64,000 nt of DNA. It comes from Crocinitomicaceae bacterium (GTDB lineage Bacteria > Bacteroidota > Bacteroidia > Flavobacteriales_D > Crocinitomicaceae). The notes below the pieces were generated by a model. That model made no database searches and was not told the origin of the DNA. It saw only the letters and a list, made by a program, of their open reading frames with translations. Below are positions 1-64,000 of the stretch, piece after piece. Position numbers and translations under genes: made by a program. Location of the stretch: positions 26,567 through 90,566 of the forward strand of contig JAQXCN010000013.1 of the NCBI GenBank assembly GCA_029251865.1, in the 5' to 3' direction. Every line of letters starts with the position of its first letter. Position 1 is the first letter of the stretch.

Positions 1-1
1 T

Positions 2-262
2 GAGCTTAAAGGCCTATTTATTCATCTAAATAAAGGATCGAACAATCTCATCGTTCTTGACATGAGTAAAACTAAATACTGTGACTCCTCAGGATTAAGC
101 GCAATTCTCATAGCAAATAGACTTTGTAAAGACACAAACGGTGCTTTTTACCTTGCCGGACTACAACCTGACGTATTGAAGCTCATTCAAATAGCTCAAC
201 TTGACCAAGTGCTTAATCTTTCAGAAAATACAGAAAGTGCATTGGCTTCACTAAAAAAGTGA
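2..262 (+). CDS. STAS domain protein (anti-sigma factor antagonist-like), 5'-truncated by the window edge
   Basis: Frame is open from base 2: ELKGLFIHLNKGSNNLIVLDMSKTKYCDSSGLSAIL...; STAS-type 'DSSGL' motif. Stop overlaps the next gene's GTG start (GTGA). Confidence 0.75.
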   Translation, partial: ELKGLFIHLNKGSNNLIVLDMSKTKYCDSSGLSAILIANRLCKDTNGAFYLAGLQPDVLKLIQIAQLDQVLNLSENTESALASLKK

Positions 263-1179
263 ATTTTTCAATAACCATTTTAGGAAGCGGAGCGGCTTTA
301 CCCACCAAAAACAGGATGCCAACGGCACAATATGTGAACTGCAACAATCGACATTTTTTAATTGATTGTGCAGAAGGCACCCAACTTCAGCTCCGCAAAT
401 ACAAAATAAATTTCCAAAAATTAAGTCATGTTTTTATTTCGCATTTACATGGTGACCATTATTTTGGATTGGCAGGACTTCTGAGTACGATGAATCTTTT
501 AGGCCGAGAAAAAGAATTGACAATTTTTGGCCCACCAGAGTTAGAAACAATCCTGAAACCAATGCTCTTCTATGGTGGTGCTAGATTGGCTTTCAATTTA
601 AAATTCAAATCTCTTAATAGGATCGTAAAAGAGATGATCTATGAGGATGATATCGTAAAAGTATTTAGTTTTCCCTTAGTTCATAAAATACCGACCTCTG
701 GATTTTTAATTGAAGAAAAACCTAAGCCCTTGAAAATAAATCCTTCAATGATTGAAGCATACAATTTGAAAATAGAGCACTTTAAGGATTTGCAAAATGG
801 CAAAGACATCATTTTAGATTCTGGTGAGGTATGCAGCTTTGAAAAAGTAACCTTAAAACCAAAAAAACTTTTGAGTTATGCGTATTGCTCCGATACAAAA
901 AAGAGCGAGACGGTTGCAAAAGCTATTTATGGCGCTACTCATTTATATCACGAGGCGACATTCCTAATCAAGGATCAAAAGAGAGCCAATTCGACAGCGC
1001 ACTCCACAACAAAAGATGCTGCAGATGTAGCGATTCAGGCAAACATAAACAAGTTGATTGTGGGTCATATTTCTTCCCGCTACAAAACCAATGATGACCA
1101 CGAGCATGAAATGCTTCATTTTTTCGCAAATAGTATTGTAGCCAAAGATGGCTTGTGTATTGATTTGACTAAAGAATAA
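259..1179 (+). CDS. rnz: Ribonuclease Z (metallo-beta-lactamase fold)
   Basis: 306 aa; 'GSGAALPTKNRMPTAQYV', 'FISHLHGDHYFGLAGLLSTM' (HxHxDH), 'HSTTKDAADVA', 'VGHISSRYK'; GTG start. Confidence 0.93.
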   Translation: MNFSITILGSGAALPTKNRMPTAQYVNCNNRHFLIDCAEGTQLQLRKYKINFQKLSHVFISHLHGDHYFGLAGLLSTMNLLGREKELTIFGPPELETILKPMLFYGGARLAFNLKFKSLNRIVKEMIYEDDIVKVFSFPLVHKIPTSGFLIEEKPKPLKINPSMIEAYNLKIEHFKDLQNGKDIILDSGEVCSFEKVTLKPKKLLSYAYCSDTKKSETVAKAIYGATHLYHEATFLIKDQKRANSTAHSTTKDAADVAIQANINKLIVGHISSRYKTNDDHEHEMLHFFANSIVAKDGLCIDLTKE

Positions 1180-1375
1180 TCAAAGCCTTCACGAGCATCA
1201 TTAATGAGAAAAATGCGGTAAAAATAGTTGCAAACAGTAATAAAGATTCAACTTTATATCTTGTCTCTCGCATAATCTGCCCTTTAGCATGCAAAGTGGC
1301 CGTTTTATATGCAACTTTATCTGTGATGAGCAATTTCATGGCTTCGTGATTGATTTTATTAGTAATTCGATTCAT
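1169..1375 (-). CDS. Small hypothetical protein with a C-terminal transmembrane helix
   Basis: ORF with predicted TM segment (LLLFATIFTAFFSLMMLVKALIIL); internal ATG at 1375 preferred; convergent overlap with the rnz 3' end. Confidence 0.5.
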   Translation of the reverse strand: MNRITNKINHEAMKLLITDKVAYKTATLHAKGQIMRETRYKVESLLLFATIFTAFFSLMMLVKALIIL

Positions 1376-1544
1376 TTGTGTTGTTTGTTGTTGATACAAA
1401 TATCAATTTTTAAGCAAAAAATATAAAAGAACAAAACAGGGGTTTTTTAAATCTAGAAAGGCCTACTCAGTTACCTCTAGGTAATGATACGGTAATCGAT
1501 ACGAAAAAATACTTAGACCCAAAATGGTATTAAAAAAAGACTTT

Positions 1545-1552
1545 TATCTTTG
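1545..1552 (+). promoter_or_regulatory. Putative -7 box TATCTTTG
   Basis: Matches the Bacteroidota TAnnTTTG consensus; lies inside the longest ORF but upstream of ATG 1621. Confidence 0.5.
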
Positions 1553-1620
1553 CAGAAATTTACGTCAAAACTTTACAATAAAGCGTAAAAAAGACACTAA
1601 CAATATATTTCTAGACATCA

Positions 1621-4600
1621 TGAAATTATCTGCATTAATTTTGTTTTTCGTTATTTCATTTCACTCAATTGCGTGTGACGGAAGTTCCATTAATATCGTT
1701 TCTCAATCTACTAATCCAGATGGTAGCATTACGTATGAACTAAATCTTTTTCTCGATTTAGGAGGTTCTGATGTAGCCCATTATGGCTTTACATTGGCCT
1801 TTTTATCCGCATCAAACAATCCTATCGTTATGCCTGGTGGTTTCGATCCGTTAATTTCTCAAAGTGATTTAACATCAGGCATAAGTGATGACTTAATTGG
1901 GCTGATTGGTAATGATGTGAATTCCATTGCAAATGACACAGATTGGGCACAATATGAGAATAGGACAGATGTTCTAAGCTATGAATCTAACGGGATTTTT
2001 CCTTCTGCCTCAACAGACTACAGTATGACGCTATTTGTTACCGTTATGGGATGCGTAGAAGACATAGAATTTGACTCGAATACCAATTCTGGAAACCCCG
2101 TTTGTATATACACCGCAAATACTGGGCAAGTTTGTGGTGGTTGCAATGTCTCCTCCGGAGATATTACGATTACAGGAGGAAGTCTTGTCGGTTCAAATGA
2201 ATATGATCTTTCAAACTGTGAAACGATAAACTTTGCGGTAACGAATGAGGAACTCAACGGAGGGGCCTTAACCTTTGGGTGGGCTGTTTTTAGTTGCGAA
2301 CCAAATCTACCATTTACAGTCGCAGAAATACTAGACTTTAATAATAACCCCTGTTATTTGGGTTCAGATTATGGCCTCACAACAGATGATATTGATGCAG
2401 GTGGAATATCAGGAACGATTACAGGCGGGTATGGCCAACTTTGGATTCTGCCTTACACCAGTGACGTGGCAAATTCATTAGATGTTGATGGAGACGCTTG
2501 TTATGATTTTGGCGATGTTATGCAGATTAACTATGTTCCTCCATCCTGTGGAGATTGTGCTTCAGCCACTTGTCCAGTGGGAAGTGTCGCTACTTTTGAT
2601 GACCGCACTTATCTCCAATGTGATGACCCATGTGCTGATTTAAATGATATGACTTATGTTACATATCATACAATAACAACCGATACTTTCGGTAATGTTG
2701 GTGTTGTTCAACAGCTTTTATTTGAACAAGGCCTCTGCAGTGGCTTGAGCCGTTCTGCAACATTGAGAGAGGTTTCTAACGCTTGTTCAGGACCAGATAT
2801 TGCTCCCACCATCCTCAATGCCAATGGAGTTGGAAGTGGTTTTAACCCAGAATGGATCGGCTTAACACCCAATACAAATTATATCTTGACAATAACTACC
2901 ATCATAGGAACGGACTGTGACTACGACCAAGGATGTATTGACTTTTATGGGATTCCAGGATGCCTTGCCAATACAGGAATCACAGAAGTACTTACCTCGG
3001 ATGCATCGAATACTGATTTTGTTCTTTGCTTTAATGAAAGTATAGACTTAACGAGTACAGGGTATACGTTACCAGATGCATCACCAAATTCGAGTATGGG
3101 CTATGCGCTCTACACATGTTTGCCGACGACCAATAATCCTGCAACAGATGCTTGTTTTTCCGGTCAATATGTCATTGGAGATGCAGCCAACAGCGTTAAC
3201 AATGGAACATTTGCTCCCGCACTAGCAGCGGATAATCAAACCATTTGGATGGTTCCAATTACAATGGATATGGCCACACCACCGATATTTAATCATGATT
3301 CAGATGAAGATGGTTGTTTTGCCATGGGTACACCAATTGAAATTACCTATTTGAATCCTATAACAACATCGGAAGTAACAGATTGTGGTTCTGGCACCGT
3401 GAACGTAAATGTGAGCGGTGGATTTCCTGAATTCTTTACTGGTAATTACAATTTAACGAATACAGGATCAGGTACCTTAAGCGCTACAACAATAAATAAC
3501 AGTGGAGGTTCAGTAATAATATCGGGATTAATCAATGGAGATGCCTACAATTTAAGTATTACAGATGAAAATGGTTGTTCTCACGTATTCTCTGGGATTT
3601 TCACCTGTTTTGAATGTGGAAGCTGTACAACTCCTGATTGCCTTATTGCTGGTGCGTATCCCGACTATGAAACCGCAGCTGACCCTATGAATCAGTGTTC
3701 ACAAATAAACTTGATGGCCTCAAACCCTGTGAATGATGGTGTGTTTACTTCTTACCATCAAGTGGTCTCTTCTCCAGATGGAACCCTTGGCGTTATTATA
3801 ACTTCAGGAGTAAATGATGTAGGAGCAGGGTCATGCACAGTAAATCGTTTGGCGAACTTGTACCCAATAAACGGACCCTGCACGATTGGAACAGGAATAG
3901 TTCCTATTCCTCCCGCACAAGGCTGGCTTCCTATTTACAACCCTGAATTTACAGGTTTAACGCCCAATACCACGTATATCCTTCAAGTGACATTCACTGT
4001 GCCATTGGGATGCGAATTAGTGGATCACTGCGAATCATATTACTACCCAGAAATATGTCAAATCACAGACATCTCAGGAGTCATTTTGAACTGCGACCCC
4101 GTCGACAATACCTATAGCGCTGAAGTAACCGTGAGCTACTCATCGAACCCTGAAAATGGAACACTTGACATCTATATGCCAGATTCACATTCTTTCGCCA
4201 TTACCACAAGTCCCCAAACATTAGTTATCGATGGACTTAGCGCAGACGGTCAAATGGTTGATGTTAGTGCAGCATTTAGTGACGAAAACAGTTGCTCTTC
4301 TACGGCCCTTGATTTATTTGAAGCACCAAGTATTCAAGATTGTGGAATTATTATCCCAACAGCATTTACACCTGACGGAGATAATACAAATGATGTTTGG
4401 GAATTGGGCGGTATTGACTTAATCTATCCAGAAAACAAGGTATATGTATACAATAGATGGGGTAACTTAATTTTTGAAAGCCCTTCAGGTGCTTATGAAC
4501 AAAACCCGTGGAATGGAACTTTCAATGACGAAGTCCTTCCCGTTGGTTCGTTTTATTATATCATAAATTACAATGACAGTTTTACAGATGCTAGTAATGG

Positions 4601-4622
4601 AACGGTAAGTATACTAAAATAA
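1621..4622 (+). CDS. Large secreted protein with T9SS type B (CHU_C, gliding motility-associated) C-terminal domain
   Basis: Signal peptide MKLSALILFFVISFHSIAC; C-terminus IIPTAFTPDGDNTNDVWELGGIDLIYPENKVYVYNRWGNLIFESPSGAYEQNPWNGTFNDEVLPVGSFYYII. The longest ORF begins at 1524, but ATG 1621 starts the signal peptide. Confidence 0.88.
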
Positions 4623-4648
4623 AAAGCCCCCATAATGGAGGCTTTTTA
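4621..4648. terminator. Hairpin terminator, probably bidirectional, between convergent genes
   Basis: AAAAAGCCCCC-ATAAT-GGAGGCTTTTT; one mismatch in the stem, T-tract on the + strand and A-tract on the left. Confidence 0.7.
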
Positions 4649-4672
4649 AATTGAAACTTAAACATAAAGAGA

Positions 4673-6850
4673 TTATTTAACAACCAATTTTCGTGTAGCT
4701 ACGGAGGACTGGTTTTCTAAAAGATTAATGAAGTATATACCTGGATTTAATTCACCTGTCTCATATTTTGTTACCATTGCAACATCCATTTTTTCAACAA
4801 TCTGGCCACTGGCACTTATTATTGTAAGCTGATCTAAGTTCTCATTTGACCATGTTACTGTTGCAATTGTATTTGTTGGATTTGGATAAATTTTAACATC
4901 GTGATTCGAAATCTCATCAATTCCTACTGAGCTTAAATCTTCTATGGTAACATTTACCTGCGTCATACATAAATTGAAGTCAGTAATAGTCACCTCATAA
5001 AAACCTTCGGTTACGTCATACAAATCTTCAGAATCGGCTCCTGTATTCCAATCAAATGAATAAGGCGCCATTCCTCCGTAAACAGTAAGGTTAAGATTTG
5101 AAAGTTCATCTTGAAATATTGGCTCATCAACCATCAATTCTGCCTGAATCAATTCTGGCTCAAGAACTTCGTACGAGGCAAAAGATTCACAACCATTTCC
5201 ATCCGTGACTTTTACGCGATAGGTCCCTGCATGAAGTTCATTTATGTCTTCAGTAATCGCACCGTGAATCCATTCAAAGGTATAATCAGGCATTCCCTCA
5301 ACAACAGTTATGTCTATAGCACCTGTTGCCGTTCCGTTGCAGTTTACATGCTGAATTTGTTCTTCGATTAAAACAGGAACGAAAGACTCAACATCAACTT
5401 CCAAGCTTGCGGTACAACCTATGGCATCTGTAACTGTTAAAGCATAAGAACCTGAAGGAACATTCAAAAGGTTTAAACTTTCTGAACCATTTGACCAAAG
5501 CGCATTAAAAGGAGCATTCCCTCCTGTAATGTCGATAATAACATCACCACCAATCTGACCACAAGAAACACTTACCTCTGGATCTAACTCAAACACACTA
5601 AATTGTGCTGCTAATTCGACTGCTGCTCCCGCATCCAATCGACCTTCGCCTATCAATCCGATATAATTTGGATTTAAAGCATCTGTATTAAAAGAAGAAC
5701 TTTTCAATATCCACTCGATATCATCATTAGTCAAACATGGATTAACATCTAATAATAAGCCAACAGTACCAGTCACGTGCGGAGCCGCATATGATGTTCC
5801 CGATGCCACAATATTCCAATTAGGAGCAGGGCTAATCGTAAGATCGTAACCAGGAGCACTTAAATCAACCATCGCATTATGTTGGTGTGTTGAAGATGCA
5901 TTTCCTTCAATGCGCTCATGATTATTATTTGGACCAATACTCGTTACTGAAAAAACATGATTACAAGATGCAGGGTAAACTAAACTCTCAGCACTTCCAC
6001 AAGTAGAACCATTTCCAGCAGCAGCGACGATAAATGTTCCATTTTCATAAACCTCATCAATAATATCTTGAACATATTGACTGAATTCACAACCTGAAGT
6101 CCAACTAAGGTTCACAACTTTATGTCCAGCATAAGATGCCGCTAAAACTTCATTGTAATTCATTTGGTAAAATGCCAAAGAACTATTATAACCGATATGA
6201 CTTTGCAGTAACTCATTATTCGTTTCTCCCGCTGCAATAATTGAAACGGCCGTACCATGTGTCGATGATGTTAAGTTTGAAGTATCATAATAAATAACCT
6301 GATTAACCAACTCAGGGTGGGTTACATCTATGTTCTGATCAGAAATTGCGATTGAAACAGAAGCGTTACCAACAGAATAATCCCATGCATTCTCAGCATT
6401 AATTAAATCTAACGAATAATCAGAAGATGTATTACCATAATCATTTGGAGTATGCAGTGTTTTGTATTCTGGTGCATATTCAACAGAAGATAGCGCCGGA
6501 AGTTTAGAAAGCTCATAAAAAAGGATTTCTTTATCCTGAGCAGAAGTAAACTCATAAACTTTCAAAAGCTTTTCAGACCTTGAAGCAGGAACGGCACGTT
6601 GAACAGTCTTAATATTTAGGGCTTTGAGTACATTGTTCAATTGAGCATCATTCGAAACAAGCTCTCCTTCCTGATTTATAAAAGGCACATCGTTCACACT
6701 TGATATAGTTGCCCATACTTTGTTTTGAAAAGAATCGATTGTAGAATCAACATTGTTTACCTCTACAACTCCAGCAAAAAGCGAAAATGCTGAGAGCATG
6801 ATGAATGTAAATGATAAGGAAAAAGTTTTAATAGCATTTAAAGTTTTCAT
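4673..6850 (-). CDS. Secreted S8 (subtilisin) peptidase with SprB-like repeats and T9SS type A sorting domain
   Basis: Triad motifs 'SDQNIDVTHPEL', 'HGTAVSIIAAG', 'SGTSYAAPHVTG'; three SprB-like repeats; C-term 'IYPNPTNTIATVTW...GIYFINLLENQSSVATRKLVVK'. ATG 6850 (MKTLNAIKTFSLSF) gives a signal peptide. Confidence 0.88.
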   Translation of the reverse strand: MKTLNAIKTFSLSFTFIMLSAFSLFAGVVEVNNVDSTIDSFQNKVWATISSVNDVPFINQEGELVSNDAQLNNVLKALNIKTVQRAVPASRSEKLLKVYEFTSAQDKEILFYELSKLPALSSVEYAPEYKTLHTPNDYGNTSSDYSLDLINAENAWDYSVGNASVSIAISDQNIDVTHPELVNQVIYYDTSNLTSSTHGTAVSIIAAGETNNELLQSHIGYNSSLAFYQMNYNEVLAASYAGHKVVNLSWTSGCEFSQYVQDIIDEVYENGTFIVAAAGNGSTCGSAESLVYPASCNHVFSVTSIGPNNNHERIEGNASSTHQHNAMVDLSAPGYDLTISPAPNWNIVASGTSYAAPHVTGTVGLLLDVNPCLTNDDIEWILKSSSFNTDALNPNYIGLIGEGRLDAGAAVELAAQFSVFELDPEVSVSCGQIGGDVIIDITGGNAPFNALWSNGSESLNLLNVPSGSYALTVTDAIGCTASLEVDVESFVPVLIEEQIQHVNCNGTATGAIDITVVEGMPDYTFEWIHGAITEDINELHAGTYRVKVTDGNGCESFASYEVLEPELIQAELMVDEPIFQDELSNLNLTVYGGMAPYSFDWNTGADSEDLYDVTEGFYEVTITDFNLCMTQVNVTIEDLSSVGIDEISNHDVKIYPNPTNTIATVTWSNENLDQLTIISASGQIVEKMDVAMVTKYETGELNPGIYFINLLENQSSVATRKLVVK

Positions 6851-7015
6851 ATCGAGTTGTTTTAAATAGTTGGAACAAATCTCCATGAAGTTCTTTGATG
6901 AATAAAAAATTTGAGATACTAAGGATGAAAAATACGAGGGGCTACGAAATAATGAATACGTAAAGAACACGCAAGAGATAAGTAAGAATACTTAGCTGAA
7001 AATGAAAATGCAAGC

Positions 7016-8092
7016 TTATTTTTGAGAAAACCGAAAGAGTATAATTGCCGTGAAAGCGAAGAAAACATTGGGTATCCATACAGCAACGAGTGATGGGAAA
7101 CCAAGGTTTAGAGCCGCTACAGTTAACATTTTCATCGCAAAAATATAGACAAATACAATTCCTAGCCCAATGGCGATGTTTACCCCGATCCCACCTCTTC
7201 TCTTTTGAGAAGCAACTGAAACTCCAATAAGCGTTAATATATATGCCGCAAAAGGATAAGAAGTCCTTTGGTGAAGCTCAATTTCATAAAGCGGTACAAT
7301 TGATGACCCTTTTGCACGCTCTCTTTGAATAAATGATTTTAATTCACTAAAAGACATAGTCTCGGCCGTATTTTCTCTCTGGGCCATATCTGATATACTA
7401 AAGTTAAAAGTCGTATCCAATTTTTTAATATGTCTTATAGATATAGAATCTTTAAAAAATCGTTTTTCATAAAAGTCGTGAAGTTCCCATTTCTTGGAAT
7501 TTGGAATGTTTAAAGCATATCTTGATTTTAGAAAATAAATGGGTGCTCTATTTGAAGACCATTTTTGAAAAGTAAAATCATTTACTCTTCCGTCACTATT
7601 CGTATAATTTGAAAAATAGACAGACTCATTTCCTGGGAATTCTGCATGATAGTCTCTCACCACCATGGCGTCTCGGTAGTATTTCTCTTCAAAGGACAAG
7701 CGAACTTTATTAGCCCTTGGTACTAAAAAGTGGTTAATTCCTAATGAAAAAAACATAAGTATTGTCGCAGAAATAAAATAAGGTCTTAGATAACGAGATA
7801 GTGGTTTACCACTGAACCAAATTGGAATAATCTCAGTATCCTTCGCCATAATGGTTGTAAACCAAATGACAGAAAGAAATACAATCATAGAGGTGAACAT
7901 ATTACCATAAAGAATGATGAAGTTCAAATAATAATCAAAAATGATTTCACTCAATGGTGCTTCATTGGATATAAATTCACCCAATTTTTCAGACACGTCA
8001 AAGACTATAGCAAACATCATAATCACACCCAGCATAAAAAAGAATGTGGAAAGGAATTTTTTAATGATATATCGATCAATAATAGAAAGCAT
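7016..8092 (-). CDS. LptF/LptG (YjgP/YjgQ) family permease
   Basis: N-term 'MLSIIDRYIIKKFLSTFFFMLGVIMMFAIVFDVSEK', C-terminal TM helices; abuts tgt. Confidence 0.88.
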   Translation of the reverse strand: MLSIIDRYIIKKFLSTFFFMLGVIMMFAIVFDVSEKLGEFISNEAPLSEIIFDYYLNFIILYGNMFTSMIVFLSVIWFTTIMAKDTEIIPIWFSGKPLSRYLRPYFISATILMFFSLGINHFLVPRANKVRLSFEEKYYRDAMVVRDYHAEFPGNESVYFSNYTNSDGRVNDFTFQKWSSNRAPIYFLKSRYALNIPNSKKWELHDFYEKRFFKDSISIRHIKKLDTTFNFSISDMAQRENTAETMSFSELKSFIQRERAKGSSIVPLYEIELHQRTSYPFAAYILTLIGVSVASQKRRGGIGVNIAIGLGIVFVYIFAMKMLTVAALNLGFPSLVAVWIPNVFFAFTAIILFRFSQK

Positions 8093-9222
8093 CAGAGACG
8101 TCTATTCATTTGTTTAACCATTGTATTTTTCCATGAGGTAAAACTGCCATCTATTATTCGTCTTCTAGCCTCTTTCATAAGCCTGAGATAAAAAGCTAGG
8201 TTATGAATTGTCGCTATCTGCATTCCTAAAAATTCTCCAGATTTTAATAAATGACGCAGATACGCCTTGGAGTAATGCAAATCAACATAACAATCACTCT
8301 CCTCGTCGATAACAGAGAAATCAGTTGACCATTTCTTGTTCTTTATATTAATCGTTCCGTTTGCTGTAAACAATAGACCGTGTCTTGCATTTCTCGAAGG
8401 CATTACGCAATCAAACATATCTACACCCAAAGCAATACATTCCAATAAATTCCATGGCGTTCCTACCCCCATTAAGTACCTTGGTTTGTCTTTTGGTAAA
8501 ATCTCAGTAACCAAGGCTGTCATCTCATAAAGATCCTCTTCTGGCTCGCCTACAGAAAGGCCTCCAATTGCATTACCTACAGCATCAAATGAAGAAATAA
8601 CTTTTGCCGATTCTTGTCTCAAATCTTTATAGGTACTTCCTTGAACTATTGGAAAAAGTGACTGCTCAAAACCATAATTACATGATGTATTTTCCATTTG
8701 TTCCATGCATCGCTTTAACCACCTATGGGTCATACCCATAGAGTTTTTGGCGTATCCGTAATCACAAGGGTATGGTGTGCATTCATCAAAAGCCATAATG
8801 ATATCTGCTCCTATACTTCGCTGAATATCAATTGCACGCTCCGGTGTAAAATAATGGTAACTGCCATCAATATGGGATTGAAACTTCACCCCTTCTTCTG
8901 TTATTTTTCTTGAACCTGACAGAGAATATACTTGATACCCCCCACTATCAGTGAGTATTGGCCTATCCCAATTCATGAATTTATGCAAGCCACCTGCATT
9001 TTCAATTATATCTGTACCAGGTCGCAGGAATAAATGATAGGTATTACCTAAAATTATTTCTGCTTGAACATCCTGCTTCAATTCTCTTTGATGAACACCC
9101 TTAACAGTCCCTGCGGTGCCCACAGGCATAAATATTGGAGTCTCAATTTCGCCGTGATCCGTAAAGAGCTTTCCGGCCCGCGCTCCAGAATTACTGTCCT
9201 TATTTAAAATATCGAAGTGCAT
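8092..9222 (-). CDS. tgt: Queuine tRNA-ribosyltransferase
   Basis: 'MPVGTAGTVKGVHQ', 'ILGNTYHLFLRPGTDII', 'LTDSGGYQVYSLS', 'NAIGGLSVGEP', 'RYLMGVGTPWNLLE'. Start placed at MHFDIL because a -7 box lies at 9247-9254. Confidence 0.95.
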   Translation of the reverse strand: MHFDILNKDSNSGARAGKLFTDHGEIETPIFMPVGTAGTVKGVHQRELKQDVQAEIILGNTYHLFLRPGTDIIENAGGLHKFMNWDRPILTDSGGYQVYSLSGSRKITEEGVKFQSHIDGSYHYFTPERAIDIQRSIGADIIMAFDECTPYPCDYGYAKNSMGMTHRWLKRCMEQMENTSCNYGFEQSLFPIVQGSTYKDLRQESAKVISSFDAVGNAIGGLSVGEPEEDLYEMTALVTEILPKDKPRYLMGVGTPWNLLECIALGVDMFDCVMPSRNARHGLLFTANGTINIKNKKWSTDFSVIDEESDCYVDLHYSKAYLRHLLKSGEFLGMQIATIHNLAFYLRLMKEARRRIIDGSFTSWKNTMVKQMNRRL

Positions 9223-9246
9223 AAAAATGTTAATAACAATATGTGT

Positions 9247-9254
9247 CAAAGATA
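9247..9254 (-). promoter_or_regulatory. Putative -7 box (TATCTTTG on the minus strand) for tgt-lptF
   Basis: + strand 'caaagata' = TATCTTTG in antisense, 24 nt before ATG 9222. Confidence 0.45.
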
Positions 9255-9297
9255 CATTGAAATCATTTCATAAGTCATATTTGTAAAAGCAATATAC

Positions 9298-10434
9298 ATG
9301 AACTTCATAAAGCAATATATCAACGATGAATTTAACGCAGTCTTATTGGGCGTTTTCATACTAACGATTCTAATTCAATTGTATTATGTCCTCCTGATAT
9401 TTAGAAAACTTGCCTTTTACAAGAATAAACCAAAAAACATCTCGAATTCAATTCCAATCAGTATAATTATTTGCGCGCGCAATGAAAGTGATAAACTATT
9501 TTCCAATTTACCTCATATTCTGGAACAGCGCTATCCAAATTTCGAAGTCATAGTGGTAAACCACCAATCTATTGATAATAGTAAAGAAATACTTGATGCA
9601 TTCTGTCAGCAATATGACAATCTTAGAATAGTTGAACTCCACCAGGACAAACACCTACGACCCGGTAAAAAACTACCGTTAACAGTCGGGATAAAAGCAG
9701 CAAAAAATGCCCATATTCTTCTAACAGATGCTGACTGTGTACCTTCATCAAAATTATGGATTCATCATATGGCGTCAAGTTCAAGTGCTAATGAAATAGT
9801 ACTCGGTTATGGGCCCCTCATTCAAAAACCTGGTTTGCTGAATAAACTCTTGCGCTTTGATACGGCATGGATTGGTATAAATTATTTATCCATGGCCTTG
9901 CATAAAAAGCCTTATATGGGAGTAGGCCGCAATTTAGCATATACGCAGGAGACTTTTTTTACTGTAAATGGGTTTAAATCCCATTACGCGATTGCATCCG
10001 GTGATGATGATTTATTTATTCAGGAAGCGACCAGAAATAAACAAAATTACGCTATTCAAATTGAACCTGAATCCTATATGTTTTCTCCTGCTAAGGAGAC
10101 ATTGACCGAATGGATCAAGCAAAAATCTAGGCACTATACAACCACACCAAAATATAGGTTTATTAAAAAACTATTGTTAGCAATCTACCCTATTTCATTG
10201 ATTCTTGCTTGGATTTCTTTCGTTTCTTTGATTTTACAGGAGGTATACCCCTATCACTTAGGATTTATAATGGTTGTGTTTTATGCCATAAAATGGTTTA
10301 TACAAGGGAAATCGCTCCTTCAATTACAAGAGAAAAAATTTGCGCTATTTTTTCCTTTGTGGGATATGATTTATGCACTTATAATCCCAATGATATATGT
10401 TATTGCAAAAAATAAAAAGAATGCTACATGGTAG
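9298..10434 (+). CDS. Family 2 glycosyltransferase, membrane-associated
   Basis: 'ISIIICARNESDKLFSNLPHILEQRYPNFEVIVVNHQSIDNS', 'ILLTDADCVPSS', 'FTVNGFKSHYAIASGDDDLF', N- and C-terminal TM helices. Confidence 0.88.
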   Translation: MNFIKQYINDEFNAVLLGVFILTILIQLYYVLLIFRKLAFYKNKPKNISNSIPISIIICARNESDKLFSNLPHILEQRYPNFEVIVVNHQSIDNSKEILDAFCQQYDNLRIVELHQDKHLRPGKKLPLTVGIKAAKNAHILLTDADCVPSSKLWIHHMASSSSANEIVLGYGPLIQKPGLLNKLLRFDTAWIGINYLSMALHKKPYMGVGRNLAYTQETFFTVNGFKSHYAIASGDDDLFIQEATRNKQNYAIQIEPESYMFSPAKETLTEWIKQKSRHYTTTPKYRFIKKLLLAIYPISLILAWISFVSLILQEVYPYHLGFIMVVFYAIKWFIQGKSLLQLQEKKFALFFPLWDMIYALIIPMIYVIAKNKKNATW

Positions 10435-11033
10435 AAAAAAGTCATTTATCCGATAAAGCAAAATACGACTTAAACCTTGTTGAGGCGGCAATTAAAGGAG
10501 ATCAGCTTGCCTATGCAGATCTCATGGAGCGTTACCGCGAATCTATTTATTATATGATGCTCAAAATGGTTAAAAATCCTGATGATGCAGATGATTTAAC
10601 TATTGAGGCATTCGGAAAAGCATTTAATCGTCTTCCTCAATATTCACCAAGTTTCGCATTTAGTACCTGGCTCTTCAAAATTGCATCAAATAATTGTATT
10701 GATTTCATTCGGAAGAAAAGAATCAAAGTAACTTCTATGGATAGTGGTGTGAGAACGGATAATGGTGATGTCATTCAAATAGATACAAAATCAAACAATC
10801 TGAATCCTGAAGAAACATTTATTCAAGACCAACGTGTTATTCATATGAGATTGCTAGTGAGCAAACTAAAACCAAAATATAGAGACCTTGTAGAAATGAG
10901 ATATTTTAAAGAATTGAGCTACGAGGAGATCGCTACAGAATTAAAACTTCCACTTGGCACAGTCAAAGCTCAACTTTTTAGAGCCAGAGATTTCCTGGCG
11001 GGAATGGCTGAAAAGACAAAAGACTCCATTTAA
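10428..11033 (+). CDS. RNA polymerase sigma-70 factor, ECF-like
   Basis: Sigma2 'YADLMERYRESIYYMMLKMVKNPDDADDLTIEAFGKAF', sigma4 'YRDLVEMRYFKELSYEEIATELKLPLGTVKAQLFRAR'. Confidence 0.93.
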   Translation: MVEKSHLSDKAKYDLNLVEAAIKGDQLAYADLMERYRESIYYMMLKMVKNPDDADDLTIEAFGKAFNRLPQYSPSFAFSTWLFKIASNNCIDFIRKKRIKVTSMDSGVRTDNGDVIQIDTKSNNLNPEETFIQDQRVIHMRLLVSKLKPKYRDLVEMRYFKELSYEEIATELKLPLGTVKAQLFRARDFLAGMAEKTKDSI

Positions 11034-11648
11034 ATGGATGATTTAAAACAATATTTTCCTGATTTATCCTCCGTTCAAATTGATCAACTTGATCAACTAC
11101 CCCGTATTTATGAGGAATGGAATGCTATGATAAACGTGATTTCACGTAAGGATATGATTCACTTTAAAGAAAGACATCTACTGCACTCTCTTGGGATTCA
11201 GAAACATTCAAACTTTGAAAAAGGAAGCTATATTCTAGATATCGGGACAGGAGGTGGATTTCCCGGCGTACCATTAGCAATAGTAAATCCAGAATGTCAA
11301 TTTGTTCTTCTCGATTCTATCGGAAAGAAATTAAAGGTAATTGAGGAAGTTAAATCAAAACTGAATTTAAAGAATATTAGCACGATTCATTCTAGAGTAG
11401 AAGAGCACACTGGTGCATACAACTATATTGTTAGCAGAGCGGTGACAAACCTGCCTAAATTCATTCAGTTAACTAAACATCTCATCCCAAAAGAAAGCAA
11501 GGATTTTCGTGGAATTTACTACCTGAAAGGCGGAGAATTTAATGATGAACTAAATACAATTCAAATGAAGCACAAGGTTTACGATCTTCAACTTTGTTTT
11601 GAAGGGGCTTTCTTTGAAACAAAAAAAGTTATTGAATTAACGCATTAA
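11034..11648 (+). CDS. rsmG: 16S rRNA (guanine-N7) methyltransferase RsmG
   Basis: 'NVISRKDMIHFKERHLLHSL', 'YILDIGTGGGFPGVPLAI', 'VSRAVTNLPKF'. Confidence 0.94.
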   Translation: MDDLKQYFPDLSSVQIDQLDQLPRIYEEWNAMINVISRKDMIHFKERHLLHSLGIQKHSNFEKGSYILDIGTGGGFPGVPLAIVNPECQFVLLDSIGKKLKVIEEVKSKLNLKNISTIHSRVEEHTGAYNYIVSRAVTNLPKFIQLTKHLIPKESKDFRGIYYLKGGEFNDELNTIQMKHKVYDLQLCFEGAFFETKKVIELTH

Positions 11649-12031
11649 TTTAAAAGGACTGGGTATATCAGACTAAACGAGGGAATATCTGCATAGAACA
11701 ACTCATCTGAACTCAGATCTCGAAAGAAAAATTTACCGTACATCATTCCCATTGAAACAACCATTTCGCAGCCACTTACGTAACTAAACTCTTCGTTAGG
11801 CATGAGCGTAGGTGTTTCACCAACAACACCTTCTCCGCTAATCGTTGAAATACCATGTAACAAATGAAGAACGTGCCATTCTCGTGACAAAAGTTGAACA
11901 GGATAACTAAGACGATTACATATGGTTATCTCGTAGTTGTAAAAGAAGTTGGAATCTGCCTCTGTAAAAAGATCTTTTCGAAACCAACTGGAGACTGAAA
12001 TTTCAATACCTTTAGTCTGCGTATGCATCAT
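11645..12031 (-). CDS. apaG: ApaG family protein
   Basis: 128 aa; 'YEITICNRLSYPVQLLSREWHVLHLLHGISTISGEGVVGETPTLMPNEEFSYVSGCEM'. Confidence 0.92.
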   Translation of the reverse strand: MMHTQTKGIEISVSSWFRKDLFTEADSNFFYNYEITICNRLSYPVQLLSREWHVLHLLHGISTISGEGVVGETPTLMPNEEFSYVSGCEMVVSMGMMYGKFFFRDLSSDELFYADIPSFSLIYPVLLN

Positions 12032-12141
12032 AAAATAAAGTTATTCTATTCTATTCATATATCCATAAAAATAAATGATTTTAACTTTGAATTGCTCAGT
12101 AATTGCCTACTATTGATTATTTTATGTTGTATGTAAAAAAA

Positions 12142-12161
12142 AGAAAAGTAAATACTTTTCT
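12142..12161. promoter_or_regulatory. Palindrome AGAAAAGTA-AA-TACTTTTCT (candidate operator)
   Basis: Perfect 9-bp arms with 2-nt centre in the apaG/nqrA divergent intergenic region. Confidence 0.5.
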
Positions 12162-12202
12162 GTGACGCTATTCGATTTGATGATTCGTTTTCTATCCCTA
12201 CT

Positions 12203-12221
12203 ATTTAGAACAGTTCTAAAT
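12203..12221. promoter_or_regulatory. Palindrome ATTTAGAAC-A-GTTCTAAAT (candidate operator)
   Basis: Perfect 9-bp arms with 1-nt centre, 57 nt upstream of the putative nqrA -7 box. Confidence 0.5.
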
Positions 12222-12277
12222 TATTATTTTAAAGGATAATATTATCACCCATTACCTTACTACGCTTAGGAATTTCG

Positions 12278-12285
12278 TAATTTTG
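12278..12285 (+). promoter_or_regulatory. Putative -7 box TAATTTTG for the nqr operon
   Basis: TAnnTTTG consensus, 25 nt upstream of the nqrA ATG. Confidence 0.5.
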
Positions 12286-12310
12286 TCACCTAATTATAAT
12301 TGCAATTTTC

Positions 12311-13663
12311 ATGTCCAATACAATCAGTATTCGAAAAGGTCTGAATATCAGACTTGTAGGAGAAGCAAAGAAAGAAATTAAAGATATCCCAGTTTCTAAA
12401 ACTGTAGGGGTTTCACCCCTTGATTTTCATGGGTTAACACCAAAGCTTGTAGTCAAAGAAGGTGATAACGTTCAAATTGGAGATGTTCTGTTTTTCGACA
12501 AAAAAGAAGCCTCAGTAAAGTTTATTAGTCCTGTCAGTGGAACCATTGAATCGATTGTTCGTGGTGAAAAACGAAGAATATTAAACGTTCTTATTGCCAC
12601 AGATGGTAAACAAACGGCCAAAAAATTTGATGTTTCTAAAGCAGCATCATTTAATTCTGAAGAAACTAAAGCCTTATTACTAGAAACTGGATTCTGGAGT
12701 TCTATCAAACAAAGGCCGTTGGATGTCATTGCAAATCCGAATAACGAAGCCAAAGCCATGTTTGTATCTTCGTTCGACTCTGCACCTCTAGCACCTGACT
12801 ATGAATATATTTTGGGTGACGACATAGATAACCTTCAAAAAGGTTTTGATGCGCTTTCAACATTGACAGATGGTAAAGTTCATTTGAGCAGTAGGCCAAA
12901 TTCAATATTTAGTAAAATAAATGGTGTGAAGCATCATACATTTGATGGCGTTCACCCAGCCGGTAATGTAGGAACCCAAATGCACCATATCGATCCTGTA
13001 AACAAAGGAGAATTCGTTTGGTCCATAAACATACAAGAAGTTGCAGCCATTGGAAGATTGATCAATGAAGGTACGGTGTCATCATCACGAAAAATAGCTC
13101 TTACTGGATCGGAACTTAAAAATCCAACCTATGTTAATGTATCCAAAGGGACAGAGATGAGCGCCATCCTCGACAAAGGTATTGTAGGTTCAAATGTGAG
13201 ATATATTTCAGGAAATGTTTTAACTGGCGACCAAAAGAATCCGACAGACTTTATCGGATATTATCACAATCAAATCACTGTTATTCCAGAAGGCAACGAG
13301 TATAAATTCTTTTTGACTAGTGGATGGTTAGGCCATGGGTTTGATAAATTTTCAAACTCCAGATTATTCCCGACATTTTTGCTGCCTAAAAGCAAAAAAT
13401 TCACGTTGGATACAAATACGAATGGAGAAGAAAGAGCTTTCGTTGTTTCTGGTGAACTTGAAAAGGTATTTCCCTTTGACATCTTACCCGTGCAATTAAC
13501 AAAAGCAGCGATTACGCAAGATATAGATGGAATGGAAAACTTAGGGATTTACGAAGTTGCTCCAGAAGACTTTGCCCTTTGTGAATACGTTTGTACTACT
13601 AAAATCAATATACAAGACAAAATAAGACAAGGACTAGACTTGATTGCTAGTGAATGTATGTAA
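12311..13663 (+). CDS. nqrA: Na+-translocating NADH:quinone reductase subunit A
   Basis: 'IRKGLNIRLVGEAKKEI', 'FHGLTPKLVVKEGDNVQIGDVLFFDK', 'HHTFDGVHPAGNVGTQMHHIDPV'; first gene of a complete nqrA-F order. Confidence 0.96.
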   Translation: MSNTISIRKGLNIRLVGEAKKEIKDIPVSKTVGVSPLDFHGLTPKLVVKEGDNVQIGDVLFFDKKEASVKFISPVSGTIESIVRGEKRRILNVLIATDGKQTAKKFDVSKAASFNSEETKALLLETGFWSSIKQRPLDVIANPNNEAKAMFVSSFDSAPLAPDYEYILGDDIDNLQKGFDALSTLTDGKVHLSSRPNSIFSKINGVKHHTFDGVHPAGNVGTQMHHIDPVNKGEFVWSINIQEVAAIGRLINEGTVSSSRKIALTGSELKNPTYVNVSKGTEMSAILDKGIVGSNVRYISGNVLTGDQKNPTDFIGYYHNQITVIPEGNEYKFFLTSGWLGHGFDKFSNSRLFPTFLLPKSKKFTLDTNTNGEERAFVVSGELEKVFPFDILPVQLTKAAITQDIDGMENLGIYEVAPEDFALCEYVCTTKINIQDKIRQGLDLIASECM

Positions 13664-13678
13664 TTAAAAAAGAGAACT

Positions 13679-14923
13679 GTGAAATTTTTAGAAAAATATT
13701 TACATAAAATGGAACCTCACTTTATAAAAGGTGGGAAATACGAAAAGTGGAATCCATTATTTGAAACTTTAGCTACGTTTGCTTTTACACCGAAGTTGGT
13801 TACTACAAAAGGAACCCACATCCGAGATGGTGTTGACCTAAAGCGGACTATGTTTACTGTTGTTATTGCCTTAATACCATGTTTACTTTTCGGTATTTAC
13901 AATACAGGGCATTGGGAATATGCGGTAGCTGAAGGGAATAGGGATATTCCATATTTTGCGGAAATGGGTGCTAAATTCCTTACTGGTTTGACAATTGTGC
14001 TACCTGTAGTAGTCGTATCATACGGTGTCGGTCTAACGATTGAGTTTATTTTTGGAATGCTTCGTGGCCATTCTCTTCACGAAGGGTTTTTGGTCTCAGG
14101 GATGCTTATTCCGCTTACTATGCCTGCTGATGTTCCATTGTGGATGGTCGCCATTGCTACGGCCTTTGCAGTAATAATCGGTAAAGAAATCTTTGGTGGA
14201 ACAGGTATGAATGTAGTTAATATCGCTCTAACTGCCCGTGCTTTCCTTTTCTTTGCTTACCCAACGTCAATGTCAGGTGATAAAGTTTGGATGTCCGGTT
14301 TGGGCGACAAAATGTCGACAAATTCAGCTGATTTAGATGGCTTTTCGGGAGCCACCGCACTCGGTGATCTTGCCTCCTTTATGTCAGACAAAGCGACGGT
14401 TGCAGGAGAAACTGTTCAATCAAGTATGGCGCTTCAAAACTTCTCCACAGAGTATGGAGTATGGGAATCCTTTGTGGGAATGATTCCTGGTTCAATTGGC
14501 GAAACCTCTACTCTAGCCTGTTTGATTGGTGGACTATTACTAGTGTTGACAGGAGTTGGTTCATTAAGAATCATTCTTTCCTTTTTTGCAGGTGGTTTTG
14601 TAATGGGATTACTTTTAAATGCTATCGGTGGAAACCCATATTTAGACCTTGCCGCTCACCATCACCTTGTAATCGGAGGTTTCGCTTTTGGTGCGGTGTT
14701 CATGGCTACAGACCCAGTTACTGCATCGCAAACCGCTTTCGGAAAGATTATCTACGGTTTCCTTGGAGGTTTATTAGCGATTATGATTCGTGTATTGAAC
14801 CCGGCCTATCCCGAGGGCGTATTCTTAGCGATACTCTTTATGAATATTATGGCACCTATTATAGATCACTATATTATTCAGGCAAATATTAATAGAAGAC
14901 TTAAAAGACTTAAAACAGCATAA
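13679..14923 (+). CDS. nqrB: Na+-translocating NADH:quinone reductase subunit B
   Basis: 'DGVDLKRTMFTVVIALIPCLLFGIYNTG', 'FSGATALGDLASF' (covalent FMN SGAT motif). Confidence 0.97.
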   Translation: MKFLEKYLHKMEPHFIKGGKYEKWNPLFETLATFAFTPKLVTTKGTHIRDGVDLKRTMFTVVIALIPCLLFGIYNTGHWEYAVAEGNRDIPYFAEMGAKFLTGLTIVLPVVVVSYGVGLTIEFIFGMLRGHSLHEGFLVSGMLIPLTMPADVPLWMVAIATAFAVIIGKEIFGGTGMNVVNIALTARAFLFFAYPTSMSGDKVWMSGLGDKMSTNSADLDGFSGATALGDLASFMSDKATVAGETVQSSMALQNFSTEYGVWESFVGMIPGSIGETSTLACLIGGLLLVLTGVGSLRIILSFFAGGFVMGLLLNAIGGNPYLDLAAHHHLVIGGFAFGAVFMATDPVTASQTAFGKIIYGFLGGLLAIMIRVLNPAYPEGVFLAILFMNIMAPIIDHYIIQANINRRLKRLKTA

Positions 14924-14925
14924 AT

Positions 14926-15669
14926 ATGGCACTTAATAAAGAATCAAATGGATTCACTTTTGGATTTGCGATTGTACTTGTAGTTGTTCTAGGGGTTATA
15001 CTCGCATCCTTAGCAGAAGGCTTAAAACCACTTAAGGAAAAGAATGTACGCGTTAAAAAACAAATCGATATTCTTTCAGCGATGATGGATGTTGAGAAGG
15101 AAGGAATTGACCGTTCAAATGCTATTGAAGAATTCCCTAAGTACGTTGACTTGTCAGAGGCCGTAATACTTAACAACGTCGGTGAAGAAGTTTCCAAAGG
15201 AAAGGCAGCTTTTGAAGTTGACATTAAAAAAGAATACAGAGATAAAAATCTAAAAGAAGAAGATAAAAAGTTCCCTTTGTTTATTGCGCGAGACAAAGAA
15301 AAAAACACGCGATACATAATACCTGTCGTGGGAAAGGGTCTATGGGGACCAATATGGGGATATATTTGCTTAGAAGAAGATATGAAAACAATTTTAGGCG
15401 TTTCTTTCGATCACAAAACTGAAACACCAGGTTTAGGTGCCGAAATTAACAAGCCTTTCTTCATGGACAGATGGAAAGATTCTGAAATAAGTGATTCTTT
15501 AGGAAACTTCCAAAAATATGAAGTAGTAAAGGATAATTCAGGTTCTGCTTATCCGAGTAAAGTTGATGGAATTACCGGAGGAACTATAACATCTAAAGGC
15601 GTAGAAGAAATGGTTAACCGCAGTCTTCAAATCTACTCTAACTACTTTAAGAACTTAAATTCAAAATAA
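14926..15669 (+). CDS. nqrC: Na+-translocating NADH:quinone reductase subunit C
   Basis: 'GKGLWGPIWGYI', 'HKTETPGLGAEI', 'DGITGGTITSKGVEEMV' (flavinylation-type motif); operon position. Confidence 0.96.
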   Translation: MALNKESNGFTFGFAIVLVVVLGVILASLAEGLKPLKEKNVRVKKQIDILSAMMDVEKEGIDRSNAIEEFPKYVDLSEAVILNNVGEEVSKGKAAFEVDIKKEYRDKNLKEEDKKFPLFIARDKEKNTRYIIPVVGKGLWGPIWGYICLEEDMKTILGVSFDHKTETPGLGAEINKPFFMDRWKDSEISDSLGNFQKYEVVKDNSGSAYPSKVDGITGGTITSKGVEEMVNRSLQIYSNYFKNLNSK

Positions 15670-15670
15670 T

Positions 15671-16348
15671 ATGAGTGCCGATAAAAAATCTTCTGAGCCA
15701 TTATTTTCGAAAAAAAATAAAAAGCTAATTACCGATCCTTTAACAGACAATAACCCAGTAACCATTCAGGTATTAGGTATTTGTTCCGCACTTGCGATTA
15801 CCGTGCAAGTTAATCAGGCTATTGTAATGTCCATGTCCGTATTGTTCGTGATTATAATGGGGAACTGGATTGTTTCGATGTTGCGAAATTTAATTCCTTC
15901 GAGAATTCGGATTATTGTCCAATTATTGGTTGTTGCATCTTTGGTAATTATTGTAGATCAAGTTTTAGCAGCCTTTTTACCTGATTTATCCGCAAAACTC
16001 TCTGTTTTCGTTGGATTAATTATCACCAACTGTATTATTATGGGACGCTTAGAAGCGTTTGCAATGGCGAACAAGCCTTGGCCTTCTATCCTTGATGGAT
16101 TTGGTAATGGCCTTGGGTATGGGGCAATACTCATATTAGTTGCTGTATTTAGAGAGCTCTTTGGATCTGGAACACTAATGGGTTTTCCTATATTCGGAAA
16201 TGCCCTTCCCGGAGAAGAATCAGGATTATATGCAATGGGATATCAAAACAACAACCTAATGATTTTACCCCCAATGGCTTTGATTATTGTAGGTGTGATT
16301 ATTTGGGTTCAAAGATCTAGAAACAAGGCTCTAATTGAAGAGCATTAA
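15671..16348 (+). CDS. nqrD: Na+-translocating NADH:quinone reductase subunit D
   Basis: 'PLTDNNPVTIQVLGICSALAITVQV', 'FVGLIITNCIIMGRLEAFAM'; operon position. Confidence 0.96.
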   Translation: MSADKKSSEPLFSKKNKKLITDPLTDNNPVTIQVLGICSALAITVQVNQAIVMSMSVLFVIIMGNWIVSMLRNLIPSRIRIIVQLLVVASLVIIVDQVLAAFLPDLSAKLSVFVGLIITNCIIMGRLEAFAMANKPWPSILDGFGNGLGYGAILILVAVFRELFGSGTLMGFPIFGNALPGEESGLYAMGYQNNNLMILPPMALIIVGVIIWVQRSRNKALIEEH

Positions 16349-16359
16349 AATAAAGAATT

Positions 16360-17052
16360 ATGGAAAGTACTCTTGATATATTTGTTAAAGCAATTTTTTC
16401 TGAGAATATGATTTTCGCATATTTCTTGGGAATGTGCTCGTACCTTGCTGTTTCCAAAACAGTTAAGACAGCTGTTGGACTCGGAGCGGCGGTTATCTTC
16501 GTTTTAACCGTAACGGTTCCTGTGAACTTTCTCCTTGAAAATTATGTTTTAAAGGCAGGAGCGTTGGAATGGTTGGGAGCTGAATATGCTGAATTAGATT
16601 TAAGCTTTTTATCTTTCATCATGTACATTGCCGTTGTTGCATCAATTGTTCAATTAGTTGAAATGTTAGTAGAAAAATTTGCACCTGCGTTATATGGAGC
16701 ACTGGGTATATTCTTACCCTTAATTGCCGTGAACTGTTCGATTCTTGGCGGCGCCTTGTTTATGCAAGAACGACAATATTCTACGATTTTGGATGCCACT
16801 GCCTTTTCTTTAGGTTCTGGTATTGGGTGGTTTATAGCCATTGTTGCAATAGCCGCAATACGCGAAAAATTGCGCTATTCGAACGTCCCAGGGCCATTAA
16901 GAGGATTGGGGATTACATTTATTGTAACAGGACTTATGGGTATGGCATTCATGAGTTTCATGGGTATTAAATATGGTGAAGAGGCTCCGAGTGAGGATGT
17001 TGAAACTGTAACTACAATGATTGACACAAATAAAGAAAATAACATTAACTAA
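16360..17052 (+). CDS. nqrE: Na+-translocating NADH:quinone reductase subunit E
   Basis: 'IFVKAIFSENMIFAYFLGMCSYLAVSKTVKTAVGLG', 'GIFLPLIAVNCSILGGALFM'; operon position. Confidence 0.96.
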   Translation: MESTLDIFVKAIFSENMIFAYFLGMCSYLAVSKTVKTAVGLGAAVIFVLTVTVPVNFLLENYVLKAGALEWLGAEYAELDLSFLSFIMYIAVVASIVQLVEMLVEKFAPALYGALGIFLPLIAVNCSILGGALFMQERQYSTILDATAFSLGSGIGWFIAIVAIAAIREKLRYSNVPGPLRGLGITFIVTGLMGMAFMSFMGIKYGEEAPSEDVETVTTMIDTNKENNIN

Positions 17053-17057
17053 CCATC

Positions 17058-18362
17058 ATGGGAACTATTCTGATCATAACCTTAATTGCATTTCTAACGG
17101 TCATACTTTTGTTGACCTCAATGCTATTGTTTGTAAAAGCTAAAATTTCACCAAAAGGGAAATTAGTGATTGATATTAACGATGGGGAGAAAATACTAGA
17201 AGTTGATGGTGGTGGTACATTACTCGGTACTCTAGGAAGTTCAGGTATATTTTTACCATCTGCATGTGGTGGTGGTGGAACATGTGTTCAGTGTGTTTGT
17301 CAAGTAAATGAGGGTGGCGGAGAAATTCTACCAACAGAAGCACCACATTTTTCGAGGAAAGAAATTGCCTCGAATCACAGACTTGGATGTCAAGTTAAGG
17401 TCAAAGAAAATATGAAAATTCATATCGAAGAGGAAGTTCTTGGTATTAAAGAATGGAAGGCAAAGGTTTCTTCGAACTACAATGTAGCGACCTATATCAA
17501 AGAATTTATTGTTGATATTCCAGAGGATATGAATTATAAAGCTGGTGGATATATTCAAATCAATATTCCAGAAACTGAAGTGAAGTTCGCTGAAATGGAT
17601 ATCACAGCGCATCCTCAAGACCACCCTGGTGAACCAAAGAAATTCGAAAAAGATTGGTCAGAGGGTAAATTTGCCATGCGAGATTTAGTCATGAAGAATA
17701 GCGAAGAGGTCGTGAGAGCATATTCTATGGCATCTTACCCTGCAGAAGGTAGAAAGATTATGTTGAATGTACGGGTAGCAGCACCACCATGGGATAGAGC
17801 CAATGACAAATGGGCAGATATAAATCCAGGTGTTGCCTCGTCTTATATTTTTGGTCTTAAAGAAGGTGACGAAGTAACTATTTCAGGTCCTTATGGTGAA
17901 TTCTTCATAAATGAATCTGATGCCGAAATGTTATATATCGGTGGTGGTGCTGGAATGGCACCTATGAGATCTCACCTTTATGAGCTATTCAAGACACTCA
18001 AAACCGGAAGAAAAGTTTCCTATTGGTATGGTGGTCGTTCAAGAGCTGAACTATTCTATATTCACTACTTCAGAGATTTAGAAAAGGAATTTCCAAATTT
18101 CAAATTCTATCTCGTCTTATCGGACGCTCTCCCTGAAGACAATTGGATAAACAAGGAAAACTGTGAAGACGAAAAAGGAGATGGTTTCTCTGGGTTTGTA
18201 CACCAGGTAGTTATGGATCAATATTTATCCAAACATGATGCTCCAGAAGATCTTGAAGTTTATTTCTGTGGTCCACCAATGATGAATCAAGCGGTCATAA
18301 AAATGTGTGACGATTGGGGTATTCCTGATGAAAATGTAAGGTTTGACGACTTTGGAGGATAG
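17058..18362 (+). CDS. nqrF: Na+-translocating NADH:quinone reductase subunit F
   Basis: 'PSACGGGGTCVQCVCQV' 2Fe-2S motif, 'RAYSMASYPAEG' FAD site, C-term 'VYFCGPPMMNQAVIKMCDDWGIPDENVRFDDFGG'. Confidence 0.97.
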   Translation: MGTILIITLIAFLTVILLLTSMLLFVKAKISPKGKLVIDINDGEKILEVDGGGTLLGTLGSSGIFLPSACGGGGTCVQCVCQVNEGGGEILPTEAPHFSRKEIASNHRLGCQVKVKENMKIHIEEEVLGIKEWKAKVSSNYNVATYIKEFIVDIPEDMNYKAGGYIQINIPETEVKFAEMDITAHPQDHPGEPKKFEKDWSEGKFAMRDLVMKNSEEVVRAYSMASYPAEGRKIMLNVRVAAPPWDRANDKWADINPGVASSYIFGLKEGDEVTISGPYGEFFINESDAEMLYIGGGAGMAPMRSHLYELFKTLKTGRKVSYWYGGRSRAELFYIHYFRDLEKEFPNFKFYLVLSDALPEDNWINKENCEDEKGDGFSGFVHQVVMDQYLSKHDAPEDLEVYFCGPPMMNQAVIKMCDDWGIPDENVRFDDFGG

Positions 18363-18365
18363 ATT

Positions 18366-19448
18366 TTATTGAAGTAGAACGCCAGCCAATATATCTATTT
18401 CTTTTTCAGTATTGTAAGAATGAAGGCAAAGGCGCAAACGTGATTTACCTGCAGGAACTGTGGGAGGATAAATCCCCTTCGTATGGATTCCAACGGATTT
18501 TAATTGTTCAACGCGCTGTTCTAGCAGTTCTTTATTATTGAATTCTAAAATTTGAATGGGTGAAGTTTCAGCAGATAAAAAACTCAAAGACGAACATCTT
18601 TCTCTGAAATAATGAATCCTTTTTTTTAAGGTAAAAATACTTTCTTCAATAGATTTGTGGGTGACCAAAGCTGCAATATCTTGATAAAATGTTGGTGGTA
18701 AGGCAGTAGAATAAATAAAGCCTCGAGAAAAGTTAATTAAAAATTCCTTTAATGTTTGAGAGCCCAAGACAACAGCACCGTGAGCACCGTATGCTTTTCC
18801 AAAAGTTATAATTCTTGCAAATACCTGAGGTGATATATTTGACTCAAAGCATAAGCCTTTCCCTTGTAACCCATAAACTCCTCCTGCATGCGCTTCATCG
18901 ACAATCAAATACGCATTATTGATCGCACATAAATTTGCAATTTCAGATAATGGAGCAATATCCCCATCCATTGAGTATAATGATTCTATGAGCACATAAT
19001 TTATTTTGGCTTTACTCTTTTTTAATTTGAAACGAAGGTCCTCAACATCATTGTGCTTGAATGCAGTTGATTTGGAGAATGATAAACGTATACCATCTCT
19101 TGAACTTGCATGAATGTATTCATCGTAAAATACTTCATCCTCTCTCTGTAATATTGCTGAAAGCAACCCGAGATTTGCAACATATCCGGAATTATATACC
19201 AACGCTGATTCTGATTTAAAGTGAGTTGCTAAATTATACTCACAAAGCTCTGCTTGCTTGGAATTACCAGATAGTAAACGCGAACCAGTTGCTCCATTAG
19301 AAATAGGAGTATGCCCACTAATCTTAACTTGAGAAAGACCTATATAATCATTGGAAAAGAAATCTATACCATCCCCAGGAACTTGAAGGGACCTTAGCGT
19401 TCCTGTTGACTTGCGTTTGAGCAGCTTATCAAGCAAGCTCTCATTCAT
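18366..19448 (-). CDS. bioF: 8-amino-7-oxononanoate synthase-like PLP aminotransferase
   Basis: 'FFSNDYIGLSQ', 'GSRLLSGN', 'IVDEAHAGGVYG', 'TFGKAYGAHGAVVLGS' (PLP lysine); overlaps bioB by 8 nt. Confidence 0.87.
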   Translation of the reverse strand: MNESLLDKLLKRKSTGTLRSLQVPGDGIDFFSNDYIGLSQVKISGHTPISNGATGSRLLSGNSKQAELCEYNLATHFKSESALVYNSGYVANLGLLSAILQREDEVFYDEYIHASSRDGIRLSFSKSTAFKHNDVEDLRFKLKKSKAKINYVLIESLYSMDGDIAPLSEIANLCAINNAYLIVDEAHAGGVYGLQGKGLCFESNISPQVFARIITFGKAYGAHGAVVLGSQTLKEFLINFSRGFIYSTALPPTFYQDIAALVTHKSIEESIFTLKKRIHYFRERCSSLSFLSAETSPIQILEFNNKELLEQRVEQLKSVGIHTKGIYPPTVPAGKSRLRLCLHSYNTEKEIDILAGVLLQ

Positions 19449-20556
19449 CTAGAGACTCAACTTTAGTTACTGTTCTTGGCTGAAAATATTTTTCTGATTT
19501 CTTCTCTTTTGCTTTAGCGTATGCCGCTTCTCGCTCTGCTGCGACTCTCTTTTTTTCAATTAAGATTGGATCTGGATTTGTTGTAGGTTGCTCCCCATCT
19601 GCAAAAGATTCTTTAGCTACTAAACCTAGTATTGAGAACATCTCTTTATCTTCATTAAACTCAGGATTAGGAGTTGTCAACAACTTGTCACCCGCAAAAA
19701 TAGAGCCTGCACCTGCCATAAAACAGAGTGCCTGAGCCTCCATAGACATTTTCGTACGTCCAGCAGAAAGACGAACAATAGAACCTGGAAATGCAATCCT
19801 TGTTGTCGCTACCATTCTTATTAGTTCCCACTGTTCAATTGGCTTTTGATCTTCTAAGGGTGTACCTTCTACAGCTACAAGAGCGTTAATCGGAATAGAT
19901 TCGGGTGGATTCTCCATCTCCATGTAACTCATAAGTAGACCAATACGATCTTCCTCAGTTTCTCCCATACCGATAATACCACCAGAACAAACAGAAATCC
20001 CAGCTTTTCTTGCGTTATCTATAGTATCTAGACGTTGCTCATATTCTCTTGTAGATATGACATCAGAATAAAACTCTTTTGAACTATCTAAATTGTGATT
20101 ATAGGCAAATAAACCTGCGTTTTTCAATCGCTTCGCTTGATTCTCGTTCATCATTCCGAGCGTACAACAAACTTCCATCCCCATGTCATTGACACCTTGA
20201 ACCATTTCAACAACCTTGTCGAAATCTCTATTGTCCTTAACCTCTCTCCATGCCGCACCCATACACAATCTAGATGAGCCATTTGTTTTTGCGTTTTTTG
20301 CTTGTTCCAAGACATCTTCGACCTTCATAATACCTTCAGCATCGACATCAGTATGGTATCTCGCTGCTTGCGGACAATAGCCGCAATCTTCAGGACATCC
20401 TCCTGTTTTAATACTCAACAAAGAAGACATTTGAACCTCTCTTGGATTGTGGTATTTACGATGAACAGTAGCTGCCTCAAAGACAAGCTCTAATAAAGGC
20501 TTTTGATACAAGGCCAAAAGTGATTCTTTATTGGAATAGTCAGGATTAAATTTCAT
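19441..20556 (-). CDS. bioB: Biotin synthase (radical SAM)
   Basis: 'SIKTGGCPEDCGYCPQAARYHTDV' (CxxxCxxC), 'NHNLDSSKEFY', 'CSGGIIGMGET', 'RLSAGRTKMS'. Confidence 0.96.
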   Translation of the reverse strand: MKFNPDYSNKESLLALYQKPLLELVFEAATVHRKYHNPREVQMSSLLSIKTGGCPEDCGYCPQAARYHTDVDAEGIMKVEDVLEQAKNAKTNGSSRLCMGAAWREVKDNRDFDKVVEMVQGVNDMGMEVCCTLGMMNENQAKRLKNAGLFAYNHNLDSSKEFYSDVISTREYEQRLDTIDNARKAGISVCSGGIIGMGETEEDRIGLLMSYMEMENPPESIPINALVAVEGTPLEDQKPIEQWELIRMVATTRIAFPGSIVRLSAGRTKMSMEAQALCFMAGAGSIFAGDKLLTTPNPEFNEDKEMFSILGLVAKESFADGEQPTTNPDPILIEKKRVAAEREAAYAKAKEKKSEKYFQPRTVTKVESLDE

Positions 20557-20560
20557 ACCA

Positions 20561-20568
20561 CAAATATA
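20561..20568 (-). promoter_or_regulatory. Putative -7 box TATATTTG for bioB, 4 nt before ATG
   Basis: + strand 'caaatata'; start codon 'cat' at 20554-20556. TTG occurs 22 nt upstream of the box. Confidence 0.5.
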
Positions 20569-20671
20569 AATAAAGTGCTTAATCTAATGACAAGAAATTA
20601 CGAAGAGTCAGATAATTAGGATGATTCAAAAGAATCCCGCATTACATATCTTCTAAAAAACATGGTGTATG

Positions 20672-21934
20672 TTATTCTGCCGTTGCGCCAGCTTGGTCTA
20701 AATAAAGACGTACTGTGAATCTCAAAGTATTGGCAAGAGGACTCTGACGTCCATTTAATGAAGCTAAATAAGAAAAATCAATTGCGAACATATTGTATTT
20801 CAAGCTTGCTCCCAAATTCATAAATTGTCGGTTACCTTTATTTTTACTTTCAAAAAAGACACCTCCTCGAACGGCAAAAACATCATTGTACCACCATTCT
20901 GTACCAAAAGCAATATTTATTTCCGATAATTCTTCTCGAAATTTAGTTCCTTTTACCACCTCGAAATTCCCTTCGGAATCCGCAACCGGTACATCATTAT
21001 CATCAACGACAACATTTCCAGGTGCATCATAAAAAGATTGTAGCATCCCATTTATTACACCAACATCAGGATTCATACCCGAGGTAAGAATATAATCTTC
21101 ACCATCAAAATAATAGTTTGGTGGCGTCGGAACAAGAAGTTTTTGAAGATCTAAAGAAAAAGTTACTTTATTGTAGGCATCAAAATTCGCAAGAAAACTG
21201 TTACCAATCTTCAAATTCATAGGAATAAAATCTCGTGTTGCTAACTCAGAGTATGATACCTTATTTCCGATATTATTTATCGTTGTTGCAAAGGTGTAAA
21301 CACCATCAAGATTGCCGATTTTAGCATCGTCATTGTAATATGTAAATGATAAATCTGCAGCACCAACAACACCAGGCTTGGTATTAACTCCACCAACTGT
21401 CAATCCACCTGTGAGGTTAGAATAAGCAAACTTTCCATTAATACCTAAACTAAGTTTTCTTGAAAGACGAAAAGCATATGCTCCCGTAATCTCAAATTCG
21501 CTAGGCTTATCGTCCCGTATGACATTACCAGAAGCATCAGTAAAGGTGATTTCACCTAAACTGAAATAACGAAGTGCACCTCCGATCGTGTGTGACTTGT
21601 TAATTTTGTAATAACCAGATAAATAAGAAAGATGAATATCGTTAGTCAATTGTCGTAACCAAGGCGTATAGGATAAACTTACTTCTGAGGTCTGTTCTGA
21701 AAAACTCAAAACTGAAGTATTCCAATATACAGAGGTAGAGTTCGGACTTAACGCTGTACCTGCATCTCCCATACCGCCGGCTCTTGAATCAGGCGTTATC
21801 GACATAAAAGGAAGTGCTGTTGTTATTGTATTCAATTGTAAATCTTCGTCTGTAACACCACTACCTCCTGTGGGCTGAGCTAACAGAGTTGAAGAAAATG
21901 AAACCAAAAAGAAGGTGAGGAAAAAGTACTTCAT
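20672..21934 (-). CDS. porV: T9SS outer membrane beta-barrel PorV (LptO)
   Basis: 'LPFMSITPDSRAGGMGDAGTALSPNSTSVYWNTSVLSF', 'VSLSYTPWLRQL'; adjacent to porU. ATG 21934 gives the better signal peptide. Confidence 0.92.
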   Translation of the reverse strand: MKYFFLTFFLVSFSSTLLAQPTGGSGVTDEDLQLNTITTALPFMSITPDSRAGGMGDAGTALSPNSTSVYWNTSVLSFSEQTSEVSLSYTPWLRQLTNDIHLSYLSGYYKINKSHTIGGALRYFSLGEITFTDASGNVIRDDKPSEFEITGAYAFRLSRKLSLGINGKFAYSNLTGGLTVGGVNTKPGVVGAADLSFTYYNDDAKIGNLDGVYTFATTINNIGNKVSYSELATRDFIPMNLKIGNSFLANFDAYNKVTFSLDLQKLLVPTPPNYYFDGEDYILTSGMNPDVGVINGMLQSFYDAPGNVVVDDNDVPVADSEGNFEVVKGTKFREELSEINIAFGTEWWYNDVFAVRGGVFFESKNKGNRQFMNLGASLKYNMFAIDFSYLASLNGRQSPLANTLRFTVRLYLDQAGATAE

Positions 21935-21991
21935 ATAAAATTTAAATAGGTAATACATATACGTGAAAGAGGGCGATTTATTGTTGTTTCA

Positions 21992-24900
21992 TTACAATAT
22001 GACCAATTTTTCTGTCTTTTCAGCGGTTTGTCCGCTCGTGTCTTTTACTTTCACGCGGTAAATATAAACTCCTTTTGCCAATTGGTCACCATAATTATCC
22101 TTTCCATCCCAAAATAATTGATTCACACGAAAACCTTGCGTTGGAACAATCTCATTTAAAGTTTTTACTTGTCTACCTGAAACCGTAAATATTTGTATTT
22201 GGACTTCTAACTCGTTACATGCAAAAGAATGTTCAAACATGAATTCGGTTGAGCTTGTGAAAGGATTAGGATAGTTTAAGACATTCTGAAGCGTTAGGTT
22301 TTCAGTATCAACCACAACAAAGTCAATCGTGCTTTTTGAGGAATTATTATTTACATCCCACACTTTAAACTCAAGTGTATGCGGCCCCGGCGATAAACCG
22401 TCGAACTGAAAGCGTATTTCACCTGACTGGTATGAATCTAAATCCGCGACATAGAAATCATTAAGAATAACAGGCTCCGCGGAATTCCCATCTAAAATTG
22501 CTGTAATATCATGTCCAATTCCGTTACCAACGGTATTCACACCATTTTCATCAAAAATCTTTGCTAGTAAAATAGGTTCAAAATCAGTTTGCCCACCTGA
22601 AACAAAGTTCTCATCATTCATGAACAGGGTTATTTCTGGACCTATTGCATCAGAAATACCATTTGGATCGATACCACCAATGATTATTGAGGTATCATAG
22701 CCACCTGCATCTCGTTCATCAGTATATCCGTAGTAGCTTATCTTACCTTTGCCATAATTTAATGCAATATCTTTTGGCACTACAAATGAATATTCAAAAG
22801 CCCCGTTCGTCACAGATACTTTACCTTTGTAAATCACATTGCGCTGCAATTCATATTCAATCTCGGGAGAATAAAGATCTTGACCAAGCGTTTTTTGAAG
22901 CTTAATTTTATCAAAAATAGAAGGTGTTAAAATACCATTGAAATCACTTAATAAATTCCCCATATGGTCCTCTACATGCCCCTTCATTACAACTTTACTC
23001 AGTGCCCTAACGGTGTCAATAGCAATAGTAGGAGCTAAACCATTGATACTGTCTGTGACAACATTAAACCCTGGAGATGCTAACTTCAAAGCAGGATCAC
23101 CGATAAGTGTAAAACTCCTTTTATTGTCACTTGACCCTGTCTCATTTTTGGTTCTCATCACAATATCTCCAAAGGCCAATGCACTGCCATCAGGATTGCG
23201 ATCAAAAACGTTTTGAAAAAACTTATTTCCGGTTGTAGTATTCACTCCGAAGTAAACTGAACGTGTCGTTGTCATCAACGCAATTGCACCGCCATCAGGA
23301 TTTAATGCAGCCCATTCTCCTGCAGAAACCCTCGCTGGATCGTCATACTTTGTAAATTCACAGGTTGCAGAAACGAATAGAGTGAGAGCATTAATATTGT
23401 TCCAACTATTAATCTGAGGAATCGTAACTACTCGTTCTTCCGCTAGACCTACCTCTCCGCCATGACCAACATAATTAAAAATGAGGGCACCACGCTGAAT
23501 TCTATCTGTAATTGCATCTACAACCTCAGGATACCTTTGCCCTCCTGCACTTGTTTGCTGCGGAAAAGCGTCAAGATAAAGCTTGTCACAATTCATCTCA
23601 TTATGATTCTGCTTGGTATGGATGTATTGCGGTTCTGTATCGTTATTAATAAAATATCCTGACTCTTCATCATCTGCAACTTGTACGTATTTTTGTCGCC
23701 AATCACCAAAGGTGTTTAGCGAATTATCCTCAAGACAACATGATGCGCCCGCATTTGCAAATAACTCCGAACCGTTTTTCATGTAATGTTCAATTTTATC
23801 AACTTGTTGTTCAGCTTGGGTTATTGTAGATGCTAAAATTCTTCCGATACCGATGTCTAATAAATCCGAACCAGAAATAGCCTCACCATCATCAAGCATA
23901 CCGTAAAAATCATCAGTTACTAAGGCTGAGATATGATTCTCGCTGCTCTGCACCTGATAGGTTAACACAAAATTATTATTATCCGGAACCCTGTTCTTCG
24001 GATCAAATGTGCCGTCACCGAATAAAAGCATATACTTCGGAGCTGAATCTGGATTAGACTGGGAACGCTCGTAAAACATTCTAGCGAAGGAACGAATCGC
24101 CACCGCGTCTTGCCCACCAGAACTAAATTCATTGAATATTTGACGCGTAGTTACCACATGAACTGTAAGTCCGTTATTTCTATGTAATTCAGCAAGTCTA
24201 TCCGCTTGAGATTTAAAATTTGGATGTGTTACTACAAGGTAGTCTGCTTGTTCAAGCCCGTGAAGATTTTGATGATCCACTGGAGCCACATATTCAGGAC
24301 TAAAAAATGTACCACCATTGCTTGCTACATATTCTACATAAGTTATTGAATCCAAGAACTCAAAAACACCACCTAATAAATTACCAGATAATCGTTTCGG
24401 ATTATGCCGATCTGTAATATCCCAAATAAACCCTGTGGAAGGGAAATTTTGAATTTGGAAATTTCCAATACCTAACTCTAGGTTTGTTAGGTTGCGAAAA
24501 CCCATTTGGCTTCCGAAAAACTTTAGTGTTCTCCTCGTATTTAAGGAAATTCGATCCAGGTAGGTCAATACACTTGGGCTATTCCTTTGAATCGTGATTT
24601 TCAAAGGAACATTACCTGAAGACGGAGGATTGTTCAAGACAAATGCTTGCGAAGAACGTACATAATCAATTGAGGTATGCGGAAGTCCTTCATCGACTAG
24701 AGTTTCTCCATTCACTGAATATCTTTGAGCAGTTCCGCCTGGACTGGTTGCATTCGTTGCTATGGATGTCTTAAAGAAAACTGGAGCGCCCGATATGTCT
24801 GGAATTGCAAAATTAAATGTTTGCTCTAGGTCAATATCAAAGAGTTCACCATACCATCTCTGCCCCCCGCCAATCAGAGAAATCAAATCGTTTTCATAGC

Positions 24901-25813
24901 ATGAACGAAAATCATAACTTGTTATGGTCTCAGTCGGTGCAGCAGTCACCGTTGCTTTATTACCTATTTCTAGTGGAGGCCTTTCCGGGTTGATGTTAAC
25001 GAAATAATAGGAGTAATCTGAATATATGTTTTTGATTTGGTTAAAACCAGCAGTACCGTTTGGCACCCATCTATTTGGACCAAAACCGTAGAATAATATG
25101 TAATCGTTTTGATTAAAAGTATTGTCAGCAGCACCAACATATGCAACTGAATTCTGCGCCAAATCGTCAGTTCTTGGTAAACTGTTTAATTCTGGGAGCT
25201 TTCCATCTCCATTTCCATAAATGTGAACACTTTTAGGGTTTAGACCTGACATTTCTATACCCATCGATGAAAGTAAATCGTAATCAACCTTATAAATACC
25301 ATCATTTTGAACAGCGATTTTATACCAGTCTCCAGATCCGAGCATAAGAACTGATTCACCTACAAAATCTTTTTGTACAACCTCAAAATTATTTTCTGCA
25401 AAAACTTGAACTGTCGTAATTCTTTTAATTAAACCCTCTTCTTTAATAAATGGAATTCCCGAAATGACAAGAAATACTTCGTGTGCTGATTTTGTAAACT
25501 TTATATCCAAAGGATTTTGCTCCAAAACACGCACATCCATTTGAGCGAGAAAATCAATTTCCGATTGGAGCGCATTTGCCGTTGAAAAAGTCACAGCGTT
25601 TACAGATAGACTTGAGCCCTTAAATTTTTTCTTGATGAATATTTTTGGTAAACCATTATCATAATGGACGCCCCCGAAATTTGGAGCCACAAAAGACTGC
25701 ACTCCATCATCAAGAAGTATTGGTTTTTTCCATTCAATATTTTCGACATGGTTTTGCGAAAAGAAAAAAGTAACGGAAAAAAGAAAGAAAGAGAAAATTA
25801 AAATCTTATTCAT
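21992..25813 (-). CDS. porU: T9SS C-terminal signal peptidase PorU (C25 family)
   Basis: 1277-aa ORF; 'FNYVGHGGEVGLAEERVV' and 'LFVSATCEFTKYDDP' (His/Cys of gingipain-like C25); C-term 'NYPNPFTSSTEFMFEH...KGVYIYRVKVKDTSGQTAEKTEKLVIL'. Confidence 0.93.
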   Translation of the reverse strand: MNKILIFSFFLFSVTFFFSQNHVENIEWKKPILLDDGVQSFVAPNFGGVHYDNGLPKIFIKKKFKGSSLSVNAVTFSTANALQSEIDFLAQMDVRVLEQNPLDIKFTKSAHEVFLVISGIPFIKEEGLIKRITTVQVFAENNFEVVQKDFVGESVLMLGSGDWYKIAVQNDGIYKVDYDLLSSMGIEMSGLNPKSVHIYGNGDGKLPELNSLPRTDDLAQNSVAYVGAADNTFNQNDYILFYGFGPNRWVPNGTAGFNQIKNIYSDYSYYFVNINPERPPLEIGNKATVTAAPTETITSYDFRSCYENDLISLIGGGQRWYGELFDIDLEQTFNFAIPDISGAPVFFKTSIATNATSPGGTAQRYSVNGETLVDEGLPHTSIDYVRSSQAFVLNNPPSSGNVPLKITIQRNSPSVLTYLDRISLNTRRTLKFFGSQMGFRNLTNLELGIGNFQIQNFPSTGFIWDITDRHNPKRLSGNLLGGVFEFLDSITYVEYVASNGGTFFSPEYVAPVDHQNLHGLEQADYLVVTHPNFKSQADRLAELHRNNGLTVHVVTTRQIFNEFSSGGQDAVAIRSFARMFYERSQSNPDSAPKYMLLFGDGTFDPKNRVPDNNNFVLTYQVQSSENHISALVTDDFYGMLDDGEAISGSDLLDIGIGRILASTITQAEQQVDKIEHYMKNGSELFANAGASCCLEDNSLNTFGDWRQKYVQVADDEESGYFINNDTEPQYIHTKQNHNEMNCDKLYLDAFPQQTSAGGQRYPEVVDAITDRIQRGALIFNYVGHGGEVGLAEERVVTIPQINSWNNINALTLFVSATCEFTKYDDPARVSAGEWAALNPDGGAIALMTTTRSVYFGVNTTTGNKFFQNVFDRNPDGSALAFGDIVMRTKNETGSSDNKRSFTLIGDPALKLASPGFNVVTDSINGLAPTIAIDTVRALSKVVMKGHVEDHMGNLLSDFNGILTPSIFDKIKLQKTLGQDLYSPEIEYELQRNVIYKGKVSVTNGAFEYSFVVPKDIALNYGKGKISYYGYTDERDAGGYDTSIIIGGIDPNGISDAIGPEITLFMNDENFVSGGQTDFEPILLAKIFDENGVNTVGNGIGHDITAILDGNSAEPVILNDFYVADLDSYQSGEIRFQFDGLSPGPHTLEFKVWDVNNNSSKSTIDFVVVDTENLTLQNVLNYPNPFTSSTEFMFEHSFACNELEVQIQIFTVSGRQVKTLNEIVPTQGFRVNQLFWDGKDNYGDQLAKGVYIYRVKVKDTSGQTAEKTEKLVIL

Positions 25814-25888
25814 AATCTGAAACAAACAATTGAATTGATAGTCTAAAAAACGCCAAAATATTCAAATTATTACAATTAATATACGATA

Positions 25889-25904
25889 TTTGTAACCTTA
25901 CAAA
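25889..25904. promoter_or_regulatory. Palindrome TTTGTAA-CC-TTACAAA in the divergent porU/porP intergenic region
   Basis: Perfect 7-bp arms with 2-nt centre. Confidence 0.35.
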
Positions 25905-25945
25905 CTATAATCACGTTAAGATTGTTCGTGACTAAACTCAATTGT

Positions 25946-26929
25946 GTGAAGAAAAAGCATTTATTCCTATTTGTTTTTGTGATCGCTTGTCTCTCGACAA
26001 CGTCCTTAAATTCAGTACGTTCGCAAGACCCAACGTTTACGCAGTTTTTCTCTAATCCGATTTATTTGAACCCTGCCCTAGCAGGATCTTCAGGTTGTCC
26101 GAGATTTGCAATGAACTACAGAAATGAATGGCCGCAGCTTACAGGAAACTATGTTACCTACTCAGCGGCTTTTGATACGTATGCAAAAAGCATATCGGGT
26201 GGTATAGGTATTTTAGCGATGCACGACCAACAAGGTCAGGGAACAATATCTACGTCAATGCTCGGCGCCATTTATTCTTATAACTTAAAAGTAAATCGAA
26301 AATTTTCTTTGATGTTCGGGGCAAGAGCGGCATGGTTTCAAAAATTCTTGGATTGGGATAAGTTAACCTTTGGAGATATGATTGACCCAAGGAGAGGCTT
26401 TATTTATCAAACCGGAGATGTTCCAAGAGGAAACGGAAGAAGAGGATACTTTGACGCATCTGCTGGATTTGTTGGTTTTGGTAAAAACTTCTATTTTGGA
26501 GGTGCAATTCATCACCTGAATAGACCAGATGAATCAATGATTCTAGGTGAATCGAGACTTCCAATGCGATTTACAGGGCATGCTGGTGCTGACATCCCCT
26601 TAGGGAGAAAAGGCAGATACACAAGTACTACGAGTATAATGCCGAACATCATTTATCAGTATCAAAATGGATTTCAGGAATTGAACATTGGAACCTATAT
26701 AAAATATGGAAACTTTACAGTTGGTGCTTGGTATAGAAATCGAGATGCCTTTATACTCTGTTTTGGAATAACAACAGATAAAATTAAATTGGGTTACAGT
26801 TATGATATTACCGTTTCTAAATTAGGAAATGGTATTTCTGGTGGTTCCCACGAAGTTTCGCTTGGTTTCAATCTAAAATGCAGAAGAAAGCCAAGAAACT
26901 TTAGAAAGATATCATGTCCTTCTTTTTAG
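25946..26929 (+). CDS. PorP/SprF family T9SS membrane protein
   Basis: 'QDPTFTQFFSNPIYLNPALAGSSGCPRFAMNYRNEWP' is diagnostic; 'KLGYSYDITVSKLGNGISGGSHEVSLGF'. Probable GTG start at 25946 (signal peptide VKKKHLFLFVFVIACLS); the longest ORF begins at TTG 25922. Confidence 0.92.
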   Translation: MKKKHLFLFVFVIACLSTTSLNSVRSQDPTFTQFFSNPIYLNPALAGSSGCPRFAMNYRNEWPQLTGNYVTYSAAFDTYAKSISGGIGILAMHDQQGQGTISTSMLGAIYSYNLKVNRKFSLMFGARAAWFQKFLDWDKLTFGDMIDPRRGFIYQTGDVPRGNGRRGYFDASAGFVGFGKNFYFGGAIHHLNRPDESMILGESRLPMRFTGHAGADIPLGRKGRYTSTTSIMPNIIYQYQNGFQELNIGTYIKYGNFTVGAWYRNRDAFILCFGITTDKIKLGYSYDITVSKLGNGISGGSHEVSLGFNLKCRRKPRNFRKISCPSF

Positions 26930-26984
26930 GACTTTGTAACTTTTGATAAAATTTGAATTGTACATACGTTAATCATAGTCGACC

Positions 26985-29807
26985 ATGAAAACTAAAAATT
27001 ACATTAAAATAGCAAGTCTTTTCAGTGCCATTATTCTCCTAGGATCTTGTGCCAAAGAGCGCTCTACCTCAACGGGTTGGGAATATAACAACTACCAGAA
27101 TGGAGGTTTTGAAAAGTTCGATGCAAAAGAACAAGAAACTGGTCCTGGTCTTGTATTCATTGAAGGCGGAACTTTCACAATGGGAAGCACGGAAGAGGAT
27201 GTCATGGGTGACTGGAATAACAGTCCAAAACGTGCGACGGTTTCCTCGTTTTACATGGACAGAACAGAGGTAACAAACCTACACTGGACTGAGTACATGA
27301 ATTGGATGAAACGCGTCTATTACAAATCATATCCGCACATTTATAAAAAATGTCTTCCTGATACACTCGTTTGGAGATCTCCTCTTTCCTACAGAGAGAA
27401 GTTTGTTGACTATTATCTTCGTCATCCTTCTTACAGAGATTATCCAGTTGTTGGTGTTTCTTGGTTACAAGCCAATGATTTCTGTAAATGGAGAACAGAT
27501 CGTGTAAACGAAGCGATTTTAGTTAGAGAGGGTATTATTAAATGGCACTTTGCAAATACCTATGATCATGAGAATTCTGACGTTGGTGCTGCAAATAGAG
27601 CAAATTATGCTTCTATGACTTCTTCACCCGAAAATATGTTTTCCACTGAAAACTATCTCAATGGTAATTATAACGTTCAGACTGGCTCGCCGAATAAGAA
27701 TAAAAAAGGTGATACGCTTGGTTTGAAAGGTGGATATACTCTAGATGACGGTAGTTCAAAAGCACCTATGCTTGATGCCAAAACGAAAAAACCAATTCCA
27801 AGAGATCCGTATCAATTACAAAATTATGATCCGGTATACGCCAACGAATCTCGACTTGGTTCTAGAGCGGTTAAAATGGAAGATGGAATCCTTCTCCCAA
27901 AATACCGTCTACCGACTGAAGCAGAATGGGAATTTGCTGCATTAGGCTTAATTGGAAATCTTGACCCAGATTCGGAAAATATTGATTCACGCCGTATCTA
28001 TCCGTGGGATGGTCACTACGTAAGAAGAAAAGAAGACCAATGGGCTGGCGCAATACAAGCGAATTTTGTTAGAGGAAATGGTGACTACATGGGTGTTTCA
28101 GGAGCTTTAAATGATGGAGCTGACGTTACTGCTCGTGTAGATGACTTTTGGCCAAATGATTACGGTTTGTATCACATGGCAGGAAATGTTTCGGAATGGG
28201 TTATGGATGTTTATCGCCCTACCTCGAATGAAGAATCTGAAGACTTTATGCCGTTTAGGGGTAATGTTTACACAACGCAATTACTCCGTCCTGATGGATT
28301 ATATGATAAACCAGTTTTAGCCACTGATAATCTCTATGATGTATACGGAATGAAAGAATATGTTAATGAATTTGCGCGCGCAAAATACCTTTCATTAACA
28401 GGTGGAACAAAAGCGGTGAATGATTTGAACAAGAAAAACGATCCTTCTTATGTATCAAATTATATCAAAGAAAATCCTAATCAGTACGTGGACTTCCAAG
28501 TGGAAAGCGGGAATTTAAAGGAAATGAATGGCGTATGGCTGGTCCTCAAAGGAGACTCAGTGAAGTTAACTGCCAATATTGAAAAACTAAACAACATTAA
28601 AAAACCTTTCGCGTGGGAAACTGAGGGTGCTCAATTTATGGGTACTACGGCGCAAGATACGAATGTTGTTGTATCATTTTCGGATGCTGGAGATTTTGCA
28701 ATGACTCTGACACAAGAGAATGATTATAAGGAGAGCAAAAAGTTTAAAGTGTTTAATAACAAAAAGAGCTTTGATGACTATGTTAACTATGTAAATTCGA
28801 AAAGAGGTCAAATACTTGGAAATTCAAGACAAAACCCCAGAAAATTCCAGTTTAATGCTCCGAAGGACGGATATGTTTATGGATATAATAAATATTCGAA
28901 AAACGATAGTATTGAATTTAGAGTTTTAGACGATATTAATGGTGTTCTCGATACTGCCATCTATTTATACAATCAGGGCAATGCTACAAAAGCATCTCAT
29001 TATTTGGAGGTTGCATTATTTGGTAATCTTCACAAATCTGATGTATTAGCGATGGAAGATTATCGTAAAGGGCACTTTGAAGGTAAAGTTTACGGTGATG
29101 CGAATGAAGAAATAAAAATTGGCGTTGATGAAGACAATGCTGATGTTATGGTGGAAGCTACCCCCCTTTCAAAGGTGGGCATCTACTTCACTCAGAAAAA
29201 TTACGATGTGGGTTCTAATGATCCTTCAAAGCAATTCCTTGTGGATGGTAAAATCATTTCTACTAGTGTATTTAACGACGTTTACCTTGAGCATAGATTT
29301 AAAAATTACAAGCAAGATCCTAATATTACATCTTGGATCCTGACATTAAGAAATGGACTTACTGAATTTGTGAATGAAACTAGAGGTCAACAGCGTTGGA
29401 GAAACGTCACTGAAGACGAAAATGCTGGTAGATTAAATTACAGAAAAGACGACTACATAAATTATCTTGATGGTGACCTTGAGTCCTCTATTTATTATAA
29501 TAATCAAAAGAAAATTGACGATATTAATAATGGAAGTAGAGATCCTAAACAAGCAGTTTACCAAAGTGAATTTGAAAACTTTAATTTAAAGGGTGAAGCT
29601 GTAAATGTTGGTGTAAGTGGATGGCCAACTACCTTGGTTTCTGACAAATCTAGAGTTTACAAAGGTGGTTCTTGGTCTGACAGAGCATTCTGGCTATCTC
29701 CAGGTAACAGACGATTCTTAGATGAAGAACAATCAACCGCTATGATTGGTTTTAGATGCGCTATGGACAGACTTGGTAGTACCAGAGCCAATTCAAAAAA
29801 GAAATAA
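26985..29807 (+). CDS. gldJ: Gliding motility-associated lipoprotein GldJ (FGE-sulfatase domain), with a large internal insertion
   Basis: Lipobox 'IILLGSCAK'; 'FIEGGTFTMGSTEEDVMGDWNNSPKRATVSSFYMDRTEVTN', 'LPTEAEWEFAALG', 'HMAGNVSEWVMDVYRP', 'NYLDGDLESS'-type block, 'VYKGGSWSDRAFWLSPGNRRFLDEEQSTAMIGFRCAMDR'; upstream of murF. Confidence 0.9.
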   Translation: MKTKNYIKIASLFSAIILLGSCAKERSTSTGWEYNNYQNGGFEKFDAKEQETGPGLVFIEGGTFTMGSTEEDVMGDWNNSPKRATVSSFYMDRTEVTNLHWTEYMNWMKRVYYKSYPHIYKKCLPDTLVWRSPLSYREKFVDYYLRHPSYRDYPVVGVSWLQANDFCKWRTDRVNEAILVREGIIKWHFANTYDHENSDVGAANRANYASMTSSPENMFSTENYLNGNYNVQTGSPNKNKKGDTLGLKGGYTLDDGSSKAPMLDAKTKKPIPRDPYQLQNYDPVYANESRLGSRAVKMEDGILLPKYRLPTEAEWEFAALGLIGNLDPDSENIDSRRIYPWDGHYVRRKEDQWAGAIQANFVRGNGDYMGVSGALNDGADVTARVDDFWPNDYGLYHMAGNVSEWVMDVYRPTSNEESEDFMPFRGNVYTTQLLRPDGLYDKPVLATDNLYDVYGMKEYVNEFARAKYLSLTGGTKAVNDLNKKNDPSYVSNYIKENPNQYVDFQVESGNLKEMNGVWLVLKGDSVKLTANIEKLNNIKKPFAWETEGAQFMGTTAQDTNVVVSFSDAGDFAMTLTQENDYKESKKFKVFNNKKSFDDYVNYVNSKRGQILGNSRQNPRKFQFNAPKDGYVYGYNKYSKNDSIEFRVLDDINGVLDTAIYLYNQGNATKASHYLEVALFGNLHKSDVLAMEDYRKGHFEGKVYGDANEEIKIGVDEDNADVMVEATPLSKVGIYFTQKNYDVGSNDPSKQFLVDGKIISTSVFNDVYLEHRFKNYKQDPNITSWILTLRNGLTEFVNETRGQQRWRNVTEDENAGRLNYRKDDYINYLDGDLESSIYYNNQKKIDDINNGSRDPKQAVYQSEFENFNLKGEAVNVGVSGWPTTLVSDKSRVYKGGSWSDRAFWLSPGNRRFLDEEQSTAMIGFRCAMDRLGSTRANSKKK

Positions 29808-29828
29808 ATAATCTAAAAGATATCCAAT

Positions 29829-29857
29829 AAGCCCGTAGTGATACGGGCTTTTTTTTT
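29829..29857 (+). terminator. Rho-independent terminator after gldJ
   Basis: AAGCCCGTA-GTGA-TACGGGCTT followed by T7; perfect 9-bp stem. Confidence 0.92.
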
Positions 29858-29869
29858 ACATATTTGTAT

Positions 29870-31138
29870 ATGCAGCAACTCTATAAACTCTTTAAAGAGA
29901 CTACCGGGATTTGTACAGACACAAGAAACATTCAGAAAGAATCTTTATTCATTGCATTAAAAGGGCGTAATTTCAACGGTAATACTTTTGCTGAAAATGC
30001 CGTAAACAGAGGTGCGCGATATGCGATTGTAGATGAAAAAGAATTTGTAACTAACCCCAAAATATTTTATGTAGAGGATTGCTTGATTTTTCTTCAAAAA
30101 CTTGCCAACCTTCATAGATCAAAGTTCACCATACCTATAGTGGGTATAACAGGAAGCAATGGTAAAACAAGTACAAAAGAATTAATCACTACTGTTTTAT
30201 CTAAGAAATTCAACACGCTCTCAACTGTTGGCAATTTAAATAATCACATTGGCGTTCCATTGACTTTACTGCTTTTGAATAACACACATGAAATAGCAGT
30301 AATTGAAATGGGAGCAAATAAACCTGGAGACATCGCAGAACTCTGTAATATCGCCTCCCCTACTCATGGTCTCATTACAAATGTTGGGAAAGCACATCTT
30401 GAAGGATTTGGAGATCTTAATGGCGTTGTAGCAACCAAAAAAGCACTGTACACCACAATTCAAAAAAAGAATGGGACAATATTCTTCAACGCAGACGATC
30501 CATTACTAAAATCACTACTTGACCAATCGACTCAAAACATAAGCTATGGTAAGAATACCGCAGATATTCAAGGAGCGCTGATTGAATTAAATCCATTTAT
30601 AAAAATGAAATGGAACAATTTGAATTTTCAATCTACCATTCTCCAAACAAATATGATTGGTAGTTATAATTTTTATAACTTTTTAGCAGCAATATGTATT
30701 GGAAATCATTTTAATGTGCCGTCAACAGCCATCTCAGATGCAATTACAACATATGAGCCTGATAATAAGCGTTCTCAGGTACTGAAAACAAAGAAAAACA
30801 CCTTAATTATTGACTGTTATAATGCAAACCCGACGAGTATGCTTTCAGCGCTAGAAAGCTTTAAACAGTTCCAACATCACCAAAAAATTGCGATTCTTGG
30901 AGATATGCTAGAATTAGGCGAAGATAGTATAGAAGAACATGAAAAAATACTATCATATTGTGATCAAAATGAGATCAAAATAATTCTGATAGGTAATATA
31001 TTTGTAAAACTTAAAAAAGAAGGCGCATTTCAGAGTGTTGAAGATTTCCTTGCTAATCCAATTGAATTTGAAAACAGCGCTGTATTATTAAAAGGTTCAC
31101 GTAGTATTGAACTAGAAAAATTAATTTCTTCTTTGTAG
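29870..31138 (+). CDS. murF: UDP-N-acetylmuramoyl-tripeptide--D-alanyl-D-alanine ligase
   Basis: 'DTRNIQKESLFIALKGRNFNGNTF', 'VGITGSNGKTSTKELI', 'VIEMGANKPGDIAELC', 'DCYNANPTSMLSAL'. The ORF track start (29864) is TTG; ATG is at 29870. Confidence 0.95.
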   Translation: MQQLYKLFKETTGICTDTRNIQKESLFIALKGRNFNGNTFAENAVNRGARYAIVDEKEFVTNPKIFYVEDCLIFLQKLANLHRSKFTIPIVGITGSNGKTSTKELITTVLSKKFNTLSTVGNLNNHIGVPLTLLLLNNTHEIAVIEMGANKPGDIAELCNIASPTHGLITNVGKAHLEGFGDLNGVVATKKALYTTIQKKNGTIFFNADDPLLKSLLDQSTQNISYGKNTADIQGALIELNPFIKMKWNNLNFQSTILQTNMIGSYNFYNFLAAICIGNHFNVPSTAISDAITTYEPDNKRSQVLKTKKNTLIIDCYNANPTSMLSALESFKQFQHHQKIAILGDMLELGEDSIEEHEKILSYCDQNEIKIILIGNIFVKLKKEGAFQSVEDFLANPIEFENSAVLLKGSRSIELEKLISSL

Positions 31139-31146
31139 AAAAAAGA

Positions 31147-34100
31147 CTAACGAATCAAATTGATATGGCCAAGAATAACCTTTCTTAATTCAGTTTGTTT
31201 TAACTTATAATCAATACGGTAGGTATATGTACCCACAGGAGATTGTAGGCCTTGATAAGTTCCATCCCAAAAACTATCAAAATCAGAGGCATCGAAAATT
31301 AATTCTCCCCACCTATTATATACTTGAACTGAAAAGAAATCCTGATCTATTCCGTTAGATATTGTAGGATACCAAGCGTCGTTTAGACCGTCACCATCAG
31401 GAGTAAAACTATTAGGAGCAAAAATGATGGCATCTTGATTTACATTGATTTGAAGCTGCATACTGTCTGTACAACCCAAATTCGAGGTCCCATAAAGTGT
31501 AACAATAAAAAACTCTTCGTCATTTACTTCGTATTCAAATAATGCAGGATTATATAGCGTATCTGAACTACCCTCGCCAAAATCCCAAAAATAACTCTCA
31601 GCACCATTTGAATTATTAGAAAATAAAACCTCTGATGATCCATAAGAAATCTGGTTGGTTGAAATCGAATAGTCAATATTCGGACTAGGTAAAACGCAGA
31701 TAAGATCTTCCATACTCATAATACCAGGACAACCATTTGGAGTCTCCATAACAAGAGTGACATCATAACACCCCTCATCTATAAACGTATAACTCGTATT
31801 GGTACAACCACTAAACGTAGTTCCGTTGTCTAAGGACCAATTACAATCATAAGCATTAGGAGTGGTATTTGTAAATGTTACATTTAATGGAGCACATCCC
31901 GAAGTAACATTAACATCAAAAGTGGTCACAGGCATTGCATCTACAGAAACTAAAATTGACTCTAATTCCGTCTGACAACCGTTAACATCATAGATCACCT
32001 GATAAATGGTCGTTGTATTAGGGGAAACACTGATTGTTTCGGATGTTTGATTACTTGGTAACCACAGGAATTGCCCCCCGGCAATGGACGGAATTGCAGA
32101 AAGTACGATGTTTTCTCCTTCACAAATTCCTTGATCTTGAACTGACAAAACTGGTTGTTCGGTAACAGAAACAATAGCATTTTCTATGCTACTACTGCAA
32201 TTGTTAACTGAATAGGAAACCGTATAATTCGAGGTAATGGATGGAGAGACCACGAGCGAGGAGCTATTTTCTGTATATCCAGCCCAATCATAAGTTCCGC
32301 CTGTAGGTGAACCCTGAGCATTTAAAACACCTGATTGCCCTTCACAAATACCAATATCATTAATAATTAAATCGGGAATCGGATTAACGAATATTGTCGC
32401 CGTTGTCAATTGACTCAAACATCCATCAACAGCATATAAAACACTGTATGAAGTGGTTGTATCCGGGACTTCTGTAATGCTTTGAGTTGTGGACCCAAGT
32501 GAAGTCCAATTAAAAGTACCTCCTGGAATAGAAGGCTCTGCGGTCAACGTACCTGATTGACCATCACAAATTTCAACATCCGCTATGGTTAAAACAGGTG
32601 TTGGCGTAACTTCTATATTTACCTCTGTTGTATCCGAGGAACATCCATTTAAAGTATAGCTCAATCCGTACGTGATATTTGATGGTGGATAGGTCGTTAT
32701 GGAGGATGTTATTTCTCCAGAAGGAAACCACTCATATGAGCCTCCAGGAAGTGAAGGATTACCAGTCAAAGTAACCGATTGTGATGAACAAATTGTATTT
32801 GAACCAGAAATACTTACCAAAGGCGTCGGTAAAACCGAAACAGTTGAAGTTGCAGTATTACTTTCACACCCATTTAAATTATAATCAACAGTATAAAATG
32901 CATTAGACGAAGGCTCAACAATAACACTATTCGAAGAACCTAAGTTATTAGACCAAGTGTATATTCCCCCGGGAATAGAGGCCTCAGCCATCAGTTCAAT
33001 ACTATTACCAGAACATATTGTTTCTGAGTTTACACTGAGAACAGGATTTGGTATTGCTACTATCTCAATAGAATCCTCTCCGATACATCCATTTTCGCCA
33101 ATAGCTGTTACAGAATAGGTGCCCCCGGAAGAAACCGTAATTTGAGATGCACTACCCAAATTATTTGACCATTCGTAACTATTGGCTCCAGAAACTAGAA
33201 TTTCAATTGAAGTCGTATTACAATCTAAGATATCAGTACCTGAAATACTCTGTAAAGATAAATCTGGAACCGTAAAATCTGAGGTGATAACAATTGAGGA
33301 GGAATCCATACACCCATTATCCCCTACTCCTACGACAAAATACTCGCCCGCACTTGAAACAACCGTAGAAATATTTTCAATCGAATCATTCCAAATGTAG
33401 TTATCTGCTCCTGAACCAAAAAGGACTATCTCAGGCATATTACAACTGAGTTCATTCGTTGTATTTGTTATATTATCAATATCAATTAAAGGTAGGTCAA
33501 CATTCTCATTAATCAGAATATTCATTTGGAGTTCGCAGCCATTAGAATCAACATAATCAACGATATAATTACCAGGCTCACTTATTACGTTCCACGATGT
33601 ATTTAATGATGATCCTCCAGACCAATTAAAATTACTACCACCTTGTGCAGATACCTCAATTTCTGAAGTCAAGCAATCTAATTCTATATATCCTGAAAGG
33701 TTTTCTATGTAAGATAACTCACCACTTAACGTTTCATTGATTTCTACTAATATAGAATCTTGGCAACCATTGCCATCAGTTACTACACCCATATAATTTC
33801 CAGCTTCTAAACCAGTAGCATCCTCTGAGATCATACTATTGTTCCAAATAACATTGTATCCAGGTACTCCTCCGGAAATAGTTAAATCTACCGAACCTAC
33901 TCCTTCTGCACACAATATATGTTCCACTTCGGTCTCCATCAGAAGAGCAAGAGGCTCTGTAATAACTTGACTCATAGAATTCATACAACCATGCTCATCC
34001 ATGATTGTCATTGTATGCGTTCCTGATAATACCATAAATTGGTTTAAAGAAGCCATTGCTCCCCCGTTCATTCCAAACATCATGTTTGAACCATTAGCCA

Positions 34101-35346
34101 ACACCTCTAGCATTCCCTCTTCTCCATTACAGCCTATTTCTTGAATCATCTCTGCGCTAGAAAACTGCGGTAATTCTAAAACTTCTACTGATAACTCAGT
34201 TGTTTGCGCACATTGACCAGGATCAGGTATAAACGTAAATGTTTGAACTCCGACCTGAAAAGAATCTATTGTACTCGACCAATTTCCTGTAAAACCGTTT
34301 AAAGAAATATTTGGTAACTCCGGTGAGTTCGAATTCTGACAAATTGGTCCAATTGTTTCGAAGGTAGGAACCTCATTAATATGCGCGAGAATATAAGGTT
34401 CATCGTCAAAATCATCCCATCCATTTGAGTAAGCATAGGATAATGGCGCATCAGATACACTTGCGCTATTAATCATGTATTCCCAATGCATATTACCCTG
34501 CTTCCAATTTGAAATTCCAGACCAAGTACCATCTTCAAGTTCACTAAAAAATATATTTAAATCAACAGCAGATTCACCAACAGGCCGATTAATCTGATGA
34601 TAAAACAAGGGATTTAGCCCACATACATTCAAATCGGTCAACGTTCGGTCAAAACCTTCAATCGAAGCATCTAAATTTGCCAAACGAACTTCGAAAGTAT
34701 TATTCGGAGATAAAGTAGGACTTAATTCAACAGGTCGGTAGCGCAAGGTCCCAAGACTTGAACCAACAGGGAACAAATAAGCCTCAAGCTGTTCAGTTCG
34801 TCTTGATAAAAACCCACCATTGAGAGAAGAAACAAATCCAGAGGTTCTTTGAACCGCATCTAAAGAAGTATTCTCAACATAGAATGAAAAGGTTTCCGTT
34901 TGGAGTTCAATATGCTTTAAATCTAATATTCCATGAGAAAAAGCATTAATCTCTTGTGTTTTAAAACCACTACCATCTAACGTCAAATTGAAAAAATTTG
35001 ACTCAACAGAACCACTAATTAATTGATTTGCACCTTCAAAGAAAACGGTACCATTATTTGATGAAAACACTGAATTGTTATACCAATTACCCAATAAACG
35101 AATATGTCCTTCACCAACAAAATTTGCATTATTTATGATATCGTCAGTGACATAAATTTCAGCAGCTAAATTAGCCTCTTCGTCGATATTGAGCGTGCCC
35201 AAATCATTTTTAACAGAACCGTTAACATAGATAAATGCGCCTGAAATGGCATTTAAATTGGCTCCATTATTAAGTAGAACTTGGCCTTTGACAAAAAAAT
35301 TAGTCAAACAGATAAAAACAAGAAGAATGCTAAAAATATTCTTCAT
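31147..35346 (-). CDS. Giant secreted protein with tandem Ig-like/SprB-like repeats, PKD domain and CHU_C (T9SS type B) C-terminus
   Basis: 1399 aa; repeated '..ICEGQ...GGxxxWxxxx...Y.V.Y.VNGC' modules; PKD-like 'GCAPLNVTFTNTTPNAYDCNWSLDNG'; C-term 'FAPNSFTPDGDGLNDAWYP...VQVYNRWGELIFDASDFDSFWDGTYQG'. Confidence 0.9.
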   Translation of the reverse strand: MKNIFSILLVFICLTNFFVKGQVLLNNGANLNAISGAFIYVNGSVKNDLGTLNIDEEANLAAEIYVTDDIINNANFVGEGHIRLLGNWYNNSVFSSNNGTVFFEGANQLISGSVESNFFNLTLDGSGFKTQEINAFSHGILDLKHIELQTETFSFYVENTSLDAVQRTSGFVSSLNGGFLSRRTEQLEAYLFPVGSSLGTLRYRPVELSPTLSPNNTFEVRLANLDASIEGFDRTLTDLNVCGLNPLFYHQINRPVGESAVDLNIFFSELEDGTWSGISNWKQGNMHWEYMINSASVSDAPLSYAYSNGWDDFDDEPYILAHINEVPTFETIGPICQNSNSPELPNISLNGFTGNWSSTIDSFQVGVQTFTFIPDPGQCAQTTELSVEVLELPQFSSAEMIQEIGCNGEEGMLEVLANGSNMMFGMNGGAMASLNQFMVLSGTHTMTIMDEHGCMNSMSQVITEPLALLMETEVEHILCAEGVGSVDLTISGGVPGYNVIWNNSMISEDATGLEAGNYMGVVTDGNGCQDSILVEINETLSGELSYIENLSGYIELDCLTSEIEVSAQGGSNFNWSGGSSLNTSWNVISEPGNYIVDYVDSNGCELQMNILINENVDLPLIDIDNITNTTNELSCNMPEIVLFGSGADNYIWNDSIENISTVVSSAGEYFVVGVGDNGCMDSSSIVITSDFTVPDLSLQSISGTDILDCNTTSIEILVSGANSYEWSNNLGSASQITVSSGGTYSVTAIGENGCIGEDSIEIVAIPNPVLSVNSETICSGNSIELMAEASIPGGIYTWSNNLGSSNSVIVEPSSNAFYTVDYNLNGCESNTATSTVSVLPTPLVSISGSNTICSSQSVTLTGNPSLPGGSYEWFPSGEITSSITTYPPSNITYGLSYTLNGCSSDTTEVNIEVTPTPVLTIADVEICDGQSGTLTAEPSIPGGTFNWTSLGSTTQSITEVPDTTTSYSVLYAVDGCLSQLTTATIFVNPIPDLIINDIGICEGQSGVLNAQGSPTGGTYDWAGYTENSSSLVVSPSITSNYTVSYSVNNCSSSIENAIVSVTEQPVLSVQDQGICEGENIVLSAIPSIAGGQFLWLPSNQTSETISVSPNTTTIYQVIYDVNGCQTELESILVSVDAMPVTTFDVNVTSGCAPLNVTFTNTTPNAYDCNWSLDNGTTFSGCTNTSYTFIDEGCYDVTLVMETPNGCPGIMSMEDLICVLPSPNIDYSISTNQISYGSSEVLFSNNSNGAESYFWDFGEGSSDTLYNPALFEYEVNDEEFFIVTLYGTSNLGCTDSMQLQINVNQDAIIFAPNSFTPDGDGLNDAWYPTISNGIDQDFFSVQVYNRWGELIFDASDFDSFWDGTYQGLQSPVGTYTYRIDYKLKQTELRKVILGHINLIR

Positions 35347-35352
35347 TTTCTT

Positions 35353-37704
35353 TTATTGCTTAAACCTTATATCTATGCGAACCTGAACCAGACCATTAAT
35401 TTCATTTGAAACTGCTACACCTATTACCCACTCGCTATTTAATGACTTTATTGCTTTACCCATATTTGAGACCGTTACAAAATCACCGGCCATGATCTGG
35501 CTATTCATACCATCAACCTCTATTTCAACAATACCTGAGGTTCGAAGCACCGATACTCCGTTATTATCTTCATTCAATACGCCAACTATATACGACTTGG
35601 AACTACTATCAGCCGTAAACAAGTTTCCAGAGTCGCTCCTTGCGTTTGATGAAGCTACAATTCGAGATGGAATCAAGCCTGAAATATCGATATCATCACT
35701 ATGATTGAGTTGTTCTTGCAATTCAGAAATCTGATTTTGTTGTTCTTGAATTGCCTTTGTCAAAATTGGAATTAAAGAAATATAATTCACTGTATAATAT
35801 CCCTCAACCATTGAAGTGTTTTCTTTAATCGTATTTTGTTCTAAAGGATTTGGAATTGCCTTTTGATGAACAATTTCAGGAAAAACTTCGTTTAATTCTT
35901 GAGCAATAAAACCAAATTCCATTCTACTAGGATCAAAGCGCATTCCAGGAAATTCTTCAGATCGCATTTGATAACTTTTGACTTGCAAATTCATCACCTT
36001 ATCCATGACTGAATTGATAGGCTCGATATTCTTCTTCCAACGAAAATCAGAGGCTATAAAATAACCGGTGGTACTTCCAACATCACCTTGAAACAATCCA
36101 GCCCAAGCCGCCGCAACAGAGTTAGTTGTTCCATGTATTCCTATACCGTAACCACTGGTTGCCATGTGCATCCCTCTAACTCCAGCACTAGTTCCTTGCG
36201 TTGAACCTTCTATACCCGCATAGCCGTTCGATGCATTAGTATTTGACCCAAAAATACTTCCGCCCTGTGCAGTAGTATTTATACCATTAAAAGACCAATT
36301 GTTTGTGTTATTTACTACATAAGATTGCAATGGATCTCCAGCAATTGCCGGTGCTATAATTCCAGTATTCCCCCATAGCATCTCACCCGTATTTAATAAT
36401 CTACCTCTGGTAATTGAATTTGTTTCAAAATCTACATTTGTATTACTGTTTGTACCAAATCCTCTTGTTGCCGTATTGGTATTACCATCTAATAACCATG
36501 CCCCTGCTGAACTAGTTACGGGACCACCAGAACCACTTGTACCATTTACAACTATGGTACCATCTGTATTGAAAGAGGGCTGTGTTAGTGTCCAACTTGG
36601 ACCGGGGTCTCCTTGAATACCTTGAGGACCTTGGGCACCATCAGTTCCGTCAATTCCATCTATACCGTTGGTTCCATCTGCTCCATCTGCTCCATCTGCT
36701 CCAGCAGGACCTTGTGGGCCTTGAGCACCATCAGCGCCGTCAGTCCCATCAGTTCCATCTATACCGTTTGTTCCATTTATTCCATCTATACCATTCGCTC
36801 CATCTACTCCAGCAGGACCTTGTGGACCTTGAGCACCATCGACTCCGTCAGTCCCGTCTAGACCGTTGGTTCCATTTGTTCCATCTATACCATTTGTTCC
36901 ATCTGCTCCAGCAGGACCTTGTGGGCCTTGAGCACCATCAGCTCCATCAGTCCCATCTATACCGTTGGTTCCATTTATTCCATCTATACCATTCGTTCCA
37001 TCTACTCCGGCAGGACCTTGTGGACCTTGAGCACCATCGACTCCGTCAGTCCCATCTATACCGTTGGTTCCATTTGTTCCATCTATACCATTTGTTCCAT
37101 CTGCTCCAGCAGGACCTTGAGGACCTTGGGCACCATCTGTCCCGTCAGTTCCATCTATACCGTTGGTTCCATTTGTACCATCTGCTCCAGCTGCGCCGGT
37201 TGCTCCAGCAGGACCCTGTGGACCTTGGGCACCATCAATTCCGTCTGCACCTGCGGGGCCATTAGGACCTAAAACGTTACCAGCATTAATAATGGTGCCA
37301 TCCGTTAACGTAACAATTAAATCGCCTGAACCATTGACTACCGTGTTTTGTACATGGATTCCATCATCACCAGGAGGGCCTGAAGGACCCTGAGAATAAT
37401 CACAAAGTGAAATCCACTGTGTTACATTGGATTTGTAAAAAAGAAAGCAAGAAGAATCTGTATCAAAAACAAGCAACGAATTTGAAGGGCTAGCAATCGC
37501 TTCACGCTGCACAGATGTCATTCTTGGAATTAATAAGCCCTTTGACGTAGAAAAAACATCAAGAACACTTGAAGGGTCAGGATTCGATGGAATGTCCGAT
37601 ATACTAACATTCTGTTGAGAAAGACCTGAGAAAGAAATTTGAGATAAAAATAGACATACGCACACCCTGAGGCAAGCACGAAGATACCGTTTGTAGAATA
37701 TCAT
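35353..37704 (-). CDS. Collagen-like (Gly-X-Y) repeat protein with S74-type intramolecular chaperone/autoprocessing domain
   Basis: Long GAQGPQGPAGADGTNGIDGTNG... array; 'SDFRWKKNIEPINSVMDKVMNLQVKSYQMR...EFGFIAQELNEVFPEIV' S74 motif; 6 bp upstream of the Ig-repeat gene on the same strand. Confidence 0.88.
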   Translation of the reverse strand: MIFYKRYLRACLRVCVCLFLSQISFSGLSQQNVSISDIPSNPDPSSVLDVFSTSKGLLIPRMTSVQREAIASPSNSLLVFDTDSSCFLFYKSNVTQWISLCDYSQGPSGPPGDDGIHVQNTVVNGSGDLIVTLTDGTIINAGNVLGPNGPAGADGIDGAQGPQGPAGATGAAGADGTNGTNGIDGTDGTDGAQGPQGPAGADGTNGIDGTNGTNGIDGTDGVDGAQGPQGPAGVDGTNGIDGINGTNGIDGTDGADGAQGPQGPAGADGTNGIDGTNGTNGLDGTDGVDGAQGPQGPAGVDGANGIDGINGTNGIDGTDGTDGADGAQGPQGPAGADGADGADGTNGIDGIDGTDGAQGPQGIQGDPGPSWTLTQPSFNTDGTIVVNGTSGSGGPVTSSAGAWLLDGNTNTATRGFGTNSNTNVDFETNSITRGRLLNTGEMLWGNTGIIAPAIAGDPLQSYVVNNTNNWSFNGINTTAQGGSIFGSNTNASNGYAGIEGSTQGTSAGVRGMHMATSGYGIGIHGTTNSVAAAWAGLFQGDVGSTTGYFIASDFRWKKNIEPINSVMDKVMNLQVKSYQMRSEEFPGMRFDPSRMEFGFIAQELNEVFPEIVHQKAIPNPLEQNTIKENTSMVEGYYTVNYISLIPILTKAIQEQQNQISELQEQLNHSDDIDISGLIPSRIVASSNARSDSGNLFTADSSSKSYIVGVLNEDNNGVSVLRTSGIVEIEVDGMNSQIMAGDFVTVSNMGKAIKSLNSEWVIGVAVSNEINGLVQVRIDIRFKQ
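36640..37240 (-). repeat. Tandem collagen-like repeat array, about 99 bp unit (33 aa) with 198-bp superperiod
   Basis: Unit GAQGPQGPAG[A/V]DGTNGIDG[T/I]NGTNG[I/L]DGTDG[V/A/T]D; e.g. 'gagcaccatcgactccgtcagtccc' at 36831 and at 37029, 198 bp apart. Confidence 0.88.
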
Positions 37705-37830
37705 AAATACTAAACTTTAAGTTATTTTAAAGGCTAAAAAAAGGATTATTAACTTTTAATCACAATTTTTTAACCTTTCAACAACACAACAATCACAACT
37801 TTATGACGACAATTAGCCAATAAAGTTGCT

Positions 37831-37869
37831 TTAAGTTAATACTTTTCGTTGTAAAAAGTTAATACTTTT
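37831..37869. repeat. Direct repeat AAGTTAATACTTTT x2 (23-bp spacing), candidate operator pair
   Basis: Copies at 37833-37846 and 37856-37869 between prfB and the collagen-like gene. Confidence 0.5.
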
Positions 37870-37881
37870 TGCATGCGTTAT

Positions 37882-38964
37882 TTAAGAACCAAATAACATT
37901 AGATATGCTTTTAAAAATGAATCAATTTTACCGTTTAAAACAGCCTCTGTATCGCCTGTTTCCACTCCTGTTCTAACATCTTTTACCAATTTGTAGGGAT
38001 GCAAAACATAATTCCGGATTTGAGAACCCCATTCAATTTTTTTCTTTTCTGATTCTATTGCATTCTGCTTCTCCATTCGCGCCCGCAATTCCAATTCGTA
38101 AAGTTGTGATTTCAAGAGCTGCATGGCCTTTTCTTTATTTCCAAGTTGGGATCGCGATTCTGAATTCTCGATAACAATACCTGATGGAGCATGTCTCAAT
38201 CTTACCGCGGTTTCAACTTTATTCACGTTTTGTCCACCTGCGCCACCAGACCTGAACGTTTCCCAGGAAATATCTGCAGGATTCACGTCTACTTCAATTG
38301 CGTCTTCTACCAACGGATAAACGTAAACAGAAGAAAAAGAGGTATGTCTTTTTGCATTTGAGTCAAAAGGAGAAATTCTCACCAACCTATGTACACCGTT
38401 TTCACCTTTCAAATATCCAAAAGCAAAATCTCCTTCAATTTCAAGTGAAACCGTTTTAACACCAGCCACATCCCCTTCTTGATAATTCAGTTCCTTTACC
38501 TTATAACCATTACTCTCTGCCCACATCACATACATCCGCATGAGCATTGAGGTCCAATCACATGACTCTGTTCCACCCGCACCCGCCGTTACTTGAATAA
38601 CAGCGTTCAATTTATCCTCTTCCTTAGATAGCATGTTGCGTAATTCAATATCCTCAATCTGATCAACAAGCTCAACATATGAATTATTTAATTCCTCTTC
38701 TGTAGCCATCTCCTCTTTTACGAAATCTGAGAGCACCTCGAGATCGTCATAGTTCTTTAAAATATCATCAAATCCAGTCACCCAAAATTTTAGTTCACGA
38801 ATAACCTTCATGTGAATCTCGGCAGTTTTTGGATCATTCCAAAACTCAGGATCATGAGTTTTTAATTCTTGTTCTTTTAAATCAAGCCTTTTCGCCTCAA
38901 TTTTAAGAAAACCTTTGATGCCTTCAATTCTTTTTGATAGTTCTTTGAGTTGCTCTGATGTCAT
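37882..38964 (-). CDS. prfB: Peptide chain release factor 2 (no programmed frameshift)
   Basis: '[51 protein letters not shown]' with GGQ; single uninterrupted frame. Confidence 0.95.
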
Positions 38965-38968
38965 AGCA

Positions 38969-38976
38969 CAAAAATA
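38969..38976 (-). promoter_or_regulatory. Putative -7 box TATTTTTG for prfB, 4 nt before ATG
   Basis: + strand 'caaaaata'; start codon 'cat' at 38962-38964. Confidence 0.45.
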
Positions 38977-39061
38977 GTCTTAATAAATTATTATTGTTTA
39001 TTCACAATGAAAGGTATCTGTCAATCAATTTGATTAATTTTAATGTTAAAATTTAAGACGA

Positions 39062-39439
39062 ATGAATATTCCAAAAGATTTAAAATATACCAAAGACCAT
39101 GAATGGATTAGAATTGATGGTGAAACTGCAACAGTTGGTGTAACAGATTTTGCTCAAGGAGAACTTGGCGACATTGTTTTTGTAGAAATTGAAACGGTAG
39201 ATGAAACGTTAGATATGGAGGAGGTTTTTGGATCAGTTGAAGCAGTTAAAACTGTCTCCGATCTTTTCATGCCAATTTCAGGTGAAATCATTGAATTTAA
39301 TGAAGCATTAGAATCAGATCCTGAGCTCGTCAATAATGACCCTTACGGTAAAGGATGGATGATTAAAATAAAAATTGCGGATCAGTCGGAACTGAATGAC
39401 CTGCTTTCAGAAGAAGCTTATTCAAATTTAATTCAGTAA
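39062..39439 (+). CDS. gcvH: Glycine cleavage system H protein
   Basis: '[35 protein letters not shown]', '[20 protein letters not shown]' (lipoyl lysine). Confidence 0.96.
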
Positions 39440-39464
39440 ATGGCACATTAATTGTGTCATTTTT
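39438..39464 (+). terminator. Putative terminator overlapping the gcvH stop codon
   Basis: AAATGGCACA-TTAAT-TGTGTCATTTTT; one G-T wobble in the stem, T-tract follows. Confidence 0.6.
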
Positions 39465-39478
39465 ATAAATTTGAAATT

Positions 39479-40147
39479 ATGGAAATAAAGAAAAATCCAG
39501 AAGTTGACGGCGATAAAATAAAATCCAGCTTCTTAATGATAGCCCTGAACTACGTTGCAGGCTTATCCTTAGCAGCATTTACTTTTCAAGCGGTCAAAAT
39601 AGACGACGATCTTTCAGATGGAAAGAAAAGACAAGTAAACCAAGTTCTTCAGGCTGAAGAAAAACCAGATGAAATAGAGCCAGAGATAGAAGAACCACCA
39701 GCGGTAGTTATTGAACCACCGATTGTTGAGGAAATAATCGAAGAAGAAAATATCGATGAACCACCTCCCCCAGATGTGACCCCTCCAGACCCACCTCCCA
39801 TTGCTGAGGAAGAGGTTATCGCTGTTGTGGAAGAAATCGTAGAATTCCCTGATGTTGAAGCGGCTTTCCCTGGAGGCCCCGCTGCTATGATGAAATGGAT
39901 TAATGAAAACGTCGACTACCCACAAACGTCCATTGAGATGAACGAACAAGGAAGAGTATTCTTGTCATTCGTAGTGGAAAAAGATGGAGGAATTACTAAT
40001 GTTGCTATAGAAAGAGGTGTAAGTCCAGATCTGGATAGAGAGGCAAAAAGGGTTGTGCGAAAAATGCCTAAATGGAACGCTGGTGAAGCTTCAGGCCGAA
40101 AAGTTAGGGCAAGATGTCGTCTCCCTATTAATTTCCAATTGAATTAG
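39479..40147 (+). CDS. TonB-like energy transducer
   Basis: N-terminal TM, Pro/Glu-rich spacer (EEPPAVVIEPPIVEEIIEEENIDEPPPPDVTPPDPPPI), TonB C-domain 'YPQTSIEMNEQGRVFLSFVVEKDGGITNVAIERGVSPDLDREAKRVVRKMPKW'. Confidence 0.9.
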   Translation: MEIKKNPEVDGDKIKSSFLMIALNYVAGLSLAAFTFQAVKIDDDLSDGKKRQVNQVLQAEEKPDEIEPEIEEPPAVVIEPPIVEEIIEEENIDEPPPPDVTPPDPPPIAEEEVIAVVEEIVEFPDVEAAFPGGPAAMMKWINENVDYPQTSIEMNEQGRVFLSFVVEKDGGITNVAIERGVSPDLDREAKRVVRKMPKWNAGEASGRKVRARCRLPINFQLN

Positions 40148-40149
40148 GG

Positions 40150-42943
<2,794 letters not shown>

Positions 42944-43004
42944 TTATTAAATAGCTTTTTACAGCAAAATACCGCTTACTTATCAACAAGGTATTAACGA
43001 AATA

Positions 43005-43577
43005 CTAATTATTGATCCAGGCTATTATTTCCGGGTCGGAAGGAGAGGTTCTTGGACCAATTACTTTTTCCAAATATCCGTCTTCATTGATAAGGTATTT
43101 TTGAAAATTCCATTTCACATCATTATCCGCTAAACCATTAAGCGCTTGCTGAGTTAAAAACTTATAGACTTCACATTTTGAACGCCCTTTGACTTTTACT
43201 TTAGACATAATTGGGAACGTAACACCGTAATTCTTTTTACAAAAAGTTAGAATATCGGCATCTGAACCAGGCTCCTGTCCCATAAAATCATTGGAAGGAA
43301 AAGCGATTATCGTAAAGTTATCTGAACCGTATTTTTTGTACAAAGCTTCCAATTGTTCATACTGAGGTGTCAAGCCGCATTTAGAGGCGGTATTAACAAC
43401 CATTACCTTCTTACCTTTTAATTGTGAAAGGTCAAACTCTTCTCCATTTATGTTCTCGACAACATACTCGTGAAGAGATTTCTTAGTTCCATTCATATTC
43501 TCTGAATTATTCTCCATGCAAAAAGCAGTTAAAAAAATAACGCCACAAAGCAGAAGAAGTATATTTACATTTTTCAT
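43005..43577 (-). CDS. Glutathione peroxidase-like protein
   Basis: 'VMVVNTASKCGLTPQYEQLEALYKKYG', 'FTIIAFPSNDFMGQEPGS', 'VKWNFQKYLINEDG'. Confidence 0.93.
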   Translation of the reverse strand: MKNVNILLLLCGVIFLTAFCMENNSENMNGTKKSLHEYVVENINGEEFDLSQLKGKKVMVVNTASKCGLTPQYEQLEALYKKYGSDNFTIIAFPSNDFMGQEPGSDADILTFCKKNYGVTFPIMSKVKVKGRSKCEVYKFLTQQALNGLADNDVKWNFQKYLINEDGYLEKVIGPRTSPSDPEIIAWINN

Positions 43578-43655
43578 ATGGTAAGGTAACACTTTTGACT
43601 ACAAATAGTTTAAATGGAACATTTTTTGTAATTCTACGAATACTGATTATAACCT

Positions 43656-44507
43656 ATGCGCTTAACTCTTATTTTATTTCTGTTTGTAATTGGCAATGTT
43701 TTCAGCCTCCCTAAAGTTTCAGCCCAAACTATATTCTCTGGAACATGGAAAGGAGCCTCATTTACGGATTCTCTAAATGTCCAATCCACAGTTGAAATGG
43801 AAATAAAAATTATCGGAGGATTAATTGAAGGTGTTTTAAAAACACAAAATGCTGAAAATACAATATCAGTAATGAAAATCGTAGGCCAAAAAAAGTATCT
43901 CAACTTTAATATTAGAGAAACAGAAAGATTTGTAAAAAAGAAAAGAGAAATAAAGCCCGAACTCAAAAAATATTCTTTCAAATACAATATTAAAACTGGA
44001 TATCTTGAAGCATTTAGGGATAGCTTAACTGATTTTAAAACCGTTCTATTTAAAGAGCGTTTCGAATTTAAACCAAAATCAAAAGCGTTGGGCGCAAACC
44101 ATTGGATCGATGCATTTGTAAAAGATTACAACAACGGAATTTCAGCCCCTGAAAAAAGACTAGAAGAACTCAGGGACTTTGTTTTCAAACCTATTCATTT
44201 CGATGTAGATCAATCAAAAATTAAAGAAGAATATATTTCTGAACTTCACGAAATAATAAGAATCATAAAAAGCCACTCTGATTTGCGAGTAAAAGTCGTC
44301 GGTCACACCGATTCCGATGGTTCAGATTCATATAATCAGAATTTATCGAAACGAAGGGCACAATCTATTATTGACTTCTTTACCAAGAATGGATTAAGGA
44401 GAGATAGAATCGTAATTGATTTCAAGGGTGAAAAACATCCTACAAAGTCAAATAAAACTACTAACGGCAAAAAACTAAATCGACGTGTTGATTTTTCTTT
44501 TATTTAA
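43656..44507 (+). CDS. OmpA family protein
   Basis: C-term 'FDVDQSKIKEEYISELHEIIRIIKSHSDLRVKVVGHTDSDGSDSYNQNLSKRRAQSIIDFF'; N-terminal signal peptide. Confidence 0.88.
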   Translation: MRLTLILFLFVIGNVFSLPKVSAQTIFSGTWKGASFTDSLNVQSTVEMEIKIIGGLIEGVLKTQNAENTISVMKIVGQKKYLNFNIRETERFVKKKREIKPELKKYSFKYNIKTGYLEAFRDSLTDFKTVLFKERFEFKPKSKALGANHWIDAFVKDYNNGISAPEKRLEELRDFVFKPIHFDVDQSKIKEEYISELHEIIRIIKSHSDLRVKVVGHTDSDGSDSYNQNLSKRRAQSIIDFFTKNGLRRDRIVIDFKGEKHPTKSNKTTNGKKLNRRVDFSFI

Positions 44508-47125
44508 TTCAGGTTACTAAGTTTTTCCTCTATGAGAGATATTTTTAATAAAGTATCCGCCTGTTTTTTCTTTTCGTTTTCAACGACAGTTGCTGGTGCT
44601 GAATTCACAAAACGCTCATTACCTAATTTCTTTTGAACACTGACGAGAAATCCTTTAGAATAGTCTAATTCCTGCTCTAGTTTAGTGCGTTCTGCCTTTA
44701 CATCTACCGCATCACCAAAAGGGACGTAGAACTGAATTCCGTCTACAATAAAGCCATTAGAATTTCCGATTTTTTCTACTGTCGCTTCAAAAACTGAAAG
44801 ATTTGCCATTTTTCTAATCATTGAGGTGAACTCTCGGCTCCCTGAATATTTACCTGAATAATAAAGCTCAAGCTTGACCTTGCCTCCAATATTTTGTTGC
44901 TTACGAATATTTCGAATACTAGATACAATGTCAGCAGCACCCGAGAACGATGTTAAAAGGTGCGCATCAAATCCCGAAACCTGCGGCCAACATGAAACCA
45001 CAAGGTCCTCATTTTGATCAGAAAGTTGGTGCCATATCTCTTCAGTAACAAAGGGCATAAATGGATGTAGAACTTTTAAAATATCATTAAAAATAGTAAT
45101 GGACTGCTCCAAGGTTTTACGGTCAATAGGATGCTGATAACCCGGCTTAATGATTTCTAAGTACCAAGAACAAAAGTCATCCCATACTAACTTATAACTA
45201 ACCATTAACGCCTCTGATATTTTGTAATTATCGTAGAGCTCATTGAGTTCGGCTAATGTTTTTTGAAATTTATTAGTGAACCATTCAATTGCGATCGCTG
45301 ACGAAGAAGGCTGCTCGATATCCTTAACCTCCCAACTTGAAATCAAACGAAAAGCATTCCATATTTTATTAGAGAAATTCCTCCCCTGTTCGCATTGACT
45401 TGTATCAAAAGGCAGATCATTTCCTGCAGGAGAACTAATTAGAACACCGACGCGAACTCCATCTGCACCAAACTTATGAATCAAATCTATAGGGTCCGGA
45501 GAATTCCCAAGCGATTTAGACATTTTGCGCCCTAGTTTGTCCCTCACAATGCCCGTGAAATAAACATTCTTAAAAGGAAGCTCATCTAAATATTCGTAAC
45601 CCGCCATAATCATCCGGGCTACCCAAAAAAACATTATTTCAGGTGCTGTAACAAGATCATTGGTGGGATAATAGTACTTTATTTCGTTGTTGTTTGGTTT
45701 TGTTAGGCCATCAAAAACCGATATTGGCCAAAGCCAGCTTGAAAACCAAGTGTCTAAGACATCTTCATCTTGTCTAAGATCTTCTGTTTGGACAGATTTA
45801 CCTAGCTTCTCAGAAGCAAATTTTACCGCTTCATCGATTGACTTGGCAACAACAAAATCATTCGTGCCTTTGCCGTAATAAAAGGCTGGTATTCTGTGTC
45901 CCCACCATAACTGCCGTGAAATACACCAATCTTTGATATTTTCCATCCAATGCCTGTAAGTATTTTTGAATTTGCTTGGATGGAACTGAATCTTGCCATT
46001 CATGACATTTTCAAGAGCTGGTTCTGCCAACTCCTTCATGTTCACGAACCACTGTAACGATAATTTAGGCTCAATAACGGCATTTGTCCGTTCCGAATAA
46101 CCAACTTTATTTTGATGATCTTCAACCTTTATCAAATATCCCTTTTCGTTAAGTTCCTTTTCAATACCCTTTCTGACTTCAAAACGATCTACGCCCTCAT
46201 AATGCAATCCATAAGCATTTAAAGTACCATTATCGTTAAATACATTGATATTATCTAGGTTATGTTTAACACCAATTTCATAATCATTTATATCATGTGC
46301 TGGCGTTATCTTTAAACAACCTGTCCCAAATTCAACATCGACGTATTCATCAGTCACCACAGGAATAGTTCTATCAGTTAAAGGCACATGTATTCGCTTG
46401 CCATGTAAATTTTTGTAACGGTCATCCTTAGGGTTAACACAGATCGCTGTATCCCCAAAAATCGTTTCTGGCCTTGTAGTTGCTACGGTTATCCATTCAT
46501 CCTGAGTGTCTTCAACCTTGTAGCGAACATAAAATAATTTTGAATTTACCTCTTTGTGAAGTACTTCTTCATCAGAAACAGCAGTTAAAGCATCAGGATC
46601 CCAGTTCACCATTCTTACTCCTCTGTATATTTTTCCTTTGTTAAATAAATCAACAAAAACGTCAAATACAGATTCAGAATAGTCCTCATCCATTGTAAAC
46701 TGCGTTCTATCCCAATCACATGAGGCTCCAAGTTTTTTAAGCTGTTCCAGAATTATACCGCCATGCTTATCTTTCCATTCAAAAGCATGACTTAAAAATT
46801 CATCTCTAGTTAAATCGGTTTTATTTAGCCCTTCACTTTTAAGTTTCTGAACGACCTTTGCCTCTGTCGCTATAGATGCGTGATCCGTACCAGGAACCCA
46901 ACAAGCATTTTTACCTTGCATTCTGGCTCTTCGAATAAGAACATCTTGAATGGTATTGTTCAACATATGTCCCATATGTAAAACACCCGTAACGTTTGGC
47001 GGTGGTATTACGACAGTAAAAGGCTCTCGATCATCCGGAACGGAGTTGAAATAACCTTTTTCCAACCAATGCGCATACCATTTCTCTTCTGCGATTTTTG
47101 GATCATATGTCTTTGTAATACTCAT
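44504..47125 (-). CDS. valS: Valine--tRNA ligase
   Basis: 'IPPPNVTGVLHMGHMLNNTIQD' (HIGH), 'GRKMSKSLGNSPDP' (KMSKS), 'CISRQLWWGHRIPAFYYG', C-terminal coiled coil. Confidence 0.97.
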   Translation of the reverse strand: MSITKTYDPKIAEEKWYAHWLEKGYFNSVPDDREPFTVVIPPPNVTGVLHMGHMLNNTIQDVLIRRARMQGKNACWVPGTDHASIATEAKVVQKLKSEGLNKTDLTRDEFLSHAFEWKDKHGGIILEQLKKLGASCDWDRTQFTMDEDYSESVFDVFVDLFNKGKIYRGVRMVNWDPDALTAVSDEEVLHKEVNSKLFYVRYKVEDTQDEWITVATTRPETIFGDTAICVNPKDDRYKNLHGKRIHVPLTDRTIPVVTDEYVDVEFGTGCLKITPAHDINDYEIGVKHNLDNINVFNDNGTLNAYGLHYEGVDRFEVRKGIEKELNEKGYLIKVEDHQNKVGYSERTNAVIEPKLSLQWFVNMKELAEPALENVMNGKIQFHPSKFKNTYRHWMENIKDWCISRQLWWGHRIPAFYYGKGTNDFVVAKSIDEAVKFASEKLGKSVQTEDLRQDEDVLDTWFSSWLWPISVFDGLTKPNNNEIKYYYPTNDLVTAPEIMFFWVARMIMAGYEYLDELPFKNVYFTGIVRDKLGRKMSKSLGNSPDPIDLIHKFGADGVRVGVLISSPAGNDLPFDTSQCEQGRNFSNKIWNAFRLISSWEVKDIEQPSSSAIAIEWFTNKFQKTLAELNELYDNYKISEALMVSYKLVWDDFCSWYLEIIKPGYQHPIDRKTLEQSITIFNDILKVLHPFMPFVTEEIWHQLSDQNEDLVVSCWPQVSGFDAHLLTSFSGAADIVSSIRNIRKQQNIGGKVKLELYYSGKYSGSREFTSMIRKMANLSVFEATVEKIGNSNGFIVDGIQFYVPFGDAVDVKAERTKLEQELDYSKGFLVSVQKKLGNERFVNSAPATVVENEKKKQADTLLKISLIEEKLSNLN

Positions 47126-47141
47126 ACTAGAATTTTAAATG

Positions 47142-47149
47142 CAAAGGTA
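47142..47149 (-). promoter_or_regulatory. Putative -7 box TACCTTTG for valS
   Basis: + strand 'caaaggta' 16 nt before the valS ATG. Confidence 0.45.
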
Positions 47150-47329
47150 TAAAAACCTTAGCATTTATATACTGATTACACTCATGAACCTTAATAAATT
47201 AAAACAATATTTATCTTACCTAGAAATAGATGTCGGATAAATAGCTTTTACATCCATTTAACATTTATCCGCTTATAAGTTGTGTTCATTTGAACTGCGC
47301 ATTACGCATAAGTACCATTTAATTGTTAC

Positions 47330-47414
47330 ACCAAGGAATTAGACCAACAACAATAATTTACTCAAATTCCAAAAATTCATTTGTTGTTTTTTGTTTGTAG
47401 AAAAAAACCTTGGT
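47330..47414. other. Nested inverted repeats in the valS-pyrE intergenic region
   Basis: Outer ACCAAGG (47330-47336)/CCTTGGT (47408-47414); inner AACAACAA (47346-47353)/ TTGTTGTT (47381-47388). Confidence 0.4.
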
Positions 47415-47527
47415 AATTGCGAAAATTAAATAGACACAAATGATGAAAGCATAAGGGAACATCGTTATGCTTGAAGTATTTTAATGAATCGTTGATAAAA
47501 ATTCAGGATTGTTCAGTAAAAACTTTA

Positions 47528-47535
47528 TACTTTTG
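47528..47535 (+). promoter_or_regulatory. Putative -7 box TACTTTTG for pyrE, 4 nt before ATG
   Basis: TAnnTTTG consensus; 'cggc' then ATG 47540; TTG 16 nt upstream. Confidence 0.5.
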
Positions 47536-47539
47536 CGGC

Positions 47540-48184
47540 ATGACCAACGATAAATATAGGGCCTTAAAAATTGCTGAGTTACTATTGCAAGTTAAAGCCG
47601 TAAAACTACAACCTGATGCACCCTTTACATGGGCGTCAGGATGGAAATCACCGATATATTGTGACAATAGAATCACGCTCTCTCATCCTTCCGTAAGAAC
47701 GCATATCAGACAAAAATTGGTCGCATTAATTACCGAGAAATTTGGTAATCCAGATATTATTGTTGGCGTAGCGACAGGAGCAATTGCCATAGGCGCATTA
47801 GTAGCTCAAGAAATGGGCTTGCCTTTTATCTACGTTAGAAGCGCTGCCAAAGGTCATGGAAGAAAGAACCTCATTGAAGGTCATTATGAAAAAGGGCAAA
47901 AAGCTGTGGTAATTGAAGATTTAATCTCCACTGGAGGAAGTAGTCTCAAAGCGGTAGAATCGTTAAGAGAATCAGGAATTGAAGTCAAAGGACTTACTGC
48001 AATATTTACGTATGGGTTTTCTGAATCTGAGGACCGATTCAACAAAGCAGAATGCCCCTACTCTACCCTTACAGACTATACCACATTACTTGAGAAAGCA
48101 CTAGACTCAAATTATATCAAAGAACAAAATCTGCATTTATTAAGGGAATGGAGCAGAGAACCTTCAAAATGGTTAAATTCGTAG
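47540..48184 (+). CDS. pyrE: Orotate phosphoribosyltransferase
   Basis: 'FTWASGWKSPIYCDNRITLSHPSVR', 'GVATGAIAIGALVA', 'AVVIEDLISTGGSSLKAVESLR'. ORF start 47471 lies upstream of the predicted promoter. Confidence 0.95.
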   Translation: MTNDKYRALKIAELLLQVKAVKLQPDAPFTWASGWKSPIYCDNRITLSHPSVRTHIRQKLVALITEKFGNPDIIVGVATGAIAIGALVAQEMGLPFIYVRSAAKGHGRKNLIEGHYEKGQKAVVIEDLISTGGSSLKAVESLRESGIEVKGLTAIFTYGFSESEDRFNKAECPYSTLTDYTTLLEKALDSNYIKEQNLHLLREWSREPSKWLNS

Positions 48185-48185
48185 C

Positions 48186-48584
48186 ATGATTTTAAAAGGA
48201 GAAAAAGTAAGTATAGGAACCGATAAGGAAAAGATTATAAAATTCTTAACGAATCCTAAAAATTTTGAGCTTTTACTTCCAATGGAAAAAGTCAAAGACT
48301 TTAAAAGCGATGCTGAGGGATGTTCGTTTAAAGTTCAAGGTGGATTTATGATTGCATTGATTCAAGACGGGTTTGAAAAAGATAAAGTGTTTTTAAAATC
48401 TGGTGAAAAATCGCCGTTTCCATTCAAGTTGACTATTTTTCTTTCGGACAAAAGTGAAACTGAAACCGAAGGCTATATAGAGTTCAATGGCGAAGTCAAT
48501 GCTTTTCTAAAAATGATGGTTGAAAAGCCCTTATTGAGCCTTTTCAACTACATGTCTAGTAAACTAAACAAGCACTTTTCATAA
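48186..48584 (+). CDS. SRPBCC/START-like domain protein
   Basis: 132 aa; sits between pyrE and birA; 'DKEKIIKFLTNPKNFELLLPMEKV' pattern. Confidence 0.65.
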   Translation: MILKGEKVSIGTDKEKIIKFLTNPKNFELLLPMEKVKDFKSDAEGCSFKVQGGFMIALIQDGFEKDKVFLKSGEKSPFPFKLTIFLSDKSETETEGYIEFNGEVNAFLKMMVEKPLLSLFNYMSSKLNKHFS

Positions 48585-49328
48585 AAACTTCAGTTCTTTA
48601 TTTTGATAAAAATGCAAGGTTCCGTTGATTTCAAGTTCAAGCCTTCCATCTATATCTACCCCTCGAATTATTCCCTGAATGTGCTTTTCGTCAATTAAAA
48701 AAGACCGTTCTTCATCTTTTCCAAATAAATTATTTTTATAAATATTTCGGAGGTGTTTCCTTTTTGACTCATCAGAAATAAAGGCCTCCCATTTCTGAAA
48801 GGTTTCAATAAGTGAAATCCAAATAGACTCTATAAGGTAGGACTTACGATTTTCAATTTGCATACTCGTTGCTGAATCTAAGTTTCTAAAAACTGTTTGA
48901 TTTACATTAATTCCAATCCCCGCAATGGATTGAAATAGTTTTGAACCCATTAACTTATTTTCAATAAGAATTCCAGAAATTTTTTTCCCTTTAACGAGAA
49001 TATCATTGGGCCATTTGATTTCGCTTTGGACACCATGCAATTGAAAAAATTCAAGAAGAACGACGGACACAAAACTATTTACGTCAAATAAAGAAGATGA
49101 ATCAAGGGTGGGGAACTCAAAAATAAACGAGGTTAGTATATTTTTAGCTGACTCGGACTGCCATTCTGAGTGCCTCTGACCTCTGCCACACGTCTGATTT
49201 TCTGCCAATATTACCGAACCATGGGCGCCCAAGCCCTCTTTAATGAGTTTGGCAGCAAAATTGTTAGTTGAATCCACTGAAGACAAGCGAATCTTGTGGA
49301 TACCTATTTTGGAATTGATTTGCATCAT
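48579..49328 (-). CDS. birA: Biotin--[acetyl-CoA-carboxylase] ligase
   Basis: 'LSSVDSTNNFAAKLI', 'AENQTCGRGQRHSEWQSESAKNILTSF', 'IKWPNDILVKGKKISGILIEN', 'GIGINVNQ'; no N-terminal HTH. Confidence 0.93.
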   Translation of the reverse strand: MMQINSKIGIHKIRLSSVDSTNNFAAKLIKEGLGAHGSVILAENQTCGRGQRHSEWQSESAKNILTSFIFEFPTLDSSSLFDVNSFVSVVLLEFFQLHGVQSEIKWPNDILVKGKKISGILIENKLMGSKLFQSIAGIGINVNQTVFRNLDSATSMQIENRKSYLIESIWISLIETFQKWEAFISDESKRKHLRNIYKNNLFGKDEERSFLIDEKHIQGIIRGVDIDGRLELEINGTLHFYQNKELKFL

Positions 49329-49382
49329 AATGATCGAGTACAAAATTAAAATTAATCACTTAGATTTGTCATACCTTTAGCT

Positions 49383-49754
49383 ATGAGTAAAAAATTATCA
49401 AAATCTCCTTCAGAACAATTGTGTGATGCAATCGTTGAAGGTATGCAAGAAAATAAAGCAAATGAAATAGTTGTTCTTGATTTACGTGAACTCGATGGCG
49501 CAGTAAGCGAGTTTTTCGTCATCTGCTCTGGTGACTCAAACACGCACGTTGATGGTATTTCTAATTCCATCACAAAATTTGTGAGGAAAACCATGCAAGA
49601 AAAGCCATGGAATATTGAAGGTAAAACAAACAGTGATTGGATTCTGTTAGATTATGTAAATGTTATAGGGCACGTTTTCTACAAAGACAAAAGATCATTT
49701 TACGACATAGAGGAGCTTTGGTCTGATGCAACAAGAAAAGACATACCAAATTAA
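49383..49754 (+). CDS. rsfS: Ribosome silencing factor RsfS
   Basis: 'LCDAIVEGMQENKANEIVVLDLRELDGAVSEFFVICSGDSNTHVDGI', 'GKTNSDWILLDYVNVIGHVF'. Confidence 0.94.
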   Translation: MSKKLSKSPSEQLCDAIVEGMQENKANEIVVLDLRELDGAVSEFFVICSGDSNTHVDGISNSITKFVRKTMQEKPWNIEGKTNSDWILLDYVNVIGHVFYKDKRSFYDIEELWSDATRKDIPN

Positions 49755-49771
49755 AAAAGACAAAAAAACAA

Positions 49772-51826
49772 ATGGCAAATAAAAAAAGTAACTTCTCTAT
49801 CTATTGGATATACGCGATTTTAGGTGTAGGACTTATCGCATTTCAGTTGTACATGGGGAAATCAGATCGAGCCTCTGTTAAGATGCAGACTCTTCTTGAG
49901 ATTGCAGACGAAGCAGGTGTTGATAATGTCATTATTATTAACGAGAAAAGTGCAGAATTTCGACTTAATAAAGAGGGCTTAGACCTTGTTAAAAAAAGTG
50001 ATGATGCGGAGCTGAAAAAATTAAACGCAACCATTAAGGAATCAAAAGAAACGGACAAAACAAAACTGTTATTTGAAATAGAAAAAATTGATCAAACTTA
50101 TCTTTCACAGGAACTTAAAGACCGTGAAATACCTTTCGAATACGAAGAGCGTGTGGATTATTTTGGAACCATATTGAGTTACCTTCTTCCTTTCGTAATT
50201 ATTATTGCAATATGGATTTTCGTCATGCGCAGAATGTCCGGAGGTAATGCCGGTGGCGGTGGACAAATTTTTAATATAGGTAAGTCAAAAGCTCGTGTTT
50301 ACGAAAACGGTAAAACGACAAATGTTAACTTTTCAGACGTTGCGGGCCTAGAAGGTGCTAAAGAAGAAATTGTGGAAATCGTAGAATTCCTGAAAAACCC
50401 TTCAAAATATACAGAATTAGGTGCTAAAATACCCAAGGGTGCCTTACTCGTAGGGCCTCCAGGAACGGGTAAAACATTGCTTGCTAAAGCCGTGGCGGGT
50501 GAAGCCAAGGTTCCTTTCTTCTCTTTGTCAGGTTCTGATTTTGTCGAAATGTTTGTTGGTGTTGGAGCATCTCGTGTGCGTGACTTGTTTAAGCAAGCCA
50601 AAGAAAAATCACCGGCGATCATTTTTATTGATGAAATCGACGCGATAGGTAGAGCGCGTGGTAAAAACAATGGTTTTAACTCCAACGATGAAAGAGAAAA
50701 TACCCTAAACCAACTATTGACAGAAATGGATGGCTTTGGCACAAATTCAGGTGTCATTATATTGGCCGCGACAAACAGAGCGGATGTTCTTGACGGTGCA
50801 TTAATGCGTGCAGGTAGATTTGACAGACAAATTTACGTTGATATGCCAGATTTGAACGAAAGAAAAGAAATCTTCGAAGTACATTTAAAGCCTTTAAAAC
50901 TAGAAGACAATCTCGACGTAGATTTTCTTTCAAAACAAACACCCGGCTTCTCTGGAGCAGACATAGCAAATTTATGTAACGAAGCAGCACTTATTGCGGC
51001 AAGAAATGATAAGAAACAAGTTGAGAAACAAGATTTCTTAGATGCTGTAGATCGAATTGTGGGTGGACTAGAGAAGAAAAATAAAATCATAACTGTAGGT
51101 GAGAAAAAAGCGATTGCTTTTCATGAAGCCGGTCACGCGACAGTATCATGGCTTCTAGAACACGCTCACCCGCTCGTAAAAGTAACCATCGTGCCGAGAG
51201 GACAATCACTTGGCGCAGCCTGGTATCTCCCTGAAGAGCGCAGTATTACTACAACGGAGCAGATTCTTGATGAGATGTGCTCAGCACTTGGAGGCCGAGC
51301 AGCCGAACAATTGATATTTGGTAAAATAAGTACTGGTGCTCTAAGCGACCTTGAAAAGGTAACGAAACAAGCGTATGCAATGGTATCAATATACGGCCTT
51401 AATGAAAAAATAGGTAATATATCTTATTACGATTCTCGCGGTGGTGATATGTTTACGAAACCATACTCAGATGACCGGGCAAGAATCATTGATGAAGAAG
51501 TCAGTAAGATGATTGAATCACAATATGAGCGTGCCCTTGAGCTTCTCACTAAAAATAAAGAAAAACTAACAGCGCTCGCGAATAAACTTCTATCACAAGA
51601 GGTGATTTTCAAAGAGGATTTAGAACTTATTTTCGGAAAAAGAGAATGGGAAAAAAATGACATTGTGGAAACTGTGGAAGCAACAGCAGAGGAAGTAGAA
51701 TCCTCAGGAAAAAAGAAAGAATTAGAAAGTATAAAACTCACAGAACCAACAGATAGTGTTGAAGATCAAACTGAGATACCTAAACCTCCAATGGATTCGG
51801 AAAACGAAGAAGAGTTGAATGACTAA
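49772..51826 (+). CDS. ftsH: ATP-dependent zinc metalloprotease FtsH
   Basis: 'GALLVGPPGTGKTLLAKAVAGEA', 'IIFIDEIDAIGRARG', 'RAGRFDRQIYVDMPDLNER', 'AFHEAGHATVSWLLEHAHPL' (HEAGH). Confidence 0.97.
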   Translation: MANKKSNFSIYWIYAILGVGLIAFQLYMGKSDRASVKMQTLLEIADEAGVDNVIIINEKSAEFRLNKEGLDLVKKSDDAELKKLNATIKESKETDKTKLLFEIEKIDQTYLSQELKDREIPFEYEERVDYFGTILSYLLPFVIIIAIWIFVMRRMSGGNAGGGGQIFNIGKSKARVYENGKTTNVNFSDVAGLEGAKEEIVEIVEFLKNPSKYTELGAKIPKGALLVGPPGTGKTLLAKAVAGEAKVPFFSLSGSDFVEMFVGVGASRVRDLFKQAKEKSPAIIFIDEIDAIGRARGKNNGFNSNDERENTLNQLLTEMDGFGTNSGVIILAATNRADVLDGALMRAGRFDRQIYVDMPDLNERKEIFEVHLKPLKLEDNLDVDFLSKQTPGFSGADIANLCNEAALIAARNDKKQVEKQDFLDAVDRIVGGLEKKNKIITVGEKKAIAFHEAGHATVSWLLEHAHPLVKVTIVPRGQSLGAAWYLPEERSITTTEQILDEMCSALGGRAAEQLIFGKISTGALSDLEKVTKQAYAMVSIYGLNEKIGNISYYDSRGGDMFTKPYSDDRARIIDEEVSKMIESQYERALELLTKNKEKLTALANKLLSQEVIFKEDLELIFGKREWEKNDIVETVEATAEEVESSGKKKELESIKLTEPTDSVEDQTEIPKPPMDSENEEELND

Positions 51827-52031
51827 AGCAAAAATTATTTCTACGAGCGACCGTATTTATTTCCAACTTTGCCAATCCATATTGTCAATGCATGAAATAC
51901 CATATCAAATAAATAGCACAATGGACTCAATGTATAACAATTTTGGCGCATTCGAAATCTTTGTTCTCGAAGCTGATAAAGAAAAGGCCATTGAAGCATT
52001 AAACAATCATGAGAACGCTGCTGACGCGTAG
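51819..52031 (+). CDS. Small DUF2007-like protein
   Basis: 70 aa; overlaps the ftsH stop and the cdsA start; pattern '..QLCQSILSMHEIPYQINSTMDSMYNNFGAFEIFVLEADKEKAIEAL'. Confidence 0.6.
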   Translation: MTKAKIISTSDRIYFQLCQSILSMHEIPYQINSTMDSMYNNFGAFEIFVLEADKEKAIEALNNHENAADA

Positions 52032-52824
52032 TATTTCAGGGCTCATTTTTGTAGCCCTTGTTGTTCTGAGTTTGATACTCGAACCATACTACTTTCTGGT
52101 ATTTTCTGCAATAATTGTGGGTATTGGAGGCTCAGAGTTCTATCGGTTATTTTTTGCAAAAGAAACTAAAGGTTTTGCAGAGTCAATATACATAATAACT
52201 AGCCTTTGTATTTACTTGCTTCTTTCTGCTCCCTACTATTTTGAAAATCTTACTTATGGTTCCGTTCGCTATATTCTCCTTGCCACATTTGTTTTTTATT
52301 TGATACTCCAACGCTTCCTTTATAAGGTGAATATAAAGAAGTTACTGATCCTGCTTGGCGGTATGGCATACGTTATAATTCCTTTTGTTTTGGCTTCCGA
52401 AATTCACCGTTTTAATCAAGGTGAATTTCCGCTCCTATTAGCTGTTTTTATTCTTGTTTGGACGAATGATACATTTGCCTATATCACTGGTAACCTAATT
52501 GGGAAGCACAAAATGTATGAAAAAATTTCACCAAATAAAACGTGGGAAGGTTTTGCTGGAGGTGTTGCCTTCACAATTGCTTCAGGTTACCTTTTAGACC
52601 TCTACATCGCACCCACTCAAAATGAGCATTTATGGATGATCGCAGCCCTAGTAATTGCTCCCTCCGCTGTTGCTGGTGACCTCATTGAATCGGCTCTTAA
52701 AAGAAAAATGAATGTAAAAGATACAGGTAATATAATGCCTGGACACGGAGGTGTTCTTGATCGCTTTGATGCGATGCTCCTTGCGCTACCCGTTTTTTAT
52801 ATTTTCCTTTACCTTTATTCTTAA
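52009..52824 (+). CDS. cdsA: Phosphatidate cytidylyltransferase
   Basis: Multi-TM; 'NDTFAYITGNLIGKHKMYEKISPNKTWEGFAGG', 'GDLIESALKRKMNVKDTGNIMPGHGGVLDRFDAML' signature. Confidence 0.95.
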   Translation: MRTLLTRSISGLIFVALVVLSLILEPYYFLVFSAIIVGIGGSEFYRLFFAKETKGFAESIYIITSLCIYLLLSAPYYFENLTYGSVRYILLATFVFYLILQRFLYKVNIKKLLILLGGMAYVIIPFVLASEIHRFNQGEFPLLLAVFILVWTNDTFAYITGNLIGKHKMYEKISPNKTWEGFAGGVAFTIASGYLLDLYIAPTQNEHLWMIAALVIAPSAVAGDLIESALKRKMNVKDTGNIMPGHGGVLDRFDAMLLALPVFYIFLYLYS

Positions 52825-52839
52825 TTACATTGAAACACC

Positions 52840-53502
52840 ATGACTTTACATAGAGAAGGAACAACAATTATACTTGGGAGCCTTATAACTTATCTTATTC
52901 TAAGTGCGTTAAACGGTATTTATATTTTCCCGTTTTCAAATATTTTGGCCTATTTAATTTACACCTTTTTGATTGTAATGCTTGTTCTCATAATTCAATT
53001 TTTTAGAATACCAAAAAGAAAAAACACCTACAAGACGAATGAAATAACCTGCCCAGCGGATGGTAAAGTTGTTGTTATTGAGGAAACTACGGAAACTGAA
53101 TATTTTAAAGATAAGAGAATTCAAGTTTCTATTTTTATGTCTCCTTTAAATGTGCACGCCAACTATTACCCGATCCAAGGGACCTTGCCATTCGTAAAAT
53201 ACCATCCCGGTAAATTCCTTGTGGCATGGCATCCCAAAAGCAGTACTGATAATGAAAGAACCTCCATTGTTGTTAAAAATGAAGATGGAAAAGAAATCTT
53301 AATAAGACAAATTGCGGGGGCCGTTGCAAGACGAATCTGCTATTATGGTCAAGAGAATGAAGAGGTAAAACAAGCAGGAGAATTAGGATTTATAAAGTTC
53401 GGTTCGCGTGTAGATTTATTTTTACCATTAGATACTAAAATTGATGTTAACTTAAATCAAAAGGTTCAGGCCAAATTAACGACCATAGGGTTTCTTTCCT
53501 GA
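52840..53502 (+). CDS. psd: Phosphatidylserine decarboxylase family protein
   Basis: 'CPADGKVVVIEE', 'VSIFMSPLNVHANYYPIQG', 'GFIKFGSRVDLFLPLD'. Confidence 0.92.
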   Translation: MTLHREGTTIILGSLITYLILSALNGIYIFPFSNILAYLIYTFLIVMLVLIIQFFRIPKRKNTYKTNEITCPADGKVVVIEETTETEYFKDKRIQVSIFMSPLNVHANYYPIQGTLPFVKYHPGKFLVAWHPKSSTDNERTSIVVKNEDGKEILIRQIAGAVARRICYYGQENEEVKQAGELGFIKFGSRVDLFLPLDTKIDVNLNQKVQAKLTTIGFLS

Positions 53503-53535
53503 TTTTTCATACCTTTAGATTCTAAACTATTAAAT

Positions 53536-53763
53536 ATGAAAAAATTATACTTCACGCTCGCGCTATTTTTATTTGTTGGTTCTATGAGTGTTCAAACATT
53601 TGCGGCTGATAACGAAACCCAAATTGAAATCAAAAAAGACGACAAAAAGAAAAAGAAGAAGCGTAAAAAAAGAAAATCAAAGAAATCATGTTGTGCCTCT
53701 GAAAAAGCAGCATGCGGATCAGCAGAAGCAAAGAAATCATGTTGTGCAAAAGACAAAAACTAG
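53536..53763 (+). CDS. Small secreted Lys-rich/Cys-Cys protein
   Basis: 75 aa; signal peptide MKKLYFTLALFLFVGSMSVQTFAA, then KKKKKRKKRKSKKSCCASEKAACGSAEAKKSCCAKDKN; followed by a terminator. Confidence 0.7.
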   Translation: MKKLYFTLALFLFVGSMSVQTFAADNETQIEIKKDDKKKKKKRKKRKSKKSCCASEKAACGSAEAKKSCCAKDKN

Positions 53764-53783
53764 CATAACACTTAAAGATAGTT

Positions 53784-53807
53784 AAAGCGCCTTCGGCGCT
53801 TTTTTTA
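53784..53807. terminator. Rho-independent terminator between convergent genes
   Basis: AAAGCGCC-TTC-GGCGCTTTTTTT. Confidence 0.88.
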
Positions 53808-55184
53808 TGTGAAAAAGAAATAGCAATACCCCCAGAGAACAAGAATTGCAGTAATATTTAAGACAAATCCTACGCTCGCCATTTGTGCAATAGTAATCTT
53901 CCCTGAAGAAAAAACAATAGCATTTGGAGGTGTACTTACCGGCATCATAAAAGCGCAGCTCGCCGCCAATGTAATGGGGACTGTAAGCTGTAATATGGGA
54001 TATCCAATCTGAATTGCTAGGACAGCAATTAAAGGAACCAAAACAGATACCAATGCTAAATTGGACATAAGCTCTGTAGCAAAAAGAGATACGGTTATAA
54101 TCGCTCCCAATATTAAGATAAAACTCCATTCCTGAAGAAAGCCACTATGCCCAGCCAAGAGCTGTAGCAAATCACTTTTCTCGAGTGACAAAGCCAACGC
54201 AATCCCTCCACCAAACAGTACTAATATACCCCAGGGGACTCGAACAGTATCTTGCCACTGAAGCAGCGGTCCTTGTTCTTTTGAGGGCACCAAGAATAAT
54301 AAAAAAGCTCCAAATATTGCTATTGTCGAATCCTTTATGCTGATTTCAAGTAGGTCACAGATACTGGTTCTGAAAATCCACAAAACAATCACGAAAACAA
54401 AAAGTGAAAGCACTCTTATTTGAGCTGCAGTCCATCTTGTTTGTTGGATATCGTTTTTAATTTCATGGTTTCGTTCCTTACCAAGGAAGATCTGAAAAAT
54501 CACAGATAGTAAAACAAAGATGATCAAACTTACTGGCCCACCAATCCGTATCCATTCAACAAATGAAATTTGAATTCCATAGGTTGCAGACAAAGATGCG
54601 GCCATCTGAGTATTTGGCGGAGAACCTACTAAAGTTGCCATTCCACCAATACTCGAAGCATAAGCCACAGTTAACATTAAAAGCAATGGAAATCTACTTG
54701 AGGTGTTTTCGTGATCCTGAAGCTGAATAATTGATAGGGCCATCGGTAACATCATAAGTGTTGTTGCCGTATTTGAAATCCACATACTCAATACATAGGC
54801 ACTAAGCCCAAAACCCAATAGAACCCTTGATTTTGATGATCCAAAAAGGGCTATAATTCTGGAGGCAATTTGATGATGAACTTTCCATTTTTCAAGAGCC
54901 AAAGCAAGAATAAACCCACCCAGAAATAGATAAACATTATGATTGCCATAAGACTGGGCTAGATCAGACCCATTTAAAAGTCCCAAAGGGGTAGCTAAAA
55001 AAAGTGGAATGAGTGCTGTAGCATAAATAGGAACAACCTCAAAAATCCAGAATATGACCATTAGCGCAGCCATACCTAGTGCGTTATATATTTTGGATGT
55101 TCCGCCCCCGATAATCAAGAGAAACAGAAATAAAATAAGACCTATGGCTCCAGCAATTGTTTTTTTATGCTGAACAAAAAGCAC
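53805..55184 (-). CDS. DASS/SLC13 family anion:Na+ symporter
   Basis: 12-TM-like; 'NVYLFLGGFILALALEKWKVHHQIASRII', 'WISNTATTLMMLPMALSI', 'GGMATLVGSPPNTQMAA', 'CAFMMPVSTPPNAIVFSSG'. Confidence 0.92.
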   Translation of the reverse strand: MLFVQHKKTIAGAIGLILFLFLLIIGGGTSKIYNALGMAALMVIFWIFEVVPIYATALIPLFLATPLGLLNGSDLAQSYGNHNVYLFLGGFILALALEKWKVHHQIASRIIALFGSSKSRVLLGFGLSAYVLSMWISNTATTLMMLPMALSIIQLQDHENTSSRFPLLLMLTVAYASSIGGMATLVGSPPNTQMAASLSATYGIQISFVEWIRIGGPVSLIIFVLLSVIFQIFLGKERNHEIKNDIQQTRWTAAQIRVLSLFVFVIVLWIFRTSICDLLEISIKDSTIAIFGAFLLFLVPSKEQGPLLQWQDTVRVPWGILVLFGGGIALALSLEKSDLLQLLAGHSGFLQEWSFILILGAIITVSLFATELMSNLALVSVLVPLIAVLAIQIGYPILQLTVPITLAASCAFMMPVSTPPNAIVFSSGKITIAQMASVGFVLNITAILVLWGYCYFFFT

Positions 55185-55187
55185 TTA

Positions 55188-55448
55188 TTACTTATTCAAA
55201 GCATTTAACTGCTCTACGAAGTGTTTGCCTTTTTCGCCCACATAGGCTGTAAGCTCATTGAATTCTTTCTTCGACTTGAATTTGGAAATTTTTCCTAAAA
55301 CCTCATCTTGAAAAGCTGCAGTTTCATCAATTAAAGCCTCCGTTTTTTTTGTTTTTGAATCGTCAACCATTTGCAGATAAAAACACTCCTCAACGATATC
55401 AAAAACCATATCATTTAGATTTTTCTTAAAAATTCTCTTACTTGCCAT
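55188..55448 (-). CDS. Small hypothetical helical protein
   Basis: 86 aa; ATG 55448 preceded by a -7-like TACTTTTG (minus strand, 55463-55470); no recognised domain. Confidence 0.7.
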   Translation of the reverse strand: MASKRIFKKNLNDMVFDIVEECFYLQMVDDSKTKKTEALIDETAAFQDEVLGKISKFKSKKEFNELTAYVGEKGKHFVEQLNALNK

Positions 55449-55581
55449 AATCTTGTTTTTAACAAAAGTAAAGAAGAAATATGGAACACTGCTTTATTTC
55501 AAATTCGAATTTAATCGGAACTAATAAATTTAAGTCCAAGACAGCGCTCAAATCTGCAATTGTACTAATTTTGAATACCTA

Positions 55582-56904
55582 ATGACACTAGATCACAAAT
55601 ATTCGAGTTTACTAAGAGTTTCCATGCCCCTGATGGTATCCGGATTCATACAATCTATTGTTCTATTGACAGATTCAGCCTTTTTAAGCCGATATGATAC
55701 TTTGTCATTTGATGCCGTCGGCAATGCTGGACTTCTTTTTATCACATGCTTCATGATTATGGTTGGTTTGGGCGATGGAACTCAAATTATCTTGGCGCGG
55801 CGTATCGGAGAAAAAAAACAAGAGCAGCTTGCCGGCGTATTTTCAACTGCATTGATTATTCAATTTGTTTTTGCATCCCTCTTATTTTTGGGATTATACT
55901 TTGGAGCGCCTTCACTCTTAAATTCAATATCAAAGAATTCAATTATCGCTGGTTTACAAGGTCAATTTATAGGTATTAGGGCCTATGCCTTTTTTCCGAG
56001 CTGCTTGTTTTTAATAATTCAAGCTTATTTTCTAGCAAAAGGCAAAACTTGGCCTGTTTTATTCTCAGCAATTGTAACAGCTTTATCGAATATCATTTTG
56101 GATTATTCTTTGATTTTCGGAAATTTTGGATGTCCAGAACTCGGCGTTAAGGGAGCTGCTTTAGCTAGTACGCTATCAGATGTTATTGGTATGCTTTCTA
56201 TGTTATTTCTCTTTAAAATGGACAAAGAAAATAGACTTTTTGGATTGGGCTTTTTTAATGGGAAATCAACTAAAAATATTTTAAAAGTTTCTAGCCCTCT
56301 AATGGTCCAAGGCTCAATCGCTCTGGGAACATGGACTTTATTTTTTATGATGATTGAACAACGCGGCGTTTTCGAGCTCACCGTTTCTCAAAACATTCGT
56401 TCGATTTACTTTCTTGCTTTCGTTCCCATTTGGGGATTTGCAGGAACTACAAAGACCTATGTATCACAGTATTTGGGAAATGGTAAAGCAGAATTGATTC
56501 CAGAACTTCAAAAAAGAATTCAGCTCCTCACCACACTTTTTTTATTGGTCACTTTTCATGGCGCAATCTTGTATCCTGAACTTCTTGTTTCATGGATAAA
56601 CCCTGAAGAGGCATATGTTGAGAAAAGCGCCTCGATTTTACGTCTGATATCTATGTCTGTAATACTCTATGGCATTATCTCTGTATACTATCAAACGATC
56701 CAAGGAAGTGGAAATACCTTCTACTCATTGTGCATTGAACTTTCTACAGTTCTTGTTTACATTTGTGCTTGCTACCTTTTTATTACTGTTTTCACATTGG
56801 ATATTTATTGGATTTGGACCGTTGAATATATATACTTTGGTGTCATAGGTCTTATGAGTTATTTATATTTACGGAACTCAAATTGGAAATTGAAATCAAT
56901 TTAA
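55582..56904 (+). CDS. MATE family efflux transporter
   Basis: 'LLRVSMPLMVSGFIQSIVLLTDSAFLSRYDTLSFDAVGNAG', 'VSSPLMVQGSIALGTWTLFFMMIEQRG'; 12 TM-like. Confidence 0.88.
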   Translation: MTLDHKYSSLLRVSMPLMVSGFIQSIVLLTDSAFLSRYDTLSFDAVGNAGLLFITCFMIMVGLGDGTQIILARRIGEKKQEQLAGVFSTALIIQFVFASLLFLGLYFGAPSLLNSISKNSIIAGLQGQFIGIRAYAFFPSCLFLIIQAYFLAKGKTWPVLFSAIVTALSNIILDYSLIFGNFGCPELGVKGAALASTLSDVIGMLSMLFLFKMDKENRLFGLGFFNGKSTKNILKVSSPLMVQGSIALGTWTLFFMMIEQRGVFELTVSQNIRSIYFLAFVPIWGFAGTTKTYVSQYLGNGKAELIPELQKRIQLLTTLFLLVTFHGAILYPELLVSWINPEEAYVEKSASILRLISMSVILYGIISVYYQTIQGSGNTFYSLCIELSTVLVYICACYLFITVFTLDIYWIWTVEYIYFGVIGLMSYLYLRNSNWKLKSI

Positions 56905-57873
56905 ATGAAAACGGGACTAAAAATCATTTTCATGGGTACTCCTGATTTTGCAAAGGGCGTACTGCAAGAAATTATAAATAGTGTTAACGAAGTCGTTGCA
57001 GTAGTAACTGCACCCGACAGGCCTGCCGGGAGAGGTCAGAAGATTAGAAAAAGTGCGGTAAAGCTTCATGCTGAAATAAATGACATTCCTATCTTTCAGC
57101 CAGAAAAACTAAAAGCTGATGCTTTTATCTCTGACCTAAAAGGCCTAGATGCGGACTTGTTCGTAGTTGTAGCATTTAGAATGCTACCCGAAGTAGTGTG
57201 GTCTATACCACCAAAAGGAACAATTAACCTCCATGCGTCTTTACTCCCAAACTACAGAGGTGCTGCACCTATAAATTGGGCTATCATAAATGGAGAAAAA
57301 ACAACAGGAATCACAACGTTCTACATCAATGATAAAATTGATACAGGTGATATTTTAAAACAAAATTCAATTCCTATCTCAGAAAATATGAATGCTGGCA
57401 ATCTTCATGATGCACTTATGGAGGAAGGCTCAAAACTCGTAGTTCAAACACTTGAAGGCATAGCAGAAGAAAAACTTTCAAGCAAGAAACAGCATGATAT
57501 TGAAGGCATCACAATTAAACATGCTCCTAAGATTTTTAAAACGGATTGTGAGATCAATTGGACAAACAATGTTCAGGATATACACAATAAGATACGCGGA
57601 CTATCCCCTTACCCTGGGGCTTGGTGTTTCCTTTACAATACGGCTAAAAAAGCAAAGGTTCAGTTTAAACTATTTTTATCTGAAATACCCGAAATAACTT
57701 CGACCGAAAGGGGTAATAAACTAAAATTGAGTGAAAAAGGAATTTTATTCCCTGGTATTGATGGCTATCTGAGTGTAAGTGAATTACAGATAGAAGGAAA
57801 AAGAAGAATGAATTACAAAGAATTTACAGCAGGCAATGACCTTAACGATTTTGAAATCATTCTGGAGTCCTAA
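56905..57873 (+). CDS. fmt: Methionyl-tRNA formyltransferase
   Basis: 'KIIFMGTPDFAKGVLQEI', 'VTAPDRPAGRGQKIRKSAVK', 'INLHASLLPNYRGAAPINWAIINGEKTTGITTFYINDKIDTGDIL'. Confidence 0.96.
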   Translation: MKTGLKIIFMGTPDFAKGVLQEIINSVNEVVAVVTAPDRPAGRGQKIRKSAVKLHAEINDIPIFQPEKLKADAFISDLKGLDADLFVVVAFRMLPEVVWSIPPKGTINLHASLLPNYRGAAPINWAIINGEKTTGITTFYINDKIDTGDILKQNSIPISENMNAGNLHDALMEEGSKLVVQTLEGIAEEKLSSKKQHDIEGITIKHAPKIFKTDCEINWTNNVQDIHNKIRGLSPYPGAWCFLYNTAKKAKVQFKLFLSEIPEITSTERGNKLKLSEKGILFPGIDGYLSVSELQIEGKRRMNYKEFTAGNDLNDFEIILES

Positions 57874-59392
57874 TTTCTATTTCGTGTTCGAAATTTGCTT
57901 TAACTCTGACTTTCCGGCCTAAACTGAATCTTTTTTCAGGAGCAGTGTATGTCTCGGGGTCAAAAGGGTCCCAAATACCATTATTGTTTTTATCTTCTAC
58001 AATAAAAACATCATAATCTCCCGGGATTAATTCATTAAATGATACATTCACATTTCCCGTTAAATCAACACGCTTATCTATTAATTTTTCTGATTTAAAT
58101 AAGGAGATAAAATATTTATTCGCACTTGAATACCCAGCAACGTTTAAATCTCCAAGGCTTTCACTATTCTTTCGTTGAAGAACAAAATCCATGGCTTCAT
58201 TCACAGAGCCATTAATTCCAATAATTGCACCCGAATCAATTTTCAGAATCGCACGGTCAAATTCAGCAGCACCTAACTCAATATTCAAGGCGTTTTTCAG
58301 TAATAAAACCCCAAGATCTAAGGCAATAAGACTACTGTCCACAGGAAGAAAAATTCTCAGCCCTTCGTTTTTTACCGAATCAATTCGTCGGTCAAAATTT
58401 ATCCTAACGCAACAACTGTCGGGTAATAAAACAAATTTCTTCACCAACGTTAAAGACGTAATCGCCGCCTCAGGATATTCATTTCGCACTTTTTTCTTCA
58501 AGGTATCAACGGCTACCTGCAGCGATTCGTAATAGGTCGGTAAATAGTAATGTATACTATCATCATTCATTTGAGTGGTAGGCAATTGTGTCAAGTCTAC
58601 TTCATTAGCATAAAATTCATCAAATGATAAAACGCTCGGTTTTCTAAGCGCTAAAATGTGTGATGCAATGAATTCCATCTGCGTTGGACTTTTCTTCATC
58701 AATGGGATCGATAACTTACAATGTAGCGTATCGGTATAATTTGTGTCAATATGAATTGGAGACATGGTTGCAAACTGGGCTTCATCTGCGTCCGATATAT
58801 TATTCTTGTTTTCATCCAAAAAAACAGCATAAAAATAGGAACCATCTGCAATGGCCCGAAGTTTCGCAAATCCCTTTTCATTGGTTTTCGAAAAATAGAT
58901 AGGTTTATTCTGCGCTAAGGAATCAAATAAGCCGACTGTTGCGTCCTGGATTGGTGCATTCGTGTAAGCATCAGAAATTTGGAAAAAAACTTCATTAGAA
59001 TCTAATTCAAAGCCGGTTGAAAAAACAAGTTGAATCAAGGTGTCGTTACCTTCTGTAATGTCTTTGACAGCTTCGTTTAAATATAAAGAATAGGTGGTGT
59101 TTACTTCTAATTCCTGTTCTAAATCTATAAAAAGGGTTTTGTTGACGAGTCTGGTTTCATAGGAGACATTTGAAGGCAATAGCACTATATTTTCATTCGG
59201 TTTCTGAAGCGCTACAAATTCATCAAATTCAATTTCAATTTGACGTGTTTGAACATTTAAAGCCCCATCCATGGGATTACTACCTTTTATTCTCGGTGCG
59301 ATCGTATCTTTTGAACCTCCGGTAATACTTCCAATCTGAGCACATCCCAAACATAAAAGACAAAAAATCAATAAACTTGCGAAGCGAACCAT
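57857..59392 (-). CDS. Lipoprotein with SbsA-like/Big_5 Ig-like domain
   Basis: Lipobox 'CLLCLGCAQIGSITGGSKDTIAPRI', 'SNPMDGALNVQTRQIEIEFDEFVAL'; overlaps the fmt 3' end by 17 nt. Confidence 0.82.
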   Translation of the reverse strand: MVRFASLLIFCLLCLGCAQIGSITGGSKDTIAPRIKGSNPMDGALNVQTRQIEIEFDEFVALQKPNENIVLLPSNVSYETRLVNKTLFIDLEQELEVNTTYSLYLNEAVKDITEGNDTLIQLVFSTGFELDSNEVFFQISDAYTNAPIQDATVGLFDSLAQNKPIYFSKTNEKGFAKLRAIADGSYFYAVFLDENKNNISDADEAQFATMSPIHIDTNYTDTLHCKLSIPLMKKSPTQMEFIASHILALRKPSVLSFDEFYANEVDLTQLPTTQMNDDSIHYYLPTYYESLQVAVDTLKKKVRNEYPEAAITSLTLVKKFVLLPDSCCVRINFDRRIDSVKNEGLRIFLPVDSSLIALDLGVLLLKNALNIELGAAEFDRAILKIDSGAIIGINGSVNEAMDFVLQRKNSESLGDLNVAGYSSANKYFISLFKSEKLIDKRVDLTGNVNVSFNELIPGDYDVFIVEDKNNNGIWDPFDPETYTAPEKRFSLGRKVRVKANFEHEIEIRTPE

Positions 59393-59835
59393 TTCAATAA
59401 TTTTTCTAAATATTTTTGATCAACAGCGTCGAAATCATTGAACGTAATACTATCAATATCTAAAACTGCAACTACTTTTCCTTCTGCGTTTATTACAGGT
59501 AAAACAATTTCACTATTTGTTTCAGAGCTACATGCAATGTGTCCTGGAAATTGATGCACATCCCCTACAACAATTGTTTTACACTCAGACCATGCACTCC
59601 CACAAACGCCTTTTCCAAATTTAATTTCGGTACAAGCCAAAGGACCTTGAAATGGACCTAGGACTAATTTGTTATCATCTACTAAATAAAAACCTACCCA
59701 GAAAAAATCAAACTGGCTTTTTAAAACGGCTACAAAGTTTGCAAGACTTGATACCAATGCATCACGCTTAGAAATTAGCGAAAATAGGATAGCCTCAATT
59801 TTAATATAATTTGCTTCTTTGTCGAACTTATCCAT
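59368..59835 (-). CDS. msrC: GAF-domain free methionine-(R)-sulfoxide reductase
   Basis: 'FWVGFYLVDDNKLVLGPFQGPLACTEIKFGKGVCGSAWSE...FPGHIACSSETNSEIVLPV' retains the three fRMsr cysteines (AC, GVCG, HIAC). Confidence 0.85.
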   Translation of the reverse strand: MDKFDKEANYIKIEAILFSLISKRDALVSSLANFVAVLKSQFDFFWVGFYLVDDNKLVLGPFQGPLACTEIKFGKGVCGSAWSECKTIVVGDVHQFPGHIACSSETNSEIVLPVINAEGKVVAVLDIDSITFNDFDAVDQKYLEKLLKWFASQVY

Positions 59836-59960
59836 TGATTGATAACCTTTGTTTGGAACTGATACAAAAATGAGCTTTTTCGTTGGATTTCGCAAAAAGA
59901 GTTGCTACATTCATCTCCCCTGTATACACTGTACAAACCACAATAAAATCAAAACATAAA

Positions 59961-60512
59961 ATGAATAAAGAAATTCTAGTGCTCGACATTGAAACTACAG
60001 GACTAAGGCCTAATGAAGACCTTATACTTGAGCTAGGAATGGTCAAATTAAATCTCGAAACAGGCGAAGTCACTTCTCTTTTTGATGCAATTTTCAAAGA
60101 CTCCAAACTCACAGCTAAACATAGAAATGCATGGATTTTTCAAAATGGATTTATGACCTTAGAAGAAGTGCGAGATGCGAAACCCATTGAAAATTACAGC
60201 GTTGAAATTCAAAAAATACTAGATGATCATTCGGGGTGTATCACAGCTTGGAATAGAGATTTTGACAGTGCCTTTTTGGAGAAGGCGGGATTCAATTTAG
60301 GCGAGGCTATTGATTGCCCCATGAAGAAAAGTGTTGACTTTTTTCAAATAGAGGGGGCGTTTGGTTTCAAATGGCCAAAAGCACAGGAAGCATGGGATGT
60401 TTTATTTCCAAATACACCTAAAGTTGAAGCGCATCGTGGCCTAGATGACTCTAAAATGGAAGCCGCTATTATTTTCGAGCTTTTTCAAAGAGGGGTCTAT
60501 AAGCCATTTTAA
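59961..60512 (+). CDS. DnaQ-like DEDDh 3'-5' exonuclease (oligoribonuclease-like)
   Basis: 'VLDIETTGLRPNEDLILELGMVKLN', 'TAWNRDFDSAFLEKAGF', 'EAHRGLDDSKMEAAII'; ATG 59961 fits the domain start. Confidence 0.8.
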   Translation: MNKEILVLDIETTGLRPNEDLILELGMVKLNLETGEVTSLFDAIFKDSKLTAKHRNAWIFQNGFMTLEEVRDAKPIENYSVEIQKILDDHSGCITAWNRDFDSAFLEKAGFNLGEAIDCPMKKSVDFFQIEGAFGFKWPKAQEAWDVLFPNTPKVEAHRGLDDSKMEAAIIFELFQRGVYKPF

Positions 60513-60521
60513 AACACTTCT

Positions 60522-61451
60522 TCATTTTGAAGCTTTGTATTTTCCTTTAGACGGAAGGAATCTCCCAACTCTTTTTTGATATTTTATATATTCAGGATAC
60601 TTTTCCTCAGTAATTGATTCTGAAAAATCTGAACTTCCCTTAAATAATAAAACGAGCAATAAACCACCAGTAAGTGTCCAATTAATCCAGTGACCAGTGG
60701 CAATTACGGAAAAGAAATAAAAAACAATCCATATCGCTTGTTCAGCCATATAATTCGGGTGGCGCATGTACGCCCACAAACCAGTATGGACAAAACCAAC
60801 CTTATAAAATGAGCCGACTTTCCCTGCTTCTTTTTGTTTATATTTTTCAGTTTGATATTCGTATTGTTGTTGGTCAGCTAAATATTCAATATAAATAAAG
60901 CCTAAAATCAGAATAGCCAAAATAATGTCGGGAAAACCTAGGGGCTCACTCGTACCGAGAACACGGAGTGCAGGTAATGTAGTCAATAGTACCAAACCCA
61001 TTTGATAAGCAGAAATAAAAATCAAATTAAAAAGCATCCATTTCCATTTCTTTTCAAATCCCGGTTTAGCGCGCAATATAGACCAACGGTAATCTTCTTC
61101 GCCTGTCCAAAATTTAAGCGAATACCCTCCCCTTCTCGCAAAGTTCAAACTTAAACGAACACCCCATATCGTCACAAGCGATGCCATCAATACCAGTCGT
61201 GAATCATAATCTGCGAAGGCAGCTAAAATCCAAACATATGGAATCGGCATAATACTCCAAAGTTTATCTACTTGACTGTAATTATCAGTTATTGAACTTA
61301 CCACAAAGCATAGTCCAGATGCAATACCATAAACCCATAAAAGTGTAATTAAAGCATTCTGTTGGACCTCAGATAAAGGATCGTCATAATAAAAACATAT
61401 TACTGGGACCGTAACAAGAGTAAATATTAGTAACAAAGCAACCTTCCACAT
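60522..61451 (-). CDS. DUF1295 / steroid 5-alpha-reductase-like membrane protein
   Basis: 'DKLWSIMPIPYVW', 'RRGGYSLKFWTGEEDYRW', 'LWAYMRHPNYMAEQAIWIVFYFFSV', multi-TM. Confidence 0.88.
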   Translation of the reverse strand: MWKVALLLIFTLVTVPVICFYYDDPLSEVQQNALITLLWVYGIASGLCFVVSSITDNYSQVDKLWSIMPIPYVWILAAFADYDSRLVLMASLVTIWGVRLSLNFARRGGYSLKFWTGEEDYRWSILRAKPGFEKKWKWMLFNLIFISAYQMGLVLLTTLPALRVLGTSEPLGFPDIILAILILGFIYIEYLADQQQYEYQTEKYKQKEAGKVGSFYKVGFVHTGLWAYMRHPNYMAEQAIWIVFYFFSVIATGHWINWTLTGGLLLVLLFKGSSDFSESITEEKYPEYIKYQKRVGRFLPSKGKYKASK

Positions 61452-61721
61452 AGTCTTAATTTTATTTTCTCTAAAATAATTAATTCCAAAAGATTCATTA
61501 TTGTTAGGTAGAGAATTCCAGAGAAATAAATTTTAATGAATGGGAAGTAGAGAAATAAAACACGAAAATATAAAGCGTATAATCTTCTGGTTTCCATATT
61601 TTTATATTAATCCGTACAAACAACCGCGAAATATTGAAAACATTAACTAATTACATGTTGTTTAGATTAACAATAACGAATAATAGACCTTAATCTATTG
61701 TACTTTTAGACGCGAATCAAT

Positions 61722-64000
61722 ATGTTTCAATATAATGCTCAAAAAAAGCAACATCTCAAGGGGTTAATACGTTTAACGTTTGTGGTTTTTGAAGAACAAA
61801 GTATAAATAGCCTAAATAAACGTTTTTCAGTCAAATTTTTGACTTTAGCTGTCCTCCTACTTTCCTCTTTTTCATTTATTTCTCAAGTTGTCAGTCCTTT
61901 TGACATTCGATACCAAGCAAATCAAAAAGGTGGTATTAAAATGATATCAAACGTTGCAGTGACTTGCAATAGCGGCAATTCTAATTGTGGCGTATTTCAG
62001 CAGCAACTTCCTCCAAATGGTAACCACAACCAAGATGGTGGAGTAACTATGGATTACGTGGACATTGATTCTGATGGCTCCACTTTTATGTCCTCCAGCG
62101 ATAGTTTAGCGCTTCCATCATGCAGTAGAGTTACATGGGCGGGTCTTTATTGGAGTGCGAGAGTTGATGAAAATACTGTAGAATATGTCACTAGAGATAA
62201 TATTAAAATTAAACTCAATAACTTTTTCTATCAATCCTTAACAGCGGACGAGACTATTGATGTTCAAACCATTCCTGACAATTTCTTCTTTCAAATGCCT
62301 AGCTATTTTTGCTTTAAGGATATCACAAACTTAGTACAAGCATCCGGTGGGAATGGACGTTTTACAATAGCCAACGTATCAGCAAAAACGGGTGATGAAA
62401 ATTTATTTGGAGCCTGGACTATTGTAGTTGTTTACCAAAACGAGTTGGAATCCTTAAGAAATCTTACTGTGTTTGATGGTATGGGATACGTCAGTGGACA
62501 AAACAACCTTGACATTCCAATTTCAGGTTTTGTAACTCCAAACACAGGTCCTGTAAGTTTTGAGCTGGGAGCCACGGCATACGAGGGAGACCGAAGCATC
62601 CAAGGGGATCGTTTTCAATTCAATGGAACTGGAGCATTTTTAGACGTTCCGGACCCACTGAGAACTCCTTCTGACTTTTTCAACAGTACAATTACGAGTA
62701 ATGGTGCATTAACGCCTTTCAGGAACCCATCCTTTAATAATCTTTTAGGTTTTGACAACGGAATCTTCGTACCCGATAATTCTGCCTTCACATATATAGG
62801 AAACGGTGCTACATCCGCAACAATTAGAGTCGTTACCACCCAGGATGCTATTTTACCACGTGTGATTACCTCTGCCATTGACGTTTATCAACCTGATTTG
62901 CGCGCAAGTGTAACGATTGAAGATTTGAACGGTGCCCCGGCACAACCTGGAGATATTTTGGAGTATACGGTTGTTGGAAAAAATATAGGTTCAGATGTTT
63001 CCTTAGATACCTATATGCAAACCTCCTTGGACATTCGTACGGTTTACGTTCCCAATTCGATAGAATATCTTAATGGACCTTTCACCGGACCGAAAACAGA
63101 TATTACAGGGGATGACCAAGCAGAATACGATCCAGTTGGGAAAATTGTACGTACCCGTGTAAACACAGGTGCTAATGCCATAAATGGAGGGAGTATGTTG
63201 AATTCTCCGTTAGGACTAGATAGCGCTGCGATTAAGTTTCAAGTACAAGTAATTGATGACTGCATTTTACTTTTATGTGATACAACCCTAGAAAACCTAT
63301 CCTTCATTTATGGAGATGGCGCAATTGGTGGATTTCCTTATGACAACGGAGGCGCCTCGGCCGCTTTCGATTCAAATGGCTGTCCCACACCAACAACGAA
63401 TGTGGTTACCATAAATGCACCTGACTGTTCTCAAATTGAAATCTCATCTAACCATCAGTACTGTGAGGGAGATTCTGTTCAATTTATTGTCCCTATCTCA
63501 GAATATGCAATTTACAATTGGCAGGGGCCAAATGGATTTACATCGACAGAACCCAACCCTGTAATTACAGATCTTTCCTTTTTAAATGATGGCGTCTATA
63601 CCTTAAGTGTTGCATTACTAGATAGCTCCTGTATCTACGATAATATTTCAGATACCATTAAAATTGTGGGTTTGCCTCAAAACAACATTGATTCAATCGT
63701 TAACGTTACGTGCAATGGTTTTGATAATGGGCAAATTGCAATTTCCCCTGATGGTGTTGGCCCCTTTGAAATTAATTGGAGTAATAATTTAAGTGATTCT
63801 CTAATTACAAGTCTGGCACCCGGTATTTATGGATTAGAATTAATTGACTCCAACGCATGCAAAAACACTTTTACCTACGAAATAACAGAGCCTGACTTAT
63901 TGATTTCTTCAGCAACGATTTTAACTGATTTCAATGGTTTTAATGTAAGCTGTTTTGCCGATAGTAATGGTTCAGCGGAGGTGATCTATTCCGGAGGGAC
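61722..64000 (+). CDS. 5' part of a giant SprB-like surface adhesin with DUF11-like and SprB repeats (truncated by the window edge)
   Basis: Open frame from ATG 61722 to window end, absent from the ORF track because it has no in-window stop. 'DILEYTVVGKNIGSDVS' (DUF11-like); repeat 'VNVTCNGFDNGQIAISPDGVGPFEINWSNNLSDSLITSLAPGIYGLELIDSNACKNTFTYEITEPDLL' (SprB type). Confidence 0.82.
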   Translation, partial: MFQYNAQKKQHLKGLIRLTFVVFEEQSINSLNKRFSVKFLTLAVLLLSSFSFISQVVSPFDIRYQANQKGGIKMISNVAVTCNSGNSNCGVFQQQLPPNGNHNQDGGVTMDYVDIDSDGSTFMSSSDSLALPSCSRVTWAGLYWSARVDENTVEYVTRDNIKIKLNNFFYQSLTADETIDVQTIPDNFFFQMPSYFCFKDITNLVQASGGNGRFTIANVSAKTGDENLFGAWTIVVVYQNELESLRNLTVFDGMGYVSGQNNLDIPISGFVTPNTGPVSFELGATAYEGDRSIQGDRFQFNGTGAFLDVPDPLRTPSDFFNSTITSNGALTPFRNPSFNNLLGFDNGIFVPDNSAFTYIGNGATSATIRVVTTQDAILPRVITSAIDVYQPDLRASVTIEDLNGAPAQPGDILEYTVVGKNIGSDVSLDTYMQTSLDIRTVYVPNSIEYLNGPFTGPKTDITGDDQAEYDPVGKIVRTRVNTGANAINGGSMLNSPLGLDSAAIKFQVQVIDDCILLLCDTTLENLSFIYGDGAIGGFPYDNGGASAAFDSNGCPTPTTNVVTINAPDCSQIEISSNHQYCEGDSVQFIVPISEYAIYNWQGPNGFTSTEPNPVITDLSFLNDGVYTLSVALLDSSCIYDNISDTIKIVGLPQNNIDSIVNVTCNGFDNGQIAISPDGVGPFEINWSNNLSDSLITSLAPGIYGLELIDSNACKNTFTYEITEPDLLISSATILTDFNGFNVSCFADSNGSAEVIYSGG

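Follow-up and report, generated by a model that had tools for sequence, protein, structure and literature searches.

Marine Bacteroidota have abundant T9SS type B surface proteins, many of whose extracellular modules are nameless. The substrates usually, but not universally, have a PorP/SprF gene next to their own. PorP-like proteins retain type B proteins at the cell surface (PMC9143113), and in F. johnsoniae three of twelve type B substrates have no adjacent PorP/SprF gene, the three orphans using one distant shuttle (PMC12618676). The F. johnsoniae protein SprB and the P. gingivalis protein PG1035 have in common with the protein described here a CHU_C sorting domain (PF13585/TIGR04131), a signal peptide and a long chain of extracellular beta-modules. 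Unlike the SprB-type proteins of F. johnsoniae, however, the protein described here has repeated modules that are not SprB repeats.

The gene was analyzed in a 64,000-nucleotide stretch of contig JAQXCN010000013.1 from a Crocinitomicaceae bacterium, hereafter called the window. Its open reading frame was listed as 1524–4622 (+), and comparison with the homologues in L009 and L010 set the start at the ATG at 1620. The encoded protein is ordinary in overall kind, a T9SS type B multidomain surface protein, but new in its building blocks, two modules of about 140 aa each (A and B). The gene has the following features, with positions in the window:

1620–4622, + strand: whole gene, for a predicted T9SS type B (CHU_C) secreted multidomain protein of about 1000 aa with the N-terminal signal sequence MKLSALILFFVISFHSIA
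1674–2132, + strand: N-terminal domain (153 aa), without a match in Pfam or PHROGs; L010 has a different domain in its place
2133–2546, + strand: module B1, with the Dx[DN]xD-type loop DVDGDACYDFGD
2547–2960, + strand: module A1, from local alignment with A2 and relatives
2961–3383, + strand: module B2, with the loop DSDEDGCFAMGT
3384–3614, + strand: segment S (77 aa), between B2 and A2, Ig/SprB-like by eye and under Pfam thresholds
3615–4049, + strand: module A2, from local alignment with A1; AlphaFold2 model
4050–4328, + strand: segment T, preceding the sorting domain, Ig-like by eye and under Pfam thresholds
4329–4619, + strand: CHU_C/TIGR04131 T9SS type B C-terminal sorting domain (CTD; Pfam PF13585, TIGR04131)

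These module boundaries slightly refine those of the initial annotation, which had proposed a plain B-A-B-A alternation. The order stood, but not as an uninterrupted run: B1, A1 and B2 are contiguous without a linker, and segment S is interposed before A2. In a phmmer search of PDB sequences, the N-terminal domain weakly matched the insecticidal Cry49Aa/Tpp49Aa protein (E 3.5e-4, 24 bits, 82 residues, nearly ungapped), a resemblance that is probably due to chance.

The C-terminal domain was the only one recognized in the protein by Pfam and NCBIfam, matching PF13585 (E 8.2e-19, 68 bits against a cut-off of 27) and TIGR04131 (E 8.1e-16, 57.9 bits against a cut-off of 35). This sorting domain marks the protein as a predicted T9SS type B substrate, in agreement with its earlier description as a CHU_C secreted protein. 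The hydrophobic N-terminus, judged by eye to be a signal peptide, is conserved in L009 and L010. Lipoprotein anchoring via its first cysteine (SIA-C) is not claimed, as the −3 residue is Ser and there is no canonical lipobox. The protein has 9 Lys+Arg against 116 Asp+Glu per 1001 residues; a low Lys+Arg content is also found in related type B proteins, but is not universal in relatives bearing A or B (0.4–7.1%).

The genome encodes SprA (TIGR04189, 2387 bits) and about ten PorP/SprF proteins. A search for a PorP/SprF gene adjacent to the target gene found none, the nearest lying 21 kb away at about 25955–26872. The CTD of the target protein is 60% identical to that of a second protein of this genome, in L110, and 46% identical to that of a third, in L111; no PorP/SprF match was found on either of those contigs. 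Our best guess, by analogy with F. johnsoniae, is that the target protein is served by a distant shared PorP/SprF shuttle. In the export route predicted from its sequence, the signal peptide would direct export by Sec and the type B CTD would lead the protein through the SprA translocon, probably via a PorP/SprF shuttle encoded elsewhere, which would also retain it on the surface.

When the two copies of each module were aligned by Smith–Waterman, A1 and A2 scored 144 (shuffle mean 34.9, sd 6.1, z 17.8), and B1 and B2 scored 95 (shuffle mean 33.4, sd 6.0, z 10.3). These scores bear out the claim of two unlike modules, each present twice with conserved blocks. Self-alignment, which had been suggested as a check, is thus significant by Smith–Waterman with shuffles, although the similarity falls below what default self-BLASTP of the protein lists: no off-diagonal match was reported, which suggests that the repeat is old. 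The silence of BLASTP and the biased composition of the protein (0.8% Lys+Arg) would also be expected if the repeat were a chance likeness of low-complexity, Cys/Asp/Thr-rich secreted sequence. However, the shuffles preserved composition and in neither case did any of 500 reach the observed score. Furthermore, a profile built from only the two window copies of A found A in L009, L010, L011 and L012 with i-E values of 1e-41 to 1e-65, and the corresponding B profile found B in L009 and L010 (about 1e-57 to 1e-65) and in L012 (6e-12). Chance likeness is refuted by these results, and we give it practically no weight. A relationship between A and B themselves was rejected, the hhalign profile comparison giving a probability of 0.4%.

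The initial annotation had also called the modules internally duplicated, as if a BA unit had been copied. This part did not hold. A1 is 70–75% identical to A modules of L009, L010, L071, L073 and L090, but only 28–32% identical to A2. A2 is 59–78% identical to its counterparts in L011, L009, L090 and the first A of L071, and 51% identical to that in L012. Likewise, B1 is 58–77% identical to B modules of L010, L009, L090, L071 and L073, but 27% identical to B2. A recent internal duplication was rejected, since A1, A2, B1 and B2 are each nearer to a counterpart in another bacterial family than to the partner in the same protein. The two ancient subtypes of each module must either predate the split of these families or have been exchanged between them. 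Nonsynonymous divergence is far lower than synonymous divergence; synonymous sites are saturated and give no usable dN/dS.

In L071, which belongs to another family of the order, positions 5002–10752 hold an ABABABAB array that repeats every 819 bp, its two complete middle units being identical at 817 of 819 positions. On this near-identity, the array is a recent tandem amplification within a surface-protein gene. Three identical 300-nt stretches spaced 819 bp apart were also seen in it. By subtype, the L071 modules run A2type-B1type-A1type-(B1-A1)x2-B2type, an order suggesting that the arrangement in the window may have arisen when A2 was moved behind segment S. A2 is absent from L010, and the Ig_7-containing region of L009 and L010 is absent from the window protein.

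To place A and B among known domains, 21 A and 21 B sequences from several genera were searched member by member with hmmscan and hmmsearch. Nothing beyond single chance-level matches was found in Pfam and NCBIfam, nothing of note in PHROGs, and chance-level or no matches when the A and B profiles were compared with PDB sequences. No relatives of either module were found among viral contigs. Of the SprB, PKD, Ig and fn3 families of Pfam, only fn3 was listed for the whole protein, at 15.3 bits against a gathering score of 25. The earlier statement that the modules are not Ig, PKD or SprB units is thereby supported for the protein and for the 21 + 21 members. The CHU_C-associated Ig_7 (PF19081), PKD_4 (PF18911) and SprB repeats (PF13573) are likewise extracellular modules and share proteins with A and B, but neither A nor B matches any of these, and both exceed them in length (about 140 aa) and have up to five cysteine pairs. 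By these profile searches, A and B are two module families outside the domain libraries searched.

An AlphaFold2 model of A2, made from a seven-sequence alignment, was all-beta with a pLDDT of 80.3 and a pTM of 0.80. A model of an A-B pair had a pLDDT of 54, too weak for reading B. Foldseek of the A2 model against the PDB gave no match with E < 1e-3, and all TM scores were < 0.5. At the top of the list stood ligand-binding domains of Eph receptors and collagen-binding domains of collagenases (among them 3jqw and 1nqd); CBM61 (2xom) was listed as well. A viral structure library gave nothing better than the PDB matches. For the low-confidence A-B model, Foldseek listed the collagen-binding domains 3jqw and 1nqd and the B. 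anthracis PPC domain 5sv5 with probabilities of 1.00, 0.91 and 0.93, together with meaningless two-domain matches. Across both models, the PPC/collagen-binding matches had TMt 0.42–0.49 and TMq ≤0.38, with best E values of 1.4e-2 (low-confidence A-B model) and 3.9e-2 (A2 model).

These matches raise the possibility that A, and perhaps B, are not new families but belong, much diverged, to a known beta-sandwich superfamily such as the PPC/collagen-binding domains or the carbohydrate-binding modules. The PPC/collagen-binding domains of ColG and ColH, including a ColG domain solved with calcium (5iku), recur in the lists and are also beta-sandwiches of secreted proteins. In addition, A has a PPC-like look, with conserved strands around the C-terminal 'gLtPnT.Y.l.it' strand. 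Set against this, the best match of A2 is a different jelly-roll, the Eph ligand-binding domain, and none of the 21 members had a profile match in Pfam, NCBIfam or PDB sequences. Compared with ColG and ColH there is no sequence match and the cysteine content is different. With E > 1e-3 and TM < 0.5, the matches to binding domains establish no fold family. We regard a diverged known superfamily as possible, but lean against it. From the models, we conclude that A is probably a beta-sandwich of uncertain superfamily, and describe B only as predicted all-beta.

The cysteines were followed through the alignments on trees built without the cysteine columns being tested. In A, columns 0 and 8 (module C1 and C9) are perfectly coupled, with both cysteines in 22 sequences and neither in 3. 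Columns 103 and 210 (21/4) and columns 66 and 199 (7/18) are also perfectly coupled, columns 38 and 218 nearly so, and columns 3 and 140 are invariant. Paired changes fell on shared branches in 2/2, 2/2, 2/2 and 3/4 cases. In B, columns 88 and 118 underwent six changes, all six of them joint on the same branches, and columns 5 and 203 are invariant. This pairwise gain and loss is strong indirect evidence for disulfides in both modules, in line with the disulfide-stabilised design proposed at the outset, and predicts four to five in A and two to three in B. The likely pairs are C176–C295 and C227–C246 in B1; C311–C319, C314–C390, C339–C440 and C374–C434 in A1; C449–C567, C501–C513 and C471–C590 associated with B2; and C667–C675, C670–C755, C694–C805 and C740–C799 in A2.

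One of these pairs would link neighboring domains. The N-terminal cysteine of B (C471 in B2) accompanies the first cysteine of a following non-A segment (C590). Where a B1-type module is followed by an A1-type module, the B cysteine stands at a shifted position (C201) and is accompanied by an additional cysteine in that A (C335), as judged by eye. Such co-occurrence, in few independent events, suggests inter-domain ties.

About 20 of 30 B sequences, including both window copies, have the motif D-x-[DN]-x-D-[GA]-C-[FYW], and about one third of B modules lack the loop. The motif agrees with the Dx[DN]xDG calcium loop (PMC3123361), known from EF-hand-like, dockerin and integrin calcium-blade sites. 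Unlike those, the B loop is placed in an all-beta, cysteine-rich domain and has an invariant Cys at position 7. Of the two window copies, B1 has the acidic residue further downstream, at loop position 12, and B2 lacks it; the Pfam EF-hand profile gave only a chance-level match to B members. We infer that the loop may bind calcium.

Close orthologues in L009, L010 and L011, and in the same-genus genomes L089 and L090, lie at the same locus, in the conserved order rbn, target gene, convergent T9SS subtilase, lptG and tgt; the L011 contig starts within the gene. In the sister genomes L099 and L100, whose LptG is 87–88% identical, the target gene is absent and the rbn–subtilase gap is only about 520 bp, aligning with the first ~180–230 bp of the intergenic DNA upstream of the gene in the window. 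By this comparison, the locus is conserved and the target gene as a whole is an accessory element of it. Between rbn and the target gene, a small minus-strand ORF (1169–1399) encodes 76 aa with one likely membrane segment, and the DNA of this region is ~67% identical in the sister genomes without the target gene. The convergent neighbor (4673–6970, − strand) is an S8 subtilase that carries SprB repeats and ends in a T9SS type A tail. In the closest relatives it lies beside the target gene or, where that is lacking, beside the empty site; it is absent from the rbn–lptG–tgt locus in several remoter members of the genus. In L012, a MAG labelled Bacteroidales, an A-B protein (6657–12755) lies directly upstream of tgt and lptG, housekeeping neighbors shared with the window despite deep divergence.

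Both modules are restricted, B being the commoner. Among 297 genomes sampled across the phylum, A was found in one, the window's own, and B in three; A occurred in 15 of 349 genomes of the order and B in 18 of 60 close relatives. In relatives, the modules occur as A-B, B-A, B-A-B-A, A-A, lone A and lone B, abutting and linker-free. The proteins that carry them, including those of other genera, are mostly CHU_C proteins with PKD, Ig_7 or SprB repeats. From this architecture and company, we consider the target protein to be a surface-anchored adhesive or binding stalk built from A and B beta modules, with a probability of roughly 0.6, its adhesion and ligand being part of the prediction.

Repeats act as passive spacers in many long surface proteins, and A and B might do the same, binding nothing and merely distancing the CTD or the distal N-terminal domain from the surface. 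The varying length of the tandem arrays, the near-identical copies in L071, the company of PKD, Ig and SprB repeats and the loss of A2 from L010 would all suit such a role. A spacer would, however, have no need for two ancient subtypes of each module retained side by side, nor would it explain why A residues far from the cysteines (NPEW, H41, R69) are conserved across genera. We consider a purely passive role a serious alternative, though less likely than not. Neither it nor descent from a PPC or carbohydrate-binding superfamily is mutually exclusive with the stalk, as both readings overlap with it.

In the binding stalk, the exposed part would be a chain of beta-sandwich domains from two families absent from the searched libraries, locked by disulfides (4–5 in A, 2–3 in B) and by the calcium-type loop in most B modules. 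The linker-free joins between A and B, and the extra cysteines that co-occur in B1-type modules and the A that follows, suggest that disulfides and calcium probably lock the tandem into a stiff arm. Stiffness, calcium binding and adhesion are all predictions here, as are export and anchorage. A more specific proposal, offered tentatively and rather improbable as a whole, is that A and B, as two extracellular domain families not described before, form a dedicated disulfide- and calcium-locked rod, in which the N-terminal cysteine of each B is tied to the next module (the extra cysteine of a following A, or the first cysteine of an Ig-like segment) and tandem AB amplification adjusts the length of the rigid arm.

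A lineage could alter the reach and the binding surface of such a protein by gaining, losing or relocating modules, and the L071 array provides an example of recent amplification of modules of this type. With a clear cysteine code and one confident model, A and B could become new Pfam entries. These families would label proteins of the order that are now anonymous, and would be tractable for work on structure and ligands.
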